DNA of 64,000 nt, from positions 62,001 to 126,000 of the forward strand of contig NZ_QEXL01000010.1 of assembly GCF_003311635.1 (NCBI RefSeq). Direction: 5' to 3'. This stretch comes from Novacetimonas cocois (GTDB lineage Bacteria; Pseudomonadota; Alphaproteobacteria; Acetobacterales; Acetobacteraceae). The translations under genes and the position numbers were made by a program. The notes below the pieces were generated by a model. That model saw only the letters and a list, made by a program, of their open reading frames with translations. It was not told the origin of the DNA and did no database searches. Positions within the stretch are counted from its first letter, which is position 1, and the number at the start of each line of letters is the position of its first letter. This document shows, piece after piece, positions 1 through 64,000 of this stretch.

Positions 1-1454
1 TAGGTCAGTTCCAGATGGTTCTCGCTTCCCTGCTTCATGGTGTGGGACGCGCGGTCATAATCGCGCATGCCCGGACTGGCCCGCCCGATGCCCCAGCCCA
101 GTCCCACCGTGTCGTTGTCGCGTCCCCTGAACGGGGCCTTGAGGTTGACGCCCGCGTCGATGGCAAAGCTGATGAGGTTGCGGTCACCGCCATTGCCGGT
201 GGCGCGTGCGAAGACCCCCACCGACTGCGGCGAGGTCAGTGACGGCCGCCACAGCATCTGGTCGATGATGCCATAGATCAGCCAGTTCCCCCGGTCCCAC
301 CGTGGCGTGGTATCGCCCCCCGCCAGCACCGCGCCCCCCAGCGATCCCCCCTGCGTGTTGTAGCGGTAGTCGGGGAATTTCGCCGTGTCGTAATACCCGC
401 CAAGCTTGTACACCCCTGGCAGGCCGGGATTTTTCGTGGCGTGCGCCATGTCGGCGGGCTGCGGGTTGAGCGCGTATTGCAGTTCGGTGATCAGCAGCGC
501 GCCGGTGCCCATGTTGAACCGGGTGCCGCTGCCGTCATTGGTGGTCTGGCTTGTCGGGTCGGCCGTATTGCCGCCGTTCTGGATGGTGAAGGAGTCCCGC
601 CGGTTGCCTGGCGGGTTGTCGTCCGCTGCGGCGAACATGAAGGTAAAGGCGTCGGTCGGCCGGTAACGCAGCCGGACCGCGGGGGAGGCCAGCGGCCATG
701 ACGGGCCGCCCGCATACAGGTTGAGCGACGGCCCCATCGGCCAGCCGAAATTGGCGTTGAGGTAGAGCGACCCGTAATCGCTGATGAGGAATTCGGTATC
801 GAGGTCCTGCTGCCCGACCTTGACGTCGAGCTTCCCGTTCAGGAAGGACTGCTGGTACCACAGCTCGAACAGGCGGGTGGAACGGTCGGCCTCGAACCCG
901 CTGACGGGGTTGTAGTCGTAAAGATGGTCCTGCGAAATCGAACGGCCGCGCGTCTGCAGCGCGCTGACATTGAACAGCCCGCCCCTCAGCCCGAACAGCT
1001 TTTCAAGGTCCACCGTCAGGGTCGGCGCGGTCACCGCGTCATAGGCCGGGCCGGTGCCCGACCCGCTGCCGGCGTCGTTGCCGCTGGGCGCGCCGCCGGT
1101 CGCGTTGCCCCACAGCTCCTCCACGTCCTGAAGGCCGAAGGTGATGCCATGTTTGTACAGCCACGGCCGCAATCCGCCCATGTTGCCCAGCAGGTTGCCG
1201 CTGGTATCCAGCGTGTCGACGTCCCCTTCCGCCGGGGCGGCGGTCGAATCGTGCACCGTCGCGGGATCGATCTGCGAAATCAGGGGGGTGGAATTGCCCA
1301 GCCGTGCGCGTCCCTGCGCAACCTGCGTGCGCGGGACCTGCGCATGGGCGGACACGCCCGGCGACGCAAGCACGCAGGCTGCGGCCGCCAGTATCGTCAG
1401 CAGGGCGGCGCGGGAAATGCCGCCGCGCGGGCAGGGGGGCAGGCGGCGGGTCAT
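1..1454 (-). CDS. Carbohydrate-selective porin, OprB family (3' end outside window)
   Basis: An outer-membrane beta-barrel porin, probably for sugar uptake. The start codon is the ATG at 1454 and the frame stays open to base 1, so at least 484 residues are present and the C-terminus is missing. The N-terminus has a typical signal peptide (Arg-rich start, hydrophobic AALLTILAAAACVLA, then SAHAQ). The mature part carries OprB-type stretches: LLGNMGGLRPWLYKHGI near residue 85, a VKVGQQDLDTEF segment, then repeated aromatic beta-strand patterns such as GNWLIYGIIDQMLWRP and GVFARATG. It is divergent from the LysR-type gene that follows, with 311 bp between the two starts. The family call is firm; the substrate is unknown. 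Confidence 0.85.
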   Translation of the reverse strand, partial: MTRRLPPCPRGGISRAALLTILAAAACVLASPGVSAHAQVPRTQVAQGRARLGNSTPLISQIDPATVHDSTAAPAEGDVDTLDTSGNLLGNMGGLRPWLYKHGITFGLQDVEELWGNATGGAPSGNDAGSGSGTGPAYDAVTAPTLTVDLEKLFGLRGGLFNVSALQTRGRSISQDHLYDYNPVSGFEADRSTRLFELWYQQSFLNGKLDVKVGQQDLDTEFLISDYGSLYLNANFGWPMGPSLNLYAGGPSWPLASPAVRLRYRPTDAFTFMFAAADDNPPGNRRDSFTIQNGGNTADPTSQTTNDGSGTRFNMGTGALLITELQYALNPQPADMAHATKNPGLPGVYKLGGYYDTAKFPDYRYNTQGGSLGGAVLAGGDTTPRWDRGNWLIYGIIDQMLWRPSLTSPQSVGVFARATGNGGDRNLISFAIDAGVNLKAPFRGRDNDTVGLGWGIGRASPGMRDYDRASHTMKQGSENHLELT

Positions 1455-1765
1455 GGGCGCGGTTTCACCTCTGGCGTGTCCCGGCGGCTGGCATGGCGGG
1501 CAGGGACCCGATGGCCGCCGCGCATTTTCCGGCGGCGGTGCCAGGGGCGCCGGAACGTCTCCTGTGATGCGCGGGCAGGGCGGGCAGTGACATGATGGGG
1601 CGCACCTATATCCCATCGGCGCAGGGGGTAACAGTGTGCAATAATGGCACCAGCCATCGCGCCAGCCGATGCGCCGCCGGCGTTCCCGTGACGGTCCGGC
1701 GTGACGGGCGGACGGGAATGCCATATCATCGCCGCCGGTGTTCCTGACGTGGACGGTGTGGCGAC
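1455..1765. other. Divergent intergenic region, porin / LysR gene
   Basis: These 311 bases lie between two divergent starts and must hold both promoters. I see no gene in it and no convincing sigma-70 pair or long palindrome. LysR-type regulators often control the divergent neighbour, so an operator here is possible but not visible. Confidence 0.4.
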
Positions 1766-2689
1766 GTGGCGCTGGCAAGACGGTTTCTCCCCTCGATTTC
1801 GCTGCTCTGTTCGTTCGAGGCGGCGGCCCGTCACCAGAACTTCACCACGGCGGCGACCGAACTGCACCTGACGCAAAGCGCCATCAGCCGCCATATCCGC
1901 GCGCTGGAGGCACAGCTTGGCGCGGAACTGTTCATCCGCGAACGCCAGACCGTGCGCCTGACCATCGCGGGCGAGGTCTATGCCCGTGAAATCCGCGAGG
2001 CGCTGAAACACATCTCCACCGCGACGCTGGGCTTTCGCGCCAGCCCCAGTGGCGGCACCTTCAACCTTGCGGTGCTGCCGACCTTTGGCGCGCGATGGCT
2101 GGCCCCGCGCGTGCCCGTGTTCCAGCGGCTGCATCCGGACATCACCATCAACCTGTTCACCCGTCCCGTCCCGTTTGAATTCGCGGCGGAAATGCTGGAC
2201 GCGGCCATCCATTACGGCCTTGCCGACTGGCCGGGGGCAGAGATGGAATTCCTGATGCATGAACAGGTCGTCCCGGTGTGCAGCCCCGACATGGCGGGAC
2301 ATTTCCACTTTCGCGCCCCGGCGGACCTGCTGCGCGCGCCGCTGCTGCATCTGGTGTCGCGGCCCGATGCGTGGGAACGCTGGTTCCATGCCCATGATGT
2401 CGATGCGCGCCAGATTCATGGCATGCTGTGCGATCAGTTCGCGACCATCACGCAGGCGGCGCGCGCGGGCGCGGGGCTGGCGCTGCTGCCGCGCTTCCTG
2501 ATTGCGGAAGAACTGTCGCGCGGCGAACTGGTGGAGGTCGCGCCCCCCGCGCCGCACATGGCGGAGGAAGCCTATTACCTCGTCTGGCCCGTCAACCGCG
2601 CACGCTACGCCCCGCTGGTGGCGTTCCGCGACTGGCTTCGCGGCGAAGCGGCGGATCCCCGACAGGTCATGGTGTCCAGAGGTCCGTGA
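1766..2689 (+). CDS. LysR-family transcriptional regulator (GcvA-like)
   Basis: A 307-residue LysR-type activator/repressor. The N-terminal winged helix-turn-helix is clear (FTTAATELHLTQSAISRHI, about residues 26-45, followed by LGAELFIRE), and the remainder fits the LysR effector-binding domain. The start is a GTG at 1766, placed a few residues before the conserved RRFLPSISLLCSFEAAAR stretch where this subfamily normally begins. The last eight codons (QVMVSRGP) and the stop lie inside a GC-rich repeat that recurs 200 bp downstream, so the C-terminus has been rewritten by a repeat. The gene converges on the amaA/amaB-like pair; the pipecolate regulator AmaR of pseudomonads is also a LysR protein, so control of that pair is plausible. 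It could equally control the divergent porin. Confidence 0.9.
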   Translation: MALARRFLPSISLLCSFEAAARHQNFTTAATELHLTQSAISRHIRALEAQLGAELFIRERQTVRLTIAGEVYAREIREALKHISTATLGFRASPSGGTFNLAVLPTFGARWLAPRVPVFQRLHPDITINLFTRPVPFEFAAEMLDAAIHYGLADWPGAEMEFLMHEQVVPVCSPDMAGHFHFRAPADLLRAPLLHLVSRPDAWERWFHAHDVDARQIHGMLCDQFATITQAARAGAGLALLPRFLIAEELSRGELVEVAPPAPHMAEEAYYLVWPVNRARYAPLVAFRDWLRGEAADPRQVMVSRGP

Positions 2690-2721
2690 CCTCTGGTGGG
2701 GGTTCGGGGGCAAAGCCCCTG
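2663..2721 (+). repeat. GC-rich hairpin repeat, family 2, copy 1
   Basis: The first 24 bases are identical to copy 2 at 2861. Two hairpins are visible: AGAGGTC/GACCTCT around 2678-2694, and GGGGC/GCCCC around 2706-2720. The copy begins inside the LysR gene and includes its stop codon. Confidence 0.85.
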
Positions 2722-2860
2722 AATGTGTGACGCCATTGCGTGCGGGGATATCCGGGCGCTGCCCGGACCCGGCAGGGAGCGCGGCTCCTTGCACCCTGAT
2801 ACCTGAAGGGCAGGCCCGGGAAAGGCATCGAAAGGCAACGCCCGGAGGTTTCTGCCGTTT
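2722..2860. repeat. GC-rich hairpin spacer between the family 2 copies
   Basis: This segment contains further short inverted repeats, for example GGGCGCTGCCC near 2756 and GGGAGCGCGGCTCC near 2775. Together with copies 1 and 2 it looks like one composite element of roughly 255 bp. No gene is visible. Confidence 0.5.
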
Positions 2861-2919
2861 CAGGTCATGGTGTCCAGAGGTCCGCGACCTCTGGCGGGGT
2901 GCAGGGGCAGCGCCCCTGC
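2861..2919 (+). repeat. GC-rich hairpin repeat, family 2, copy 2
   Basis: It matches copy 1 for its first 24 bases and then diverges in sequence while keeping both stems: AGAGGTC/GACCTCT, and a near-perfect palindrome around GCAGGGGCAGCGCCCCTGC at 2901-2919. It ends about 8 bp from the stop codon of the convergent dehydrogenase gene and may act as that gene's terminator, although no T-run is present. Confidence 0.85.
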
Positions 2920-2927
2920 GTATGGCC

Positions 2928-4442
2928 TCAGCCCACGTCGAACTTCACGCCCTGCGCCAGCGGCAGGGTGCGGCCGTAATTGATGGTGTTCGTCTGACGG
3001 CGCATATAGCCGCGCCATGCGTCGGATCCGGATTCGCGGCCGCCGCCGGTCTCCTTCTCCCCGCCGAACGCCCCGCCGATTTCCGCGCCGGATGGGCCGA
3101 TATTGACGTTGGCGATGCCGCAGTCGGACCCGGCGGCGGACAGGAACTGCTCCACCTCCAGAAGGTTGGTGCCGAAGATGGAGGAGGACAGGCCCTGCGG
3201 CACGTCGTTCTGCAGCGCGATCGCCTGGTCAAGGTCGCTGTATTTCAGCACGTACAGGATCGGGGCGAAGGTTTCCTCCACCACCGGGCCGACCTGCGCG
3301 GGCATTTCCACCAGCGCGGGGCGGACATAGAACGATCCCGGACCGTTGACGTCCACGCGTTCGCCGCCATGGACGGTGCCGCCGGCGGCTTTCGCGGCCT
3401 TCAGGCTGTCCTGCATCGCGGTGAACGCGGCCTGATCAATCAGCGGACCGACCAGCGCGTCGCCGGTGACGGGGCAGCCGACGGAAATGTTCGCGTACAC
3501 CTGCTTCAGCTTCCCGATCAGGGCGTCATACACGCTTTCATGCACGATCAGGCGGCGCAGCGTGGTGCAGCGCTGTCCCGCCGTGCCCATCGCGCCGAAC
3601 GCCACCGCGCGCAGCGTCAGGTCAAGGTCGGCCGACGGCGTGACGATGGAGGCGTTGTTGCCGCCGAGTTCAAGGATGGAACGGCCAAAGCGGCGCGCCA
3701 CGCGTTCGCCCACGATACGGCCCATGCGGGTCGATCCGGTGGCGGAAATGACCGGCAGGCGCCCGTCATCGACCAGCATCTGCCCGATCGCGCCATCACC
3801 GATGACCAGCGCCGACAGCCCGGCCGGCGCATCCGCGCCAAAGCGGCGCAGGGCCTCGTCAAACAGGGCATGGGTGGCAAGGGCGGTCAGCGGGGTCTTT
3901 TCCGACGGCTTCCAGATGCACGGGTCGCCACACACCAGCGCCAGCGCCGCATTCCACGACCACACGGCGACGGGGAAGTTGAAGGCGGAGATGATGCCGA
4001 CCACGCCCGCGGGGTGCCACTGCTCGATCAGGCGGTGGTCGGGGCGTTCGGACTGGATCGTCAGGCCGTAAAGCTGGCGCGACAGGCCGACGGCGAAGTC
4101 GCAGATGTCGATCATTTCCTGGACTTCGCCCTGTCCTTCCGACACGACCTTGCCCGCCTCGAACGAGACGAGACGGCCCAGCGCCTCCTTGTTTTCACGC
4201 AGGACGTTGCCCAGGATGCGCACCAGTTCGCCACGCCGGGGGGCGGGCATCCTGCGCCATGCGACAAAGGCGTCGGCGGCGCGGGCGATCACGCCCTCCA
4301 CTTCTTTGACGGACACGGTGGGAACGCGCGCGATCTCCTCCCCCGTGATGGGGGTGCGCACGATCAGGTCGCCGCCGGTATAGGCCTCACGCGGGACGCC
4401 GAGCTTCTGCAAAAGGGCATGTACGTCGGATACGATGGTCAT
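2928..4442 (-). CDS. amaB: Aldehyde dehydrogenase, ALDH7 type (piperidine-6-carboxylate / aminoadipate semialdehyde dehydrogenase)
   Basis: A 504-residue NAD(P)-dependent aldehyde dehydrogenase. Motifs are a Rossmann segment with SATGSTRMG, catalytic Glu in RSILELGGNNASIV, and catalytic Cys292 in GTAGQRCTTLRRL. The sequence resembles ALDH7 (antiquitin/AmaB), which oxidises alpha-aminoadipate semialdehyde, formed from piperidine-6-carboxylate, to aminoadipate in lysine catabolism. The start at 4442 was chosen because AGGAAG sits just upstream; a longer frame to 4517 adds 25 residues unlike the family. It lies 46 bp downstream of an AmaA-like FAD oxidase gene on the same strand, so the two probably form an operon. 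The family call is firm; the substrate is inferred from family and partner. Confidence 0.88.
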   Translation of the reverse strand: MTIVSDVHALLQKLGVPREAYTGGDLIVRTPITGEEIARVPTVSVKEVEGVIARAADAFVAWRRMPAPRRGELVRILGNVLRENKEALGRLVSFEAGKVVSEGQGEVQEMIDICDFAVGLSRQLYGLTIQSERPDHRLIEQWHPAGVVGIISAFNFPVAVWSWNAALALVCGDPCIWKPSEKTPLTALATHALFDEALRRFGADAPAGLSALVIGDGAIGQMLVDDGRLPVISATGSTRMGRIVGERVARRFGRSILELGGNNASIVTPSADLDLTLRAVAFGAMGTAGQRCTTLRRLIVHESVYDALIGKLKQVYANISVGCPVTGDALVGPLIDQAAFTAMQDSLKAAKAAGGTVHGGERVDVNGPGSFYVRPALVEMPAQVGPVVEETFAPILYVLKYSDLDQAIALQNDVPQGLSSSIFGTNLLEVEQFLSAAGSDCGIANVNIGPSGAEIGGAFGGEKETGGGRESGSDAWRGYMRRQTNTINYGRTLPLAQGVKFDVG

Positions 4443-4488
4443 ATGTCTTCCTGTTTCTTCAGTCCTGTGCGGGATGTGCGCGCGGCGG

Positions 4489-5775
4489 CTACAGCCATCC
4501 CGTCCCGGCGTGGGCAACGGCCGAGCCCACGGTATAAAAGGCCTCGCGCGCCGCGCGGGCGCGGGCCGGCTGCGTCGTGCTGCGGGGCAGGGGCATCTGG
4601 GCCATGGTGATCTGGCCGCATATCAGTTGCGCCAGCACCATGCCAAAGGCCGTCCCCGGTGAAATCCCCCGCCCGTTATAGCCGCTGATGGACACCACGT
4701 TGGGCGCCAGCTGATGGAAACGCGGCACCGCGTCGGTGGTCATGCCGATGCTGCCGTACCATTCGGTTTCAAAGGGTTCGTGCTTCAGCTGCGGGAAAAT
4801 CCGGCCCAGCGCCCGGCGTCCCCACGCATGGTGGATGGCCCGCCCCGCGCGGTCAAGGGCGCCGACGCTGCCAAGGACCATGCGGCCCGCCTGGTCCAGC
4901 CGGAACGAGGTCAGGATTTCGCGCGTGTCCCATGCGCCCTGCCGCTGGGGCAGGATCGTCTCCAGCAGCCGGGGGGGAAGGGGACGCGTGGCAAGGTTGA
5001 AATACGGAAGGTGGACCAGTTCCGCGCGCAGTTCGGGCCACATGTTGGTGGTATAGGCATTGGTTGCCACGATGATCCAGCGCGCGCGCACCGACCCGCC
5101 GCCGCTGGTGCGCAGGTGCCACCATTCGCCCGCCTGCTGCGCGCCGGTGACGCGGGTATGGGTGTGGATGCGCGCCCCCGCCCCGATCGCGGCGCGCGCC
5201 AGCCCCCGGGCATAGGCCAGCGGCTGTATCGTGCCCGCGCGTTCATCCAGAAGCGCGCCGGTATAGGCGGTGCTGCCGATATGGCGCGCGGCCTCGGTCG
5301 CGTCCATCAGGCGCACCGGCGCGCCAAGCGCCTGCCACTGGCGTTCGCGTTCGCGCAGGTTTTCCAGCCCGCCATTCCCCACGGCGCAGTGCAGGGTGCC
5401 GGTCGGCGTGGCCTCGCACGCGATGGCGTGTTTTTCCACCAGGTCGAACACCAGACGCGGCCCGTTGCCCAGCAGGTCCAGCACGCGCCGGCCCATCGTC
5501 GCCCCCAGCGTCGCCATCAGGTCCTGCGGCATGACCCACAGCCCCGCATTCACCAGCCCGACATTGCGACCCGACCCGCCAAAGCCGATTTCCTCGGCCT
5601 CCAGCACCACGACATCGTGCGATTCCTGCGCAAGGTGCAGCGCCGCCGACAGCCCGGTATAGCCCGCGCCGATGATGGCGACATCGGTATCCACATGTCC
5701 GTACAGAAGCGTCGTCGATGGCGCGGGTGGCGCGGTCAGTTCCCAAAGACCGTGACTGCGCGGGTCGTTCTGCAT
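4489..5775 (-). CDS. amaA: FAD-dependent amino acid oxidase, L-pipecolate oxidase-like
   Basis: A 428-residue DAO-family flavoenzyme. The FAD-binding dinucleotide motif is at the N-terminus (DVAIIGAGYTGLSAALHLA, then VVVLEAEEIGFGGSGRN), and the C-terminal FAD-contact stretch is GYNGRGISPGTAFG. Close relatives are L-pipecolate oxidase AmaA and gamma-glutamylputrescine oxidase PuuB. The following ALDH7-type gene favours AmaA, which makes piperideine-6-carboxylate from pipecolate. Two ATG codons are near the start; the one at 5775 is preferred because AGGGGGA lies about 6-7 bases before it, whereas the one at 5781 abuts that site. The pair probably makes aminoadipate from L-pipecolate; PuuB-like activity is the main alternative. 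Confidence 0.82.
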   Translation of the reverse strand: MQNDPRSHGLWELTAPPAPSTTLLYGHVDTDVAIIGAGYTGLSAALHLAQESHDVVVLEAEEIGFGGSGRNVGLVNAGLWVMPQDLMATLGATMGRRVLDLLGNGPRLVFDLVEKHAIACEATPTGTLHCAVGNGGLENLRERERQWQALGAPVRLMDATEAARHIGSTAYTGALLDERAGTIQPLAYARGLARAAIGAGARIHTHTRVTGAQQAGEWWHLRTSGGGSVRARWIIVATNAYTTNMWPELRAELVHLPYFNLATRPLPPRLLETILPQRQGAWDTREILTSFRLDQAGRMVLGSVGALDRAGRAIHHAWGRRALGRIFPQLKHEPFETEWYGSIGMTTDAVPRFHQLAPNVVSISGYNGRGISPGTAFGMVLAQLICGQITMAQMPLPRSTTQPARARAAREAFYTVGSAVAHAGTGWL

Positions 5776-5928
5776 GCACATTCCCCCTGTGGCCGTCGCC
5801 CTGTGGCCGTGATGTTCAGGCCATGAGTTCCGGGGGCCGGTTTTCCTGTGGCCCCGCCGGTTTCATGGCCGCGGCGGGGGGAGGGTATTTTCGATCGGAT
5901 GCGGTGCAAAACGATATTCGGAACTGTA

Positions 5929-5949
5929 GTCATTCCAATCCGGAATGAC
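5929..5949. promoter_or_regulatory. Palindrome upstream of amaA (possible operator)
   Basis: A perfect 8-bp inverted repeat, GTCATTCC / GGAATGAC, separated by 5 bases, about 150 bp upstream of the amaA start and downstream of the EamA gene. Its position suits an operator for amaAB, but no regulator can be assigned from sequence alone. Confidence 0.4.
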
Positions 5950-6000
5950 CTGTCATCGCCCGCGCATCGCCTTGTGGCCCGACCGCGATGGCGGGGCGCG

Positions 6001-6909
6001 TCATTCCCCGCCCGGCGGCAGCCGTCGCACCGGCGCGCGGCCCAGCGTGTTGGCAAGGAACACGCCCGCCATCACCACGCCGCCGCCCAGCAGGGTGCGC
6101 GGTTCCGGGACCTCGTGCACCAGCACGAACGATTCCACCAGCGTGACAGGCGGCAGCAGGTACAGCAGCCCCGACGCCCGCGCGACGCCCATTTCGCCCA
6201 CGACCCATGTCCATGCCGCGTACCCGACAAAGGCCGGCAGGACGCCAAGCTGCAGGATCCCGAGCCTGCCCATCACCGGCATGTGCGGCACGGTCGCCAG
6301 CGCGCGGGGCAGCCACGGCAGCAGGACAAGCGCGCCGACGATCAGCACGTATGCCGTCGTGTTCATCGCGCCATATGTCTGGATCAGGCGTTTCTGCATC
6401 GTGGTGTAAAGCGCGCTTGCCAGTGCCGCGCCAAGGACAAGCGTCGTGCCGGACCCAAAGGACAGTCCCCCCGGTTCGCCCCCCGCGATGGTGATGACGC
6501 CCGCAAAGCTGATGAGCGAGCCTGCCCATCCCCACGGCGTCAGCCGTTCGCCCATCACCGCCACGGCGATGGCGGCGGCCATCAGGGGCGCGGAACTGAT
6601 GAGCAGGCTGGCCGCCCCGGCGGAAACGCTGAGTTCGCCGGTATTGAACAGCACGTTGTACAGGCTGATGCCGATGCCCCCGCACGCGACAAGGCGCGGG
6701 ATGTCGGCCATGCGCGGCAGCGGCGCGCGCTTTGCCAGCAGCCACACCACCGACAGCAGCGCGGCGATGGCATAGCGCACGGCGGCCAGGGGCACCGGCG
6801 CGATATCGTGCATGACGATGCGGACGATGGGATAGGCGCTGCCCCATGACAGCAGGGCCACGCTGGCCCACAGGGCAACCAGTCGGGGATGGCGAAGGCG
6901 TATGGTCAT
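6001..6909 (-). CDS. DMT-superfamily EamA transporter
   Basis: A 302-residue inner-membrane protein with about ten hydrophobic segments in two homologous EamA halves. Visible segments include VALWASVALLSWGSAYPIVR at the N-terminus, SAGAASLLISSAPLMAAAIA in the first half, and GILQLGVLPAFVGYAAWTWV then ASGLLYLLPPVTLVESFVLV in the second. Members export amino acids or other metabolites. The start at 6909 (MTIRLRH) places the first membrane segment at the usual distance; an upstream ATG at 6960 would add 17 poorly fitting residues. It lies upstream of the pipecolate genes on the same strand, 220 bp away, so co-regulation is possible but unproven. Substrate unknown. Confidence 0.88.
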   Translation of the reverse strand: MTIRLRHPRLVALWASVALLSWGSAYPIVRIVMHDIAPVPLAAVRYAIAALLSVVWLLAKRAPLPRMADIPRLVACGGIGISLYNVLFNTGELSVSAGAASLLISSAPLMAAAIAVAVMGERLTPWGWAGSLISFAGVITIAGGEPGGLSFGSGTTLVLGAALASALYTTMQKRLIQTYGAMNTTAYVLIVGALVLLPWLPRALATVPHMPVMGRLGILQLGVLPAFVGYAAWTWVVGEMGVARASGLLYLLPPVTLVESFVLVHEVPEPRTLLGGGVVMAGVFLANTLGRAPVRRLPPGGE

Positions 6910-7029
6910 GGCGCACAGGGATATGCCCGCGCCCGCCCGCAGGCAACCGGCCATATGCACCTGCCGCCATGTTTATGACCGCACGATCGCGATAGCAGGA
7001 CGGGACCGGCGGGTTCATCCCGTGACCGT

Positions 7030-7111
7030 AAAGAAGTTTTTGGTAAAGCTTTTTGCAAAAAGCTTTGAAAGACGTCGCCTTTTTAAAAAAAGGCGACACC
7101 CAGAAACTTTT
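7030..7111 (-). repeat. Two-hairpin intergenic repeat, family 1, copy A
   Basis: Read on the minus strand: outer arm, hairpin H2 (GTCGCC/GGCGAC), hairpin H1 (AAGCTTTTTGCAAAAAGCTT, imperfect here), outer arm. It lies 87 bp beyond the 3' end of the AhpD-like gene with its H2 side facing that gene. Strand here and in the other copies means the orientation in which H2 comes first. Confidence 0.95.
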
Positions 7112-7139
7112 GTTTGTTGTTTTCAAACGGTTCCCCGGC

Positions 7140-7172
7140 AGGACACCGCCTTCATGAAAAAAGGCGGTGTCC
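7140..7172. repeat. Strong inverted repeat beside copy A
   Basis: A 13-bp perfect stem, AGGACACCGCCTT / AAGGCGGTGTCCT, with a 7-base loop, between repeat copy A and the stop codon of the AhpD-like gene 26 bp away. It could form the 3' end of that transcript, though no T-run follows on either strand. Confidence 0.65.
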
Positions 7173-7197
7173 TGAAACGGTTTTCAGGGCGAGGGGA

Positions 7198-7539
7198 TCA
7201 GCCCTTCAGCGCGTCCACCGCATCAAGGATGCGCGCGGAATAGACAAGGGCCGCGCCCGCGTTCATCGCCACGGCCACGCCCAGGGCCTCGGCAATTTCC
7301 TCCCGCGTGGCGCCGGCCTTGACCGCTTCGGCCGAATGGACGGTGATGCAGCCATCGCAACGCGTCGTCGCCGCGACCGCAAGGGCGATCAGTTCCCGCG
7401 TTTTCGCATCCAGATGCCCGGTTTTCGCCCCGGCCTCGCTGGCGGTGACGACGCCCTCCACCGTGCCGGGCGACAGGGTCGCGACCTTGCCAAATCCCTG
7501 TTCCAGCTGCGTGCGATAGGTGTTCCAGTCCATCATCAT
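7198..7539 (-). CDS. AhpD-like / carboxymuconolactone decarboxylase family protein
   Basis: A 113-residue single-domain protein of the alkylhydroperoxidase D-like superfamily. The redox motif CxxC with the downstream His is present (TTRCDGCITVHSAEAVKAGA, about residues 58-77), which implies peroxidase or thiol-disulfide activity rather than true lactone decarboxylation. The helical C-terminus (REEIAEALGVAVAMNAGAAL) is typical. The start at 7539 is supported by AGAGGA nine bases upstream; two further in-frame ATGs follow at once. The gene stands alone between ribokinase and the EamA exporter, all on the minus strand but separated by large gaps. Confidence 0.9.
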   Translation of the reverse strand: MMMDWNTYRTQLEQGFGKVATLSPGTVEGVVTASEAGAKTGHLDAKTRELIALAVAATTRCDGCITVHSAEAVKAGATREEIAEALGVAVAMNAGAALVYSARILDAVDALKG

Positions 7540-7970
7540 GGGGCTTGTTCCTCTGGTGGTCGGGGTGGTTGCGATCCCGCCCGCGCGTGGCCGGGCGGGA
7601 CATCGTTAAGGCACGTCCATGGCGGTTTCCCGCCATGCCGCCATCATGGCGACGGTCCGGTCGGGACATGGCAATGTTGCCCGCCGCCGCGTCGCCCTGT
7701 CGTGCATGGTGGACATCCCGGCAACCGCGCGTTCCGGCGGTTCGTGCGTGGGAAAGGGGAGTGGATGCCTGCCCCTCCCCATCTGTGCCGCCCGTACCGG
7801 GCTGGCGGGGCCGACGGCGGCGTAACCGCCATGCGCGGATCGGGCGTCCGGTCCGTTGCATCAGGATGCGGCGGGTGCGTGCTTCATCCCGTCAAGCCTA
7901 CCGACCGGGGAAGGGGCAGGGAATTCACTTTGGCGTGCAACCCGCCCGCGACATCGGGCCACGGGGCCGC
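7540..7970. other. Intergenic region, no gene recognised
   Basis: A GC-rich 431-bp gap between the ribokinase 3' end and the AhpD-like start. It presumably holds the AhpD promoter. Open frames on both strands lack recognisable protein features or ribosome sites, and I see no repeat-family copy. Confidence 0.4.
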
Positions 7971-8927
7971 CTATTCCCGCGCCAGCAGTTCCTCCACCTC
8001 GGCCGCCGTGGGGGCGGCGTCCGCAGCGCCGGGGCGTGTCGTCGCCAGCGCGCCACAGGCCGCCGCGTACCGCACGGCCCGGTCCATCGGCGCGCCCGCC
8101 GCCAGCATCCGCGCCAGCCCCGCCCCGAAACAGTCGCCCGCCGCGACGCTGTCGATGGCCGTGACCGCAAAGGGCGGGACAAACCCCGATGCGCCGTCGC
8201 GGGTGGAATGGAACACGCCGCGTGCGCCCATCTTGATGATCGCGCATTCCACGCCCCGCCCGTGCAGGATATCCGCCGCCGCGCGGGCGCTGTCGGCATC
8301 GGTGGGCAGCACGCCGGTCAGGGCCTGCGTCTCCGTCTCGTTCGGGGTCATGACGGTGGCGAGCGTGAACAGCGCGTCGGGGATGCCATCGGGCGGGACG
8401 GGGGCGGGATCGACAATGATGACGATGTCATGCGCCCGTGCCTGATCGCAGATGCGCACCACGATGTCGGCCGGGATTTCCATCTGCACCATCAGCACCC
8501 GCGCCCCGTCCAGCACGCGGGCCAGGCCGGGCACGTCATCGGGATGCAGGGCCATGTTGGCGCCGCCATGAACAAGGATCTGGTTTTCGCCCGCGTCGTT
8601 GACGGTGATGAAGGCGCGTCCTGTCCCGCCCCCCTGCTGCACCCGCACGAAACGGGTGCCGACCCCCGCATCCGACAGGGCGTCGCGCGCCACCTGCGCC
8701 AGCGGGTCATCACCCATCTGTCCCGCCAGTTCGACCGGCATGCCCAGACGCGCCACGGCAATGGCCTGATTCGCGCCCTTGCCACCCGGCCCGGTCGTCG
8801 TGTCGCGGACATGCATCGTCTCCCCCGGGTGGGGGAAATGCGCGACGCGGCAGACGAAATCGACATTGATGCTGCCAACGATGGCGACATGGCCCGGCGG
8901 GCGAGCATCCATGGGGGACATGGTCAT
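7971..8927 (-). CDS. rbsK: Ribokinase (PfkB family)
   Basis: A 318-residue PfkB-family sugar kinase that phosphorylates ribose to ribose 5-phosphate in the cytoplasm. The N-terminal ribokinase signature is present (VGSINVDFVCRV, then GPGGKGANQAIAVARLG), as are the ATP-site region (MTPNETETQALTG) and the C-terminal anion-hole/catalytic-base motif (DSVAAGDCFGAGLA, with the catalytic Asp in AAGD). Three close ATG codons could start it. The one at 8927 follows an AGGA at about nine bases and is preferred over 8945, which has no visible ribosome site. There is no linked rbs transporter or repressor, so the physiological sugar is inferred from family only. Confidence 0.9.
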   Translation of the reverse strand: MTMSPMDARPPGHVAIVGSINVDFVCRVAHFPHPGETMHVRDTTTGPGGKGANQAIAVARLGMPVELAGQMGDDPLAQVARDALSDAGVGTRFVRVQQGGGTGRAFITVNDAGENQILVHGGANMALHPDDVPGLARVLDGARVLMVQMEIPADIVVRICDQARAHDIVIIVDPAPVPPDGIPDALFTLATVMTPNETETQALTGVLPTDADSARAAADILHGRGVECAIIKMGARGVFHSTRDGASGFVPPFAVTAIDSVAAGDCFGAGLARMLAAGAPMDRAVRYAAACGALATTRPGAADAAPTAAEVEELLARE

Positions 8928-9169
8928 GAAAGAAGGTCCTGTCATGGGAAAGGGAGGTGGGGATCATATACCATCGGCAGGGATGTCTGCTTGCGCCTTC
9001 ATCTGAGATGGAAAACACCTCGGCATTATTCCTTAAAGCGGACATGGTAACCGCCTGTCGGCTAAACATTCTCATACTCAGGAGTACATATACGATGATT
9101 CTTGATACCTTATCAGGAACAAATTAGAAACATTTGAAGATGCAATAACATTCGGGAAAGGCAGGCGGC

Positions 9170-9688
9170 ATGTCCTCCTTAAAACCTGCTTTTGGTCGTT
9201 CGTCTTCTTCTCTGTCCTGTTCTCATGATGAAAAACTTGCCAGGAAAAATATTGAGGATCTCGCCCGTATTATCGCTTCGGAAGCCAGTAATTCGAATGA
9301 GACAGCACAACTCATGGTCGGGTGGACAGTCATCAACAGGATGAAGCGCCGTCATCTCAAGTCGGTGTCAACTGTCTGGCAGCACGGCAACTATGCACAC
9401 AATCAGTCCGGCACGGCCATGAGTCGACGTATCGCAGCAAGCCTGCTGTCTGGTCAGGCACCTGATATCAGCCAGGGCGCGACCCTTTTCTATTCGCCAA
9501 TCAGTATGCCAAAGGAGAAAGAAACAGATCTCTCCAAGTATGATACTCAAAGAGGATTGGAAACAGTTGATGGGGTAAGCAAAAACGGAAAACCCATCAG
9601 GAATTATGTTCCAAGCTGGGCCTATCCCGCGAGACGCATCTTTACGCCAGGCATTCCAGAATACAAATTCAAGTTCTATAAAGAGTAA
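9170..9688 (+). CDS. SleB-type cell wall hydrolase domain protein, no signal peptide
   Basis: A 172-residue protein with the SleB/Hydrolase_2 pattern: an N-terminal helix carrying the likely catalytic Glu (LARIIASEASNSNETAQL), then VGWTVINRM, and the later GATLFYSPISMPKE. SleB-like enzymes cleave peptidoglycan, but this protein begins MSSLKPAFGRSSSSLSC and has no secretion signal, so export would need another route such as a type VI system or lysis. Base composition is visibly more AT-rich than the flanks. A secreted Cys-rich protein gene starts 6 bp after it, the usual order of a wall-degrading effector and its periplasmic immunity protein. That role is inference; a prophage-type endolysin is the main alternative. 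Confidence 0.78.
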   Translation: MSSLKPAFGRSSSSLSCSHDEKLARKNIEDLARIIASEASNSNETAQLMVGWTVINRMKRRHLKSVSTVWQHGNYAHNQSGTAMSRRIAASLLSGQAPDISQGATLFYSPISMPKEKETDLSKYDTQRGLETVDGVSKNGKPIRNYVPSWAYPARRIFTPGIPEYKFKFYKE

Positions 9689-9694
9689 CAAGAT

Positions 9695-10306
9695 ATGCGA
9701 TATCTATTCCTTCTTTTGTCATTTCTGATGGTAATGCCTGCCGCCCTCGCAGACACATTATCCCCTGCGCCGGTAAATGTTCCCATCCCCTCCACGTTCG
9801 AAGCGCTGGAAGGGGCCGCAGCACAAGCCAAGGCCTTGCATTGTAGGACGGAAGACTGCAAGTCCATGATCCTTCTCGATTATCTTGTCCGTAATGCAGC
9901 ACTTTATCAGGCAGGCGAGGCAAACGGTATTGCCAGCATTACGGGAACAGGTCGGCTTGTAAGGGCAGGAAAGCGGCTTGATGCACATCTCCTCAATCAT
10001 CGTGGACTCTATGCGCCATTTTGTGCATTTTCTGTAAAATATCTTGATATCATCAGGAAAGGCAAGGAACCCTACGACTCACTCTATGCTGGTATGGTTC
10101 CCACCCAAATATTCCTGAGCGCGGTTGATATGGACCTGCGCAATGGCGGCCACTGTGCAGAAAAAGTTGCCCCTTTTTACAGAACCGAGGCTGAACATGC
10201 CAATACTGACTATGTCGCCAGTATGTGCGCGGGTGGTTTTGAAAATCATAACCGTCCCGAGGCCGCCTGTAATATTATCAGGAACAATATGGCACCGGGC
10301 AAATAG
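9695..10306 (+). CDS. Secreted Cys-rich protein of unknown function (candidate immunity protein)
   Basis: A 203-residue protein with a clear Sec signal peptide (MRYLFLLLSFLMVMPAALA, cleavage near Asp20). The mature part has six cysteines (HCRTEDC, APFCAF, GGHCAE, SMCAGG, EAACNI), consistent with disulfides in the periplasm. I recognise no domain. It starts 6 bp after the wall-hydrolase stop, is AT-rich like that gene, and is almost certainly co-transcribed with it. The combination suggests a periplasmic inhibitor protecting the cell from the hydrolase, although a partner lytic-transglycosylase-like fold cannot be excluded. Confidence 0.75.
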   Translation: MRYLFLLLSFLMVMPAALADTLSPAPVNVPIPSTFEALEGAAAQAKALHCRTEDCKSMILLDYLVRNAALYQAGEANGIASITGTGRLVRAGKRLDAHLLNHRGLYAPFCAFSVKYLDIIRKGKEPYDSLYAGMVPTQIFLSAVDMDLRNGGHCAEKVAPFYRTEAEHANTDYVASMCAGGFENHNRPEAACNIIRNNMAPGK

Positions 10307-10472
10307 ACATCTCGACCCTGAACCCGGTTGCTGGAAGGCGTTTGCTGTCTGCGGTGCGATGCTACCTGTCAGCTTCCGGTATTCAGGAATCCCATAGCCG
10401 ACCTTCCGCTCACTACCGCCAAACCGCCATGCCTGCGAACACCACGATCCCCCGCAGCAGGCCGACGGCGTG

Positions 10473-10871
10473 TCATGACGTCGCGGGGATATCCTCCACG
10501 TCGATGCACCAGCGTGCCTTTGACGTGCTGAAGATCTGGTGGCGCGGCGTCAGGCCCGGATCGGTGTCCAGGGTACCGGCCGGTACGATCATGCGCGTTC
10601 CGTCGCGCGTGCGATGTGGCAGTGGCGTGTGACAGGTGGCGCATGTCGCGGTGGCGAAGCTGCGGGCCGTGGGCAGGTCCCACCGCTGCACCTGTTTCGC
10701 GCCGGTGCGCCAGTGCAGGTCGGCGGGGCGGACGATCAGGTTGGCGGCAAAGGACGAACCGCTGGCCTTGCGGCAGCGGCTGCAGTGGCACAGCACGAAA
10801 TCCAGCGGCGGCGCGGTGATTTCGTATTCGACGCCGCCACACAGGCAGCTTCCGGTAATGGTCGTGTCCAT
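10473..10871 (-). CDS. GFA / CENP-V domain protein
   Basis: A 132-residue zinc-binding protein of the glutathione-dependent formaldehyde-activating (GFA) fold. The metal ligands are visible: SCLCGGVEYEI near the N-terminus, FVLCHCSRCRKASGS in the middle, and ATCATCHTPL toward the C-terminus. Many family members have no demonstrated formaldehyde activity, so the function is only a family statement. The start at 10871 (MDTTITG) leaves an 11-bp gap after the upstream gene and has AGGA nine bases ahead. An ATG at 10895 would overlap the upstream gene. Confidence 0.9.
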   Translation of the reverse strand: MDTTITGSCLCGGVEYEITAPPLDFVLCHCSRCRKASGSSFAANLIVRPADLHWRTGAKQVQRWDLPTARSFATATCATCHTPLPHRTRDGTRMIVPAGTLDTDPGLTPRHQIFSTSKARWCIDVEDIPATS

Positions 10872-10882
10872 GGCGTTGTGTC

Positions 10883-11401
10883 CTATCCCTTCCACAGGGG
10901 GCCGGGCATTTCATCGTAATGGTCCATCAGCATGTCCAGCAGCAGCGCCAGCGCGCCGGCGACATGTGTCTGTTCCGTGCCGAAATGGCTGGCGATGGCG
11001 GGCATGGAACGTCCCTCCACCATCAGCAGGATCAGCAGTTTCTCGCACCGGCCACCGATGGCGGCGCGGATGTATTTGTACCGCTCGATCGCGCCCAGCC
11101 GGCTGCGGGACGGTCCATCATGTGTCGTGCGGCCACGCGGGTCGCGTTCCATGAAGGGGTCGTTGTGGCCCATGAACCCGATCATGTAATCGGTGGCCCA
11201 GAATTCGGCGGTGATGGCGTGCGCGTCCGCGATGGCCCCGCTGCGCCGCAACGCCGCAAGCGCGGGACGCCTGTCATAGACCGCCGCGACATCAGGCAGG
11301 CACGATGATGAGAATGAAGGCGGGTGGCAGGACGGAACGGCAGCCGACACGCGGGAACTCTCCAGACTGGGGCAGGACCGGCGGGGGCCGGGCGCGAGCA
11401 T
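10883..11401 (-). CDS. Hypothetical protein with a helix-turn-helix-like C-terminus (DUF6456-like)
   Basis: A 172-residue protein. The N-terminal 40 residues are low-complexity (Ser/Pro rich) and may be mis-assigned, since no good ribosome site is seen at 11401. From about residue 40 it reads YDRRPALAALRRSGAI and later RYKYIRAAIGGRCEKLLI, ending in LVEGRSMPAIASHF-like helices and LLDMLMDHYDEM. This layout recalls DUF6456-type regulators of alphaproteobacteria with a C-terminal DNA-binding fold. The resemblance is weak and rests on recall. It ends 11 bp before the GFA gene on the same strand, so the two are probably co-transcribed. Confidence 0.6.
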   Translation of the reverse strand: MLAPGPRRSCPSLESSRVSAAVPSCHPPSFSSSCLPDVAAVYDRRPALAALRRSGAIADAHAITAEFWATDYMIGFMGHNDPFMERDPRGRTTHDGPSRSRLGAIERYKYIRAAIGGRCEKLLILLMVEGRSMPAIASHFGTEQTHVAGALALLLDMLMDHYDEMPGPLWKG

Positions 11402-11490
11402 TTCAGCGTATCATACCTGTGATCGATATGCGATGGCGTCGCGCCCACCCGCATCGCGTCACAGTCGCCCATGAAACATCCATTATATTG

Positions 11491-11574
11491 TAAAGAAGTT
11501 TTTGGTGAAGCTTTTTGCAAAAAGCTTCGAAAGACGTCACCTTTTTGAAAAAAGGCGACACCCAAAAACTTTTA
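11491..11574 (-). repeat. Two-hairpin intergenic repeat, family 1, copy B
   Basis: A near-consensus copy: H1 perfect (GAAGCTTTTTGCAAAAAGCTTC) and H2 GTCACC/GGCGAC with one mismatch. It lies 33 bp beyond the 3' end of the next gene (stop near 11607, minus strand), H2 side facing that gene. Confidence 0.95.
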
Positions 11575-11606
11575 TTCATATCAGAAGGTTATTCCGCTCC
11601 CCCCGC

Positions 11607-12035
11607 TCATGGCGCGGGATGGCCCGCCTGCATCTGCTGGCGCACGCGCGCCTCTTCCCGCTCGAAATGCGACCAGTCGCGGGCATAGGGGTCCTCGCCC
11701 CGCTGCACCGGGCCGCCTTCTTCCGTGCGCCTTTCCGCGCCGGTGGCGTGCGGGTCCTCCAGCTCGGGCGCGGGGCGGTTCATGTCCGCGCGGGCCGCGC
11801 GGTCGGCGGCGGCCCCGGCGGCCCATGACGCGCGCGCGCCGTCACGTTGCGCGCGCATGTGCGACAGCGTGTCGTGCCACGCGCCCGCGCCCGATTGCGA
11901 CTGCTGGTGCATGATGCCCGCCATGGGGGAGGAAACCGCGCCGGGCCATCCGGCATTTCCCCATGCCTGTGCCCGCGCGGCGGTGGCGCAGGCCGACAGG
12001 ACCGTGGCGAGGGCCGCGATCGCGCCGATGGACAT
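11607..12035 (-). CDS. Small secreted protein of unknown function
   Basis: A 142-residue protein starting MSIGAIAALATVLSACATAA, a signal sequence with a possible lipobox (LSAC) or cleavage after ARAQA. The mature part is rich in Ala, Arg, Glu and Gln (for example WSHFEREEARVRQQMQ) and looks extended or helical. No domain is recognised. The start at 12035 is the only one that begins directly with the signal sequence; its ribosome site is weak. It overlaps no other gene and lies just downstream of bluB on the same strand. Confidence 0.6.
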   Translation of the reverse strand: MSIGAIAALATVLSACATAARAQAWGNAGWPGAVSSPMAGIMHQQSQSGAGAWHDTLSHMRAQRDGARASWAAGAAADRAARADMNRPAPELEDPHATGAERRTEEGGPVQRGEDPYARDWSHFEREEARVRQQMQAGHPAP

Positions 12036-12088
12036 TGTGCCGATGGAACAGGGAACGTGACGTCCGGCGCGGCATGTGCGCGGCGCGT

Positions 12089-12727
12089 TCAGCGTTCGAT
12101 CCAGTGCTGGCGTTCGGGGGCGCGGCGTTCCCACCCGCGCCGTTGCAGTTCCGGCGTATCGGACGGGTCCTGCGGATAACCCACGCACAGATAGGCCACC
12201 AGTTCCCAGCCCGGATCGACGTCAAGCATGGCGCTGACCCGTGCCGGGTCGATGATGGAAACCCACCCCACGCCCACGCCCGCCACCGTCGCCGCCAGCC
12301 AGAAGGTGTGGATGGCCATGACGGTGGACCATGTGGTGGTCTGCGGCATGGTGCCACGCCCCAGCCCGCGTCCCTGTGCCGGGTCGTTGTCCGAAAATAC
12401 CGCGACATGGTGCGGCGCATCGTCCAGCCCCGCCAGCTTCAGCCGCGCGTAATCGCTGGCGTCCGACCCGTCGCGCGCGGCCAGGGCACGGGCGTTGCAG
12501 TGCGCGAAATCGTCACGCACCGCGCGCCGCCGCGCCGGGTCGTCCACCCGGACGAAGCGCCACGGCTCGCTCAGCCCCACCGACGGGGCAAGGCAGGCCG
12601 TCGCCAGCAGCCCGTCAAGGACGGGGCCAGGGACGCGGTCGCGCCGGAAATGCCGCACGTCGCGCCGCCAGCGCAGCAGGTCGTGGAATTCGGCGTCAAA
12701 GGCGGGGGAAAAGCCGGGCGGGGTCAT
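12089..12727 (-). CDS. bluB: 5,6-dimethylbenzimidazole synthase
   Basis: A 212-residue nitroreductase-fold enzyme that cleaves reduced FMN to 5,6-dimethylbenzimidazole, the lower ligand of cobalamin. Diagnostic BluB stretches are RRDVRHFRRDRVP at the N-terminus, ACLAPSVGLSEPWRFVRV around residues 44-61, TTTWSTVMAIHTFWLAA in the middle, and the C-terminal TPELQRRGWERR. Length matches the family. Its ATG overlaps the stop of the upstream secreted-protein gene as ATGA (12724-12727), so translation is coupled. No other cobalamin gene is visible in the window. Confidence 0.92.
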   Translation of the reverse strand: MTPPGFSPAFDAEFHDLLRWRRDVRHFRRDRVPGPVLDGLLATACLAPSVGLSEPWRFVRVDDPARRRAVRDDFAHCNARALAARDGSDASDYARLKLAGLDDAPHHVAVFSDNDPAQGRGLGRGTMPQTTTWSTVMAIHTFWLAATVAGVGVGWVSIIDPARVSAMLDVDPGWELVAYLCVGYPQDPSDTPELQRRGWERRAPERQHWIER

Positions 12728-13371
12728 GGCCGTATCCTTTGCAGCGGATCCTCCGCCGTGAGTCCGCGATGGGCATAGGACGTCTCCTCCCCCTGGGCGG
12801 GGTCATTCGGGGCCGGGCCGGTGAAGCCCACGTCCTCCCAGAATCCGCTCGCCACCTCATGCAGTTCGTCGAAACTGGCCTTGTACCAGTCCACCTGCGT
12901 TGCGGTGCGGCCGGTGATGGTGAATTTCATGAAGACCGTCTTCTGGCCCGCGCCATACATCCAGCTGTCCTGCGAGGCGAATTCGAAGTGGCAGAGGTCG
13001 GAATGGCCAAAACGCTGAAAGGCGTGATCGACCACGATGGGGGCCAGCTCTTCCGCCGTGACGCGCATGTAGTAATTCGTCCGCCGCCGCAGCATGGTGG
13101 CATCGACGTTATCCAGGATGCCCATGCTGTCCAGCACCTTGGCGCTGCCGGCGAAACGCCCGGCGTCGAAGCTGACGCGCACCGTGCAGCGCCCGAACGT
13201 CCCGTTGCCGGTCACGCTCATCCCGAACTGCGCATATTCGCCAAGTCCGGGGATCTCGCTCGCCGCGCGGGCGGCGGGGGAAGGCAGCATGGTCACGCCC
13301 GTGATCAGGACACTCCCCATGAACAGCGTCAGCGCGCCCGCAGCGGGGCGGCGGCGAAAGGGCTGTCCCAT
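12724..13371 (-). CDS. Secreted protein of unknown function
   Basis: A 215-residue protein. The start at 13371 (MGQPFRRRPAAGALTLFMG) gives a normal signal peptide with likely cleavage after SPAARA; upstream in-frame ATGs would bury it. The mature domain has alternating strands, two lone Cys residues (FGRCTVRVSFD and DLCHFEF) and aromatic-rich segments such as DSWMYGAGQKTVFMKFTI. No family recognised. It is translationally coupled to bluB by a 4-bp overlap, but nothing in it suggests a cobalamin role. Confidence 0.75.
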   Translation of the reverse strand: MGQPFRRRPAAGALTLFMGSVLITGVTMLPSPAARAASEIPGLGEYAQFGMSVTGNGTFGRCTVRVSFDAGRFAGSAKVLDSMGILDNVDATMLRRRTNYYMRVTAEELAPIVVDHAFQRFGHSDLCHFEFASQDSWMYGAGQKTVFMKFTITGRTATQVDWYKASFDELHEVASGFWEDVGFTGPAPNDPAQGEETSYAHRGLTAEDPLQRIRP

Positions 13372-13433
13372 CAGGTGCGCCCGTGCCTGTTTCGATCGGT
13401 CACGCCGGTTTTCTCCTCCCCCGATGCAGATTG

Positions 13434-13470
13434 CAAAAACAGATGTGGCGGCGCATCGCTGCGCCGCCAC
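13434..13470 (-). terminator. Probable intrinsic terminator
   Basis: A perfect 11-bp stem, GTGGCGGCGCA / TGCGCCGCCAC, with a TCGC loop (13445-13470). On the minus strand it is followed by ATCTG and then TTTTT. It lies downstream of the small gene ending at 13555 and upstream of the secreted-protein gene. Confidence 0.65.
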
Positions 13471-13554
13471 CATTATGGCATCATGGACAGGGAAAAGCAT
13501 TATCCGATGCGCCATATCGCGCCGGCGTGCCCGTCGGGACGCCGGACGCGGCGT

Positions 13555-13764
13555 TCAGGCGCGCCCGGTCGCCTCGATCGCCGTGCGGGCGGACTCCGGC
13601 ACCGCGACGCTGTTGAGCGTCGCGATTTCCATCATGCCGCGACGTTTGAAGGCGGCGGCGAACCATGCGGCGATGCTGTCGCCCGCATGGCGGGTCTGCT
13701 GCGTGCCGGGGGGGAGGCCGGTGGCGGGGACAAGGTGAAAAGTACCCATCTGAGTGATTTCCAT
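13555..13764 (-). CDS. Small hypothetical protein
   Basis: A 69-residue cytoplasmic-looking protein starting MEITQMGTFHLVP, with AGDSIAAWFAAAFKRRGMME in the middle. No family recognised. Either the ATG at 13764 or that at 13749 could start it; GGAA lies eight bases before the second. It is followed by a good terminator hairpin, which supports a transcript here. Moderate confidence only. Confidence 0.45.
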   Translation of the reverse strand: MEITQMGTFHLVPATGLPPGTQQTRHAGDSIAAWFAAAFKRRGMMEIATLNSVAVPESARTAIEATGRA

Positions 13765-13902
13765 GAGCCTTGGCGGGCACGATTGCCGCAAGCTGCTCCT
13801 GCGGCGGACGCTACGCCTGATTCAGCCCCGCGCAATATGATATTTTCGCAGCGGTCGGCCCCGTCCCATGATGTTTTTGCAGGGCTGTCGCCGGACCCTT
13901 TC

Positions 13903-14784
13903 TCAGACCGGGGCGACAGACCATTCCGCGTGCCATTCCTGTCCGGGCGGCAGGTGGAACAGGCCGGGCTTTTTCGCGAATTCGCCGCTGAAATCCTGCG
14001 GGCTGGTCATGCCGTACCACGGTTCGATGCACAGGAAATCCGCCCCCGGCTTCATCCACAGGCCCAGCTGGCGGAATCCCTTCCACGTCACGCGCAGGCC
14101 GGGGCCGTTGATGATGCGATAGGTCAGGCCGTGGCTGGCGGGATGGTCCAGGATCAGCGCGTCCGCCGTGAACAGATCCTCGGACAGGGGCAGCTCGCGG
14201 CCCCGGATCGGGGTGGGGAACAGGTCGGGCGACAGCAGGCCGCCGCTGATCCGGCGGACCTTTTCGGGTTCGGGATGGTCGAATTCGATGACATGGTCGG
14301 TCTTTGCCACGCCGGGACGCAGCGGCCAGACAAAGGCGGGATGCGCCCCCAGCGACGCCGACAGCGTGCGCGCCGGGTCGGGATTGATGACGCGGTACGT
14401 CACCGTCAGCCCGCCATTGGCGATGCGGTATCCGATCTTCAGCCTGAAGGCGGATGGGAAAAGGGCGCGCGTGCGGTCATTGTCCGACAGTTCCAGCACG
14501 CAGCTGTCGGCATTGCGTTCGATCCAGCGGAAATCCATGTCGCGGGCAAAGCCATGCTGCGTGATGCGATACGGACGGCCATCGAACACCGCCGTGTCAT
14601 TGTCCAGCCGCCCCACGATGGGGAACAGCACCGGCGAATGGCGTTTCCAGGCCGGCCCGGCATCCCACAGCAGGTCGCAGCCCGCCACCGCGTCACGCAG
14701 GGCGCACAGTTCCGCCCCGTGCAGGTTCACCGTGGCGCGCAGGCGGGTATCGCCAAAGCTGTGACTGACGTCGTGGTTCATCAT
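13903..14784 (-). CDS. Aldose 1-epimerase family protein
   Basis: A 293-residue beta-sandwich mutarotase-like protein. Features of the aldose epimerase / YeaD / LacX group are HGAELCALRDAVAGCDLLWD near residue 20, PVLFPIVGRLDND near 50, ITQHGFARDMDF near 75, SLGAHPAFVWPLRPG near 145 (the catalytic His region) and CIEPWYGMTSP near 255 (catalytic Glu region). The form is closest to the LacX-type aldose epimerase-like proteins. The start at 14784 is chosen because AAGGA lies five bases upstream; a second ATG follows directly. The gene is monocistronic and its sugar substrate is unknown. Confidence 0.88.
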   Translation of the reverse strand: MMNHDVSHSFGDTRLRATVNLHGAELCALRDAVAGCDLLWDAGPAWKRHSPVLFPIVGRLDNDTAVFDGRPYRITQHGFARDMDFRWIERNADSCVLELSDNDRTRALFPSAFRLKIGYRIANGGLTVTYRVINPDPARTLSASLGAHPAFVWPLRPGVAKTDHVIEFDHPEPEKVRRISGGLLSPDLFPTPIRGRELPLSEDLFTADALILDHPASHGLTYRIINGPGLRVTWKGFRQLGLWMKPGADFLCIEPWYGMTSPQDFSGEFAKKPGLFHLPPGQEWHAEWSVAPV

Positions 14785-15370
14785 GTGTTTCCTTCTGTCA
14801 TGCGCATCCTGCGCGTCGGGAACAGGATGCCCGATTCCCCCGCTCCCTCGCCAGCGTCGTCGCGGCAGGGGTGACGTGCATGTGGGGTGACGTGCGCGTG
14901 CCCCGCCCATGCCATCCGGGCCATGCGCGCGGGCGGCGCGCCCCGTGCGGACGCCGATGACCGGGGATGGGGAAAACGGGTGACGGGTCATGTGATTCCA
15001 CCCCGCACGAAAGGGGGTGGACATAGCTGCCATCACGAGTCGTTGCCGCTTCGCCAGCCGTCGCGCCACGGGTGTGGATTCTTTTTGACAATGGGGACTC
15101 GTATATTGGCCTGTCAGGCCATATAACCGTTCCCTTTTTCGCAGGCGATACGATTCCTTGGCTGTTTTCCGCCATTTTTCAGAGTCGCGTTTCCAGCCGC
15201 CGCCCATCCGTTTCCCACAGATTCCGGGAGAGGTCTGTGGATAACTTTGTGTATAGTTTGTCGGTCATGGGGATCGCGGGGGGTATCGCGCCGTATTTCC
15301 CGCTTTGTTCCCCGGCGGTGTTCCACCTGTGTTCGTGGACGGCCCGACAGGCGCGCGGCAGCCGCGTTGC
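14785..15370. other. Long intergenic region with a DnaA-box-like sequence
   Basis: No gene is seen in 586 bp. It must hold the epimerase promoter. Around 15215-15252 there is an inverted repeat CCACAGA/TCTGTGG and the sequence TGTGGATAA (15236-15244), which is the exact complement of the DnaA box TTATCCACA, with a weaker TGTGTATAG shortly after. The TTGACA at 15085 lacks a -10 at proper spacing. Confidence 0.45.
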
Positions 15371-16090
15371 CTACAGGATCGTGCAGGCCATGGAGGCAAG
15401 GCGCGAGGGCGCGAGAAGCCGTACTTCCTGACGGGAACGGTGGATCATCTTTTCCTGATGGAAAATGCTCATCAGCCGCGACACCGTCTCGGTGGACAGG
15501 CCCAGATAGTCCGCGATGTCGGCGCGCGACATCTGGAGCGAGAACGGAAGGTGGACGTTGGCGCCGTTATTGCGCGTGGCCTCGCGCAGCAGGAAGGAGG
15601 CCAGCTTCTCCCGCGCGGTCTTGCGCCCCAGCGCCAGCAGGCGTTCCTGGATCGTCACCAGCTGCGCCGTCGTTTCCTCCAGCAGGCGCGACAGGATGTC
15701 GGGCGCGTTGACCAGTATGTCCTCGAACATCGTGCGGCTCAGCCGGTTGACCGTGACATCGGTGATCGCCTCCGCCCGGAACATGTAAAGTTCCTGCGAA
15801 CTGGTGCCCAGGATGTGCCCCGCGCCGACAAAGCCGACGATCTGGCTGCGCCCGTTGGGCATGGATTTCGACAGTTTCACCGTGCCGCGCCGCACGAGGA
15901 AGGTGTAATGGGCGGTGGCACTTTCCTCGATGATGATGCTTCGGGGGGCGAAGCGTGCCTCCCGGCAGGTGGCGTGGTGCTTGGTGCAGAAATTCACGAT
16001 GTCGTGGCACAGGCGGTCAGGCATGGGGGAAAGCGACGGCAGGCCGGTGTGATCCGCCGGGGAATGGTGATGGGAAAGGGGAGGCGTCAC
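15371..16090 (-). CDS. Crp/Fnr-family transcriptional regulator
   Basis: A 239-residue regulator with an N-terminal cyclic-nucleotide-type beta-barrel (about residues 45-150) and a C-terminal winged helix (about 165-235). The recognition helix reads LSTETVSRLMS, giving the ExxSR pattern of FNR/FixK proteins that bind TTGAT-N4-ATCAA. Three N-terminal cysteines occur (LCHDIVNFCTKHHATC) but in C-x6-C-x6-C spacing, and the central fourth Cys of true FNR is missing. It may therefore not carry a classical oxygen-sensing cluster. Komagataeibacter is known to have an FNR-type regulator linked to growth and cellulose formation; whether this is it cannot be shown here. Confidence 0.88.
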   Translation of the reverse strand: MTPPLSHHHSPADHTGLPSLSPMPDRLCHDIVNFCTKHHATCREARFAPRSIIIEESATAHYTFLVRRGTVKLSKSMPNGRSQIVGFVGAGHILGTSSQELYMFRAEAITDVTVNRLSRTMFEDILVNAPDILSRLLEETTAQLVTIQERLLALGRKTAREKLASFLLREATRNNGANVHLPFSLQMSRADIADYLGLSTETVSRLMSIFHQEKMIHRSRQEVRLLAPSRLASMACTIL

Positions 16091-16483
16091 GATGCTGTCT
16101 TCTTCTGCCTGGGGAAAGGGGGAGCATGCCTTTCATGGCGGTGGCGCGTCTTCTGTTCCTGTTGTCGCTGGATGATGCGGACCCGCGGGCCGCGCCATGC
16201 CGGACATCGCAAGCATCCTGGGCGCCCTGTCGCCCCACTGGCGGCAGGAAAGGGAGGAAATCGACCACGGACAGACCTCTGGATATCAGCATCGTGCCTG
16301 TAATGTGTCAATAAAATATGTATTTTTATTTAAGGATTTTCGGAACATACCTGCCCGGGTAAAACGGATTTTAAGAAAAAAGCCGTTTTTCCAGCCGCCG
16401 CCCGGTAACGTGCTGTTACATCGGCATGATTATCAGGGCGCGACCCCGCACGGATGGCAGGGGGTGGCGGTTGCCTGCGGACC
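16091..16483. other. Intergenic region upstream of the Crp/Fnr gene
   Basis: This 393-bp gap has an AT-rich core near 16305-16385. An imperfect hairpin AAAACGG/CCGTTTT spans about 16362-16388 and may terminate the upstream TetR gene, but the T-run is short. No gene or clear promoter is visible. Confidence 0.35.
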
Positions 16484-17206
16484 TCAGTGACCGAACGCGC
16501 AGGCCGTGGTCTGGCGCCGGGTCAGGGGATTGTGGGTGAACAGGTCGATGATCCGTTCGACGAAGTCCTGGATCCTCGTGTCGTTTTCATGCGGCACGTT
16601 GACATGGCCGTGGGCGATCATTCCCGCAAGGCCGTGGGCCATGGCGAAAATGCAGTGCCCGATATGGGCCGTGTCCCGCGCGGGGGGCTCGGGGTCGGTC
16701 TCGTCCGATTCGATCCGGGGGAATTCCTCCCCCTCCACCAGCGCGCGCAGGCGGTCGAAGGTGCGCTGCGTCGCCGCGTCATAACGGGAATGCTGCGCCG
16801 AATCGGTCAGGTAGCCGAACACCACGCGATAGAGCTGCGTATGGCGGCAGGCGAATTCGACATAATGCGTCACCGTGCGCTTCAGGGCGTCATGGCGGTT
16901 GGGGCTGCGGCGGGCGATATGGCCGATCGTGGTGGCAAAATCCTCCAGGCAGTCGGCCGCGATTTCCAGAAGCAGCGTATTGAGCGAATCGTAATGATTG
17001 TAGAAATTGGCTGGCGCGACCCGTACCTCGCGCGTCAGGCGGCGGACCGACAGATCCTCCAGCCGTTCCGTCTGCAGGATGCGCAGCGTGGTCAGCCGCA
17101 GATCTTCCGCCACATTGCCCTTGTGATAGGCGCGCACCATCGGACGCGGCCATGAGGAAGCCGGGCTTTTTTCAGATATCACATCTCTGGCAGCGGATTT
17201 TTGCAT
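16484..17206 (-). CDS. TetR/AcrR-family regulator
   Basis: A 240-residue one-component repressor. The N-terminal DNA-binding domain is clear: AEDLRLTTLRILQTERLEDL, then LSVRRLTREVRVAPANFYNH (about residues 33-72). The C-terminal ligand domain resembles the WHG-type TetR C-terminus (YVEFACRHTQLYRVVFGYL). It is the nearest gene upstream of the cellulose operon and is transcribed away from it across about 780 bp. It is a natural candidate for control of bcs, of itself, or of both, but no shared operator is seen. Confidence 0.88.
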   Translation of the reverse strand: MQKSAARDVISEKSPASSWPRPMVRAYHKGNVAEDLRLTTLRILQTERLEDLSVRRLTREVRVAPANFYNHYDSLNTLLLEIAADCLEDFATTIGHIARRSPNRHDALKRTVTHYVEFACRHTQLYRVVFGYLTDSAQHSRYDAATQRTFDRLRALVEGEEFPRIESDETDPEPPARDTAHIGHCIFAMAHGLAGMIAHGHVNVPHENDTRIQDFVERIIDLFTHNPLTRRQTTACAFGH

Positions 17207-17593
17207 GTTGGTAACTTTGCGTGACCTTGCGTCCGGGTATCCTGTAACGCCTGCGGGAACGGATGTTTGCCTGCGCCTTGTCCTGTTTATATGCCAGCAT
17301 ATGGCGCGGCCGTCGTCTGCTTCTGGCGCGTGTATGGTTCCTACGCCTTATTCCTGTAAAAAATGGTTAAGTTTGATCTGTGGCATGCCCCATACTTTCC
17401 CGGACGGATATCGTGGCGGAATTGTGGCGGGCCGGCGCCACGAACGCACGTCCCGCGATCGCGGAACAGGAAAGGTCGGGTCGGCAAGGGGGAGAGATGA
17501 ATCCTGAAACATGATTATTCATCCTTTAAGCATGGTCATCGCCCCTAAGTCCATGAGGGGGAAGAGGAATATATTCCTCAAATTGTGCGTGAA

Positions 17594-17625
17594 CATGGGG
17601 CTGCCCCATGCGGCACGGGGCAGCC
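17594..17625. promoter_or_regulatory. Alternative hairpins in the bcs upstream region
   Basis: CATGGGG/CCCCATG with a CTG loop (17594-17610) competes with a 9-bp stem GGCTGCCCC/GGGGCAGCC (17599-17625), because both use the same CCCC. The second hairpin is not followed by T residues. The layout resembles an RNA switch or a relic terminator. Confidence 0.45.
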
Positions 17626-17703
17626 TGATATAAAGATGCTTTCAGAATGATGACGAATTGTGTTCACACTATGACCGAGGCGCCTTTTTTGGGGGTGTGG
17701 TGC

Positions 17704-17732
17704 TTGACACGTTTCGAGACGATCGGTAGATG
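17704..17732 (+). promoter_or_regulatory. Candidate bcs operon promoter
   Basis: A perfect TTGACA (17704-17709) is followed, after 17 bases, by TAGATG (17727-17732) as a weak -10. It would give a leader of about 250 nt before bcsAB. Confidence 0.4.
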
Positions 17733-17988
17733 GTTTTGCGTGCAATATTAACGATGTTCACAACCATCTGTCATGCTGATTGTGACCGTCCCCAACCCGT
17801 TTCGACGTCCTGTTGTAATTGAGATTTCTGGTGATGGAATCGTCCCTGATTCCAGCATGATACCTTTTGGCTGATCCGGGAAGCGCCGCCGGTGCCGTGT
17901 GGGGTGTTCCCGGTCGTGCAAAGCGGCCGTCATCTCCATGATGGACCGGGAGCGACCGTCTGTTTTGGATTATTGGAATTTCGCAACG

Positions 17989-20900
17989 ATGTACAAGGCG
18001 ATCCTGAAACGCCTGGGTCTTGAGTCTCTGGCCCAATCGTCACTGGCGATCGTCGGGGGCACGGCGCTGCTGATGGCGGGCGGGATCTTCCTGCTGATGA
18101 TGGTGGGCGGCGTCACGATGTCGCCCGAACGTCAGGCGATGGTGTCGGTGGGGACCGTCGGGCTGTTCCTTGTGCTGAACCGCCGCAAGGGGCGCGGCAT
18201 CACCTGTTTCCTGATGATGCTGTCGCTGATGGTGTCTCTGCGCTACATGTTCTGGCGGCTCAGTTCCACGCTGCAGCTGCATTCACCGTTGCAGGCCGTG
18301 CTGTCGCTGCTGCTGGTGCTGGCGGAACTCTACGCGCTGATGACGCTGTGCCTCAGCTATTTCCAGATGGCCTGGCCGCTGGGGCGCAAGCCGCTGAAAC
18401 TGCCGGAGGACACGGCCGACTGGCCCGTGGTCGACGTCTATGTCCCCTCGTATAACGAGGAACTGTCGCTGGTGCGTTCGACCGTGCTGGGCGCGCTGGC
18501 CCTCGACTGGCCGGAGGACAAGCTCAACGTCTACATCCTTGACGACGGGCGGCGCAAAAGCTTCTGCGAATTCGCGATGGAGGCGGGCGCGGGCTACATC
18601 ATCCGCTCGCAGAACAATCATGCCAAGGCCGGCAACCTCAATCACGCCCTGCGCGTGACGGAGGGGGAATTCGTGGTCATTTTCGACTGCGACCACATTC
18701 CCACGCGCGGATTCCTTAAAAAGACGATCGGCTGGATGATGGCCGATCCCAAGCTGGCGCTGCTGCAGACGCCGCACCATTTCTATTCCCCCGACCCGTT
18801 CCAGCGTAACCTCGCATCCGGCCAGCATGTCCCGCCAGAGGGCAACATGTTCTACGGGCTGGTGCAGGACGGCAATGATTTCTGGGATGCGACCTTCTTC
18901 TGCGGGTCGTGTGCCGCGATCCGCCGCTCGGCGGTGCTGAGCATCGGCGGGTTCGCCACCGAAACCGTGACCGAGGACGCGCATACCGCGCTCAAGATGC
19001 AGCGCGAGGGATGGCGGACGGCCTATCTGCGCGAACCGCTGGCGGCGGGCCTGTCCACCGAACGCCTGATGCTGCATATCGGGCAGCGCGTGCGCTGGGC
19101 GCGCGGTATGCTGCAGATCATGCGCGTGGACAACCCGCTGCTGGGCCCCGGACTGCGGTGGGAACAGCGCCTGTGCTACCTGTCGGCGATGTCGCACTTC
19201 CTGTTCGCGATCCCGCGGCTGGTCTTCCTCGCCTCGCCCCTGGCTTACCTGTTCCTGGGCCAGAACATCATCGCCGCCTCTCCGCTTGCGATCATGGTCT
19301 ATGCGCTGCCGCACATCTACCACTCCATCGCGACGCTTTCGCGGATCGAGGGACGCTGGCGCTATTCCTTCTGGAGCGAGATTTACGAGACCACGCTGGC
19401 GCTGTTCCTTGTGCGCGTGACGATCATGACGCTGCTGAACCCTCACAAGGGGGAGTTCAACGTGACGGACAAGGGCGGCCTGCTGCAGAGCGGGTATTTC
19501 GACCTGAACGCGGTTTATCCCAACGTCTTCCTCGCCGGGGTGCTGGGGCTTGCGATGCTGCGCGGGATTGGCGGCATCTTCTGGGAATTCCACGACCGGC
19601 TGGCGCTGCAGTCCTTCATCCTCAACACGCTGTGGGTCGCCATCAGCCTGATCATCGTCCTCGCCTCCATCGCCGTGGGACGCGAGACGCGCCAGATCCG
19701 CCACAAGCCGCGCGTGCGCGCCCGCCTGCCGATCACCCTGGTGGATGAGGACGGGCAGCATTACCACGCCCATACAAGCGACATCTCGCTTGGCGGCATC
19801 GCGGCGCATGTGTCGGTGGAGCACGGGCTGACGCCGCATTCGCGCGTCACCATGCTGTTCCATGATGAAAAGGACGGCATCGACGTGCGCATCCCGGCCG
19901 TCATCCTGTTTGCCAAGGCCGACCAGCTTCACCTGCAGTGGTGCGTGGACAACCTGGAAGTCGAACGCCAGATCGTCGAGTTCATGTTTGGCCGCAACGA
20001 TGCGTGGAGCAACTGGGACGATTTCCAGCCCGACCGTCCCCTGCGCAGTTTCCTGATGGTCCTGCGCAGCATTGGTGGCCTGTTCCGCCGGGGCGAAAGG
20101 CCGTTCCGCTGGCAGGCCCCGCAGGAAGCGCCGTCCGCGGCGGCAGCCCCCCAAGTCAAAGAAGAGAAACTGGAGAAGAAGAGCCTCGTGCTGAAACCCG
20201 TCCGACGGGGCGCTCAATGTGGCGCCACGGCCTCCCTCATCGTGCTGCTGGGACTGCCGATCGCAAGTGCGCCTTCCTTTGCGCAGGTTCCTTCCCATGA
20301 CGCGCCCGTGGCCGCGACGCCGGGCGCCGCGCCTGCCGCGACGGGTGGCGGGGATGCGCCGGCTCCTGCTGCTGCCGCTGCCACCGACGCGGCGCCGGCC
20401 CCGTCGCCCGCCGTCGTGCTGCCGCCCGGCCCCGCGACGCTGCAGGCGCGCGAACGCCTGTCCGAACGGACCGGCGTGTCGCCTGCGGCCCCCTTTGGCG
20501 ACACCAATACCGGCGCGCTGCCCGCCGACCCGACGGCCCCCCCGATCGACCCGGCGGACGCGGCGCGCGTCGCGGACGGGGAAATCACCCGGACCTCCAC
20601 CTTCCGCGACCTTGGCCTGTCCACCGGGCCGCTGACGCTGCGCGGCTTCTCCCCGCTGCAGGGGCTGGATGTCATCGTGCCGGCCAACCGCGTCGTCACG
20701 CATGCCAAGATCACCCTGTCGGGCGCGCTGTCGCCGTCCCTCCTGCCGGAGGCGAGCGCGGTCAGCGTTACGTTGAACGAACAGTATGTCGGCACGATCA
20801 GGGTCGATCCCGACCACCCGCGTTTCGGGCCGATCACCTTTGACATCGATCCGCTGTATTTCACCGGCGACAACAAGCTGAACTTCCATTTCGCCGGCGA

Positions 20901-22734
20901 ATACCGCCGTGACTGCAACGACCTGTACAACGAGGTCCTGTGGGCGCGGATTTCGGATTTTTCCACGGTGACGCTGACGACCACGCGCATCGCGCCTGAC
21001 CGCAAGCTGTCGTACCTGCCCGCGCCGTTCTATGACCCCAACCTGCGCACGCCGCTGCGCGTGCCGGTGGTCATGCCCAATCCCAATTCGCACGGCGCGC
21101 TGAAGGCATCCGCGCTGGTGGCGTCGTGGTTTGGCAAGCTGGCCGATTTCCGCAAGGTGTCGTTCCCCGTTTCCACCACGCTGCCGGCATCGGGCAACGC
21201 GATCGCGATTGGCGAGAACCTGCCGGTGGATGCGCACAATAACCGTCCGGCGGGGCCGACCCTGTCGGAAGTGGAAAACCCCAACGACCGCCTGGGCACC
21301 ATCCTCGTGGTGACGGGGCGCAACGCGGCCGAGGTCGAGGTCGCGGCCCGCGTGCTGGCCTTTTCGTCCGATACGCTGGGCGCGGTGTCGAGCAAGGTGG
21401 TCAACGACGTGACGCTGGAGCCGCGCCAGCCCTATGACGCGCCCGCCTTCGTGCCCACGAACCGCCCGGTACGCTTTGGCGAGCTGGTGGCTGCAAGCGA
21501 CCTTCAGGCGGGCGGTTTCGCCCCGCCGGTCATGGCGCTGCCGTTCCACATGCCGCCCGACCTCTATACCTGGCGCAACCGTCCGTATCCGATGGACCTG
21601 TGGATCCGCGCGCCGGGTGGTCCCGTGGTGGACCTGGAGACGTCGCGCCTGGATGTCAGCCTGAACAACAACTACCTCACCAGCTTCACCCTCAAGCCGC
21701 CGGGGCTGTGGACCTCGTGGTCCGAACGCATGGTCAACCAGCATGCGGGCGCGGTGGAGCATATGGCCTCCCTGCCGTCATGGCTTCTGTTCGGGCAGAA
21801 CCAGGTCCAGTTCGGCTTTGACGCCCGCCCGATCGACCGTGGCGTCTGCCGCCGCACCCCCGGCGACATCCACATGAGCGTGGATTCGGATTCGACGCTG
21901 GATTTCCGCCGCGCCTATCACTTCACCACGCTGCCGAACCTGTCCTATTTCGCGGAGGCGGGCTTTCCCTTCTCCCGCATGGCCGACCTGTCGGAAACCA
22001 CGGTGGTCCTGCCGCACCAGATGGATGCGGGCACGGCAGGCACCTTCATGGACCTGATGGGCTTTTTCGGCGCGACGACATGGTATCCGGCCGCCGGCGT
22101 GCAGCTGATGGATGTGAACGAAGTGTCCTCCCACCCGCCCGATGGCGACGTGCTGGTGCTTTCGACCGCGTCGAACGCCCCGAAATTCGACGACCTGCTG
22201 TCGCGCTCTCCCTATGTCCTGTCGGACGGGCACATCCGCGTGGGCGAACATATGGGCCTGCAGGGGATCTGGTACCTGTTCCAGGATCATGACCATAACG
22301 GCGTCAAGGACGGCGTGCAGGCCAACCTGAACGCGCCGATCGCGGGGGCGGGCGTGCTGCTTGGCGCGCAGTCGCCGTTCCAGTCGCACCGCTCCGTCGT
22401 GGCGCTGATGGGCGACACGCCCGCGCGCATGCACGACCTTGTCATGGGCCTGCGTAACAAGGACGACGTCCCGCACATCCAGGGTGACCTCGTGCTGCGC
22501 AACGGTGACAAGCTGACCAGCTACCGCACGGCGCCGACCTACACGATGGGCTCGCTGCCGTGGTGGATGTGGATGGACTGGTACCTCGGGACGCGTCCAC
22601 TGACCGTCTATGTGCTGGGCCTTGCCGGTGCGGGAATGCTGGCCGCAGCCGTGGTGCGCATGCTGCGTCGTCGTGCCCGTAAACGGATGGAAGAAGGGGA
22701 ACAGATCAAGGAAACCCCGTCCGAAACGGACTAG
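17989..22734 (+). CDS. bcsABII: Cellulose synthase catalytic/regulatory fusion BcsAB, type II
   Basis: A 1581-residue inner-membrane enzyme that polymerises UDP-glucose into beta-1,4-glucan. The BcsA half has N-terminal membrane helices and a GT2 domain with DDG (185-187), DCD (233-235), TED (328-330) and QRVRW (366-370). A PilZ domain follows with RVRAR (575-579) and DISLGG (598-603), the c-di-GMP site. A linker containing a hydrophobic segment (near 745-765) leads to the BcsB half, which ends in a membrane helix (LTVYVLGLAGAGMLAAAVV). The start at 17989 (MYKAILKRLGL) matches what I recall of the type II K. xylinus protein; ATGs at 17938/17941 or a start at 17899 would only extend the N-terminus. 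First gene of bcsAB-X-Y-C. No bcsD is present. Confidence 0.96.
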   Translation: MYKAILKRLGLESLAQSSLAIVGGTALLMAGGIFLLMMVGGVTMSPERQAMVSVGTVGLFLVLNRRKGRGITCFLMMLSLMVSLRYMFWRLSSTLQLHSPLQAVLSLLLVLAELYALMTLCLSYFQMAWPLGRKPLKLPEDTADWPVVDVYVPSYNEELSLVRSTVLGALALDWPEDKLNVYILDDGRRKSFCEFAMEAGAGYIIRSQNNHAKAGNLNHALRVTEGEFVVIFDCDHIPTRGFLKKTIGWMMADPKLALLQTPHHFYSPDPFQRNLASGQHVPPEGNMFYGLVQDGNDFWDATFFCGSCAAIRRSAVLSIGGFATETVTEDAHTALKMQREGWRTAYLREPLAAGLSTERLMLHIGQRVRWARGMLQIMRVDNPLLGPGLRWEQRLCYLSAMSHFLFAIPRLVFLASPLAYLFLGQNIIAASPLAIMVYALPHIYHSIATLSRIEGRWRYSFWSEIYETTLALFLVRVTIMTLLNPHKGEFNVTDKGGLLQSGYFDLNAVYPNVFLAGVLGLAMLRGIGGIFWEFHDRLALQSFILNTLWVAISLIIVLASIAVGRETRQIRHKPRVRARLPITLVDEDGQHYHAHTSDISLGGIAAHVSVEHGLTPHSRVTMLFHDEKDGIDVRIPAVILFAKADQLHLQWCVDNLEVERQIVEFMFGRNDAWSNWDDFQPDRPLRSFLMVLRSIGGLFRRGERPFRWQAPQEAPSAAAAPQVKEEKLEKKSLVLKPVRRGAQCGATASLIVLLGLPIASAPSFAQVPSHDAPVAATPGAAPAATGGGDAPAPAAAAATDAAPAPSPAVVLPPGPATLQARERLSERTGVSPAAPFGDTNTGALPADPTAPPIDPADAARVADGEITRTSTFRDLGLSTGPLTLRGFSPLQGLDVIVPANRVVTHAKITLSGALSPSLLPEASAVSVTLNEQYVGTIRVDPDHPRFGPITFDIDPLYFTGDNKLNFHFAGEYRRDCNDLYNEVLWARISDFSTVTLTTTRIAPDRKLSYLPAPFYDPNLRTPLRVPVVMPNPNSHGALKASALVASWFGKLADFRKVSFPVSTTLPASGNAIAIGENLPVDAHNNRPAGPTLSEVENPNDRLGTILVVTGRNAAEVEVAARVLAFSSDTLGAVSSKVVNDVTLEPRQPYDAPAFVPTNRPVRFGELVAASDLQAGGFAPPVMALPFHMPPDLYTWRNRPYPMDLWIRAPGGPVVDLETSRLDVSLNNNYLTSFTLKPPGLWTSWSERMVNQHAGAVEHMASLPSWLLFGQNQVQFGFDARPIDRGVCRRTPGDIHMSVDSDSTLDFRRAYHFTTLPNLSYFAEAGFPFSRMADLSETTVVLPHQMDAGTAGTFMDLMGFFGATTWYPAAGVQLMDVNEVSSHPPDGDVLVLSTASNAPKFDDLLSRSPYVLSDGHIRVGEHMGLQGIWYLFQDHDHNGVKDGVQANLNAPIAGAGVLLGAQSPFQSHRSVVALMGDTPARMHDLVMGLRNKDDVPHIQGDLVLRNGDKLTSYRTAPTYTMGSLPWWMWMDWYLGTRPLTVYVLGLAGAGMLAAAVVRMLRRRARKRMEEGEQIKETPSETD

Positions 22735-22861
22735 AAACCGGTGCAGGGGCGGCATGCCACCGGAATTGTGGCGCGGGGATGTAAGTATCCCTGCCACTTC
22801 CGAAGAAATGGCTGCCGCCAGAACTGACGTTATTCGTACGTATTGTGGAGTTTTGATAGAA

Positions 22862-23533
22862 ATGAGTGCACTTCTTGCCGGCCTTACGCTGCTGATTATT
22901 GGCGACAGCCATGTCACCTTCAAGGACTCGCTTTTGTCCGTGCTGCCTGAGGAATTTTCAAAGCAGGGCGCCAAGGTCGTGACCTATGGCGTGTGTTCGT
23001 CCACGGCGGCGGACTGGGTGGTCCCGAACCCGAACAACGGCTGTGGCGCGGCGCAGCGCATCGGTGACGAACCGATCGGCGCGCCGAACATGAAGCCCGC
23101 GTCGCCGCCGCCGGTCACCGGCCTGATTGAAAAGTGGCATCCGAACGTGGTCATGGTCATCCTTGGCGACACGATGGCCTCTTACGGTCAGAACGCGGTG
23201 TCCAAGGACTGGCTGGATGAACAGGTCAAGACCCTGACCTATGCCATCGGCAAGACGTCATGCATCTGGGTCGGCCCGACATGGGGCCAGTACAGCCCCC
23301 GTTATGGCAAGACCGACCAGCGCGCGACCGAAATGGCGACGTTGCTCAAGAGCGAGGTCGCGCCGTGCACCTATATCGACGGCACGCAGCTGATGAAGCA
23401 GGGCAGCGTCAACACCATCGACGGCATCCATGCGACGCCCGCCAGCTACAAGGAATGGGGTGACGCGATCGTCAAGGCGACGACCCCCGAACTGGAAAAG
23501 ATGAAGGACGCGGCCCCGGCTGCCGCGCAGTAA
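22862..23533 (+). CDS. bcsX: BcsX, SGNH-hydrolase-like cellulose operon protein
   Basis: A 223-residue SGNH-fold protein. Block I is IIGDSHVTF with Ser16 as nucleophile, the Gly/Asn region is ILGDTMASYG, and block V is DGIHATPASY with Asp187 and His190, so the catalytic set looks complete. This family includes acyl-esterases and the O-acetyltransferases of alginate and cellulose modification systems. The start at 22862 leaves no signal peptide, because the hydrophobic start is the first beta strand; an upstream in-frame extension shows none either. It sits 127 bp after bcsAB and before bcsY. A role in cellulose acylation is the usual proposal, not proven. Confidence 0.88.
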   Translation: MSALLAGLTLLIIGDSHVTFKDSLLSVLPEEFSKQGAKVVTYGVCSSTAADWVVPNPNNGCGAAQRIGDEPIGAPNMKPASPPPVTGLIEKWHPNVVMVILGDTMASYGQNAVSKDWLDEQVKTLTYAIGKTSCIWVGPTWGQYSPRYGKTDQRATEMATLLKSEVAPCTYIDGTQLMKQGSVNTIDGIHATPASYKEWGDAIVKATTPELEKMKDAAPAAAQ

Positions 23534-23625
23534 TCATTCAATAAAACAGAGATGTGTGGCGGTATCGATATGCCGCCACGCAGATGCCGGTGGTATTTAC
23601 GGCATCACACGTGGAAAACTGCCCG

Positions 23626-24786
23626 ATGCAACAGACTACAGCCGTCATGCCCGCCCAGAGCAAATGGCAACATATGCTCCAGCATGAGTTCTTTCCCAAG
23701 GACCGCCGCCGCGACATCGACGGGCTGCGTGCGCTCGCGATCATCGCGGTCGTGCTGTTTCATGCCGGCTGGCTGAAGGGCGGTTTTGTCGGCGTTGACA
23801 TCTTTGTCGTCATTTCAGGCTATTTCATGGGGCGCTCCGCCCTGATGCAGCAGCCGTTCCAGCCCGCGCGCTTTGTCTGCCGCCGCCTGTACCGCCTGTT
23901 GCCCGCGCTGTTCTGCATGATCGCCATCGTATCGGCCAGCATGCTGTGGTGGGTGCTGCAGAGCGACCGCGCCGACATCGCGATCAACGGGGCGTACGCG
24001 CTGGTGTACCTGTCCAATTTCTGGGCATCGGGCCATGTGGGATATTTCCAGGGGCAGGCCATCGCCTATCCGTTCCTGCATACATGGTCGCTGTCGCTGG
24101 AAATGCAGTTCTATACGATCATTTTCCTCATGGCGCTGGTGCTGCCGTTCACCCGGCACCGCAAGCTTGCGATCAGCGGCATCTTCGCCATGTCGCTGGG
24201 CTACAGCATCTACAGCCATGTGGTTGGCGACACGCAGGGATATTACAACATCCTTGACCGCATGTGGCAGTTTTCCATGGGGACGATGATCTGGATCTTC
24301 CCCCGTCCGCAGCTGTCGCGGGCGCTGGCCAACGTGCTGTACCTGCTGGCGCTGGCGGTGCTGGTGGGATCGTGCCTGTTCTATGTGCTGGAATTCGCCT
24401 GTCCGTCGTACATGATGCTGTTCCCCTGCCTTGCGGTGGTGGGGATCATCATGCTGCCGCAGACGGATGTCGCGCGCTTTACCCTTGTGCCGGTATCGCC
24501 GGTGGGGGTGATTTCCTATTCGATCTACCTGTGGCACTGGCCCGCCATCGTGATGGCGAACTACCTGCTGTCGTTCCAGGTGTTTGGCGCGACGATGGCC
24601 GGCGTGCTGGGCCTTGTCATGGTCATCAGCCTGCTGAGCTACGTTTTCGTCGAGCGCGTCTTCCTTGATTACGAAGGCAGGGTGACGCCTGCGGTGCGCA
24701 ATCGCGGCGCGGTCGCGCTGGTTGCGGCCTGCGGGCTGCTCGCCAGCGTGCTTGCGTATGTTTCGTATGTTTCGCGTGTTCACTGA
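23626..24786 (+). CDS. bcsY: BcsY, membrane acyltransferase (acyltransferase 3 family)
   Basis: A 386-residue integral membrane acyltransferase. The diagnostic N-terminus is RRRDIDGLRALAIIAVVLF, followed by GGFVGVDIFVVISGYFMG and HTWSLSLEMQFYTIIF, all hallmarks of the OafA/acyltransferase 3 family. About ten membrane helices follow, ending at SVLAYVSYVS. Such proteins move acetyl or other acyl groups across the membrane to sugars. The start at 23626 (MQQTTAV) follows GGAA at about nine bases; an in-frame start at 23554 would add 24 unlikely residues. It lies between bcsX and bcsC in the operon and is probably the transmembrane acyl donor of a glucan-modifying pathway. Confidence 0.9.
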   Translation: MQQTTAVMPAQSKWQHMLQHEFFPKDRRRDIDGLRALAIIAVVLFHAGWLKGGFVGVDIFVVISGYFMGRSALMQQPFQPARFVCRRLYRLLPALFCMIAIVSASMLWWVLQSDRADIAINGAYALVYLSNFWASGHVGYFQGQAIAYPFLHTWSLSLEMQFYTIIFLMALVLPFTRHRKLAISGIFAMSLGYSIYSHVVGDTQGYYNILDRMWQFSMGTMIWIFPRPQLSRALANVLYLLALAVLVGSCLFYVLEFACPSYMMLFPCLAVVGIIMLPQTDVARFTLVPVSPVGVISYSIYLWHWPAIVMANYLLSFQVFGATMAGVLGLVMVISLLSYVFVERVFLDYEGRVTPAVRNRGAVALVAACGLLASVLAYVSYVSRVH

Positions 24787-24807
24787 AACACATCTTTCTA
24801 TCGTGCA

Positions 24808-27800
24808 ATGCCTGCGGGCGGGGACATGATGCGGCAACATAAAGCCATGACAGGGCTGCCCTGCATAAGGTCCATGCCTGGCCGTGCCGGCCTGCTGGGG
24901 GTTACGGCGCTGTGGGGGGTGGCGACGGTCGGGCTGCTCTGCGTGCCGCATGGCGCATGGGCGCGCTCGCAGCCCGCGGCCGCCCCGCCGGTCGCATCGC
25001 CCGCCGCCCCCGATGCGGAGGACGAGGCGATCGAACGCGCCGCCCATCCCACGCCCCAGGACGAGGAGGCGGCGCATCCCTATGCCGTGTCCGACGTGGA
25101 TGAACCCGCCGACGCCCCCGTGGCCGCGCCGCCGACCGACCTTGTCCCGTCCAACCCGTCGGAAACGCAGGCGGTCGATGCCAGCGTGCAGCGCCTCGCA
25201 CACGCGACGGAGGTGTTCGACCTGCTGCTCGATGAAGGCAGCTACTGGCTGACGCATCACGACCTGCGCCGCGGGCACGAGGCGGTCAGCCGCGCGCTGC
25301 AGATCGACCCGACCAGCCCGGAGGCCCTGTACCTTCAGGCGCGGATCGACATTTCGATGGGGCAGATGGCGCAGGCGCAGGCGCTGACGGACCGGCTGGC
25401 GCAGTCGGGGCGCATGTCGGACGAGGTGGCGCAGCTGCGCGGGATGATCAAGGCCGGGCCGGTGGATCCCAAGCTGCTGGCGGAGGCGCGGGCACTGGCC
25501 GCGTCGGGCAAGATGATGCCCGCGATGTTCAAGTACAAGGCCCTGTTCAAGAACGGCGACCCGCCGCCGGACATGGCGCTGGAATATTACCGCGTCCTTG
25601 GCGCGACCATCCTTGGCTATCAGGAGGCGCGGACCAAGCTTGCGGCCTATGTCGCGCACAATCCGCACGATCTTGACGCGGCGCTGACCTATTACCGGGT
25701 GCTGACCTATCGCGTGACCTCGCGCACCGAGGGGATGACCGGGCTGGAGCATCTGATCAACGGCCATGTGCCCACCGGCATCCATGAAGAGGCCCTGCGC
25801 GCCTGGCGCGAGGCGCTGCTGTGGGAGCCGATCATCGGCGATACGGTCCCGCTGTACAAGGAATGGCTGTCGGGGCATCCCGACGACGCGGAGGTGCATG
25901 CCCGCCTGATCAAGGCGCTGGAGACGCAGGCCACGTTCGATGCGGCCAATGACCGGATGGAGGGATACACCCTGATGGCGCAGCGGCGGTTCGGGGATTC
26001 GGAATCCCTGTTCCGCAAGGCGCTGGCGGTCGATCCCAACGATATCGACGCGCTGGGCGGCATGGGCCTCGTGGCGCAGGCGCGCGGGCAGCGCGATCAG
26101 GCGCGGGCCTATTTCGAAAAGGCGCTGAGCCTTGATCCCGACCATGCCGACCGCTGGCAGAAGGCGATCCAGGGGCTGAACAGCTGGAAGATGTCCGGCG
26201 GCATGCGCAGCGACCCGCTGGTGGCGGGGATCGCCCATGACATCGCCGTGGGGGACTTCGCCCAGGCGCATGCCGGGCTGGAACGTCTGGCGCGTCGCCG
26301 CAACAGCGCGCTGACGCTGCTGTCGCTGCAGGGCGCGCTGGCACGGCGCGAGGGCAACACGGCGGAGGCCATGATGGCCTATCGCGCGATCCTTGCCCGC
26401 TGGCCGGGCAATACCGACGCGCTGTTCAACCTTGCCGACCTGCTGATCGCCAGCGGCCACGGGGAGGAGGCGCGCGCCATGCTGCCGCGCTTTGGCAGCG
26501 GGCATCGCGCGATGGTCGATCACCTGCAGGCCGAGCTTCTGGCGTCGGAGGCGGCGCAGGCCCCCACCGACGCGGCGCGCATCGACCTGCTGCGCCGCGC
26601 GGTGGCGACCGATCCGCGCAACCCGTGGCTGCGCCTGCGCCTTGCCCAGACGCTGTACAACACCGAAGACGCCGCCAACCGGGCGGAGGCCGCGCGCATC
26701 ATGAACGACCTGACCGCCCCGCCGCGCGCGGGCGTGCAGGCGTTGCAGGCGGGCGTGATCTATGCGCTGAGCCAGCATGACACCGCAACGGCGCAGCGCC
26801 TGCTGGCGCGCATCCCCGACAGCCAGCGCACGGTGGACATCGACGCGCTGTCGCAGCAGGCCGACCTTGCGCAGGAGGTGCACGATATCGAGGCGGCCCA
26901 CCATTTCGACCGCAAGGCGCTGATGGGGCTGGCGGACCGCGCCGACCCGACCGGCGTGCGCGGCACGATGATCGGCAACGCCCTGATCGATCACAACATG
27001 CCCCAGTCCGTGCGTGAGGTGCTGCTTTCGGAAGAACGCATGACACAGGCGCCCCAGCCGCAGGAAATGCTGTCCTATGCCGGGCTGTACCTTCAGGTAC
27101 ACGACATTGCCGACGCGCGCCGCTGCCTTGACGCGTTCGACCGGCTGGGCCAGCAGCCTGGCGCGCAGGTCACCGCCGATCAGGCGCGCCTGCGTGAACA
27201 GCTGGGTCTGGCGGCGCAGATCCTGACGGCGGACCAGATGGACAATCACGGCCATCCCGCCCGCGCGAAAGAGGTGCTGGCGCCGCTGATGACGCGGTAT
27301 CCGGATTCGGTGGACGTGCACCTTGCGATGGGCCGCGTGTACCAGGCCCGGGGCGAGGCGCAGCGCGCGCTGGCCGAAGACCGGGCCGCGCTGGCGATCC
27401 GGCCCAACAACGTCTATGCGCTGGCGTCGGCGGCGCGCGACGCGGGCGGCGCGGGCGAACTGGCGGCAGCGCGCGGCTATGCCCGGCATCTGTCCGACCT
27501 GCAGCCCGATGCCCCCGTCACGTGGGAAATCCGCGCGGAAATGGCCCGCATCGACCGCGATTCGCGCACGCAGCTGGCGGACCTTGACCACGTGCATGAA
27601 CAGCAGTGCGACATGCCCGGCACCGTGAACTGCGCCCCGCATGAAAACTTTCGCGCCGATTACCGCTGGCCCGACATCGACAGCGAATATGTCAACCTGC
27701 GTGGCGCGACGCTGCCCGATACGTACCATTACCTGCAGCAGGACGACCAGATACAGGCGACCACCCGGCAGATGGTCTATCTGCGGGATTCGGTGTCGCC

Positions 27801-28866
27801 GCAGATCGACGCCAACACCTTCGTGCGCAGCCGCACCGGTCGCGTGGGGCTGGGGCAGCTGACGGAATTCGCCGTTCCCATCACCGGGACCATCCCGTTC
27901 GGGACGTGGGACCACCGGCTGTCATTTTCCGTGACGCCGACGCTGCTGTTCACCGGCGACCCGCTGCGCAATCCCAATTCGGCGCGGCAGTTCGGGACCG
28001 TGGCGGTCAACGGCGCGCGGCCGTGGGGATACCATCATTACTATACGCAGGGCGTGGGCCTGAACCTCAGCTATTTCAACCGCTGGTTCAGCGCGGATGT
28101 CGGGTCCTCACCCCTTGGCTTCCCCATCACCAACGTGGTGGGCGGGGTCGAATTCGCCCCGCACCTGACGCGTAACCTGACGCTGCGTGTCAGCGGCGGG
28201 CGGCGCATGGTGACCGACAGCGAACTGTCCTATGCCGGGGAACGCGACCCCGGCACCGGGCGGACATGGGGCGGGGTGACGCGCAATTTCGGCCACGGCG
28301 CGCTGGAATGGTCCGAGGCGGGATGGAACGTCTATGCCGGGGGCGGCTTTGCCTATCTGGAGGGGCATAACGTCATCGGCAATACCGAGACCGAGGCCGG
28401 GGCCGGCGGCAGCGCCACCGTGTGGGAGGAAAAGGGTCGTCAGCGCCTGCGTGTCGGTGGGGACCTGATGTATTTCGGCTACAAGCGCGACAGCTACTTC
28501 TTCACATGGGGGCAGGGGGGCTACTTCTCCCCGCGTGACTATTTCGGGGCGATGGTGCCGGTCGAATGGTCGGGCCACACCGAACACTGGACCTGGTTCC
28601 TGCGGGGGGAGGCGGGATACCAGAATTACCACAGCAACGGCGCGCCCTATTACCCGACAAGCTCCCTGCTGCAGACGACGGTTTCGACCCCCAATTCCTA
28701 TGGCGGGTACGGGGCCAGCGGACTGGCGGGCAATGTGCGCGGGCGCGTGGTCTATCAGGTGGACCACCGTTTCCGCATCGGGCTGGAGGGGGGATACACC
28801 CGCGCGGGAACATGGTCTGAATCGGACGGGATGCTACTGTTCCACTACGCATTCGACGGACAGTAA
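24808..28866 (+). CDS. bcsCII: BcsC, outer-membrane cellulose export porin with TPR domain, type II
   Basis: A 1352-residue exporter. A signal peptide (GLLGVTALWGVATVGLLC, cleavage after WARS region) leads into a Pro/Ala-rich segment and then many tetratricopeptide repeats (about residues 100-960; typical units read SLFRKALAVDPNDIDALGGM and RAYFEKALSLDPDHADRWQK). The C-terminal 370 residues form the BCSC beta-barrel (RQFGTVAVNGARPWGYHHYY, GGVEFAPHLTRNLTLRVSGG), ending in FHYAFDGQ. It guides the glucan through the periplasm and outer membrane. Start 24808 is 21 bp after bcsY; ATGs at 24826 and 24829 are alternatives. The length and layout match the family. Confidence 0.95.
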   Translation: MPAGGDMMRQHKAMTGLPCIRSMPGRAGLLGVTALWGVATVGLLCVPHGAWARSQPAAAPPVASPAAPDAEDEAIERAAHPTPQDEEAAHPYAVSDVDEPADAPVAAPPTDLVPSNPSETQAVDASVQRLAHATEVFDLLLDEGSYWLTHHDLRRGHEAVSRALQIDPTSPEALYLQARIDISMGQMAQAQALTDRLAQSGRMSDEVAQLRGMIKAGPVDPKLLAEARALAASGKMMPAMFKYKALFKNGDPPPDMALEYYRVLGATILGYQEARTKLAAYVAHNPHDLDAALTYYRVLTYRVTSRTEGMTGLEHLINGHVPTGIHEEALRAWREALLWEPIIGDTVPLYKEWLSGHPDDAEVHARLIKALETQATFDAANDRMEGYTLMAQRRFGDSESLFRKALAVDPNDIDALGGMGLVAQARGQRDQARAYFEKALSLDPDHADRWQKAIQGLNSWKMSGGMRSDPLVAGIAHDIAVGDFAQAHAGLERLARRRNSALTLLSLQGALARREGNTAEAMMAYRAILARWPGNTDALFNLADLLIASGHGEEARAMLPRFGSGHRAMVDHLQAELLASEAAQAPTDAARIDLLRRAVATDPRNPWLRLRLAQTLYNTEDAANRAEAARIMNDLTAPPRAGVQALQAGVIYALSQHDTATAQRLLARIPDSQRTVDIDALSQQADLAQEVHDIEAAHHFDRKALMGLADRADPTGVRGTMIGNALIDHNMPQSVREVLLSEERMTQAPQPQEMLSYAGLYLQVHDIADARRCLDAFDRLGQQPGAQVTADQARLREQLGLAAQILTADQMDNHGHPARAKEVLAPLMTRYPDSVDVHLAMGRVYQARGEAQRALAEDRAALAIRPNNVYALASAARDAGGAGELAAARGYARHLSDLQPDAPVTWEIRAEMARIDRDSRTQLADLDHVHEQQCDMPGTVNCAPHENFRADYRWPDIDSEYVNLRGATLPDTYHYLQQDDQIQATTRQMVYLRDSVSPQIDANTFVRSRTGRVGLGQLTEFAVPITGTIPFGTWDHRLSFSVTPTLLFTGDPLRNPNSARQFGTVAVNGARPWGYHHYYTQGVGLNLSYFNRWFSADVGSSPLGFPITNVVGGVEFAPHLTRNLTLRVSGGRRMVTDSELSYAGERDPGTGRTWGGVTRNFGHGALEWSEAGWNVYAGGGFAYLEGHNVIGNTETEAGAGGSATVWEEKGRQRLRVGGDLMYFGYKRDSYFFTWGQGGYFSPRDYFGAMVPVEWSGHTEHWTWFLRGEAGYQNYHSNGAPYYPTSSLLQTTVSTPNSYGGYGASGLAGNVRGRVVYQVDHRFRIGLEGGYTRAGTWSESDGMLLFHYAFDGQ

Positions 28867-28878
28867 GGAGCCTGCTGC

Positions 28879-30612
28879 ATGACACGGACGCGTAAAAAGG
28901 CCACCGCGATGAAAAAGATGGCGCAACGCCGCACCACCCTGTTCGCAGCCCTTGCGCTGGCGGCGTTGCCGCAGGTCGCGTGGGCGCAGGCATGCCCCGA
29001 CGCGGGCGATGGCACGCAGGGCCTGTGCATGCCCGCCACCGATGCGGCATCCGCCGGGATGGACCGTGCGCCGACTGCCCGCGACGACGCGCGCGCGGGA
29101 TATCGCGCGGGTGACCTGTGGCAGGCGCACGGGCAGGTCTGGCAGGCGGAAACCGTGACGGCGGGGCAGGCGCGCTGGACCCGCATGACGCCCACGCGCC
29201 CCGCCGACACGTTCGGCGCGCACGCCCTGTTCGCCGGCGGGCCGATGCAGATGGTCTCGGGCTATCACGGTCCCGCGCTGGATGTGGAGGTCACGCAGGG
29301 CGGACAGCCCGCCGTGGTCACGATCGGCATCGGCGCGGACGGGGATCTGGACCATGCCGCCCTGCGCGCGGCGCTGGCGCGGCGCGACGGCGGGACGTTC
29401 GCCAATGTCGTGCGGGTGTATGACCAGTCGGGGCATGGCAACCACCTGGTGGCAACGCCGCAGCATGTCGTGCATGTGGGGGAGGTCCGCATCGCGGGCC
29501 ATGACGCCATTTCGTGGGGGGAGGCCAACGGCCCCGGCGGCTTCATCCTGCCTGCCGGGGTGCGGGTGCGCGGCGATGGCTTCTTTTTCGGCACGACGGG
29601 GACCTATGCCTCCTCCAATTCCGGGTTCTCGGCGTTTCCCGTGCCGGTCCTGCTGGGCGAGGCGGGACAGAAAAACACCTTCAAGCTGTTTTTCGGCAGC
29701 TACAGCCTTGACGGCTTCGCGCATGTGGCCGACGGGATGGACCCCGACCACCGCACGGACCTTGTGGTCATGAACTCCCCCGCCGCCGTCAGCGTGTATG
29801 GCGACCATGACGGCTATCACCTCGATGCCGCGAACTCGGCCGGCACGTACATGCGCGGCGCGATGCCCACGGGGATGCTGTCGGGCGGGTATGTCGGATA
29901 CAATGCCGACGGGGGCGAATGGTTCGTGCAGGGCCGCAACACCGGGCAGTGGACGGGCATCGTCATCGCCGATGTCGCGCCGCGCCGCGAGCAGGTCCGC
30001 GCGTTTCAGGCCGCCGCCGCCGTGGCGGGCGATTACATGCCGCAGCTGCGTTCGGTGTTCGTTGCGATCGGCGACAGCCGGACGGAGGGATTCCTGCTGG
30101 CGGATGGCCGCAACTGGCCCTATCTGATGCAGCGCCACGGCCGGTACCAGAGCTATGATTTCGGGGTGTCGGGGGCGACGACGCGGCAGATGGTGGGCAT
30201 GCTGCCCGCGGCCGAGGCGGCGGGACGCAACGCGTCGTCCAGGGTCGCGGTGGTGTTCGGCGGGGTGAACGACCACCTGCCATACAACCACATCCCGGTG
30301 GACGAGACGCTGCGCAACCTTGCGCAGATCACGCGGCGGCTGAAGGCGGCGGGATTCCATGTCGTCATCATCGCGGAGGCGAACACCACCGGCGCGCCGC
30401 GCGCGGAGATCCAGAAGGCGATCGACAGCCACATGATCACGGTGGACGCGGAAATCGACCCCTTTGCGCCGGGGCAGCCGATGGCCGACGTGGGCAACCG
30501 GACGTACTGGTTCGCGGATTACACCCATCCGTCGCAGCACGGGCACTGGGTCCTGTCGGAAACGGTGTGGAAACGCGTCGGTGGATGGCTGATGCAGCCG
30601 GCGCGTAACTGA
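28879..30612 (+). CDS. Secreted SGNH hydrolase of the bcs II operon (ORF569-like)
   Basis: A 577-residue exported protein. The signal peptide is TTLFAALALAALPQVAWA. The first half contains segments resembling arabinofuranosidase B catalytic domains (MQMVSGYHGPALDVEV, then VRVYDQSGHGNHLVATP). The C-terminal third is a full SGNH hydrolase: Ser400 in AIGDSRTEG, GVSGATT, GGVND, and Asp547/His550 in ADYTHPSQHG. AAGGAG eight bases before 28879 and a 12-bp gap after bcsC show it belongs to the operon. It matches the position of the gene of about 569 codons reported downstream of bcsCII in K. xylinus. A periplasmic or extracellular glucan O-acyl-esterase is a reasonable inference. Confidence 0.88.
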   Translation: MTRTRKKATAMKKMAQRRTTLFAALALAALPQVAWAQACPDAGDGTQGLCMPATDAASAGMDRAPTARDDARAGYRAGDLWQAHGQVWQAETVTAGQARWTRMTPTRPADTFGAHALFAGGPMQMVSGYHGPALDVEVTQGGQPAVVTIGIGADGDLDHAALRAALARRDGGTFANVVRVYDQSGHGNHLVATPQHVVHVGEVRIAGHDAISWGEANGPGGFILPAGVRVRGDGFFFGTTGTYASSNSGFSAFPVPVLLGEAGQKNTFKLFFGSYSLDGFAHVADGMDPDHRTDLVVMNSPAAVSVYGDHDGYHLDAANSAGTYMRGAMPTGMLSGGYVGYNADGGEWFVQGRNTGQWTGIVIADVAPRREQVRAFQAAAAVAGDYMPQLRSVFVAIGDSRTEGFLLADGRNWPYLMQRHGRYQSYDFGVSGATTRQMVGMLPAAEAAGRNASSRVAVVFGGVNDHLPYNHIPVDETLRNLAQITRRLKAAGFHVVIIAEANTTGAPRAEIQKAIDSHMITVDAEIDPFAPGQPMADVGNRTYWFADYTHPSQHGHWVLSETVWKRVGGWLMQPARN

Positions 30613-30660
30613 CGGCCGCGCCCGGCTGGGAAGGGCTATTTCAAAACAACCTGTTGATGA

Positions 30661-30740
30661 TAAAAGTTTTTGGGTGTCGCCTTTTTTCAAAAAGGCGACG
30701 TCTTTCAAAGCTTTTTGAAAAAAGCTTTACCAAAAACTTT
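30661..30740 (+). repeat. Two-hairpin intergenic repeat, family 1, copy C
   Basis: A near-consensus copy: outer arm AAAAGTTTTTGGGTG, H2 GTCGCC/GGCGAC fully paired, H1 AAGCTTTTTGAAAAAAGCTT, outer arm ACCAAAAACTTT. It starts 49 bp after the stop of the last bcs operon gene, H2 side toward that gene. CATGATTTCAGGGT follows, as in copy D. Confidence 0.95.
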
Positions 30741-30835
30741 CATGATTTCAGGGTTTTGTGGACAGGGCTGGCGACAGGATTTGCCATGCCCCCGATGCAG
30801 GCGACATACTGTCCCCTTCGCCGGAGAGTGCCTGC

Positions 30836-31879
30836 ATGTCCCTGTTTCGCGTGTCCGACCATTGTGACGGAGCCCGTTTTTATAACCCCGCCAGCATTCT
30901 GCCGCCCGGATGGCGTCCGCGCGGGCTGCGGGCGTGGGACATCTGGAAATGGCAGCGCAATCGCCCGCCCTCCGACTGGCCCGCATGGATCGACAATCCC
31001 GTTCCCACCGGCGACCCGCGCCAGCCACCGCCGGCAGGCGCGATTCAGGTGACCTTCATCGGCCACAGCACCTTCCTGCTGCGTATCGCGCGGGCCGACG
31101 GGTCGGTGCTGACGGTCCTGACGGACCCGATCTTTTCCATGCGCTGTTCGCCGGTGCAATGGGCCGGGCCGCGCCGCGTGCGCGCGCCGGGGCGGCGGAT
31201 GGCGGACCTGCCGCCGGTTGACGTCATCCTCGTCTCCCACTGCCATTACGATCATATGGACCTGCCGTCGCTGCGCGCGCTGGCGCGTCGGGGGGATGAC
31301 CCGCTGGTGGTCGTGCCGTCGGGCAACGCGCGGCACCTGCGCCGCACCGGGCTGCGGCGCGTGGTCGAACTGGACTGGTGGGACAGTGTGGAGCTTGCGG
31401 ATACGCGCATCACCGCGACGCCCGCGCGTCATGCCGCCGCCCGCACGCCGTTCGACCGCAACCGCAGCCTGTGGGCGGGCTTCATGCTGCGGGTGGCGGG
31501 GCCGCAGGGCGTGCGGCAGGCATTCTTTGCCGGGGATACGGCGCATGGCCGTCACTGGGGCATGATCCGCGACCGGCTGGACGCGCCGGACGTGGCGCTG
31601 CTGCCGGTCGGGGCCTATGACCCGCGCGACCTGATGGCGTCCGTCCATGCAACACCGGAGGAGGCATGCGCGGGGTTCATGGAACTGGGCGCGCGGCGGG
31701 GCGTGGGGATGCATTTCGGCACGTTCCGCCTGACGGACGAACCGATGGACGAACCCGTGCGCAGGCTGGCGCGCGCCGTGGCGGCGGCGGGACTGCCGCC
31801 CGATGCCTTCACCACGCTGGGGCATGGCGAATGTCGCGACATCGCGTGCGTTCAGCCCGCCACCGCCGACGTGCGATAG
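30836..31879 (+). CDS. MBL-fold metallohydrolase, UlaG/NAPE-PLD-like
   Basis: A 347-residue metallo-beta-lactamase-fold hydrolase. The metal motif HxHxDH is VSHCHYDHMD, preceded by VTFIGHSTFLLRI and LTVLTDPIF, as in the RomA/UlaG/NAPE-PLD branch; the later AFFAGDTAHG and GMHFGTFRLTDEP carry the remaining ligands. Such enzymes cleave phosphodiester or lactone bonds, but the substrate is unknown. The start at 30836 (MSLFRVSD) has GGAGA eight bases upstream. An upstream ATG at 30758 runs through unrelated sequence. The 3' end overlaps the convergent TetR gene by 28 bp. Confidence 0.9.
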   Translation: MSLFRVSDHCDGARFYNPASILPPGWRPRGLRAWDIWKWQRNRPPSDWPAWIDNPVPTGDPRQPPPAGAIQVTFIGHSTFLLRIARADGSVLTVLTDPIFSMRCSPVQWAGPRRVRAPGRRMADLPPVDVILVSHCHYDHMDLPSLRALARRGDDPLVVVPSGNARHLRRTGLRRVVELDWWDSVELADTRITATPARHAAARTPFDRNRSLWAGFMLRVAGPQGVRQAFFAGDTAHGRHWGMIRDRLDAPDVALLPVGAYDPRDLMASVHATPEEACAGFMELGARRGVGMHFGTFRLTDEPMDEPVRRLARAVAAAGLPPDAFTTLGHGECRDIACVQPATADVR

Positions 31880-32478
31880 GGGCGCACGCCCATCAGGATG
31901 TCCCGCGTTGTCCGCAACGCGCGGGCCAGGCGGCCCGGTTCGCGGTGGATCCTGAACGCCACCGCGTTTCCCAGCCAGTAATGGAACAGTTCGCGCGCCA
32001 CGTCCGCCGGGTCAGTGACCGGACAGATCGATCCGTCCGCCACCCCCGCGCGGATCCCCCCGTCGAGGAGCGAGACCAGCATTTCGATCCCGTCCACCAT
32101 CACCCTGCGCATGTCTTCGGAAAACTCGCTGACCTCCGCACCGATCTTGACGATCAGGCATTTCTGCCGCGGGTCGGGGCCGGTTTCGCACGCCACCCAT
32201 GATGACCAGTATTCCATCAGCCGATCCCGCCCCGACAGGTGGGTGCGCGACAGGAACCCGCGAAGCGTCGCCACATGTTCGGCAATGCCGTGCCGCAGCA
32301 GTTCCTGTCCGAACACGTCCTTTGACGCGAAATAGTAATAGAACGATCCCTTGGGCACGTGGGCTGCGGCAAGCACGTCATTGATGCTGGTGCTGGCAAA
32401 GCCCCGCTGCGCGACCAGGGGCCATGCCTGTTCCAGCAGCAGCAGACGGGTGGCGGATTGCATCGGGGTGGCGGCCAT
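31852..32478 (-). CDS. TetR-family regulator
   Basis: A 208-residue TetR repressor. The DNA-binding helices are LEQAWPLVAQRGFASTSI then VLAAAHVPKGSFYYYFASKD (residues 15-54). The C-terminal half (FLSRTHLSGRDRLMEYWSSW, then CLIVKIGAEVSEFSEDMRR) resembles the TetR_C_11/AcuR-like group that senses electrophiles or small acids. Its stop overlaps the convergent MBL-fold gene by 28 bp, an arrangement that can couple expression by antisense transcription. No operator is identified. Confidence 0.9.
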   Translation of the reverse strand: MAATPMQSATRLLLLEQAWPLVAQRGFASTSINDVLAAAHVPKGSFYYYFASKDVFGQELLRHGIAEHVATLRGFLSRTHLSGRDRLMEYWSSWVACETGPDPRQKCLIVKIGAEVSEFSEDMRRVMVDGIEMLVSLLDGGIRAGVADGSICPVTDPADVARELFHYWLGNAVAFRIHREPGRLARALRTTRDILMGVRPYRTSAVAG

Positions 32479-33135
32479 TACGGGCGATCAGTTCCGGCGC
32501 GGGGGGATGGGTTCATGGACATGCGTGGCAAGTCTAGCGCAACATGCGAGAAGTAAAACATGCTTATGATATACAGATTTATTCCATGATGGTGACGGAT
32601 GCGCCGCCGCAGGAACGGGACAGCGCACGGTGACATGCATACCCGTTCCGCCCGTTCCTGTCAGGGGGGCGGGATGTCAGGGAATGTATCATCGCGCATG
32701 TATCGCGGCGGGACCCCACGAAATCACGCCGCATTTTGTATGTTTGTTCCCGTGATGGGGGATTCGTCATTCCCCGCCAGAATGACTGTCGGGCACAAGT
32801 CTGTCATGAAACACGTGTTTCTGATATATTGTTATATATAAACAATAAAATCATGATTTCAAAAACAACAAAAATAATAGTTGTTTTTAAATAAAACATC
32901 ACAGATTCGTTTTATGCTTGACATCCCATCCCCCGCTGATAGGGTGCGGACGTCATCAGGACGGTATTTTCCATCCAGGGATCAGCATCATGACGATATG
33001 CATGCGTGGCTATGGCCGATGTTGGGGACCCGTCATGCGGGCACACCCCGGATATTCCCCCCCGGCGCGATAGGCAGTCATCGGATCTGTCGGAATCGTC
33101 CCGGAATGGCACAGGATTTTTTCGGATTACAGATC
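32479..33135. other. AT-rich intergenic region
   Basis: A 657-bp gap with a strongly AT-rich core at about 32815-32915, unlike the window. It holds two adjacent inverted repeats (32825-32888). It must contain the TetR promoter and that of the 62-codon gene at 33136. No other gene is recognised. Confidence 0.5.
32861..32888. repeat. Inverted repeat in the AT-rich region
   Basis: A perfect 9-bp stem, AAAAACAAC / GTTGTTTTT, with a 10-base loop. A second palindrome, TATTGTT/AACAATA, lies just upstream near 32827-32847. They may be operators or a weak terminator. Confidence 0.5.
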
Positions 33136-33324
33136 ATGCTTGAATCAACAATCATTGAAATTGACGGCATCTTTGTCGGAACCGCGATCGTGCTGGCGAA
33201 CGTTGCGGGCCGACGGTTTTACGCCACCCACGACCGGGTGCGCGCCCTGCATAACGCCGTGCTGCCCGACCTTGGCAGCCTGCGCCGGCGCGTGGCCCGC
33301 CTGTTCCGCGCCACCACGCCCTGA
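33136..33324 (+). CDS. Small conserved hypothetical protein
   Basis: A 62-residue protein starting MLESTIIEIDGIFVGTAIVL, with FYATHDRVRALHNAVLPDLG and a basic C-terminus (RRRVARLFRATTP). Small proteins of this pattern (IDGIFVGAAV, then DPRV..LDG) occur in acetic acid bacteria and I recognise the style but not a function. The ATG at 33136 is chosen because the similarity-like pattern starts there; the same frame is open much further upstream without protein-like sequence. Confidence 0.65.
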   Translation: MLESTIIEIDGIFVGTAIVLANVAGRRFYATHDRVRALHNAVLPDLGSLRRRVARLFRATTP

Positions 33325-33455
33325 GCGGGGCCGGATTGTCCCGTTCAGGATAATCCCTGTCCGGCGCAACATGAAATCAATGTACGGTGTCGGTCATCCG
33401 CTGCCAGTCATGCTGCGGATGACCGGCCCCAGATACCGGCCTCAGATAAAAACGA

Positions 33456-33536
33456 CAAAAGTTTCCGGGGGTTGCCTTTTTTCAGAAAGGCGACGTTCTT
33501 CGAAGTTTTTTTGAAAAAACTTCACCAAAAACTTTT
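33456..33536 (+). repeat. Two-hairpin intergenic repeat, family 1, copy D
   Basis: H2 is diverged (GTTGCC...GGCGAC) and H1 is altered (GAAGTTTTTTTGAAAAAACTTC) but still fully paired, apparently by compensating changes. It lies between convergent gene ends at 33324 and 33634. ATGATTTCAGGGTATTG follows, a conserved flank. Confidence 0.9.
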
Positions 33537-33633
33537 ATGATTTCAGGGTATTGTCAGGCCGATCTTTTCAGGCGGTCTCCGGGCAGTTTTCCAAAAAACT
33601 TTTGTGATGACACGATGCTTTGTCACCGTGCCG

Positions 33634-35580
33634 TCAGAACCGGAACACCAGGTTGGACTGGTAATAGGTTCCGCTTGACCCGCCCGCCGCGTTCAGGGCG
33701 CGCGAGGTCATGAAGCGCGAGACATACTGCGTCCATGACAGGTGGGTATTGATCTGCCACGCCAGCGACGCCTGCGGCGCCATGCCGATGAACTTTCCCC
33801 CGAAATTCCCAGAAAAGCTGTATGCGCCAGAGGATTTGTAAACCCGGTCGTTCGTGCTGTCGCGCCAGAACAGGGGATACTTGATCTGGATGCTGACGGA
33901 TTTGAAGGGCGTGATGCGCACCAGCGGCGCAAAGCTGATGAGGTTGGACGCCGTCATGTAGGTCGTGGTGTCGAGGTAGTTCGTCTGCGGATTGAAAGGC
34001 GAGATGTAGGTCCCGATATCCCCGCTTTTCCGGGCGTCATTGCCGCCCGAATACACGTCCGTCTGGATCCCGGCAAACGTATGCAGGTGGTCCTTTGGCA
34101 CGCGGTAGCCGACGATGGAGTTGATGGCATAGGCGCTGACATTGCGCGCGACGTTGGTGCCGGCGTAACGGAAGACGCCGCCCTGCCATATGCCGCCGAC
34201 TGAAAATTCGATCGGCCCGGCCTGTCCGTGCCAGCGCACGCCGAAATTGTTGCGCGTGTTCGATCCCTGCGCCGTGCCGGTCGCCGTTGAAATCGCCCCG
34301 GCCGAGCCCGACAGCTTGTAGCCGATATAGAACGCATCGACGAAGGAATAGCCCCGTTCGCCAAGGAAGCGGAAATCCGGCGGCGCCCATGTGGTGTCGA
34401 AGCCGTACAGGCGCGTGGCGTAATTTTCCGTATCATGGAACATCTTGTTTTCGCTGTCGTTCGTCTGCACGAAATCCCACGCATCAATGCGGATGCGTTT
34501 CCAGATGGCATAAGCGCGAAACCCGTCCCATGACAGTGGCACGTTGGGCGTTTCACGGTTGTACAGCATGTAGGACGGCGCATCGAGGAACTGCTGGCGT
34601 CCGAACATGAATCCTGTCTTGGCCCCCAGCAGGTTCCACTTCGTCTCCACGAACGCCTGCTGCGCATCCAGCCGCTTGCGATAGGTGGAGCCATAGCCGT
34701 ATCCGCCCCACCCGGCCGCATCGGCATTGATCAGCTGTCCGAAGAAACGCAGGTGCGTGCCGATATGCAGGTCCGCGCCATACAGGTTGCGCACGCCAAA
34801 GCGCCCGGAATCGTTGGGTTTCTGCGTGCCGAGGTTGGGGCGGGATTCGAACCAGTTGCGCAGCCGCGTCTCCCCCGAGAAGCTGATCCACACCGACCCG
34901 CTGGAATTGAGGGGGATGTATTTCAGCACGTCGAACGGGTCGCCATGTTTCGTGCTGTTGCGCAGACGGCTCCAGTCCTCGGCCCAGGGGGCGACGCCGT
35001 ACTGGCCCACCGGGCCAAAGCCCGCGGCCTCCCCATTGCCGCGATTGAACACGCCCCAGTCATAGGGATGGCCGTTGATGCGGTTCTGCGCCCCGGTCAT
35101 GACGATCGGCTGTCCCACCGGGTTGGCGTGGGGATAGGTCTGGATCGGCGGACGTGGGCCGACATGCACCGTCAGGTTTTCGGGCTGTCCCCCGGTGGAT
35201 TGTGTCCCGGCGGACGTGCCCGGCGTCGCGGGGGCGGGCGTCGCCGTGGCGGATGTTTTCGCAACCTCGCGTGCGCCCGGTGCCGCATGGGTGGACAGGC
35301 GGTGGGTGGGCGTCACGTCCGTGGCCGCGTGGGCGCGCGTGCCCGCCATCGTGCCCATGGCCCCCAGCGGCAGGACCAGCGCGAAGGCCGCCGCCGGCCG
35401 GACAAGCAGGCCCCGCGCGCCGCGAACGCCGGCAAAGGGGACGCTGGCGATGTGTCTGCTGGCGATGTCCCCACTGGTGATGCCCCCATTGGCGACGGGA
35501 CCATTGGCGGTGTGGGAAATGATGGCCTGCGGGCCTGTCGCTGCTGACCGTGGAAAAGGTGCCATGGGGGGACGGGCCAT
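33634..35580 (-). CDS. Alginate-export (AlgE-like) family outer-membrane porin
   Basis: A 648-residue outer-membrane protein. After a long N-region the signal-like hydrophobic stretch PAAAFALVLPLGAMGTMAG ends at RAHA near residue 85. The barrel domain begins around residue 150 and shows the alginate_exp pattern: SGSVWISFSGETRLRNWFES, GFMFGRQQFLDAPSYMLYNR, WDGFRAYAIWKRIRIDAWDF, and a terminal YYQSNLVFRF with C-terminal Phe. Members export or take up polysaccharides or small anions; no alginate genes are nearby. The unusually long N-terminus suggests the true start may lie inside, but no better codon with a ribosome site is seen. Divergent from the sulfate importer. Confidence 0.88.
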   Translation of the reverse strand: MARPPMAPFPRSAATGPQAIISHTANGPVANGGITSGDIASRHIASVPFAGVRGARGLLVRPAAAFALVLPLGAMGTMAGTRAHAATDVTPTHRLSTHAAPGAREVAKTSATATPAPATPGTSAGTQSTGGQPENLTVHVGPRPPIQTYPHANPVGQPIVMTGAQNRINGHPYDWGVFNRGNGEAAGFGPVGQYGVAPWAEDWSRLRNSTKHGDPFDVLKYIPLNSSGSVWISFSGETRLRNWFESRPNLGTQKPNDSGRFGVRNLYGADLHIGTHLRFFGQLINADAAGWGGYGYGSTYRKRLDAQQAFVETKWNLLGAKTGFMFGRQQFLDAPSYMLYNRETPNVPLSWDGFRAYAIWKRIRIDAWDFVQTNDSENKMFHDTENYATRLYGFDTTWAPPDFRFLGERGYSFVDAFYIGYKLSGSAGAISTATGTAQGSNTRNNFGVRWHGQAGPIEFSVGGIWQGGVFRYAGTNVARNVSAYAINSIVGYRVPKDHLHTFAGIQTDVYSGGNDARKSGDIGTYISPFNPQTNYLDTTTYMTASNLISFAPLVRITPFKSVSIQIKYPLFWRDSTNDRVYKSSGAYSFSGNFGGKFIGMAPQASLAWQINTHLSWTQYVSRFMTSRALNAAGGSSGTYYQSNLVFRF

Positions 35581-35975
35581 CTTTGCGAAGGGGGAATGGA
35601 AAGGCAGGGATATCCGTAATGTGTTTTTATAATACGGTCAACGACGTTAGTTTATGAAACACAACACAATGAAAGTAATTACGTAAAACGCTACCGAGGC
35701 CGGAATCATGAAATGAAAATAACTATATGATATATAACAATAAACATGAACATCTGGGCCGCCATCCCCGTGGCGCATATACCACACATACATATGTAAT
35801 TTACACGAAACACGAACCTGAAAGATGATTATTGACAGGTTTCCGGCGTGTAAATTAGGGTATTAAACGATTGAATATGGTTTATTATCCACCCTCCCGA
35901 TCCCGGTGGCGCGGCCCATAGGCGGCGCGCGGGGACGGGACGCGCCACGCGGGATGCCGACGGGAAAATCCTATC
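35581..35975. other. AT-rich divergent promoter region, porin / sulfate importer
   Basis: A 395-bp AT-rich gap between divergent starts. TTGACA occurs at 35832 but the best -10-like TAAATT is only 13 bases away, so I do not call a promoter. No gene is seen. Confidence 0.4.
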
Positions 35976-37001
35976 ATGAAACCATCGTCCTTTTTCACAC
36001 GTCGCGATGTGCTTGGCGCGGGGCTGGGCGGGGCCGCGCTGCTGGCGTGGCGGCCGCGCGCGGCGCGGGCGGCGACGGGGCTGCTCAACGTCTCCTACGA
36101 CCCGACGCGCGAACTGTATCAGGAGATTGACCGCGCATTTTCCGCGCAGTGGGCGCGCGCGCATGGCGGCGCGGCGGTCATGGTGCGGACCTCCCACGGG
36201 GGATCGGGCGCGCAGGCCCGCTCCGTGCTGGAGGGCGCGCCCGCGGACGTGGTGACGCTGGGCCTTGCCTATGACATCGACATGCTGGCTGCCAGCGGCC
36301 TGCTGTCCGCCGACTGGCAGGGGCGGCTGCCGCACAATTCGACGCCGTTCACCAGCACGATCGTCTTTCTGGTGCGCAAGGGCAATCCGAAGAACATCCA
36401 TGACTGGCCCGACCTGATCCGTGACGGGGTGGAGGTCGTCACCCCCAACCCCAAGACATCGGGCGGGGCGCGCTGGAACTACCTTGCCGCGTGGGGATGG
36501 GCGCTGCGCCAGCCGGGCGGCACGCCGGACACGGCGCGGGCGTACCTACGGTCGCTGTTTTCGCATGTCCCGGTGCTGGAAACCGGCGCGCGCGGCGCGA
36601 CCAACAGCTTCGTTCAGCGCGGATCGGGCGATGTCCTGCTGGCGTGGGAGGACGAGGCCCTGATGGCGACGCGCGACATCGGGCCGGACCAGTTCGATAT
36701 CGTGGTGCCGCCGCTGACCATCCTTGCCGAACCGCCGGTCGCGGTGGTGGACCGCAATGCGAAGGCGCATGGCACGACGGAACTGGCGGGGGCGTACCTG
36801 GATTTCCTGTTCACCGACGCGGGACAGCGGATCGGGGCGAAACATTATTTCCGGCCCGTCACGCCCGCCATCCTGTCGGAAAACCGCGCGACCTTTGCCG
36901 ATACCGCGACATTCGACATCGCCTCGCTGGGCGGGTGGGCGCAGGTGCACAGGACGCATTTCGCCGAAGGCGGCGTCTTTGACGGCATCTATGCCCGATG
37001 A
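35976..37001 (+). CDS. sbp: Sulfate/thiosulfate-binding periplasmic protein
   Basis: A 341-residue solute-binding protein of a sulfate ABC importer. The N-terminus has a twin-arginine-like signal (FFTRRDVLGAGLGGAALLAW, cleavage after ARAA), so Tat export is possible. The mature domain carries the sulfate-binding signatures NVSYDPTRELYQEI, SHGGSGAQARSVL, DVVTLGLAYDIDML, and NPKTSGGARWNYLAAWGWA. Length matches Sbp/CysP. It is the first gene of the operon sbp-cysT-cysW-cysA; the next ATG lies inside its last codons (11-bp overlap). Confidence 0.94.
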   Translation: MKPSSFFTRRDVLGAGLGGAALLAWRPRAARAATGLLNVSYDPTRELYQEIDRAFSAQWARAHGGAAVMVRTSHGGSGAQARSVLEGAPADVVTLGLAYDIDMLAASGLLSADWQGRLPHNSTPFTSTIVFLVRKGNPKNIHDWPDLIRDGVEVVTPNPKTSGGARWNYLAAWGWALRQPGGTPDTARAYLRSLFSHVPVLETGARGATNSFVQRGSGDVLLAWEDEALMATRDIGPDQFDIVVPPLTILAEPPVAVVDRNAKAHGTTELAGAYLDFLFTDAGQRIGAKHYFRPVTPAILSENRATFADTATFDIASLGGWAQVHRTHFAEGGVFDGIYAR

Positions 37002-37911
37002 TGTCGCCCCGATGACGGCGCGTAACGCCATGACCGCCACGGCGGCGTGGGCGCGGGCCCGCATCGCCCCGCGCGGGCGTGATGGCCTGCCGGGCCTGCG
37101 GGTCGGGCTGTCGCTGACGCTGGCGTGGCTGGGGGCGCTGGTGGTCCTGCCGCTGGCGGCACTGCTGGCGCGGCCGTGGGCGGATGGGATGGGCAGTGGC
37201 CTCGCCGTGTTCTGGCACATGCTGCATGACGGGCGGATGCTCGCCGCGCTGCGGGTCAGCTTCGTCTCCGCCCTTGTGGCGGCGGCGGCGGACCTGCTGC
37301 CCGGCGTGGTGATCGCATGGGCGCTGACGCGTGGGGACATTCCGGGGCGGCGGGTCATCGATGCGCTGATCGAACTGCCCTTTGCGCTGCCGACGGCGGT
37401 GGTGGGCATCACGATGGCGACGCTGTATGGCCCGCATGGCTGGATCGGCGGGCCGCTGGCGCGGCTGGGGCTGAAGGTCGCGTTCACCCCGGCGGGGATT
37501 GTCGTGGCGCTGATGTTCGTGGGCCTGCCGTTCGTGGTGCGCACCGTGGCCCCCGTGCTGCGCGCCCTGCCGCGCGAGGCGGAGGAGGCGGCCCGCACCC
37601 TTGGCGCGACGCGGGTGCAGGTGATCGCGCGTATCATCGTCCCCGCGCTGTATCCCGCGCTGCTGACGGCGTTCGCCATGGCGTTCGCGCGCGGGGTGGG
37701 CGAATACGGGTCGGTCATCTTCATCGCGGGGAACCAGCCGTACCATACCGAAATCGCGCCGCTGCTGATTGTCATCCGCCTGCAGGAATATGACACGCGG
37801 GGCGCCAGCCTGATCGGGGTGGTGCTGGTGGCGGTGGCCCTGGCCTCGCTCGGGGGGATCGCATGGCTGCGCCGGCGCGTCGCGCGGGGCGGGCCGGGGG
37901 GTGGCGTATGA
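36991..37911 (+). CDS. cysT: Sulfate ABC transporter permease CysT
   Basis: A 306-residue inner-membrane permease with six or so helices. The CysT signature appears as DIPGRRVIDALIELPFALPT followed by AVVGITMATLYG, and the EAA loop as LPREAEEAARTLGATRVQVI. The C-terminus has FARGVGEYGSVIFIAGN, typical of sulfate permeases. The start at 36991 overlaps sbp by 11 bp; ATGs at 37012 and 37030 are alternatives that shorten the N-terminal tail. The stop overlaps the cysW ATG (ATGA). Confidence 0.93.
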   Translation: MPDDVAPMTARNAMTATAAWARARIAPRGRDGLPGLRVGLSLTLAWLGALVVLPLAALLARPWADGMGSGLAVFWHMLHDGRMLAALRVSFVSALVAAAADLLPGVVIAWALTRGDIPGRRVIDALIELPFALPTAVVGITMATLYGPHGWIGGPLARLGLKVAFTPAGIVVALMFVGLPFVVRTVAPVLRALPREAEEAARTLGATRVQVIARIIVPALYPALLTAFAMAFARGVGEYGSVIFIAGNQPYHTEIAPLLIVIRLQEYDTRGASLIGVVLVAVALASLGGIAWLRRRVARGGPGGGV

Positions 37912-38765
37912 TAAGGACGGGCGACATGACGACGCGGGCCGGGCGCTGGGCCTTTGCCGCGCTGGTGTGGCTGCTGGTGGGGGTCATGGTGGTGCTGCCG
38001 CCCGCGCTGGTGTTCGCCACCGCGCTGCGCCACGGCCTGGTTGCCGCGCTCGATACCCTGCGCGATCCCGATGCGCTGTCGGCCATCCGCCTGACGCTGG
38101 TGATGACGGGGCTGGCGGTGGCGATCAACACGTTCTTTGGCGTGATGGCGGCATGGACGCTGGCGCGGTTTTCCTTTCCGGGGCGCGGGCTGCTGATCGT
38201 GCTGGTGGAACTGCCGCTCAGCGTATCGCCCGTGGTGGGGGGGCTGGTGTGGCTGCTGGTGTTCGGGACGCAGGGATGGTGGGGGGCGGTGCTGGAACGC
38301 TTGGGCTTTCCCGTCATGTTCGCCCCGCCGGGCATCCTGCTGGCGACGCTGTTTGTCACCTTCCCCTATGTCACGCGCACGATGATGCCGATGCTGCGCC
38401 ACATGGGCCGCGCGCAGGAGGAGGCCGCCGTGATGCTGGGGGCCGGGATGTGGCGGGTCCTGTGGCACGTGACCCTGCCGGGGGCGCGTTCGGCGCTGCT
38501 GTCGGGGGTGCTGATGACCACGGCGCGGGCGATGGGCGAATTCGGCGCGGTGTCGGTCGTGTCGGGCCATATTCCCGGCCTGACGGAAACGATGCCCCTG
38601 CATATCGAGACATTGTATAACGGGTACCAGACGGTCGCCGCCTTTGCGATGGCGGCGCTGCTTGCGCTTATGGCGATGGGTGTCGTCGCGGCGCGCGGCG
38701 TGGTCGGGCGCATGGGCAGGAGCGGCGGGGACGTCGCGGCCCGCGGGATTGGGGACATGGCATGA
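37908..38765 (+). CDS. cysW: Sulfate ABC transporter permease CysW
   Basis: A 285-residue permease, partner of CysT. Signatures are NTFFGVMAAWTLARFSFPGR, VELPLSVSPVVGGLVWLLVF, the EAA-type loop GRAQEEAAVMLGAGMWRVLW, and TARAMGEFGAVSVVSGHIPG. The ATG at 37908 overlaps the cysT stop by 4 bp. An earlier in-frame start at 37863 would run inside cysT. The cysA ATG overlaps its own stop in the same way, so the four subunits are translationally coupled. Confidence 0.93.
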   Translation: MIRTGDMTTRAGRWAFAALVWLLVGVMVVLPPALVFATALRHGLVAALDTLRDPDALSAIRLTLVMTGLAVAINTFFGVMAAWTLARFSFPGRGLLIVLVELPLSVSPVVGGLVWLLVFGTQGWWGAVLERLGFPVMFAPPGILLATLFVTFPYVTRTMMPMLRHMGRAQEEAAVMLGAGMWRVLWHVTLPGARSALLSGVLMTTARAMGEFGAVSVVSGHIPGLTETMPLHIETLYNGYQTVAAFAMAALLALMAMGVVAARGVVGRMGRSGGDVAARGIGDMA

Positions 38766-39856
38766 GCTTACGCCTTGAACATCTGACGCGCCGCGTCGCG
38801 CGGCATGGCCGCCCGATTGTCGATGACGTCTCGCTGGAGGTCGCGGACGGCAGCTTTACCGCGCTGCTGGGGCCGTCGGGCGCGGGCAAGACGTCGCTGC
38901 TGCGGATCATCGCCGGGCTGGACGCGCATTGCGACGGGCGCGTGTTCATCAATGCGCAGCGCGTGGACATGATGGAGGCACGGTCGCGCAACATCGGTTT
39001 CGTGTTCCAGAATTACGCCCTGTTCGATCATATGACGGTCGCGCGCAACATCGGATTCGGCCTGTCGATCCGTCCCCGCGCCCTGCGGCCCGATCGCGCG
39101 GGCATCGCCGCGCGGGTGGAGGAACTGCTGGAACTGATGCACCTGCCGGGCATGGGGGGACGGTATCCGCACGAACTGTCGGGCGGACAGCGGCAGCGCG
39201 TGGCGCTGGCCCGCGCGCTGGCGACGGGGCCGCGCGTGCTGCTGCTGGATGAACCGTTCGGCGCGCTGGACCCGCTGGTGCGGCGGCGGATCCGCGGCTG
39301 GCTGCGTGATCTGCATGACCGTCTGGGCCTGACCACCATCCTTGTCACCCACGACCGGCACGAGGCGTGCGAGCTGGCGGATGCCATCGCCCTGATGCGC
39401 GACGGGCGGATCGTGCAGGCCGGCAGCCCGCAACAGCTGCTCGACACGCCCGCGACCCCCTTTGCCATGGAGTTCATGGGCGAGGTCACGCGCCTTGCCG
39501 GGCGGGTTGTGGGGGGACGCTTCATCGCGGACCTGCCCGATGTGCGGCCCGTCATGGCGGGCGGGCCGGATGGCGTGGCGGAACTGCTGGTGCGGGCGGG
39601 GGACGTGCGCCTGCTGCCGGGGCAGGGGGCTGCGACGGCGTGGCTGCGTCAGGCGCATGGACCGATCGGTACGTTCGATGTCATGAGCGGACCGGACACC
39701 ATCCGCCTCGATGCGGTGATCCCGCCGGGCGACGGGCGCATTGTCGTCAACTGCGCGCTGGACGTGTCCGCCGGGCGGGTGGCGCGGGACGGGCAATGGC
39801 TGGGGGCGACGGATGTTCCCGCGCCATCGGGCAGTGCCTGCGTCGCGCGGGCCTGA
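38762..39856 (+). CDS. cysA: Sulfate ABC transporter ATP-binding protein CysA
   Basis: A 364-residue ATPase that powers sulfate import. Walker A is GPSGAGKT (residues 37-44), the Q-loop FVFQNYALFDHMTV, the signature LSGGQRQRVALARAL (about 138-152), Walker B VLLLDEPFGALDP, and the switch His VTHDRHEA. The C-terminal 120 residues form a TOBE-like regulatory domain. It is the last gene of the operon, and a family 1 repeat begins 19 bp after its stop. Its length and gene order match CysA. Confidence 0.94.
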   Translation: MSLRLEHLTRRVARHGRPIVDDVSLEVADGSFTALLGPSGAGKTSLLRIIAGLDAHCDGRVFINAQRVDMMEARSRNIGFVFQNYALFDHMTVARNIGFGLSIRPRALRPDRAGIAARVEELLELMHLPGMGGRYPHELSGGQRQRVALARALATGPRVLLLDEPFGALDPLVRRRIRGWLRDLHDRLGLTTILVTHDRHEACELADAIALMRDGRIVQAGSPQQLLDTPATPFAMEFMGEVTRLAGRVVGGRFIADLPDVRPVMAGGPDGVAELLVRAGDVRLLPGQGAATAWLRQAHGPIGTFDVMSGPDTIRLDAVIPPGDGRIVVNCALDVSAGRVARDGQWLGATDVPAPSGSACVARA

Positions 39857-39874
39857 GCCTGGTGGAAAAGGGGG

Positions 39875-39959
39875 GGATGGTTTCCGGGTGTTGCCGTTTT
39901 TTGGAAATGTGATGTTCTTCTGAAGCTTTTTGAAAAAAGCTTCACCAAAAACTTCTTTT
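39875..39959 (+). repeat. Two-hairpin intergenic repeat, family 1, copy E
   Basis: H1 is intact (GAAGCTTTTTGAAAAAAGCTTC) while H2 is decayed (TTGCCGTTTTTTGGAAATGTGA). It begins 19 bp after the cysA stop, H2 side toward cysA, between convergent genes. Confidence 0.85.
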
Positions 39960-40178
39960 GTGATGATGCGGGGTTTTTGGGGGTGGTGTCCGGAACGTCC
40001 CGACGATGGAGGGCATAAAAAACGCATGCCACGGGGGGGGACCATGACATGCGTGAAGTAATTTCTGCGCCCCGGTTGGCCGGACCCGGCCCTGCTGTCC
40101 CGCACCGTGGGGGATGGCGGGGACACGGGCAACAGGGGGGACGGAATTGACGATCCGTCTCCTCCGGTCGCAGGGGGG
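39960..40178. other. Intergenic remainder, cysA / csbD-like
   Basis: With copy E this forms a 322-bp convergent gap. A short inverted repeat GACGGA/TCCGTC around 40139-40160 may help terminate the csbD-like gene. No gene is visible. Confidence 0.35.
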
Positions 40179-40358
40179 CTAGATCTTGTTGATCGTGCCC
40201 TTGACGCCGCCGACGGCTTTTTCGGCGCTGCCCTTCAGCTTCTGGGCGGTGCCCTTGGCCTCCAGTTCCTCGTTGCCGGTTGCCTTGCCGACGCTTTCCT
40301 TGATGGAGCCAACGGTCCTGTCGGCCGTGCCCTTCATCTTGTCGGTGAATTCACCCAT
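40179..40358 (-). CDS. CsbD-like stress protein
   Basis: A 59-residue, Lys- and Gly-rich hydrophilic protein of the CsbD family: MGEFTDKMKGTADRTVG, then IKESVGKATGNEELEAKG and QKLKGSAEKAVGGVKG. Such proteins are abundant general-stress proteins of unknown mechanism. The start at 40358 is the family's usual start; an upstream ATG at 40379 would add seven residues. It is a single gene with its own upstream gap. Confidence 0.93.
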   Translation of the reverse strand: MGEFTDKMKGTADRTVGSIKESVGKATGNEELEAKGTAQKLKGSAEKAVGGVKGTINKI

Positions 40359-40620
40359 GATTGCGATTCCTGATTCCATTATGTTCGGACCGGGCCTGCC
40401 CGTGCCAGCGCGTTCGCGCCGATACGTCGGTCAGTATGTCCGATGACCGGACCGGATCGGTCGGCCATATGGTTCAAACGTCGTGCCCGATGCGGGGTTG
40501 CATGTGGACCGACAAAAAATAATCCGAATTTACTGTCCGTTTCCATGTATTTCATGAATCTTTATTCATGATTTATTTACACATATCTGCGATACTGAAC
40601 CCGACAGTATCCCGGAATCA

Positions 40621-40690
40621 TAAAAGGTTCTGGTGAAGATTTTTGCAAAAGCTTCGAAAGACATGACATCTTTCAAAAAAGAAACATCTG
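40621..40690 (-). repeat. Two-hairpin intergenic repeat, family 1, copy F (degenerate)
   Basis: The outer arm AAAAGGTTCTGGTG and H1 (GAAGATTTTTGCAAAAGCTTC) are recognisable; H2 and the distal arm have decayed to an AT-rich remnant. Confidence 0.7.
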
Positions 40691-40771
40691 TTTCGATCGG
40701 CAGCCTGTTTCAGGACAAAACCTGAAACATGACAATGTCTGTTCATGCAGCACCATGCCGCTGTGCGGATA

Positions 40772-40801
40772 GGGCGGGCGGAACATCCATCCCGCCCGCC
40801 C
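40772..40801. repeat. Strong GC-rich inverted repeat
   Basis: A perfect 10-bp stem, GGGCGGGCGG / CCGCCCGCCC, with a 10-base loop. No T-run follows on either strand. Confidence 0.7.
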
Positions 40802-40908
40802 GGTGGCCGTCATGAAGGAAAACGGCGGAGGTTCCCGGTTTCCATATTTTTGAAAAACACGGCGTCCATATCGGTTTTCCGGAAAATTCCCACAGCGGGA
40901 ACATCGTC

Positions 40909-40936
40909 GCGACGGGCGGGATGCTTCGCCCGTCGC
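40909..40936 (-). terminator. Hairpin at the 3' end of the Pro-rich protein gene
   Basis: A perfect 10-bp stem, GCGACGGGCG / CGCCCGTCGC, with an 8-base loop, 10 bp beyond the minus-strand stop at 40946. It lacks a T-run, so termination there would be Rho-aided or inefficient. Confidence 0.5.
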
Positions 40937-40945
40937 AATGCCTCC

Positions 40946-41161
40946 TTACCAGTAGGGATAGACCGGCGGCGGCGGTGGAGGCGGTGGCGGGCCATAGCCC
41001 CAGATGGGCGGCGGCGGCCTGCGCCAGACTGGCGGCGGGGGCCGGTGCCATCGCCGTTCATGGCGGGGGCCGTAGTAATAACCGGGGGGTCGCGCCATCG
41101 CAAGGACGGGCGACATCCCGACCAGCAGCAGCGCCAGCGCGCCGAGTATTTTCCTGTTCAT
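40946..41161 (-). CDS. Small secreted Pro/Tyr-rich protein
   Basis: A 71-residue exported protein. The signal peptide is MNRKILGALALLLVGMSPVL with cleavage near AMA. The mature part is basic at first (YYYGPRHERRWHRPPPP) and then almost pure Pro with Tyr/Trp (VWRRPPPPIWGYG, nine prolines in a row, VYPYW). Such proteins are common small envelope proteins of acetic acid bacteria; I know no function. The start at 41161 begins directly with the signal; an ATG at 41188 would add nine residues. Confidence 0.8.
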   Translation of the reverse strand: MNRKILGALALLLVGMSPVLAMARPPGYYYGPRHERRWHRPPPPVWRRPPPPIWGYGPPPPPPPPPVYPYW

Positions 41162-41252
41162 CGTCAATCTCCACAACGGGTCGGTCATGTGCCATCCGAC
41201 AGAACGATTGCGGCAACAGTGGGGAGGGAACGGGGCACGGTCCTGATGGCGG

Positions 41253-41336
41253 TCAGCCGAGCATCAGGCGCAGCGCCACCAGGAATGCCATTGCGACGGC
41301 AAGGGAAACCATCCCCTCGATAAGCTGTTCCTTCAT
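41253..41336 (-). CDS. Very small single-helix membrane protein
   Basis: A 27-residue frame: start MKEQLIEGMVS, hydrophobic LAVAMAFLVALRLMLG, stop. AAGGA lies eight bases upstream of the ATG at 41336, a good ribosome site. The composition (short amphipathic head and one helix) fits a membrane microprotein. No homologue is known to me; the support is the ribosome site and the clean hydrophobic profile. Confidence 0.55.
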   Translation of the reverse strand: MKEQLIEGMVSLAVAMAFLVALRLMLG

Positions 41337-41466
41337 CCCTGTTTCCTTCCCGATCTGCCGAAGGTTTTTTCAGCAGATCATTAAGGTCGCGCGAAACAGG
41401 TGACAAGGCGGGGTATTGCCGGTGGGTCGTCATGTGCCGGTGGGGCGCGGTGCGGCGGGCCGTGCC

Positions 41467-41640
41467 CTACCACCCCCGGCCGGGCGAGGGACCGCCGGGA
41501 CGGCCGCCATACTGGCCACCGCCATGATACCCGTCGCGATAATATCCGTCGCGGTGGTGGTGATGCCAGTCGCGGCCGCCGTAACAGCCCGCCAGCGACA
41601 TGAAGCACGCGAAAATCGCAATCGGGCGCAGCCATGTCAT
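41467..41640 (-). CDS. Small lipoprotein, His/Gly/Tyr-rich
   Basis: A 57-residue lipoprotein. The signal MTWLRPIAIFACFMSLAGC ends in the lipobox LAGC. The mature part is WHHHHRDGYYRDGYHGGGQ followed by Gly/Pro/Arg residues. The His cluster could bind metal. An upstream in-frame ATG at 41724 would place 28 residues before the signal and is rejected. Confidence 0.78.
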   Translation of the reverse strand: MTWLRPIAIFACFMSLAGCYGGRDWHHHHRDGYYRDGYHGGGQYGGRPGGPSPGRGW

Positions 41641-42109
41641 GAAAATGCTTCCCCGGCGGACATGCGCGCGCATGACAGCGTGATGGCGTTGCGCGATGGT
41701 GGGGAATGGGCCGGATGTTGTCATGATGATATGTCCCGTGGCCCGTCATGGGCCCCAAACGCAGGCGCATGTGGATACGCGCCCGGATTCATGAAAGGGA
41801 ACGGATGGCCGGATGCAGGGTTGCCTGTCCTGCGCATGATCCTCCATTCCCCCTTTTCGTGGCATGGGTCCGCCCCGTTCCCCCCTTGCACAGGGCGGAG
41901 ACGAACGGGGCAGGAACATGAGGTGCCGGGGAAATGTGGCGGATTTCGGCCATGTTGATGGCGCGATGAAAAAACCGCCGGAACGGACGGTACGCCAGGC
42001 CGGATGGGGATGGATGGCCGCGATGATGCCAAAAGGCTGTCGCGACCGTCCATGATGTCGCCCCGCCATCGAATGCGATATCCGGCGCGCGGGTGGGGGA
42101 GGGGGAAGG
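41641..42109. other. Intergenic region, no gene recognised
   Basis: A 469-bp gap. The only notable structure is a 9-bp inverted repeat GCCCCGTTC/GAACGGGGC (41872-41911) with a long loop. Open frames here lack signal sequences or ribosome sites. Confidence 0.35.
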
Positions 42110-42313
42110 TCAGTCGTTGCCTGTGGCGCGGTCGAGGCTGCGCCCCGCCTTTTCCGCCGGTCCCTTGGGCGGGTCAAGGGTGTCCTGAACCTTGTTTCCG
42201 AAGTGGTCCACCTTTTCCCCCGCTGTTTCATGATGCCGCTTGCATCCGGCAAGGCCGGTACACGCCAGCGTAAGCGACAGCGTCAGGATGGTCATGGCGC
42301 GTGTGGTTTTCAT
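42110..42313 (-). CDS. Small lipoprotein
   Basis: A 67-residue lipoprotein: MKTTRAMTILTLSLTLACTG then lipobox LAGC at about residue 24. The mature part is highly charged (KRHHETAGEKVDHFGNKVQD, then PKGPAEKAGRSLDRATGND) and resembles small entericidin-like or stress lipoproteins. The start at 42313 precedes the signal; an ATG at 42346 would add 11 residues. No function known. Confidence 0.8.
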   Translation of the reverse strand: MKTTRAMTILTLSLTLACTGLAGCKRHHETAGEKVDHFGNKVQDTLDPPKGPAEKAGRSLDRATGND

Positions 42314-42406
42314 GGTTGGGTTGGCTCCAGATAAAGGAGTACGCAAAACGCCTGCCCTGACATCCGGTTGCCTGCGGGGCGGGGTTTTCGCGTGCCCCCC
42401 GTCACG

Positions 42407-42700
42407 TCAGACGTGATCGCCGGAGGGCGCCTTCTGCGCCGGGGCGGGGGGCATCGTGCTGTCGGGGGTGGCGGGATGGAACATGGCGCGGCAGCGCGGT
42501 GACAGGCGATCGCTCTTGCGCTGCAGGCATGCGGCGATCCGCCCTTCGTCGGGGATGGACGTCGCGCACAGGCGCAGCGCGTCGCCCTGGCACGCGCTGG
42601 CCTGTCGCTGGCGGGTGGCGTTGTCCCTGCCCATTGCCGGAAACGTGCCGAGCACGCCGCCAAGCAGCATCGCGGTCATCAGAAATGGAAATCGTCGCAT
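42407..42700 (-). CDS. Small secreted Cys-rich protein (PF00839-like)
   Basis: A 97-residue exported protein. Signal: MRRFPFLMTAMLLGGVLGTF, cleavage near AMG. The mature part has the pattern ACQGDALRLCATSIPDEGRI, then AACLQRKSDRLSPRCRAMF, a four-Cys unit like the Cys-rich (GLG1-type) repeat found in many small proteobacterial envelope proteins. The C-terminus is Pro/Ala-rich. Start at 42700. Confidence 0.8.
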   Translation of the reverse strand: MRRFPFLMTAMLLGGVLGTFPAMGRDNATRQRQASACQGDALRLCATSIPDEGRIAACLQRKSDRLSPRCRAMFHPATPDSTMPPAPAQKAPSGDHV

Positions 42701-42865
42701 GCCCGTCCCGATCAGGTCACAATCACTGGGTTCGGGTGCCCAACGCATAACGCAACAGCGGGTTCGACGGGCATGCGGACAGGATGGCACAGAAGGAAAC
42801 GTTCCCGTTATGGACGGAAGGTTTCGAAAAACCGGTTTCCCTGTTCCGGGGGCGGGTGAAAACGG

Positions 42866-42936
42866 AAAAGCAGTTTCTGGTGATGCTTTGCGAAGACGCC
42901 GCTTTTTTGAAAAAAGGCGGCACCCGAAAACCTTTA
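42866..42936 (-). repeat. Two-hairpin intergenic repeat, family 1, copy G
   Basis: H2 is GCCGC/GCGGC (compensated relative to GTCGCC/GGCGAC); H1 is reduced. Copies G and H lie head to tail in the same 437-bp gap (42701-43137), which has no gene. Confidence 0.85.
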
Positions 42937-43020
42937 CCGGCTTTTCGTCACGACATGACTGCCGGGCTGTATCCTTGGAAATCGTCTGGGGATACAGATC
43001 CGGCAATATCCTGAAAATTG

Positions 43021-43100
43021 TAAAGGTTTCTGGTGAAGCTTTTTGCAAAAAGCTTCGTAAAACATTGCCTTTCGTGAAAAAGCGACACGTGGAAGCTCGT
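43021..43100 (-). repeat. Two-hairpin intergenic repeat, family 1, copy H
   Basis: H1 is intact (GAAGCTTTTTGCAAAAAGCTTC) and H2 partly decayed (TTGCCTTTCGTGAAAAAGCGAC). It ends 38 bp from the stop of the convergent-facing dehydrogenase gene, H2 side toward it. GGCTGTTTTCAGACAGCC follows, a short palindrome. Confidence 0.9.
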
Positions 43101-43137
43101 ATCGCTTTTCATCAGCGGGCTGTTTTCAGACAGCCTC

Positions 43138-43941
43138 TTACAGGATGCCGCCCGCGATCGGCAGATTCACGCCGGTCATGTAGCTTGAATCCTCGCCCAG
43201 CAGGAATTCCACCACGCCGGGGATTTCGTCGATATTGCCATAACGGCGCATCGGCACGCTGCCGATCATCTGTTTCGCGACCTCTTTGGGGTCGGTGGAG
43301 AAATACTGGCTGCCGACCTTCGCCTGCAGTTCCACCTGCCGGTCCCACATCATGCCCGGCCCCATGAAGGCGGGGCTGATGGCGTTGACGCGGATGTTGT
43401 AGGGCGCAAGGTCCTTGGACGCCACTTCCGTCAGGCCGACGATCGCGAATTTCGACGCGGCATAGGCCGCCATGTTCGGCGGCCCCTGCACGCCGGCCAT
43501 GCTGGCGGTGTTGACGATGCGCCCGAAGCGACGGTCGATCATGTGCCGCGCCACGGTGCGCAGGACATGGAACGCGCCGCGCACGTTGATGTCCATGACG
43601 CGGGCGAAATCGTCCTCGGGGTAATCCTGTACCGGTGCGAACGCGCCCTGGTACCCGGCATTGTTGAACAGGAAGTCAATGGCGCCGAAATCGGCCACGA
43701 CGGCGGCGATGGTGTCGCGCACCGCCCCGATGTCGGTCACGTCGCAGATGTACGGACGCGCCGCCACGCCATGCGCCGCGACATCCGCCACGGCGGATTT
43801 CAGCGCGTCGGCATTCATGTCCAGCAGCGCCACCGCCGCGCCCGACTGCGCCAGCCGTTTTGCGCATGCCAGCCCGATATTGCCTGCCGCCCCGGTGACG
43901 ACCGCCACCTTGCCAGAAAATCTGTGGGTTTGTCCTGTCAT
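43138..43941 (-). CDS. xdh: NAD-dependent xylitol dehydrogenase (short-chain dehydrogenase)
   Basis: A 267-residue SDR. Cofactor motif VVTGAAGNIGLA, acidic residue after strand 2 (ALLDMNADAL) indicating NAD, NNAG in FLFNNAGYQGAFAPVQDYPE, and catalytic Tyr/Lys in MAAYAASKFAIVG. Several stretches (GAFAPVQDYP, RIVNTASMAGV, GPGMMWDRQVELQAKVGSQY, PMRRYGNIDEIPGVVEFLLG) match what I recall of Gluconobacter oxydans xylitol dehydrogenase, which interconverts xylitol and D-xylulose. It is a single gene, flanked by repeat copy H. Substrate is inferred from that similarity. Confidence 0.9.
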   Translation of the reverse strand: MTGQTHRFSGKVAVVTGAAGNIGLACAKRLAQSGAAVALLDMNADALKSAVADVAAHGVAARPYICDVTDIGAVRDTIAAVVADFGAIDFLFNNAGYQGAFAPVQDYPEDDFARVMDINVRGAFHVLRTVARHMIDRRFGRIVNTASMAGVQGPPNMAAYAASKFAIVGLTEVASKDLAPYNIRVNAISPAFMGPGMMWDRQVELQAKVGSQYFSTDPKEVAKQMIGSVPMRRYGNIDEIPGVVEFLLGEDSSYMTGVNLPIAGGIL

Positions 43942-44063
43942 GAAGATGTCCTTTGTGAAACCGGCCGGATTTTATACGCAACTCCCCCCGGCGCGATCTG
44001 TTGGCACCTTATGGATGGGGTGAGCAATTACCCATGTCAACACGGTTGAAGGAGAGGCGTTTT

Positions 44064-44207
44064 ATGGGACGCATCACGAAAATCACGGCGGCTTTCGCCC
44101 TGCTGGGCGCCCTGGCGGCGTGTGACAAGCCCAAGCCGCATGGCGGCGGGTCCGATGACGGGGGCGGCCCCGGCGTCAGCACCCATGGCGGCACGGCGCC
44201 GCAATAG
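44064..44207 (+). CDS. Very small lipoprotein
   Basis: A 47-residue lipoprotein: MGRITKITAAFALLGALAAC with lipobox LAAC, then a charged/Gly-rich tail (DKPKPHGGGSDDGGG). AAGGAG lies close upstream of the ATG at 44064, a strong ribosome site. No function known. It is one of several such genes in this region. Confidence 0.75.
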   Translation: MGRITKITAAFALLGALAACDKPKPHGGGSDDGGGPGVSTHGGTAPQ

Positions 44208-44363
44208 GGGATAATTTTCCCCCCCCTTTTCCATCCTGCTTTCATCCCGTCCCCATCTGCTTTCGACGCGTCCGGTATCGCGACAGGCGGTATCCGGCGA
44301 TGGATGGCGCGTACGCGCTGCGCGGCGGGATTTCCCGGTCAGTAAAAAATTATGGAGTGCCCG

Positions 44364-44573
44364 ATGCGCCATGTCCCCATGCGCCACGCCCCGATGCACC
44401 ACGCGATGACGCGTATTGTATGTATCCTCATGCTGGTGGGGGTGGCCGCCTGTTCCGCACGGCATGCCGCCCCGCCGGGTGGCAGCAGCGCCCCCAACGG
44501 CATGGGCGGCGTCAGCGGATCGCCACAGCAGGCGGGCGGCGGCCCCGGTAGCGCGGGTGGCCCCGGAATGTGA
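44364..44573 (+). CDS. Small lipoprotein, Gly/Pro-rich
   Basis: A 69-residue lipoprotein. After a His/Met/Arg-rich head (MRHVPMRHAPMHHAMTR) comes the signal IVCILMLVGVAAC with lipobox VAAC, then a Gly/Ser/Pro tail. GGAG lies six bases before 44364; the ATG at 44352 has no such site, and the ATG at 44406 would give a more usual short head. Unknown function. Confidence 0.65.
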   Translation: MRHVPMRHAPMHHAMTRIVCILMLVGVAACSARHAAPPGGSSAPNGMGGVSGSPQQAGGGPGSAGGPGM

Positions 44574-44833
44574 TGCGGCCGGATGTGCCCCGTGTGATGG
44601 GGCCCTGCATCATGGAAACATGCGTGCGGCGGGGATGACCGGATGACGGCGTCCGCAATATCGCGCCCACGGCGTGGCGGTCCCTGTCAATGCGGCTTAT
44701 GTCACTGTCGCCATGACATTCTTATGATCGGCGGCGACGCGAATTCATGAAAAATCCACATTGTAGGATGGGCGATTGCGATATGCTGCCTTTCATACAG
44801 TGCTGGTTACCGCTGCATGACGGAGGTTACGCC

Positions 44834-45019
44834 ATGAAACGCTCGATCCGACAGATTCCGCGCGAAATCCGCGACGAATGGAAACAGACGCTGGTGCATG
44901 CCTGGAATCGCACCGGCCGGCCCGCCCTGCGGGAATGGCCGAATCGTACCGTGGTCAAGGACGTGATGGAACAGGCGCTGTGCGCCGAACGGCCCTGCGC
45001 CGCGCCCTCTGGCGCCTGA
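44834..45019 (+). CDS. Small basic hypothetical protein
   Basis: A 61-residue protein starting MKRSIRQIPREIRDEWKQTL, Arg/Trp-rich, with a Cys/Ala C-terminus (CAERPCAAPSGA). GGAGG seven bases before 44834 is a very good ribosome site and decides the start. No domain recognised. Repeat copy I lies 63 bp after the stop. Confidence 0.68.
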   Translation: MKRSIRQIPREIRDEWKQTLVHAWNRTGRPALREWPNRTVVKDVMEQALCAERPCAAPSGA

Positions 45020-45081
45020 CGGCGGCGCGGCGATTCAGGGATTGTCTGGAAAAGGTGGTCCCGGTCATTCCTTGAAATGAT

Positions 45082-45161
45082 GAAGGTTTTGGGTGTCGCC
45101 TTTTTTCTGGAAAGGCGGCGTTCTTTGAAGCTTTTTGCAAAAAGCTTCACCAAAAACTTTT
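45082..45161 (+). repeat. Two-hairpin intergenic repeat, family 1, copy I
   Basis: H1 is perfect and H2 is GTCGCC/GGCGGC with a single T-G wobble, an intermediate between the T-A and C-G forms. It lies between convergent gene ends 45019 and 45197. Confidence 0.95.
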
Positions 45162-45196
45162 ATTTCTGTTGTCGGCAGTCTCTCTCTGTGGGTGTT

Positions 45197-46114
45197 TCAG
45201 CCCGCGTGGGGGCGCTTCTTTTCCAGATTCGTCCCGCCGCCCCGCGCGGTGATGATCCGCACCGCGCCGTTGGTGATCGCGGCGGCGGCGACGATTCCCG
45301 TCACGCTCGACCCCGCATCCAGGCCCAGGCGGTGGCCTTCGGGGCGCAGGTCCCCGATTTCCTTGCAGACATGGTCCGGCCCCACGGGAATCCGGTGTTC
45401 GAACGTATGGCCGTGCACCACGAACCAGTTGCCGGGCCACGGGGTGGGGGCATCGTAAAACGCCTCGCGGACCCACAGGGGATTGTCCTCGTCATCGAGG
45501 AGGAGCGGGTTATAGGCCCGCGCCCACGCGACCGGGTCGGGCACGGTGGGGTCGATGCCGGCATGCATCACCAGAAGCGAGCCGATGGCGCGGAAGACGG
45601 CGATGGGCGGACGCCCGTCCGCGCCGGGCCGCCATCGGGAAATGCCATAATCGATCAGCGAACGCGCCTCCTCCGCGCCGAGGCCGGTGCTGACCGCCGC
45701 ACGGATCAGTGCGCCGCGCCGGTCGTCGGGCGTGCTGATCCACGGTGTCAGCCAGCCGCCACCATTGCGGAAGAAGATTTTGGGATAATCGCGGTTGAAC
45801 ATCGGCGCGAACAGCATCTGTTCATGATTGCCCGGCAGGGCGAAGAACGCGATGTCCGTCCCCGGCAGCCGTCCGCGCCGCGCGTATTCCAGCGTATCGA
45901 CAAGGCAGCCGATGCTGTCCGGTCCCCGGTCGATCACATCGCCGAGCGAGGTGCAGGTCGCGGTGGGAAAATGTTCGGCGCAGAACCGCAGCAGCGCCGT
46001 CAGGTGCGCGCGTTCGCCATGCACGTCGCCGATGACGAATTCCACATGCCCGTCCGGCAGCGACACGGGGGCGGGGATTGGCGCGCTGGTGTGGAGTGTG
46101 ATGGGCTGTGGCAT
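45197..46114 (-). CDS. Metallophosphoesterase (serine/threonine phosphatase-like)
   Basis: A 305-residue calcineurin-type phosphatase. The metal motifs are in order: FVIGDVHGERAHL, SLGDVIDRGPDS, LPGNHEQM, and a late VVHGHTFEHR with LDAGSS. The pattern is that of bacterial PrpA/ApaH-like bis(5'-nucleosyl) or protein phosphatases. Several ATGs lie close together; 46114 (MPQPITLH) is taken, with 46126 and 46135 as alternatives and none with a strong ribosome site. The gene is monocistronic. Confidence 0.9.
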   Translation of the reverse strand: MPQPITLHTSAPIPAPVSLPDGHVEFVIGDVHGERAHLTALLRFCAEHFPTATCTSLGDVIDRGPDSIGCLVDTLEYARRGRLPGTDIAFFALPGNHEQMLFAPMFNRDYPKIFFRNGGGWLTPWISTPDDRRGALIRAAVSTGLGAEEARSLIDYGISRWRPGADGRPPIAVFRAIGSLLVMHAGIDPTVPDPVAWARAYNPLLLDDEDNPLWVREAFYDAPTPWPGNWFVVHGHTFEHRIPVGPDHVCKEIGDLRPEGHRLGLDAGSSVTGIVAAAAITNGAVRIITARGGGTNLEKKRPHAG

Positions 46115-46448
46115 CGGTGCTGGCATTCCCGGCATGGTTTGGACGCGTCGGCGTCGTGACACGCCGCCCGGTCCCGTCCGGGTGTCCTGGCCGCATGTCA
46201 CGGTCATGATACGCAATCATAACCGATTCCGCCGCCCGGTTGCACCCGCCGCTGTCATGTAATCACGAAATGTCCCATGATCGTCAAGGAAGTTTCCGGC
46301 AGAAGCCTCCCTGCCAGAAAGCATCGGGAAGCCTGCATCATGTCCGGACATGCCCCCTGTGCCGGACGCGCGGTGCCTGATGCGCGGCCCCGTCCTGTCC
46401 CGAACGGTACACACCGGATCGGCCGCCGTCATCGCGTGGCCTGTCACG

Positions 46449-46482
46449 AAAAAAGGCGGCAGGAATGGTCCCGCCGCCTTTT
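46449..46482 (-). terminator. Intrinsic terminator of the DUF3309 gene
   Basis: A perfect 10-bp stem, AAAAGGCGGC / GCCGCCTTTT (46451-46482), followed on the minus strand by an unbroken run of T residues. It lies 26 bp beyond the stop at 46509. Confidence 0.88.
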
Positions 46483-46508
46483 GCCTGTCCGCGCCGTGGC
46501 GGCGGGCG

Positions 46509-46661
46509 TCATATTCGCCCCATGATCATCAGCACCACCAGCACCAGCACGACAAGGCCCAGCGCGCCCGAGGGGTAATATCCCCATCCCGAACTGTATG
46601 GCCATGTCGGCAGGGCCCCGATCAGCAGGATGACGATGACGACAAGAAGGATGTTGTTCAT
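46509..46661 (-). CDS. DUF3309 small membrane protein
   Basis: A 50-residue membrane protein: MNNILLVVIVILLIGALPTW, PYSSGWGYYPSG, then LGLVVLVLVVLMIMGRI. This is the exact DUF3309 pattern (two helices around a Trp-Pro-Tyr/Gly-rich turn), widespread in alpha- and betaproteobacteria and of unknown function. The start at 46661 is the family start. A good terminator follows. Confidence 0.93.
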   Translation of the reverse strand: MNNILLVVIVILLIGALPTWPYSSGWGYYPSGALGLVVLVLVVLMIMGRI

Positions 46662-46874
46662 TGTTCGGACCTTCGGGATGGGGGCGTCGCCGCATCGGCA
46701 TGCGTGGCGACCTCGTCCCGCGATAACCCCACAGGAACGGCGAAGTTCCCGGTCCCGTGCCAAAGGATTCACGTCATGGCGGCGGTATTGCCAACCGTCC
46801 GGTACGCGCACGGTCGTGCGGGAACTTTGCCGCGCATGGCGGGTTGTCCCGGCACAGTGGTAAGGACAACGCCC

Positions 46875-47132
46875 ATGCGCCCTGCATCATCCATCGATTT
46901 TCTTGCGAACCGTCCCGGTCCCGGCCTTGGCATCCCGCCGGAGGCCCCGCCCGACCCGCATCCCGAAGACCAGGATCCTGCCCTTCCGCCAGGTGGGGAG
47001 GACGACGACCTGCCCGAGCCCCTGCAGCTGCCGGAACATACGGACGTGGATACGTGGGATAACGAAGGCGGCGAGGACGAAGACGTGGACGGCGACGAGG
47101 ACATCGCGGATCCCGACGACCCGGATGCCTGA
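46875..47132 (+). CDS. Small acidic hypothetical protein
   Basis: An 85-residue protein with Pro-rich first half (GIPPEAPPDPHPEDQDPALP) and an extremely acidic end (EGGEDEDVDGDEDIADPDD). It looks intrinsically disordered. AAGGA eight bases before 46875 supports the start. A palindrome GGCTGCCT/AGGCAGCC (47159-47178) and then repeat copy J follow the stop. Unknown function. Confidence 0.62.
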   Translation: MRPASSIDFLANRPGPGLGIPPEAPPDPHPEDQDPALPPGGEDDDLPEPLQLPEHTDVDTWDNEGGEDEDVDGDEDIADPDDPDA

Positions 47133-47158
47133 CGCCCGCCATGCCACGTCATCCAGAA

Positions 47159-47178
47159 GGCTGCCTTTTCAGGCAGCC
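47159..47178 (+). terminator. Hairpin after the acidic protein gene
   Basis: A perfect 8-bp stem, GGCTGCCT/AGGCAGCC, with a TTTC loop, 26 bp after the stop at 47132. There is no T-run, so it is only a possible terminator. Confidence 0.4.
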
Positions 47179-47199
47179 CAGATAATACATTGAAATCAT

Positions 47200-47282
47200 A
47201 AAAGTTTTTGGTGAAGCTTTTTGCAAAAAGCTTCGAAAGATGTCGCCCTGTCCAGACAGAAGGCGACACCCGGAAACTTTTA
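47200..47282 (-). repeat. Two-hairpin intergenic repeat, family 1, copy J
   Basis: H1 is perfect; H2 keeps GTCGCC/GGCGAC but its loop is replaced by CTGTCCAGACAG, itself a palindrome. The outer arms pair with two G-T wobbles. It lies between convergent gene ends 47132 and 47384. Confidence 0.95.
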
Positions 47283-47329
47283 CTGCGTTCTGTCAGCGAC
47301 TTCTTTCCAGACAGATCCAGAAAAGTTTC

Positions 47330-47367
47330 TGGTGAAACCCTTTCCCCGGAAAGCTTCAGGGAATCCT
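47330..47367 (-). repeat. Family 1 repeat, degenerate copy N
   Basis: Only one outer arm (AAAAGTTTCTGGTG) and a decayed H1 ending AAAGCTTC remain, 17 bp from the lipoprotein stop at 47384. Confidence 0.55.
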
Positions 47368-47383
47368 GCCCCCCGGGCCCTGC

Positions 47384-47851
47384 TCAGGGGGAGCAGTCGG
47401 TTGTGACCAGCCCGTCGGCAAGCGGCATGGAAGTGCAGTGTTCCTGATGTTCGCGCAGTTCAAGGTTCTGCGCCTGCGCATCCGACGCGGCATGGGCATA
47501 GGCCTTGTGCACCGCCTCGTTCAGCTGGTTCCTCGCGTCCTCGCGCGAAATGGTGCCCTGATCCAGCTCCGCCCCCAGCCGTTTCATCGTCCCGGCCAGT
47601 TCGTTGATCGCGTCATAGCTGATCCCCGCATTGGCCCCGGCCTCGTACATGGCGGATGCCTCGCACGTTGCGCGGCGTTCGAAATTGCCCTTGATGGGGG
47701 GGAACTGCTGTTTGCACGCAATGGTCTTGCCACGCATGATCGACAGCTGTTCCTGCACGCGCTGCTGCTGTGTCGGGCCGGAGGAGCACGACGCCAGCGT
47801 GGGAAGCACGCATGCGGAGAGCAGGAGCAGGAAATATTTCCTCATTTTCAT
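47384..47851 (-). CDS. Lipoprotein of unknown function
   Basis: A 155-residue lipoprotein. Signal MKMRKYFLLLLSACVLPTLA with lipobox LASC at about residue 22. The mature domain is mostly helical (QQQRVQEQLSIMRGKTIACK, then MKRLGAELDQGTISREDARN) with four further cysteines (IACK, ATCEA, HCTSM, DCSP) that could form disulfides. No domain recognised. Confidence 0.8.
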   Translation of the reverse strand: MKMRKYFLLLLSACVLPTLASCSSGPTQQQRVQEQLSIMRGKTIACKQQFPPIKGNFERRATCEASAMYEAGANAGISYDAINELAGTMKRLGAELDQGTISREDARNQLNEAVHKAYAHAASDAQAQNLELREHQEHCTSMPLADGLVTTDCSP

Positions 47852-48003
47852 ACAAATCCCGGACGTGAATACCGCCCCGGCCTGTTGCGACGTGATGTAT
47901 CGCGGCGTCGGGGCCTGCGCGAACAGGGGGCGGGGATGCCTGCCGGTCCGGCCCGCCGGGATCCTGTCCGGCAGGGGAACCGGGCCATCCTGCCCCCGAC
48001 GGA

Positions 48004-48624
48004 TCAGTGGCGGAAGTCCGCCGCGCCCGGCAGGTTCGATGCCGGCGTGGTGGTCGTGCCGATCCCGCCCGGATCGTTGATCATGCCACCTGTGGTGGAC
48101 GCGCCCGACGACCCCGCGCCATACGCGCCGCCGCCGTCATACGCACCCGTCCCGGCGCCGGTGCCATTTGTCCCGGTGCCGTATCCCGTGGCGCCATATC
48201 CCGTCGTGCCGTATCCCGTGGTGACGCCGGACCCGTAACCGGGAAAGCCCGTGCCCGTCGTCCGCGCGCCCGTGATGCCCGCGCCTGTCGTGCCCGCGCA
48301 TCCCTTGGCCTCCTGAACACGGTGCAGGGCCTCCATCTTGCCCTTTTCACGCGCCAGCAGTCCCTTGACGTCGCTGCCGGTCATTTCCGACAGCGGCAGC
48401 CCCACCATCAGGACGCCCCACGTGTCGGTCTTGTGCGCGCGGTGCTGCTTGTCCGTCAGGGTCTGCAGTACGTCGCCTTCCTTCAGTTCCGCCTCGCCCA
48501 GCTGCTGGCAGCTGAGGCTGGAATAGGCCGAATCGGGAACATAGGTGGGCTGGACGTCCTTGGGGCTGGCGGCGCATCCCGCCAGCAGCGCCATACCGCC
48601 AAGCAGCGGGACAAGCTTGTTCAT
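48004..48624 (-). CDS. Lipoprotein with Gly/Thr/Tyr repeat tail
   Basis: A 206-residue lipoprotein. Signal MNKLVPLLGGMALLAGC with lipobox LAGC. Residues 25-110 form a charged helical domain (SSLSCQQLGEAELKEGDVLQ, TWGVLMVGLPLSEMTGSDVK) like other small proteins that interact with the envelope. From about residue 110 the tail is low-complexity Gly/Thr/Tyr (TGYGTTGYGATGYGTGTN) with a 15-nt tandem repeat. Unknown function. Confidence 0.8.
   Translation of the reverse strand: MNKLVPLLGGMALLAGCAASPKDVQPTYVPDSAYSSLSCQQLGEAELKEGDVLQTLTDKQHRAHKTDTWGVLMVGLPLSEMTGSDVKGLLAREKGKMEALHRVQEAKGCAGTTGAGITGARTTGTGFPGYGSGVTTGYGTTGYGATGYGTGTNGTGAGTGAYDGGGAYGAGSSGASTTGGMINDPGGIGTTTTPASNLPGAADFRH
48176..48220 (-). 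repeat. Tandem repeat inside the lipoprotein gene
   Basis: Three 15-nt units (consensus GTGCCGTATCCCGTG as written on the plus strand) code for repeated TGYG-type peptides. Unit number could change by slippage. Confidence 0.7.
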
Positions 48625-48722
48625 CGGGTTCTCCGTGCATGATGACGGCGTCTTGTCGCATGTCCGGGGAAACGTGGCTATGTAACTGACTGTAACTTTA
48701 TGTTGCCATAATGTAAGAATCC

Positions 48723-49274
48723 TCAGTCATCGCCAAAGTAGTTTTCACATGTTCCTTTGGTACACTGCGAATTCAGCAGAACTCCGTCCTTGCTCACCAG
48801 CCCGGCGTGGTAGGTATAGGTGTGTTGCATGCCGTCATGATGCACCGACGGCATGCGGATCGTCAGCGTATCGCCCTGCACGCTGGCACGCGGGGTGTCG
48901 GAACAGGTGCCGAAGAAATTGGTGTGGCGTTCCTTTTTCCCGCTGACCTGCATCACGGCATAGGTCGCGGGACACAGGGAACCGCCGATGCTCTGCACCA
49001 GCACGATGTCGCTGTCGCCCATCGGCAGGACCTGCGCCAGCATCAGGCCGCTGTTGCCCGCCAGGGTGGGATGGACGACATGCCCGCGCCATGTGATGCG
49101 GTCGTTGCGGATGGCGACGGTGCCGAAACGCGTCTGGACCTGCCGCGCCTGCTGCGCATGGGCGGTGCCGGTGGCCAGACCCGTCGCGGCCACCAGCCCG
49201 AGGGCCAGCATGCCCCCCGCCAGGGAGCGTGGAAAAATGCGCGACGGGCGCGCCCTGTGCGGAAAATGCGTCAT
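48723..49274 (-). CDS. Secreted protein of unknown function
   Basis: A 183-residue exported protein. The signal is an Arg-rich start then LAGGMLALGLVAATGLATGT with cleavage after AHAQ. The mature domain has strand-like repeats (TRFGTVAIRNDRITWRGHVV, MGDSDIVLVQSIGGSLCPAT) and four Cys (SLCPA, GTCSD, SQCTK, GTCEN). It ends CENYFGDD. No family recognised. Confidence 0.78.
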   Translation of the reverse strand: MTHFPHRARPSRIFPRSLAGGMLALGLVAATGLATGTAHAQQARQVQTRFGTVAIRNDRITWRGHVVHPTLAGNSGLMLAQVLPMGDSDIVLVQSIGGSLCPATYAVMQVSGKKERHTNFFGTCSDTPRASVQGDTLTIRMPSVHHDGMQHTYTYHAGLVSKDGVLLNSQCTKGTCENYFGDD

Positions 49275-49410
49275 CTTGGCGAAAGTCCTGTCCGTGCGGC
49301 ACGCAGGCGTGCCTGCCCTCCCTCATGTCGTTTCGGTCTAGTCCCTTTGGCCGCGCGTGGCGAGGGGGGCGCACCGGTCGCGGCCCCGGCCGGGATACGA
49401 AACGGGGGGA

Positions 49411-49734
49411 TCAGGACGTCATGCGGGTGATGGCCTGGCAGTAATACAGGAAGGCAAGGCGCAGCGCGCGGTCATCCTGCCCCTGCGTGATCTTGCGCAG
49501 GGTTGCGGCGGTGGCGTCGGTGCCCGCCTTCAGCCGGTCGATCTGCGTGATGTCGGGCATGGTGATGTCGGCGACCGTCAGGTCCTGCCCCGGCTTTGCG
49601 GCCGACAGGCGGTAATCGATCAGCGCCTCCGACAGGGCGGTCGGCAGGGCGCGGCCTTCGGCCGGGACCTCGTCATCGGACAGGATGTTGTCCAGCGCCG
49701 CAAGGAAGCGCGTGCGGATTTCGGTTGCGTTCAT
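49411..49734 (-). CDS. Small hypothetical protein
   Basis: A 107-residue cytoplasmic protein starting MNATEIRTRFLAALDNILSD. It looks helical and acidic/polar (ITMPDITQIDRLKAGTDATA, then LRLAFLYYCQAITRMTS). AAAGG eight bases upstream supports 49734; a longer frame to 49842 has no such site. No family recognised. Confidence 0.7.
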   Translation of the reverse strand: MNATEIRTRFLAALDNILSDDEVPAEGRALPTALSEALIDYRLSAAKPGQDLTVADITMPDITQIDRLKAGTDATAATLRKITQGQDDRALRLAFLYYCQAITRMTS

Positions 49735-49900
49735 CAGGAATGCCTTTCTTGGGGCGGGGATGGTCGTCCGCCACGCGGCGCATGCCGCGCGGGCGGTGAC
49801 AGGGCGATACCACGTCCGGCGGCGCGGGGCGAATTTGCGCACCCCGGCCCGTGGGGAAGGGCTGTCGTCGGGGGGCGTTATGTGTGGAAAGTGGGGGGCA

Positions 49901-49942
49901 GGACGCCGCCTTTTTGGAAAAAGGCGGCACCCAAAAACTTTT
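49901..49942 (-). repeat. Two-hairpin intergenic repeat, family 1, copy K (half)
   Basis: Only H2 (GCCGCC/GGCGGC, fully paired) and its outer arm (ACCCAAAAACTTTT) are present, 36 bp from the stop at 49978 and facing it. This copy shows that the H2 half can stand alone. Confidence 0.85.
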
Positions 49943-49977
49943 ATTCTTTTTGTCAGTGGGTTGTTTTGATGTGATTT

Positions 49978-50586
49978 TTACAGGCGGTCGTGCATTTCGC
50001 TGCGGATGGCGTTGCATTTGCGCGTCAGCATTCCCGCCTGTGATGCGGTCATGAAATTGATGACGAACGCCCCGATCAGCGAACCGAACGACAGCGCGAC
50101 CAGCACCTTGCCCAGCGTGGAGATCGGGTCATTGTAATGCTGCGCCGAATACCACAGCAGCACCAGGCTGACGACGGAACCGACCACCCCCATCACGCCC
50201 GTGGATTTGAGGAGGGAGTCCTCCTCGTTGCTGAAGGCGGACGCCTCCTTCCACAGCAGGTACATCTTCTGGTCCATCTCGCTGACGCGTTTTACGTGCG
50301 CGGCCTGCGATTCCTCGTCCTGGTGGCGCGTGGTCTTCTTGTGGCGTTCCAGTTCCTGCTGCGCCTTTTCAAAGACGCGGCGGCGTTCCTTTATCGCGGG
50401 CAGGCTGATGTCCACAAAGCTCAGGATCGCCATGTTCAGCCCCGCGGAAAGCTGCACGATTGCCTGGAACTCTCCCCATGTCACCCAAGTCACCTGAATT
50501 GCCGTCCATTTCGCCAGTTGGGTCCGCAGTGTCGTACGCGTATCGCACGCGGGGTTATAGAACGGTTTTCCCCCACATGGCAGCAC
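49978..50586 (-). CDS. Membrane protein of unknown function
   Basis: A 202-residue protein with a soluble helical N-part containing a likely coiled coil (FEKAQQELERHKKTTRHQDE, VKRVSEMDQKMYLLWKEA) and two C-terminal membrane helices (STGVMGVVGSVVSLVLLWY and LGKVLVALSFGSLIGAFVIN). The start is a GTG at 50586 without a clear ribosome site; an internal start near 50433 (MAILSFVDI) is possible. No family recognised. Confidence 0.6.
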   Translation of the reverse strand: MLPCGGKPFYNPACDTRTTLRTQLAKWTAIQVTWVTWGEFQAIVQLSAGLNMAILSFVDISLPAIKERRRVFEKAQQELERHKKTTRHQDEESQAAHVKRVSEMDQKMYLLWKEASAFSNEEDSLLKSTGVMGVVGSVVSLVLLWYSAQHYNDPISTLGKVLVALSFGSLIGAFVINFMTASQAGMLTRKCNAIRSEMHDRL

Positions 50587-50661
50587 CCGTGATGCAGGGC
50601 CTCCATCACGCGGCGTTATGGCTGTGGGCGCGCGCGCCCTGCCCGATGGCGGGGGCCGCCG

Positions 50662-51681
50662 TCAGGGAAGGATGCGGAATGACGGGTCGGCGGGGCGGCG
50701 CTGTCCCGCCGACAGGATATCCTCCACCAGGGCGACGGGACGGTAATCGATGTCGGACGCGCCCGCATGGACCAGCTTTTCAAACCGGCTGTAGACGCAT
50801 TCATATTCATGCGCCCCGCGCAGCGTGACCGCCACCCCGTCCAGCGACAGCCCGCCGCCGCCCTGCGACAGCAGCAGCCTGCGGCCATTGTCCAGGGTCC
50901 ATGCGATGTCCCAGACCTCGGTCCCGCGATGGGTCCAGTCGAATATCCCCTCCACCCCGTCCGGCAGGGACGGCGTGGCCCACCGCACCTGCGCGGTGCA
51001 GGGGGTGGCGGCCCCCGCCGGGATGTCCAGCGTGGCCCCGGTCACGAACAGGGGTTCGTCCATGACGGCGCATGCGATCGACAGCGCGTTGATGCCCGCG
51101 TCGAACACGCCGTGGCCGCCGGGTTTCCAGAACCAGTCCGCGCCCGGATGCCATTTGCGCACGTTTTCGCGCCACGTGACGCGCATGCCCCGCACGCCGC
51201 CCGACGCCAGGATCTGCCGCGCCGGGTCGATGGCCGGGGCGCAGGCGGCATGCCACGACGTCATCAGGGTGCGCCCCGCCGCGTGCGCCAGCCGGTGCAG
51301 GTCCATCGCCTGGGCCAGGATGGGGGTGGGCGGTTTTTCCAGCATCACGTGCCACCCGGCCGCCAGCCCCTGCGCCGCCAGCGCGTAATGGGTGGCCGGC
51401 GGCGTGCAGATCGCCACCGCGTCCACCGCCATGCCCGATCGTATCAGGCTGTCCATCGATGAAAACAGCTTGAGGCCGCCGGTCGCCTCTGCCCACCATG
51501 CGACGGGCGTGGGGTTGACCCCGGCCACAAGCTCGAATCCCGCATGGGCGCGGATGACCGGCACATGCTGCGTATGGGCGATCGTCCCGGTGCCGATGAT
51601 GGCGATGCGGATGGGCGGCGCGGCGCGCGTGGGTGTCGCGGCAGGAATGGCGGAGGGCGGCGGTCGGGGGGATGCGGTCAT
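50662..51681 (-). CDS. Gfo/Idh/MocA oxidoreductase, D-galactose 1-dehydrogenase-like
   Basis: A 339-residue sugar dehydrogenase. The N-terminal Rossmann fold is IRIAIIGTGTIAHTQHVPVI; the EKP-type motif is HVMLEKPPTPIL; then TLMTSWHAACAPAIDPAR and VRKWHPGADWFWKPGGHGVF, DAGINALSI. This arrangement matches what I recall of bacterial D-galactose 1-dehydrogenase, which oxidises D-galactose and related aldoses to lactones with NAD(P). GGGAG nine bases upstream fixes the start at 51681; ATGs further upstream only lengthen the N-terminus. Monocistronic. Confidence 0.85.
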   Translation of the reverse strand: MTASPRPPPSAIPAATPTRAAPPIRIAIIGTGTIAHTQHVPVIRAHAGFELVAGVNPTPVAWWAEATGGLKLFSSMDSLIRSGMAVDAVAICTPPATHYALAAQGLAAGWHVMLEKPPTPILAQAMDLHRLAHAAGRTLMTSWHAACAPAIDPARQILASGGVRGMRVTWRENVRKWHPGADWFWKPGGHGVFDAGINALSIACAVMDEPLFVTGATLDIPAGAATPCTAQVRWATPSLPDGVEGIFDWTHRGTEVWDIAWTLDNGRRLLLSQGGGGLSLDGVAVTLRGAHEYECVYSRFEKLVHAGASDIDYRPVALVEDILSAGQRRPADPSFRILP

Positions 51682-52016
51682 TGCGGTCGGCTCCCTCATG
51701 GCGCGGGCCGGGTCGTGGCCCCGGCTACTGCATGGTTTCCATCGCATGGTTCCGGCCCACCCCGGGCGGCCAGCATCATCGCGGCAACGCCCCGCGCTGT
51801 CCAGTCGCAACCGCGCGCGTGGCGGGCGCGTCCACGGGTGCATTGACGGGCGTGTTCGCCGGGACGGGGCGGGTCCCGTCCGTGGCGGGCATCATGGCGG
51901 CATGGGCCGCCGGATGGATTTTGGGCTTTTCAATTTCCCCGAACTCCATCACAGTGCGCCGCGCGGCCGGCCCGCATGGGGTCAGCCGGAATGTGCGTAA
52001 AAGGGATGTTGCGGAC
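51682..52016. other. Divergent intergenic region
   Basis: A 335-bp gap between divergent starts; it must hold both promoters. I see no repeat copy, palindrome or gene. Confidence 0.35.
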
Positions 52017-52430
52017 ATGAGGAAAACAGGTGGCGTGGCGGCAGTGCTGTCGGTTGTGGCGGTTTCGCTGATGGCGGGGGCGCATCCCGCCCATGCGGTG
52101 TCGGAGGCGATGCTGGATTCCCTGTATATCGACCCGTCGGTCCACCTGCCGGCGGCCAGCCCGGCCTTTCCCGAATATGACATCGACGCCGACTGCAACA
52201 ACGAATTTGGCGATGAAATCAAGTACGCCTGCGTTTCGGCGGAAAAGGAAAAGGCCGCCGTCCTGCGCGGCGTATGGGACGAATACCGCGACGCGGACAA
52301 GGTGGCCTGCCAGAAGCAGGTCACGACGCAGCGCCATATCCAGCTTTACAAGAACCTTGCCTTCTGCGTGGACCAGCGTCGCTATGACGCCTATGTCCGC
52401 ACCCATCCTGAGGCCGCGCACCAGCCGTAA
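52017..52430 (+). CDS. Small secreted protein of unknown function
   Basis: A 137-residue exported protein: signal GGVAAVLSVVAVSLMAGAHP with cleavage after AHA. The mature part carries four Cys (DADCNNEF, KYACVSAE, VACQKQ, LAFCVDQ) in helical context and Lys/Glu-rich segments (AEKEKAAVLRGVWDEYRDAD), recalling small LprI-like envelope proteins. AAGGGA upstream of 52017 supports the start. Confidence 0.75.
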   Translation: MRKTGGVAAVLSVVAVSLMAGAHPAHAVSEAMLDSLYIDPSVHLPAASPAFPEYDIDADCNNEFGDEIKYACVSAEKEKAAVLRGVWDEYRDADKVACQKQVTTQRHIQLYKNLAFCVDQRRYDAYVRTHPEAAHQP

Positions 52431-52498
52431 GGCGCGCCCCGGCGTCCGTTATGCCGGCGTCGATGCCCACCGCGCCCGTAACCCCGGCATGATGGCGA

Positions 52499-54136
52499 TC
52501 AGTCCGGCATGATATGGCACTGCGCCGTGTTGTGGCTGTGGTCGTAATCGACATTGAGGTTGTCGCCATCGCCATGCACCATCCGGCGCGGACGCGCCAG
52601 CAGGGGCGAGAACACGGATTTCGTCGCATCCGCGTCCGCAAGGTGCAGTCCCGCCGCCTCGGTGATGCTGTCGGGCAGGTTCCACGTCATCAGCGGCGCG
52701 TCCAGATGCGTGCGCACGGTGTCGTACTGCGCCGGGTGGCGGGCGATCCACTGCGGTGACAGCCACATCAGGAACGGCACGGCATAGGACTGTTTCAGGT
52801 CGCCATGCTGCGGGTGGCCGGGGGTGCATTCATCCACCCGGACCCCGTGGTCCGCCACGCTGAACAGCATGTTTTCCCCCGGCGCGGCCCGCAGCATGTC
52901 CGTCACCTGCGCCAGGATATGGTCGCCATAGGCGATGCTGTTGTCATATTCCGACCCGAAATGTGCAAAGGACGGGGGATAGCGGTCGCCCACATATTCG
53001 TGGCTGCCAAAGACATGCACGACGATGAAGGTATTGCCCCGCGCCCCCCGTATGGCATCCGCGACGTGGGGGAGGAGGACTTCGTCAAGTTGCGGGCGGC
53101 TCATCATCCCGCCGCTGGCGGTGGTATAGATGATGTGCCGCGCCTGTTCGGAATAGGCCCCGATCACGCTGTCATACGGGCCAAGCCGGGGATGGTTGCT
53201 GATCCACCATGTGTCGTATCCCGCCGCGTTGAACACCGAAATCAGGTCATGTTCCGTGATGCGCGACGTCAGCACCCGGTCATATTGCGACAGGATGACC
53301 GGCACCGCCCCGACCGTATAGTCAAAGGGCGTCACCATGTCGCCAAAGCGCAGCAGTCCGTCCTCGCGCTCCATCTCCGGCGTGTCGGGCACGCCGTAAC
53401 CATACAGGTGCATGTGATCGCGCCGCGCGCTTTCGCCAATCACCAGCACCACGACATGCGGCGGGTCGCTTTCGGGCGGGGCCGCGAAACGCACCGGCTG
53501 GTGGTTCATCCGCCGCGCCATGTCGGTCACGCGCCGTGTCTCGTGCCGCCCGGCCATGTATCCCGTCGCCAGGTTCCAGGGATAGGAATGGTCGTAGTAA
53601 TCCTCCATCCCGTAAAAGGGGTTGTAGTTGACGGCCCTGTGGAAATCCTCGCGGTTGAACTGCATGACCCGCGCGCCCATCGGCAGCGCCAGCAGCAGCG
53701 TGAACCACCGCAGCCAGCCATGGCGTCCCCATCCCCCCGGCAGGACCGGCCCGCGCGGGCGCGACAGATAGACCCCGACCCCGCCAAGGCACACCACCGC
53801 CCACGCCAGCAGCCACGGCGCGAAGGTATGCAGGTAGCCGATGATGACCGGGACGGAGCAGTAGAACAGCACCAGCCACAGCTGCACCCCCGGCAGGTGG
53901 CCGGTCAGGTGGACGTAATACAGCGTCATCGGCAGCAGCAGCAGCGCCGGCAGCATCGCCGCCACCACCAGCCGCCGCCCCAGCAGCGCCATGAGCAGCA
54001 TCTCCATCGCGACGCTGCGCATGATGCCATGCAGCGACAGGACGGAGGGCGAAAGCGCCAGCGTGACAAGGATCCAGAACCCGAAATCCCGATGGCGTGC
54101 GTGCGTGAACCTGCGAAGGATGGAGGCGGCTGTCAT
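52499..54136 (-). CDS. Lipid A phosphoethanolamine transferase-like protein (EptA/sulfatase family)
   Basis: A 545-residue inner-membrane enzyme with four to five N-terminal helices (for example MEMLLMALLGRRLVVAAMLP, LLLLPMTLYYVHLTG) and a periplasmic sulfatase-fold domain. The nucleophile motif is VLVIGESARRDHMHLYGYG, the metal site VADHGVRVDE, and YDTWWISNHPRLGPYDSVIG is typical of EptA/CptA. These enzymes add phosphoethanolamine to lipid A or core sugars. The usual Thr nucleophile of EptA corresponds to Ser in GES here. Start at 54136; ribosome site weak. It is divergent from trhO, with repeat copy L between them. Confidence 0.85.
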   Translation of the reverse strand: MTAASILRRFTHARHRDFGFWILVTLALSPSVLSLHGIMRSVAMEMLLMALLGRRLVVAAMLPALLLLPMTLYYVHLTGHLPGVQLWLVLFYCSVPVIIGYLHTFAPWLLAWAVVCLGGVGVYLSRPRGPVLPGGWGRHGWLRWFTLLLALPMGARVMQFNREDFHRAVNYNPFYGMEDYYDHSYPWNLATGYMAGRHETRRVTDMARRMNHQPVRFAAPPESDPPHVVVLVIGESARRDHMHLYGYGVPDTPEMEREDGLLRFGDMVTPFDYTVGAVPVILSQYDRVLTSRITEHDLISVFNAAGYDTWWISNHPRLGPYDSVIGAYSEQARHIIYTTASGGMMSRPQLDEVLLPHVADAIRGARGNTFIVVHVFGSHEYVGDRYPPSFAHFGSEYDNSIAYGDHILAQVTDMLRAAPGENMLFSVADHGVRVDECTPGHPQHGDLKQSYAVPFLMWLSPQWIARHPAQYDTVRTHLDAPLMTWNLPDSITEAAGLHLADADATKSVFSPLLARPRRMVHGDGDNLNVDYDHSHNTAQCHIMPD

Positions 54137-54511
54137 GGACCCGGCGATGAAGTTTGCCGCAGGACAGCATGTGTCGTCACGGATGCGCAATGGGGACGGG
54201 GGGACTGAAACGTTCCGCAATATCGCCCGCCCGGCGCGATGGTGTCCCGCCGGGGTGTGGCATGCGGGGGTGGGGATGTCATAACAAACTGATATAAAAG
54301 GAATAAAAGTTTTTGGGTGCTGCCTTTTTTCCAAAAAGGCGGCGTCCTTTGAAGCTTTTTGCAAAAAGCTTCACCAAAAACCCTTTTTACATCACGCGCC
54401 ATGTTTTGCGGGTGTCGGGGCGCCTACGCGCATGTCGCCGCTTGGCGATCGTCCCCCGCCCTGATATGGCGGGGGACCGTGCCCCACAGACCGTTCGGAT
54501 GGTTTTGCCCC
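54137..54511. other. Divergent region with repeat copy L
   Basis: A 375-bp gap between two divergent starts, holding copy L at 54304-54387. It is the only divergent gap that carries a family 1 copy. No gene is seen. Confidence 0.5.
54304..54387 (+). repeat. Two-hairpin intergenic repeat, family 1, copy L
   Basis: H1 is perfect and H2 is GCTGCC/GGCGGC with one T-G wobble; outer arms AAAAGTTTTTGGGTG and CACCAAAAACCCTTTTT pair well. Located between divergent genes. Confidence 0.95.
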
Positions 54512-55615
54512 GTGACTGACCCCGCGCGCGACCCTGCGCCAGCCCTGCCCCACAGCCCCGCGCCCCATGACGCCGCCCTCCATGACGTCGCATCGGACGC
54601 GGACCTGCCGGTGCGGATCGCGGCGCTGTACCAGTTCACCCCCATGGCCGATCCCGTGGCCCTGCGCGGCGTGCTGGAACGCGAATGCGTCGCCCAGGGC
54701 GTGCGCGGGACGCTGCTGCTGGCGGCTGAGGGAATCAACGGCACCATCGCGGGCAGTGATGCGGGCATCGGCCATGTCCTGTCGCATATCCGTGCCCTGC
54801 CGGGCTGCGCCGATCTGGATGTCAAGGAAACCCGCGCCGCCAACCTGCCGTTCCATCGCATGAAGGTACGGCTCAAGCGTGAGATCGTGACGATGGGCGT
54901 GCCCGGCATCGACCCCCGCCACGACGCGGGCCATTATGTGGAGGCGGCGCAGTGGAACGACCTGATTTCGGACCCCGATACCATCGTGATCGACACCCGC
55001 AATGATTACGAGGTCGCGGTCGGCACCTTTGCCGGGGCGATCAACCCGCGCACCCGGACGTTCCGCGAATTCCCCGACTGGTTCCGCGCCCGCCGCGCGG
55101 AACTGCTGTCGCAGGGGCGCGTGCCGAAAATCGCGATGTTCTGCACCGGCGGGATCCGGTGTGAAAAGGCGACCGCCTTTGTCCGGGCGGAAGGGATCGA
55201 CAACGTGTTCCACCTGCGCGGCGGCATCCTGAAATACCTCGAGACCGTGCCAAGGGCGCAGAGTTTGTGGGAGGGCGAGTGTTTCGTCTTTGACCAGCGC
55301 GTGACGGTCACCCACGACCTTGAACGCGGCACGCACGAACTGTGCCATGCCTGCCGCATGCCCGTCAGCGTGGCGGACCAGGCATCCCCCCATTACGTGC
55401 CGGGCGTCAGCTGTCCCGCCTGCCATGACCGGCGCGACGCGACCCGCCGCGCGCGGTATGCCGAACGCGAACGCCAGACCCGTCTGGCGGCGGCGCGGGG
55501 GCAGTCCCACCTGGGCGCGATGCCACGGCGCGATGCCGCCCCGTCCGGCGAAACGCCCGGCCCGGACATGGACGCCGCAAAGGGGAGTGGCGCGGGGTGT
55601 GGCGGCCGTGGCTGA
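54512..55615 (+). CDS. trhO: tRNA uridine(34) hydroxylase TrhO (rhodanese family)
   Basis: A 367-residue TrhO/YceA protein, which makes 5-hydroxyuridine at the tRNA wobble position. The N-terminal ferredoxin-like domain has [18 protein letters not shown]; the rhodanese domain has [21 protein letters not shown], the catalytic loop [14 protein letters not shown] (Cys211, Cys217) and [13 protein letters not shown]. The C-terminus has paired Cys motifs (CHACRMP, CPACHD) and an additional tail. The only suitable start is a GTG at 54512. Its stop overlaps the start region of the GNAT gene. Confidence 0.92.
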
Positions 55616-56192
55616 ATCCGTCCGCCCCGATGCGCTGGAGGTGGGGGTCATGCTGTCCCCCGTCACGCGCATGGATGCGGACGACCTGATCGCGGGCAAC
55701 CGCGCCAGCCGGGATTTCCACGCCCCGTGGGTCGCCCCGTTTACCGACCGCGACGGGTTCGACGCATGGTTCCAGCAGGTGGTGACCGGGGCGAATGTCG
55801 CGCTGGTGGCCCGCCGCGCCGACGCGCAGGCCGCCGATGGTCCGGGCGATGGCCTAAGCGGGGCGGTGATCGGCGTCCTGACATTGAGCCAGATTACCCA
55901 CGGCACGTTCTGCAGCGCCTATCTGGGATATTACGCCATGCAGCCGCAGGCGGGGCGGGGCCTGATGACGCAGGCGCTGCGCATGACGGTGCGCCATGCC
56001 TTTGACCTGCTGGGCCTGCACCGGCTGGAGGCCAACATCCAGCCCGCCAACCAGCCCTCCATCGCGCTGGTGCGGCGCGTGGGGTTCCGGTGCGAGGGGT
56101 TTTCGCCGCGCTACCTGTTCATCGACGGCGCATGGCGCGACCACGAACGCTGGGCCATCCTGTCGGACGACCCGGCGGGCATGGCGGTCTAG
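55599..56192 (+). CDS. GNAT-family N-acetyltransferase (RimJ-like)
   Basis: A 197-residue acetyltransferase of the RimJ/RimL branch that modifies protein N-termini. Visible motifs are [37 protein letters not shown] (acetyl-CoA loop Q-x-x-G-R-G), [20 protein letters not shown] and [17 protein letters not shown]. The start is a GTG; 55599 is chosen, overlapping the trhO 3' end by 17 bp with AGGGGAG upstream, and a GTG at 55608 is the alternative. Translation is probably coupled to trhO. Confidence 0.85.
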
Positions 56193-56508
56193 GCCGCCGA
56201 CCGATCCGTGTTCGGAAAGACAGCCTCAGGAATACCGTGAAATCATAAAGGTTTTTGGTGAAGCTTTTTGCAAAAAGCTTCGAAAGGACATCGCCTTTTT
56301 AGATAAAGGACGACAGCAGAAAACTGTTGTTATTTTATCGGCAGGATATTTTCAGGCCACCCCTGCAACGCACGCTGCGCACCCGCGTGGCGCGATGGCG
56401 GGACATGGCGACGATATCTTGCAGGATATGGACAGCGGGCTGTGTGGCGGACCATGCCTTGGGGCATCCCCGGCCCACCCCTGAAACGCACGCGATGACG
56501 GGTGGGCG
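56193..56508. other. Convergent gap with repeat copy M
   Basis: A 316-bp gap between convergent stops, holding copy M at 56246-56328. The remaining sequence shows no gene. Confidence 0.45.
56246..56328 (-). repeat. Two-hairpin intergenic repeat, family 1, copy M
   Basis: H1 is perfect (GAAGCTTTTTGCAAAAAGCTTC). H2 is weakened (ATCGCC/GGACGA) and its outer arm decayed. The left flank ATACCGTGAAATCATAAAGG matches other copies. Confidence 0.88.
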
Positions 56509-56706
56509 TTACTGCTTGTCGCGGCCGCCGGTGATGTTGATGATCCCGAGGCCCAGCAGGCCAAGCCCGGCCAGTCCCTCGGCCACCATCCATGCCATCG
56601 GGCCGATGCCTTCGGCCGTCATGCCGCGCACCAGCACGCCGATGCTGCCGACCATCAGCAACAGCGAAAGGATGGTGCCCCATTTTACGATCTTGCCGCG
56701 ATTCAT
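56509..56706 (-). CDS. Small two-helix membrane protein
   Basis: A 65-residue protein: MNRGKIVKWGTILSLLLMVG, then IGPMAWMVAEGLAGLGLLGL and a short polar tail (NITGGRDKQ). Two hydrophobic helices are evident. It resembles many small inner-membrane proteins of unknown function. Confidence 0.75.
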   Translation of the reverse strand: MNRGKIVKWGTILSLLLMVGSIGVLVRGMTAEGIGPMAWMVAEGLAGLGLLGLGIINITGGRDKQ

Positions 56707-56871
56707 TGTATTCCTGCCTTACGCCTCCGACGGTCGGCCCGGAAACCGGGCAACCTCGACCACCCTATCACCACGGCGCGGCCCACGTCCAAACCGACCC
56801 GCATGCGCAACATGGCGCGCATCCGCGCGGCGCAGTGCTCGACCCTGTGGGCGGGGCAGGAAAGGCAGCCT

Positions 56872-57048
56872 TCAGCCCGCCGCGAGCTGATCGGGGGTAA
56901 ACCATTTGTCATCGCCGGTCTGGTCGCTGCGGACGCGCATCTGTCCGTTATCGATGATTTCCACGACCGTGCCGCGCGCGCCCTCCCAATGGGGGTCGGA
57001 CACCGCATCCTTGCGCACCACGACGACATCCCCGTCCTTGAAAGCCAT
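56872..57048 (-). CDS. Small SH3-like (KOW-type) protein
   Basis: A 58-residue protein, MAFKDGDVVVVRKDAVSDPH, then GARGTVVEIIDNGQMRVR and DKWFTPDQLAAG. The G-D-x-V-x-V-x-R ... G-x-x-G-x-V-x-x-I pattern is that of a small beta-barrel of the KOW/SH3 type. GAGAGGGAC just upstream fixes the start at 57048. Function unknown. Confidence 0.75.
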   Translation of the reverse strand: MAFKDGDVVVVRKDAVSDPHWEGARGTVVEIIDNGQMRVRSDQTGDDKWFTPDQLAAG

Positions 57049-57299
57049 CCTGTCCCTCTCATCTGTGGTTGATCCGCTGCCCCAAGGAAAGCCGCCCCCC
57101 GCCGCCGCGTCAAGAAGGCGTGATCGCATGGCCGCGCCCCGCCCGTGGCGGTCAGGCGCGGGGCCATTTCCCCATCGCGCCCCCGCATGGGGCAGGGTCA
57201 GCCAGGGGGCCGTGCCCTTTTCCGCAGGGGATCAGCGGCGGCGTCCCTGCGTCGATGTCGCGGCGGCGGAAGGCATGCCCCCCGGTTCGTCACGGCCCG

Positions 57300-57791
57300 T
57301 CATTCATGTGTCGCGGGGTCGTGTGGGGCGTCCTCGACCACGGGGGCGGGCTGCGGGCGCACCAGCCAGTAAACGATGCCCAGCGACAGGATGGAGGCCG
57401 ACAGCGCCAGCATTTCCATGACGTTCACCTCCTTGAGGTCAAGGACGATGAACTTGCGCACCGTCGCCAGCATGCCGATCAGCAGGACGGAGCGCATGCG
57501 GATCATGCTGTGTGGCTGCGCATCGGGCAGGACAAGGATCGAATGCCTGAATTCCAGCGCGATCAGCACGGTAAAGAACATGCCGAATATGCTCTGGATC
57601 ACTTCGGGGCTGGTGGGGGTCAGCCCGGTGCCAAGCAGCATTTCCCCCACCGCGATCACGACATGCACCAGCGACGTGCCCGCGATGATGATGATCAGCA
57701 GCGTCAGCACCAGCATGACGCCTTCCTCGAACAGGTCGAACAGGTGGGAAATCCGGAACAGGCCGGGCAGGCGCGTCATCATCGGGCGCAT
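57300..57791 (-). CDS. PsiE-family phosphate-starvation-inducible membrane protein
   Basis: A 163-residue inner-membrane protein with four helices: LFEEGVMLVLTLLIIIIAGT, then VIQSIFGMFFTVLIALEFRH, SMIRMRSVLLIGMLATVRKF and LALSASILSLGIVYWLVRP. The central EFRHSILV and VRKFIVLD stretches are PsiE hallmarks. The role of PsiE is unknown beyond induction by phosphate starvation in E. coli. AAGGA four bases before 57791 favours that start; 57782 and 57779 are alternatives. Confidence 0.88.
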   Translation of the reverse strand: MRPMMTRLPGLFRISHLFDLFEEGVMLVLTLLIIIIAGTSLVHVVIAVGEMLLGTGLTPTSPEVIQSIFGMFFTVLIALEFRHSILVLPDAQPHSMIRMRSVLLIGMLATVRKFIVLDLKEVNVMEMLALSASILSLGIVYWLVRPQPAPVVEDAPHDPATHE

Positions 57792-58107
57792 CCAATCCTT
57801 GGAACGGGGGTCTGGGACTCTGGGGAGGAAAGGGGGCTGGGGTTCAGGGGGACAGGCGGGCGGCCCATGCGCGGTCCGCAAGGCGCGCGCCGTGCCGGTG
57901 GCGGGCCGTCCCATCCTATCACGCCCCCCGGCGGGGAGAAAGTTCATCCCCCGCCGCGCCACGCCCGCCCGCCGCCCGGACGGGCGTGGCGCGGGGCCAT
58001 GACCCTTGCGAAGGACGCCGCCGGGTGAAAGGATGCGCGAAGGCCCGAACCCTGTACCGCAACAAAGGTCTGGACATTTCCCGCCCCCTGCCGACAAGAC
58101 ATTGCCC
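57792..58107. other. Divergent intergenic region
   Basis: A 316-bp GC-rich gap holding the psiE-like and S24-regulator promoters. I see no clear operator, although S24 repressors usually bind near their own gene. Confidence 0.35.
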
Positions 58108-58890
58108 ATGGCCGTATCCTCATCCCCCCCGCCTTTCCCTGAACAGCAGCCGGTGTCCGCGCGGCTCAAGGCATTGCGCGAACGCGCCGGCTACAGCATC
58201 CGCGCGCTGGCGCAGGATCTGGGGATGGGGCACAAATTCTCCAGCTATTCCTTTTACGAACAGAAGCTGAAGAAGGAATACCTGCCGGTTGACCTGGTGC
58301 GCCGGCTTGTCCCGCTGCTGTGTGAACGCGGCGACCCGCCCATTACCGCAAGCGAGGTCTGGGCCCTGTCGGGGGTGATTCCCGGCGGGTCGGACCTGAA
58401 TGACGGCATCGCGCGCGCCACCCGCGCGCAGGCCCCGCGCCGCAACGCCGACGGGACGATCACCATCAACGAATACGACATCACCCCCCACGCCGGCAGC
58501 GGCGCGATCGTGGAGGAAACCGCCAGCGGGTCGGGCGAAAGCCACCCCAGCGTGGCGGCGTGGCACATGCCGCGCGCGTTTGTCGAAAACTATGTCTCCG
58601 ACCCGTCATCGCTTGCGATCATCCGGGTGTCGGGCAATTCGATGGAGCCCGATTTCATGGCGGGCGACCGGGTGCTGGTGGATACCGCGCACCGCGTGCC
58701 CTCGCCCGACGGGGTGTACGTGCTGTGGAACGGGCTGGGCGTCGTGCTGAAACAATTGATGCTGGTGCCGCATTCCAACCCGCCGCGCATCCGCATCATC
58801 AGCGTCAACCAGACCTATCCCATGGACGAGGTCAATGCCGAGGACCTGGTCATCAATGGCCGCGTTGTGGGCAAGTGGGTGTGGAAATAG
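58108..58890 (+). CDS. S24-family (LexA/CI-like) transcriptional regulator
   Basis: A 260-residue regulator with an N-terminal helix-turn-helix-like region (SARLKALRERAGYSIRALAQ, residues 17-36) and a C-terminal S24 peptidase domain. The catalytic Ser178 is in VSGNSMEPDFMAGDRVLVD and Lys215 in GVVLKQL, so it may self-cleave like LexA or phage CI. No prophage genes are nearby, so it is probably a chromosomal stress regulator. The start at 58108 (MAVSSSPPPF) is the first ATG close to the DNA-binding domain; longer frames to 58033 or 58006 lack ribosome sites. Confidence 0.88.
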   Translation: MAVSSSPPPFPEQQPVSARLKALRERAGYSIRALAQDLGMGHKFSSYSFYEQKLKKEYLPVDLVRRLVPLLCERGDPPITASEVWALSGVIPGGSDLNDGIARATRAQAPRRNADGTITINEYDITPHAGSGAIVEETASGSGESHPSVAAWHMPRAFVENYVSDPSSLAIIRVSGNSMEPDFMAGDRVLVDTAHRVPSPDGVYVLWNGLGVVLKQLMLVPHSNPPRIRIISVNQTYPMDEVNAEDLVINGRVVGKWVWK

Positions 58891-59085
58891 GCGCGCGCCG
58901 TGCGCCATGACGGCGGCGGGTACCGGGTGTCCGGTTCCCCGTGCCATGATTTCGGTCAAACATGCGCATGCCCATCCCACCGCACAGTCATGCAGCACGC
59001 GCCTATGGAAGCATGGTGGGATCATCCCCATACTATGACCGACGCCGTGAATGATACGGCACCTTAAGTTGCAAGGATAACGGAC

Positions 59086-59271
59086 ATGAGCACAAAAGCC
59101 GAGACACAGGGCCCCGACGCCCAGGGCAAGTTCTCCCTCGCGGTCAGCGTGGGTGGCGTGACGGCGACGATCGGCGGCTTCTCCTCCAAGATGGAAGGCG
59201 AGGATTACGCGGTGTCGTTCCTGCGCCGCATCAAGGAACTGGCGAAGGAAGACGGTCGCACCGTCGCCTGA
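59086..59271 (+). CDS. Small hypothetical protein
   Basis: A 61-residue protein, MSTKAETQGPDAQGKFSLAV, then GGVTATIGGFSSKMEGEDYA and FLRRIKELAKEDGRTVA. AAGGA eight bases upstream of 59086 is a good ribosome site, and a strong terminator follows its stop, so it is an independent transcript. No family recognised. Confidence 0.78.
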   Translation: MSTKAETQGPDAQGKFSLAVSVGGVTATIGGFSSKMEGEDYAVSFLRRIKELAKEDGRTVA

Positions 59272-59294
59272 ATGCCTTTTCCGGCATGACGCGA

Positions 59295-59330
59295 ACGGGG
59301 TCGGATCCACTGGGTCCGGCCCCGTTTTTT
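59295..59330 (+). terminator. Intrinsic terminator
   Basis: A 15-bp stem, ACGGGGTCGGATCCA / TGGGTCCGGCCCCGT with G-T pairs, directly followed by T residues. It terminates the 61-codon gene. Confidence 0.92.
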
Positions 59331-59463
59331 ATTGGCGGTCCTGCCGTGTGCGGATACGCGGGTAATGCTTCTGTAAAATGGATTTGTAAAACGGGGCATT
59401 GTGCCGGCCAGGGCGGATATGCACGGTGTCTTCGGTCGTGGCTGGCAAAAGCGGGAGGGGCGG

Positions 59464-60231
59464 GTGCTTGTTCATGAAGCGGAAGAGCGCAACGCCATCA
59501 TCGACAGGCGTCTGGGCTGCTCTCTGGCTGCCATTGCCGGTGCGGTGAACGCCGCCGGGTTTCTTGCCGTCGGTTATTATTCGGCCAACATGACCGGAAA
59601 TGTCTCGGCCCTGGCAGGCGGCCTGCATGAAGGCCGCATGGGACTGGTCCTGTCCTGCTGTGGTCTGGTTGTGGCCTTTGTCGCTGGCGCCGTGCTGTCG
59701 GCGCTGCTGGTCAATGCGGGGCGACGTCGCCGCCTGCCGTCGATCTATGCCCGCAGTATCCTTCTGGAGGGCTGCCTGCTCGGGCTGCTGGGGGCGGTGG
59801 ACCTGCTGTTCTCGGTCCAGCCACGCGGCCCGACGCTGGCCTATGGGCTGAGCTTTCTCATGGGGCTGCAGAATGCCACGGTCACGCGTATTTCCGGCGC
59901 GCGCGTCCGCACCACCCACATGACGGGAATGCTGACCGATGTCGGGCTGGAACTGGCGGACTGGCTGGATGGGTTCTTTCATCCGGTCAGCCCGGCCCGG
60001 CGGGCGGGTACATGCGAACGGCTGGGCCTTCATGCCGCAATCGTCCTTTCCTTCACGCTGGGCGGTATTGCCGGGGCGTTCCTGTATGGCTGGTGGTCCG
60101 GCCTGTTTCTACTGCTGCTGGCGGGACTTCTGGCCTGTCTTGCCCTGCCGGGGGCGCTGTCGCGCGAACGGATGGCGGACCATGAAGCGGCCCCGGTTTC
60201 GACCGTGTCCCGTCCCGCAAGGCATCGCTGA
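59464..60231 (+). CDS. DUF1275 (YoaK-like) membrane protein
   Basis: A 255-residue protein with six to seven helices and the DUF1275 signatures AIAGAVNAAGFLAVGYYSAN, MTGNVSALAGGLHEG and MGLQNATVTRISGARVRTTH, MTGMLTDVGLEL. Family function is unknown. The start is a GTG at 59464, preferred because GGGAGGGG lies five or so bases upstream and the first helix then follows at normal distance; ATG 59419 and GTG 59401 are alternatives. Confidence 0.87.
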   Translation: MLVHEAEERNAIIDRRLGCSLAAIAGAVNAAGFLAVGYYSANMTGNVSALAGGLHEGRMGLVLSCCGLVVAFVAGAVLSALLVNAGRRRRLPSIYARSILLEGCLLGLLGAVDLLFSVQPRGPTLAYGLSFLMGLQNATVTRISGARVRTTHMTGMLTDVGLELADWLDGFFHPVSPARRAGTCERLGLHAAIVLSFTLGGIAGAFLYGWWSGLFLLLLAGLLACLALPGALSRERMADHEAAPVSTVSRPARHR

Positions 60232-60532
60232 CGCGCTCTGCGTTTCATGACCCCGGACCCGCAGGGAATTCGGGAGATCATGAAGGGTTTCAATGCGATA
60301 GTGTTGATCCTGATTTCTGGAAGGCACATGGGCGATCAGGCTGTCGGCTATCGGACAGTCATATGAGCGCCCTTTGCGACAATCCGGTGTTGAGGGATTT
60401 CCCTCATTCATCTCTTCCGCGAAGCAACGTATGGTTCCCTGTATACCCTGCCGCACTTTCTGATTGAGGAGACGCCGCAAGGTCTGGCCGTAAGCCGGGC
60501 GCCCGCGACAGGCTGACAACAGGAGAATACCC
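60232..60532. other. Intergenic region upstream of hchA
   Basis: A 301-bp gap with the hchA promoter region. Composition shifts to lower GC than upstream. I see no gene or clear promoter pair. Confidence 0.35.
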
Positions 60533-61402
60533 ATGAATGATGAACAGCCGAGCCGCAGGCCGGTGCCCGACCGGGCAGAGGACAACGCCTTCTTCCCGTC
60601 GGAATATTCCCTGACCCAATATACGTCTTCGAGGACCGATTTTGATGGCACCACCTATCCTGAACCCTATACGGGCGGAAAGTGGAAGATCCTGATGATC
60701 GGCACGCAGGAGCGGTATCTGATGATGAAAGACGGCGAGTTTTTCTCGACGGGCAATCATCCGGTCGAAATGCTTCTGCCCATGTATCATCTGGACGCGG
60801 CGGGGTTTGAGATCGATATCGCGACCATCTCCGGCGATCCGGTGAAGTTCGAGTGGTGGGCGTTCCCGCATGAAGATGAGGCCGTCAGGTCAATCTACAA
60901 GAAATACGAAAAGCAGCTCAAGGCGCCGAAGGCGCTTGCTGACGTGACAGGCGAAGGCTTCACCGCCGAAACGCCGTATCTCGGCGTGTTCATTCCGGGT
61001 GGTCATGGCGTTCTCAATGGTGTGCCATTCAGCAGGCAGGTCGGTGATATCCTGCGTTGGGCACAGACCAACGGGCGCTTCACGATCTCGCTCTGTCATG
61101 GACCTGCCAGCCTGCTGGCTACAGCGGTCGATGGTGGCAGGTTCGCATACGAAGGCTATGAGATGTGCGTATTTCCAGACAGTCTGGATACCGGGGCCAA
61201 TATCGAAATCGGCTACATCCCGGGTCCGCTGGCGTGGCTGGTCGGTGAAAAACTTCGTGGATACAACGTAAAGATTGTCAATACGGGGATCACCGGCCAG
61301 GTGCACCGTGATCGTCACCTGCTGACGGGCGATAGCCCGCTGGCGTCGAACAATCTCGGCAAGCTGGCGGCCCAGGTCCTGCTTGAGGCTGCCAAGAAAT
61401 AA
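60533..61402 (+). CDS. hchA: Hsp31-type glyoxalase III / protein deglycase
   Basis: A 289-residue DJ-1/PfpI protein of the HchA branch. Signatures are [40 protein letters not shown] and the nucleophile elbow [10 protein letters not shown] with Cys188 and His189, followed by [20 protein letters not shown] (catalytic Asp region). HchA converts methylglyoxal to lactate without glutathione and acts as a chaperone; deglycase activity is debated. Length matches the family. Composition is less GC-rich than upstream genes, suggesting acquisition. A long hairpin lies just after its stop. Confidence 0.93.
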
Positions 61403-61414
61403 ACCCGCCCACGC

Positions 61415-61444
61415 GGTCGCAGGCAGATCCCGTTGCCTGCGACC
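61415..61444 (+). terminator. Long hairpin after hchA
   Basis: A perfect 11-bp stem, GGTCGCAGGCA / TGCCTGCGACC, with an 8-base loop and possible outer CCCAC/GTGGG pairs. There is no T-run. It lies 12 bp after the hchA stop and could terminate or stabilise the transcript. Confidence 0.55.
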
Positions 61445-61478
61445 GTGGGACCCTCCAGCATGCTCCCGGTGTATCCGC

Positions 61479-61580
61479 ATGGCGCAAGGCCCGGATATTC
61501 CGATGTGGAACACCGTGATGATTTATCCGCAAGGCAATATGATGATGGTCGGGCCGCATCACGACAGAGCGCAACCATGA
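61479..61580 (+). CDS. Possible 33-codon upstream ORF of the LuxR gene
   Basis: The frame MAQGPDIPMWNTVMIYPQGN...HDRAQP ends in a TGA that overlaps the ATG of the LuxR gene (ATGA at 61577-61580), the arrangement of translational coupling. The codons look natural, but no ribosome site is seen upstream. It may be a leader peptide, the 3' remnant of a gene, or chance. Confidence 0.4.
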   Translation: MAQGPDIPMWNTVMIYPQGNMMMVGPHHDRAQP

Positions 61581-62296
61581 CCGGTTCTGTCGCCGGGACC
61601 GCGTTCACAACCGCGCTGACGATCCTGCGTGCGAAAACGCAGGATGCTGTCGAAGACGAGGTCCGCTCGTTCGGGCGGAAGCTGGGCTATGATCGCTTCG
61701 TGCTGTTTGCGGCGTCTTCCGCACGGGAGGAAATCGTTGATCGCATTTACTGGCTCGAAGGTGACTGGTTTGGCGATGGCAGGGAAGTTGACGCTGCCAG
61801 CTATGTCCGGCGCTGTCCTGTCACGCACCATATGCTTGAGGCACGCGAAGCGTTTTTCTGGACCAAGACGTCCGGCGCGAGCGAAGAGTGCTATCGGATG
61901 GTTGATACGCCGCATGGAGAGGGGATCCACGGTATCCAGATTCCGGTTTTCGGGCCACTCGGGCTGGAAGGCGCGATGAGCCTCGGGGGGATCGGGATCG
62001 ATGCTTCGGTCACTGCGCGTCTTGCCCTGTCCATGATTGCGGGCGCCGCATTCACGAAAATACGTTGCCTGCTTGACGGCCCGAGCGAGAGGATCGCCAT
62101 CCGGCTGTCGAAGAGGGAACGGGAAGTCCTGTCATGGATCGCGGCCGGGCGCCGGCAGGTTGATATTGCCGCAATCCTGGGACTTTCGGAACGCACGGTA
62201 GAGAACCACCTGCGCCGCATCCGCAAAAGGCTTGGCGCGTCCACGACAGCGCAGGCCGTACGCACCGCCATACAGAATGGCGACATCAGGATCTGA
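61577..62296 (+). CDS. LuxR-family regulator with autoinducer-binding-like domain (LuxR solo)
   Basis: A 239-residue regulator. The C-terminal GerE helix-turn-helix is clear: LSKREREVLSWIAAGRRQVD, then LGLSERTVENHLRRIRKRLG (about residues 172-221). The N-terminal part fits the autoinducer-binding fold: KLGYDRFVLFAA, RIYWLEGDWFGD, VRRCPVTHHMLEAREAFFWT. In acyl-homoserine-lactone receptors a conserved Asp precedes the Pro of the ligand pocket; here it is Cys (RRCP), while the later Trp is kept. No luxI-like synthase is in the window. It may therefore sense another signal or be a solo. The start at 61577 overlaps an upstream small ORF. Confidence 0.88.
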   Translation: MTGSVAGTAFTTALTILRAKTQDAVEDEVRSFGRKLGYDRFVLFAASSAREEIVDRIYWLEGDWFGDGREVDAASYVRRCPVTHHMLEAREAFFWTKTSGASEECYRMVDTPHGEGIHGIQIPVFGPLGLEGAMSLGGIGIDASVTARLALSMIAGAAFTKIRCLLDGPSERIAIRLSKREREVLSWIAAGRRQVDIAAILGLSERTVENHLRRIRKRLGASTTAQAVRTAIQNGDIRI

Positions 62297-62520
62297 AACC
62301 GGATACCAGATGCCGGGTTTCGTGCAGCCTTTTATAACCCCATCCATTTCCGGATGGCGCCCAGAGGTGGGCGATGTCTGCTTTCGGAAAGTCAGAGGAG
62401 GTTCGGGGACGTCTTGCATGAGGCGACAACTGCCTGTCCGCTTTCCCAAAAGATAACAGCATTAACCGGCATACCGCTACATTCGATTGAACCTGTTGTC
62501 GGCATACCCGGTCATTTCAT

Positions 62521-63126
62521 TCAATGCGCAAGAATTTTCCTCAATCCGGCAAGTGTTATATCGCGTAGCATGAAAACCTTATCCGCATCTTCTTTGTCAA
62601 ATGCCCATGTGCCGGTCTGGGGATCAAGCGTCATCACCATCGGTTCTTTATCTTCCGCCGAAGGGTTTTCGGCCGTTGCAGCGAATAAAGAGACATCATA
62701 AATAAAACCGATCTTTATGAGGGTTTTATTTTGATAAACAATACCAATTTCAGATAAACTGTTACAGTCGGCCGCTGCATTATAGTTCTGGCGGATAAGA
62801 GTTTTTATGGTTTTTACTTTTCCGCTTTTGGCGTCCAGCCAGGTTATCTGGCAATCACTCAGATAGCCTGACCTATGTGCCTCATCTCCCGGATCCGGGT
62901 CGACTGAATAAATATACCCTATTGGCATATTGTCCTGTTTGATAACGAAGAACTGTGGATTGAGATAAGAGGGAACATGCGGCAGTCCTGTGTGACCGAC
63001 CTTCTCAAAATCAGCGGCATGACCGGGCATAAGGATATATGGCCCTGTTTTTTCGGCCCGGGCCAAGGGGATGCCAAACCAGATAGACAGAAGGAAAAAC
63101 AGGGCAGAATGAATACATTTTTTCAT
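62521..63126 (-). CDS. AT-rich secreted protein of unknown function
   Basis: A 201-residue exported protein. Signal MKKCIHSALFFLLSIWFGIP with cleavage after ARA. The mature part has strand-like segments (FFVIKQDNMPIGYIYSVDPD, CQITWLDAKSGKVKTIKTLI, GIVYQNKTLIKIGFIYDVSL) and two Cys (SDCQI, ADCNS). Its base composition is clearly more AT-rich than the flanks, which suggests recent acquisition. CGGAAA just upstream of the ATG at 63126 supports the start. No family recognised. Confidence 0.75.
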   Translation of the reverse strand: MKKCIHSALFFLLSIWFGIPLARAEKTGPYILMPGHAADFEKVGHTGLPHVPSYLNPQFFVIKQDNMPIGYIYSVDPDPGDEAHRSGYLSDCQITWLDAKSGKVKTIKTLIRQNYNAAADCNSLSEIGIVYQNKTLIKIGFIYDVSLFAATAENPSAEDKEPMVMTLDPQTGTWAFDKEDADKVFMLRDITLAGLRKILAH

Positions 63127-63215
63127 TGTATTTCCGAAAAGAAGTCGCAGGCCGTCTCCACAACAGCCCCCGCCAGATCCCCCTCGCGACAACACGACAG
63201 CCCCACCTGACTCCC

Positions 63216-64000
63216 CTACCACCTCCACTTCCGCCATGCGAAGGCCGCGCCAAGGGCCACGATGCACGCCCCGCCCGCGAAGGGCAGCCAGTCATGGCGG
63301 ATGTCGTGGCGGGCCTTGCGCCATGCCTGGCGATAGGGGAAATACGCGGCGGCGCGGAAATCGGGGGCGGGGCAGTCCTTCCCGAAATGCCGGGCAAAGG
63401 GGACATAGGCCCCCTGCCGGACATACCGCGCGTAAAGGTCGGCCTCATCCCCGCTTTCCCATCCCGCCGCCGTGCACAGGGCGGCGGCGAATGCCTGCGA
63501 ACGCGGCGGCAGCAGGTCGGCGGCGCGCTGTGCCTGCGTGACGGCGGTATTGCGGTAATGGAACCGCTGGTAGGGGACGACCTCGCTGTGCAGGTACCGC
63601 CTGCGTTCGCCGTCCTGTATGAACGGCCCCGACAGTGCCTGCGCGGCGCGTTGCCCCGCCGTCTGCGGCAGGGGGGTAAGGTCTGTGTCATCATTCCTGA
63701 AACGATAGAGGTACCGCCCGACACCCCAGTCGAAATTCCCGTCCGTGGCGGCGTAATCGGGGTCCTGTTCGGTGCCCATGATGTCCATGCCGTGGGCGCG
63801 CGCGATGTTCGCCACGTCAAACCATGCGGCGGCACGTCCGGTGTCGGTCCATGCCGTCCCGACCCGGCGCAGGGCCGCCCCGTACGCCCGCGCCCATGAC
63901 CGGATGGAGGGTTCGTACTTCCCCGTCCACCGCCCGTTGCCGTCCATAATCGCGGTGGCGTAACGCGGGTCGTTGTCCGCCGGGAAATAGGCGATCGCGC
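63216..64000 (-). CDS. Membrane-anchored protein of unknown function (5' end outside window)
   Basis: A partial protein of at least 261 residues, open to the window end. Visible segments include IAYFPADNDPRYATAIMDG, YLYRFRNDDTDLTPLPQTAG, PYQRFHYRNTAVTQAQRAAD and YARYVRQGAYVPFARHFGKD, followed by CPAPDF and a C-terminal membrane helix (WLPFAGGACIVALGAAFAW) ending KWRW. The repeated aromatic, helical units could be TPR-like and face the periplasm. I recognise a recurring proteobacterial pattern but no named family. Confidence 0.72.
   Translation of the reverse strand, partial: AIAYFPADNDPRYATAIMDGNGRWTGKYEPSIRSWARAYGAALRRVGTAWTDTGRAAAWFDVANIARAHGMDIMGTEQDPDYAATDGNFDWGVGRYLYRFRNDDTDLTPLPQTAGQRAAQALSGPFIQDGERRRYLHSEVVPYQRFHYRNTAVTQAQRAADLLPPRSQAFAAALCTAAGWESGDEADLYARYVRQGAYVPFARHFGKDCPAPDFRAAAYFPYRQAWRKARHDIRHDWLPFAGGACIVALGAAFAWRKWRW

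Follow-up and report, generated by a model that had tools for sequence, protein, structure and literature searches.

The window examined here, a 64-kb stretch of a Novacetimonas cocois contig, holds 13 copies of an interspersed element, 10 of them full. The element core of ~80 bp is a three-way junction in which an outer stem P1 (AAAAGTTTTTGG/CCAAAAACTTTT), laid out as A4-G-T5-GG / CC-A5-C-T4, is closed around two hairpins, H1 and H2, both of the form X-TTTTT-NN-AAAAA-X'. This core is AT-rich (GC 0.27-0.49) within a window of 65% GC, and a motif search yielded 11 matches in the window but none in 100 shuffles. Genome-wide, at least 150 copies are present, with at most 150 candidates scored in the model search of the own genome. 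The copies are lettered A to M by position, which is our own mapping of the letters used in a first-pass annotation of this DNA:

7026..7120, + strand: copy A, full element (R1 94.6 bits)
11489..11581, + strand: copy B, full element (R1 96.7 bits; fold z -3.84 on +, -5.25 on -)
30656..30749, - strand: copy C, full element (R1 94.9 bits)
33447..33544, - strand: copy D, full element with compensated H1 (R1 92.5 bits)
39867..39961, - strand: copy E, full but decayed (R1 79 bits)
40616..40681, + strand: copy F, 5' part (R1 45.7 bits, model 4-70)
42864..42944, + strand: copy G, H1 largely lost (R1 45.9 bits)
43015..43109, + strand: copy H, full but decayed (R1 80.8 bits)
45075..45166, - strand: copy I, full element (R1 87.4 bits); P1 arms 45082-45092 and 45150-45161, H2 45095-45119, H1 45127-45148
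47192..47290, + strand: copy J, full element (R1 89.6 bits; fold z -4.05 on +, -3.85 on -); P1 arms 47200-47211 and 47270-47281, H1 47213-47234, H2 47242-47267, its apical part pairing as CTGT/ACAG
49899..49951, + strand: copy K, right half only (R1 36.8 bits, model 46-98); H2 49905-49928 and P1 3' arm 49931-49942, without H1 and without the P1 5' arm
54295..54392, - strand: copy L, full element (R1 91.7 bits)
56239..56337, + strand: copy M, full element (R1 88.5 bits)

The element keeps to gene ends. None of the 124 copies from this genome lies inside a called gene, judged by the copy midpoint and with genes called by a purpose-built ORF scorer instead of a standard program. Convergent gene pairs hold 60 of 116 copies against 24% expected from intergenic length (p=6e-11), and divergent pairs hold 7 of the 116. 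Tandem copies lie mostly nearer the upstream stop codon (41 of 49 in the own genome, 106 of 129 over four groups) and show an orientation bias (49 vs 80, p=0.008). Element copies are found just downstream of stop codons, as intrinsic terminators are. The 40 own-genome stretches were picked for holding matches, and their densities and share of convergent ends (94/162) are therefore too high for the genome as a whole. Half of the copies that could be classified at the Rikenellaceae loci (4 of 8) are divergent. In six plasmid records with 12 places between them, the top place per record was compared with an incomplete plasmid gene table: none falls under an annotated CDS; two are convergent, three tandem (two being one locus in two strains) and one unclassifiable. 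The 3'-end position could also be compatible with a tolerance of insertions there.

Covariation in H2 had been noticed in the first-pass annotation, and the pairs are as described on the plus strand of the window: the second pair is T-A in copies A and C, T-G in I and C-G in G and K, the third is T-G in L, and H1 of copy D (GAAGTTTT/AAAACTTC) is altered on both sides with pairing kept. The conclusion drawn at the time, that base pairing is under selection, is supported by covariation in H2 and parts of H1, by compensations at orthologous loci and by the arms of other genera, which differ but pair. Among the 124 own-genome copies we counted 94 double-changed cells against 47.6±12.4 in shuffled data; 500 column shuffles never produced as many double changes or as high a covariation score, and controls with slid partners stayed far below on both. 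About half of the 94 cells are at H2 pair 2, whose states in an alignment of 276 copies are CG 159, TA 82, CA 15 and TG 7. Of the matches available for this alignment, 119 of 124 from the own genome, 50 of 58 from relatives and 107 of 147 others went in; those shorter than 80 bases, overlapping (antisense) matches and the Rikenellaceae loci were left out.

Whether a larger alignment contains any statistically supported pair, the point on which the annotation had made its claim depend, has a different answer under the two nulls. Tested pair by pair against a tree null, H2 pair 2 is supported at p=0.0005, the lowest value that 2000 simulations allow, whereas under an all-pairs null, with alignments simulated on the tree, no pair attained E<0.05 and H2 pair 2 was the best of the structure's pairs at E=0.11; the per-pair nulls were added because some all-pairs null alignments gave very high values. 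Among the 34 pairs, H2 pair 2 alone stays within the Bonferroni limit on both measures (p=0.0005), while for H1 pair 20-37 this holds for the G statistic (0.0010) but not for the Watson-Crick excess (0.0185). The G statistic is nominally significant (p<0.05) in eleven of the 34, including a single pair of P1 (12-77, 0.049), and P1 shows no covariation after correction under the per-pair tree null. On a tree built from the very sequences under test, H2 pair 2 requires a minimum of 15 switches between T-A and C-G, few against the shuffled mean of 68, and is thus partly a subfamily marker. Compensation at orthologous loci was observed for H2 pair 2 at one locus (a second being ambiguous), for H2 pair 3 at two loci, and as an AT to GC exchange in H1 at one locus compared with two relatives. 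Compensatory change maintains the pairing of the element.

Beyond the genus, the skeleton persists while the arms are replaced. Family searches covered 150 genomes with R1 (cut-off 1e-8) and 200 genomes with R2 (1e-6) and revealed a patchy distribution over two phyla, with the same core present in gut Rikenellaceae and no element match in phage records. Genome-contig loci, 98 of 110 of which were searched, had been picked by an exact left-half match, which inflates left-half conservation there. All 21 distant matches that were read (from G031, G129, G154, G199, G090 and G208) possess the P1 arms together with two inverted repeats that have the T/A tracts but different arms; the hairpin arms, above all those of H1, have a different sequence in other genera and are still paired. 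In the 11 copies of one genome (G150), 27 double-changed cells were counted against 12.4±2.2 in shuffled data, including G-C to C-G swaps. Of these 21 distant copies, 12 have the three-way junction as their minimum free energy (MFE) structure; in 8 the hairpins instead pair with one another, and in one more P1 is not formed. Both arm length and linker vary among copies. As the arms differ across genera yet pair, the folded shape appears to be preserved by selection. Rfam returned no match at gathering score in the window or in L193, L206, L184 and L098, and whatever it matched at positions 45040-47330 scored far short of the family thresholds. No description of the element family was found in the literature searched, with subscription papers mostly outside it, and six element strings were absent from that literature.

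The strand on which this fold acts is less readily deduced. G-U intermediates had been put forward as a hallmark of RNA structure, an argument that mixed the strands: the element is oriented and copies C, D, I and L lie on the minus strand, so what reads as T-G in I and L is C·A once the element is put in its own orientation. A caution that the outer-arm wobbles of A, D and J would pair only in the opposite strand was likewise mistaken, given that the P1 variants of A and J are U·G on the window plus strand, and that of D, C·A on this strand, is U·G in element orientation. Across 119 own copies, the plus-strand ratio of G·U to A·C is 152:76 in P1, 33:13 in H1 (without junction pair 17-40) and 31:88 in H2. 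P1 and H1 thus favour G·U on one strand and H2 on the other, and such intermediates identify no RNA strand. This bias did not depend on the direction of the adjacent gene, in a test whose H1 counts took in pair 17-40, for the most part a T-G or T-A pair. The two strands differ in MFE in weak accord with gene direction (one-sided p=0.025), a result that is only suggestive, being one of several such tests. With structure tests against transcription direction negative or weak, action as RNA and action as DNA are both possible.

We consider the chances about even that this interspersed, structure-constrained repeat at gene 3' ends is, or once was, mobile and is a bidirectional gene-end element, probably a branched terminator or mRNA 3'-end structure. 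Transcription from either side would produce an RNA in which the hairpins might fold first and draw the P1 arms together, and the closed P1 would leave a U-rich tract, CUUUUgUUaUUUUU on the plus and CUUUUAUGAUUU on the minus strand. Such a fold would act as a branched intrinsic terminator in both directions or as a stable 3' end for converging mRNAs. Copies B and J have fold z-scores of -3.8 to -5.3 on both strands, and T-rich tracts flank the element on both sides (group means of 6.6-8.2 T in 12). According to PMC6060812, most inverted repeats found at E. coli gene ends belong to intrinsic terminators. The U-tract, on the other hand, is not better on the strand that would need it by gene direction, and a simple-hairpin terminator rule fires on 20 (+) and 39 (-) of 124 copies. 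Classical terminators at first seemed scarcer at convergent ends that bear the element (10/94 vs 20/68, p=0.004), but the difference vanished with matched masking, under which such terminators occur at 10 of 94 convergent ends against 7.6% expected and at 6 of 44 tandem ends against 5.0%, i.e. without depletion.

Two other readings compete with a role at mRNA 3' ends. The element might be a selfish, non-autonomous, MITE-like repeat whose hairpins serve DNA movement and for which gene 3' ends are the only harmless insertion sites, a reading that we regard as unlikely. Empty and filled orthologous sites do coexist, i.e. there is insertion polymorphism (at R1 E<=1e-9, 9 filled and 9 without a match in G001, 3 and 6 in G002, and 1 filled in G003), and copy C is absent from the orthologous site of one relative (L152). 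At least four of the unmatched sites are also distinctly shorter, with 47-91 bp between flank matches, and one clean insertion carries an 8-bp duplication (CCTCTCAG). The distribution patchy across two phyla and a weak outer flank consensus (GGCTGTCTGAAAA...TTTTCAGACAGCC) point the same way, but the terminal inverted matches of GGCTGTCTGAAAA/TTTTCAGACAGCC do not exceed mismatched controls. Whether in own, relative or A. musti copies, flanking direct or inverted repeats are likewise not clearly commoner than in mismatched pairs; for direct repeats of at least 8 bp the shares are 17.3% vs 12.6% in 104 own copies, 7.7 vs 10.4% in 39 relative copies and 2.0 vs 9.3% in 49 A. musti copies. The genome is without a Y1 transposase (no match to PF01797, Y1_Tnp, at E<=0.001, with controls matching in 5 of 14), and no partner element was identified in a systematic search covering Y1_Tnp only. 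There is also no sign of a recent burst, the best same-genome identity having a median of 92% and a 95th percentile of 95.5%, and conservation is far stronger in the core than at the outer ends, the reverse of the pattern expected of a transposon under constraint at its termini.

Alternatively, the fold may act as DNA on both strands, as a cruciform or protein-binding site for topological relief or a nucleoid protein at gene ends, which we think quite improbable. Overwound DNA is expected to collect at convergent junctions, and the palindrome centres (T5NNA5), like the core in its GC-rich surroundings, are AT-rich. The symmetry of the half-elements, with G·U favoured on the plus strand by P1 and H1 and on the minus strand by H2, and a wobble bias that ignores gene direction would both fit. 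Arm length and linker nevertheless vary among copies, leaving no fixed spacing for a DNA-binding array; the weak tracking of gene direction by strand MFE speaks against action as DNA as well, and the orientation bias of tandem copies would be unexpected for a purely topological element.

A broader proposal, possible although we lean against it, is that these copies represent an undescribed class of branched, bidirectional gene-end elements with a fixed T5/A5 three-way-junction skeleton and replaceable, pairing GC arms, in use at many convergent gene ends in Acetobacteraceae and, by transfer or convergence, present in gut Rikenellaceae too; the Rikenellaceae core raises the question of which of the two applies. 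Were the element a transcription terminator, a repeat that is or once was mobile would have become a standard gene-end part in industrial acetic-acid and cellulose-making bacteria, and its natural arm variants would offer a ready mutational test of branched termination. It supplies candidate bidirectional terminators for engineering and may account for spurious short ORFs near gene ends in these genomes.

In kind, the element is an intergenic structured repeat. REPs are often located at gene ends, and like REP/BIME sequences the element is intergenic, palindromic, present in many copies and outside coding sequence, but its core of ~80 bp is branched, whereas REP/BIME units are single palindromes of 20-40 bp, and the Y1/RAYT transposase is absent from its genome. 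According to a passage in PMC3733652, CGTC-type REPs are missing in Acetobacteraceae. With MITEs it shares a short, non-coding, inverted-repeat, multi-copy nature and presence or absence among relatives; it differs in that neither target duplications nor terminal repeats stand out clearly across copies, in a core conserved more than the ends, and in compensatory arm replacement. Intrinsic terminators resemble it in lying just 3' of stop codons, in being common to convergent genes and in the A-tract/stem/T-tract order on both strands, although its stem is branched, with two hairpins inside P1, and the T5/A5 of its hairpins adjoin the loop, while terminators carry a T-tract after a GC stem. Among such terminators are bidirectional ones and ones made from uptake sequences, the latter a link for which PMC2267715 cites Kingsford et al. 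2007.

The core of the repeat element reads AAAAGTTTTTGG-T-GAAGCTTTTTNCAAAAAGCTTC-linker-G(T/C)CGCCTTTTTGAAAAAAGGCG(A/G)C-AC-CCAAAAACTTTT, with an outer stem (P1) enclosing two hairpins, H1 and H2. For each of the two copies tested, either strand folds into this form, with z-scores of -3.84 to -5.25 (0/200 shuffles as good). Flanks less conserved than the core (GGCTGTCTGAAAA...TTTTCAGACAGCC) lengthen the element to ~150 bp, and conservation is much higher in the core than at the outer ends. In the consensus of the copies from the source genome (3.40 Mb, 75 contigs; Novacetimonas/Komagataeibacter group), the loop of H1 usually reads NC on the + strand and that of H2 usually TC on the - strand, so that the element resembles two inverted half-units. 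A recurrent variant in several copies of two relatives carries CGATC in place of the H2 apical loop (TTTTTCGATCAAAA; e.g. G002:C53:31895-31972 and G001:C5:5825-5902). A sequence-only model built from ten window copies matched ten full and three partial copies in the window; its remaining matches there were antisense readings of these 13 or short and weak, as in the two examples that close the list:

40616, 42864 and 49899: partial copies F, G and K
45082-49942: interval given in the first-pass annotation, bounded by the outer arms of copy I and half-copy K and holding copies I, J and K
7138-7183: short weak match, 15-17 bits
47318-47364: short weak match, 15-17 bits

Genome-wide, this model found at least 150 copies, and counts of an exact-arm pattern, roughly extrapolated, point to ~170. 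One directly tandem pair (L034:4429-4613) has a second copy without the P1 5' arm and the H1 5' side. Mechanical ORFs through copies (window 38768-40132, 54133-54402 and 55996-56484) yield recurrent peptides, among them a 10-residue sequence, and probably give rise to false short gene predictions.

Selection on the folding of the element is well supported. In an alignment of 124 copies of the source genome made with the sequence-only model, 92.3% of cells were paired (91.0 in shuffled alignments), 94 were double-changed (47.6±12.4) and the covariation score was 0.125 (0.104±0.003), none of which was reached in 500 shuffles; controls with slid partners gave at most 35 double-changed cells. Nearly half of the double changes (46/94) came from the second pair of H2, where the first-pass annotation had seen covariation. 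In a structure-free alignment of 276 copies from several genera this pair was CG in 159, TA in 82, CA in 15 and TG in 7, and tree simulations supported it at p = 0.0005, the floor of 2000 simulations. Ten further pairs lay at p 0.001-0.05, among which H1 20-37 alone passed the Bonferroni limit, on one measure only, and P1 contributed one pair, at 0.049. Under a stricter all-pairs null, no pair of the 276-copy alignment reached E<0.05. Double switches were also found between orthologous loci:

L022:8130: H2 pair 2, TA to CG
L003:7955: H2 pair 3, C-G/T-A exchange
L022:14972: H2 pair 3, C-G/T-A exchange
L003:7955: H1, AT to GC against two relatives

The case at window position 43015 can be read in more than one way, since copies G and H of the window face a single copy in the relative. 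The other differences in the 12 orthologous comparisons were mostly one-sided, creating or breaking a pair.

Pairing also persists where the sequence has diverged. In eleven copies from another Acetobacteraceae genus (G150), P1 and the T/A tracts are retained; the GC segment of H1 is unlike that of the window in all eleven and is paired copy by copy (e.g. GTGGACCC/GGGTCCAC, GTGGCCCC/GGGGCCAC, TTGGGGAGC/GCTCCCCAA). Their H2 has the window's GCCGCC/GGCGGC in five copies and other sequences, some imperfectly paired, in the rest. Double-changed cells numbered 27 against 12.4±2.2 shuffled (0/500 reached this), a count using a structure derived from the same alignment, and the eight pairs with a double change were unexceptional (79/500 shuffles). 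A structured model from these copies matched 22/200 family genomes in 12/102 genera (E<=1e-6), some with only one or two weak matches; the sequence-only model matched 7/150 in 3/102 genera (1e-8), with a different sample and cut-off. All 21 distant matches read, from six genomes, retained the P1 arms together with two inverted repeats that have T/A tracts but different arm sequences, such as GTTC/GAAC with CTCCC/GGGAG or GCTTC/GAAGC with GTTC/GAAC. Their minimum free energy fold was the three-way junction in 12, mutual pairing of the two inverted repeats in eight, and left P1 unformed in one.

The repeat looks old, with a constrained core and continuing gain or loss between species. Orthologous sites with alignable flanks had a match to the sequence-only model in nine and lacked it in nine for one relative (G001), three versus six for a second (G002) and had it in one for a third (G003); at least four matchless sites were also clearly shorter, and the others may hold a decayed copy. 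One clean matchless site showed an 8-bp duplication, and no general target-duplication or inverted-repeat signal stood out across copies. Identity above 95% between copies of one genome was rare. Among the matches listed, an exact 33-base pattern occurred in named records of Komagataeibacter, Novacetimonas, Gluconacetobacter entanii, Acetobacter and Gluconobacter; ruminant-gut Tidjanibacter and Alistipes assemblies carried it too. One Tidjanibacter assembly of 1.7 Mb has 51 matches. All five Rikenellaceae places read had the P1 5' arm and H1, and three had H2 as GCGACTTTTTATAAAAAGTCGC and an extra linker hairpin. The arm-plus-H1 sequence recurs as a repeat in assemblies of this family, at these loci:

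L044, L066, L097, L098 and L115 (Tidjanibacter): P1 5' arm and H1
L148 (Alistipes): P1 5' arm and H1

L044, L098 and L115 also carry an H2 and the extra linker hairpin GCGAC..GTCGC, with GAGATACTTCGTATCTC-like palindromes close by. The contigs bear housekeeping genes such as atpD, the strict pattern occurred in 1/150 Rikenellaceae genomes, and the copies were not clearly at 3' ends (4/8 divergent); either transfer or convergence may explain them.

The genomic context suggests a bidirectional terminator or an mRNA 3'-end structure, given that copies occur at gene ends in both orientations and favour convergent junctions, and that P1 is preceded by A-tracts and followed by T-tracts on either strand. 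With genes called by a purpose-written caller, 0/124 copies of the source genome lay inside genes, and the 116 with both neighbours were 60 convergent, 49 tandem and seven divergent, where intergenic length predicts 24%, 55% and 21%; a second run with a retrained caller gave 61/116 convergent. For the tandem copies the median distance to the upstream stop was 37 bp and that to the following start 239 bp; 41/49 were nearer the stop, as were 106/129 across four groups. Convergent copies made up 14/43 in Novacetimonas relatives, 53/81 in Komagataeibacter and kin and 31/64 in Acetobacter/Gluconobacter, and copies inside a gene 1/56, 0/99 and 0/73, respectively, and 1/11 in G150. The gene of tandem pairs entered from the H2 side in 80 versus 49 cases (p=0.008). 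On annotated plasmids, none of six places lay under a listed CDS; two were convergent, one lacked neighbours on both sides and three were tandem, two of these being one locus in two strains. A copy lay within 150 bp of 94/162 convergent-facing gene ends and 44/275 tandem ends with a gap of at least 40 bp, upper estimates since the stretches were chosen for matches.

Does the fold act as RNA? The first-pass annotation had taken compensatory changes with G-U intermediates as the hallmark of selected RNA structure, and every base it quoted is correct on the + strand. Its T-G pairs of copies I and L exist on that strand of the window, but are C·A in element orientation because C, D, I and L are reverse-oriented; its caution that outer-arm wobbles pair only in the opposite strand comes down to strand: in copies A and J the P1 variants are U·G on the + strand. 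Across 119 copies of the source genome, G·U:A·C on the + strand was 152:76 in P1, 33:13 in H1 and 31:88 in H2, a bias independent of adjacent-gene direction that favours no single RNA strand. Predicted RNA stability differed between strands by 0.25-0.76 kcal/mol toward the adjacent-gene direction (one-sided p=0.025), which is only suggestive. The G-U intermediates thus do not establish RNA. Because the tests for action on one particular strand gave negative or weak results, and no depletion of classical terminators was seen beside the element, a role at the DNA level and a selfish element whose presence at gene ends is tolerated are both live alternatives to the termination or 3'-end reading.

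The element matched no Rfam family at threshold, and neither its sequence strings nor its description were found in the literature searched. An ordinary terminator-like hairpin is present in the window itself, at 46449-46482 between genes (AAAAAAGGCGGC...GCCGCCTTTT); its GC arm is similar to that of H2, but its T/A tracts lie outside the hairpin and not beside the loop.
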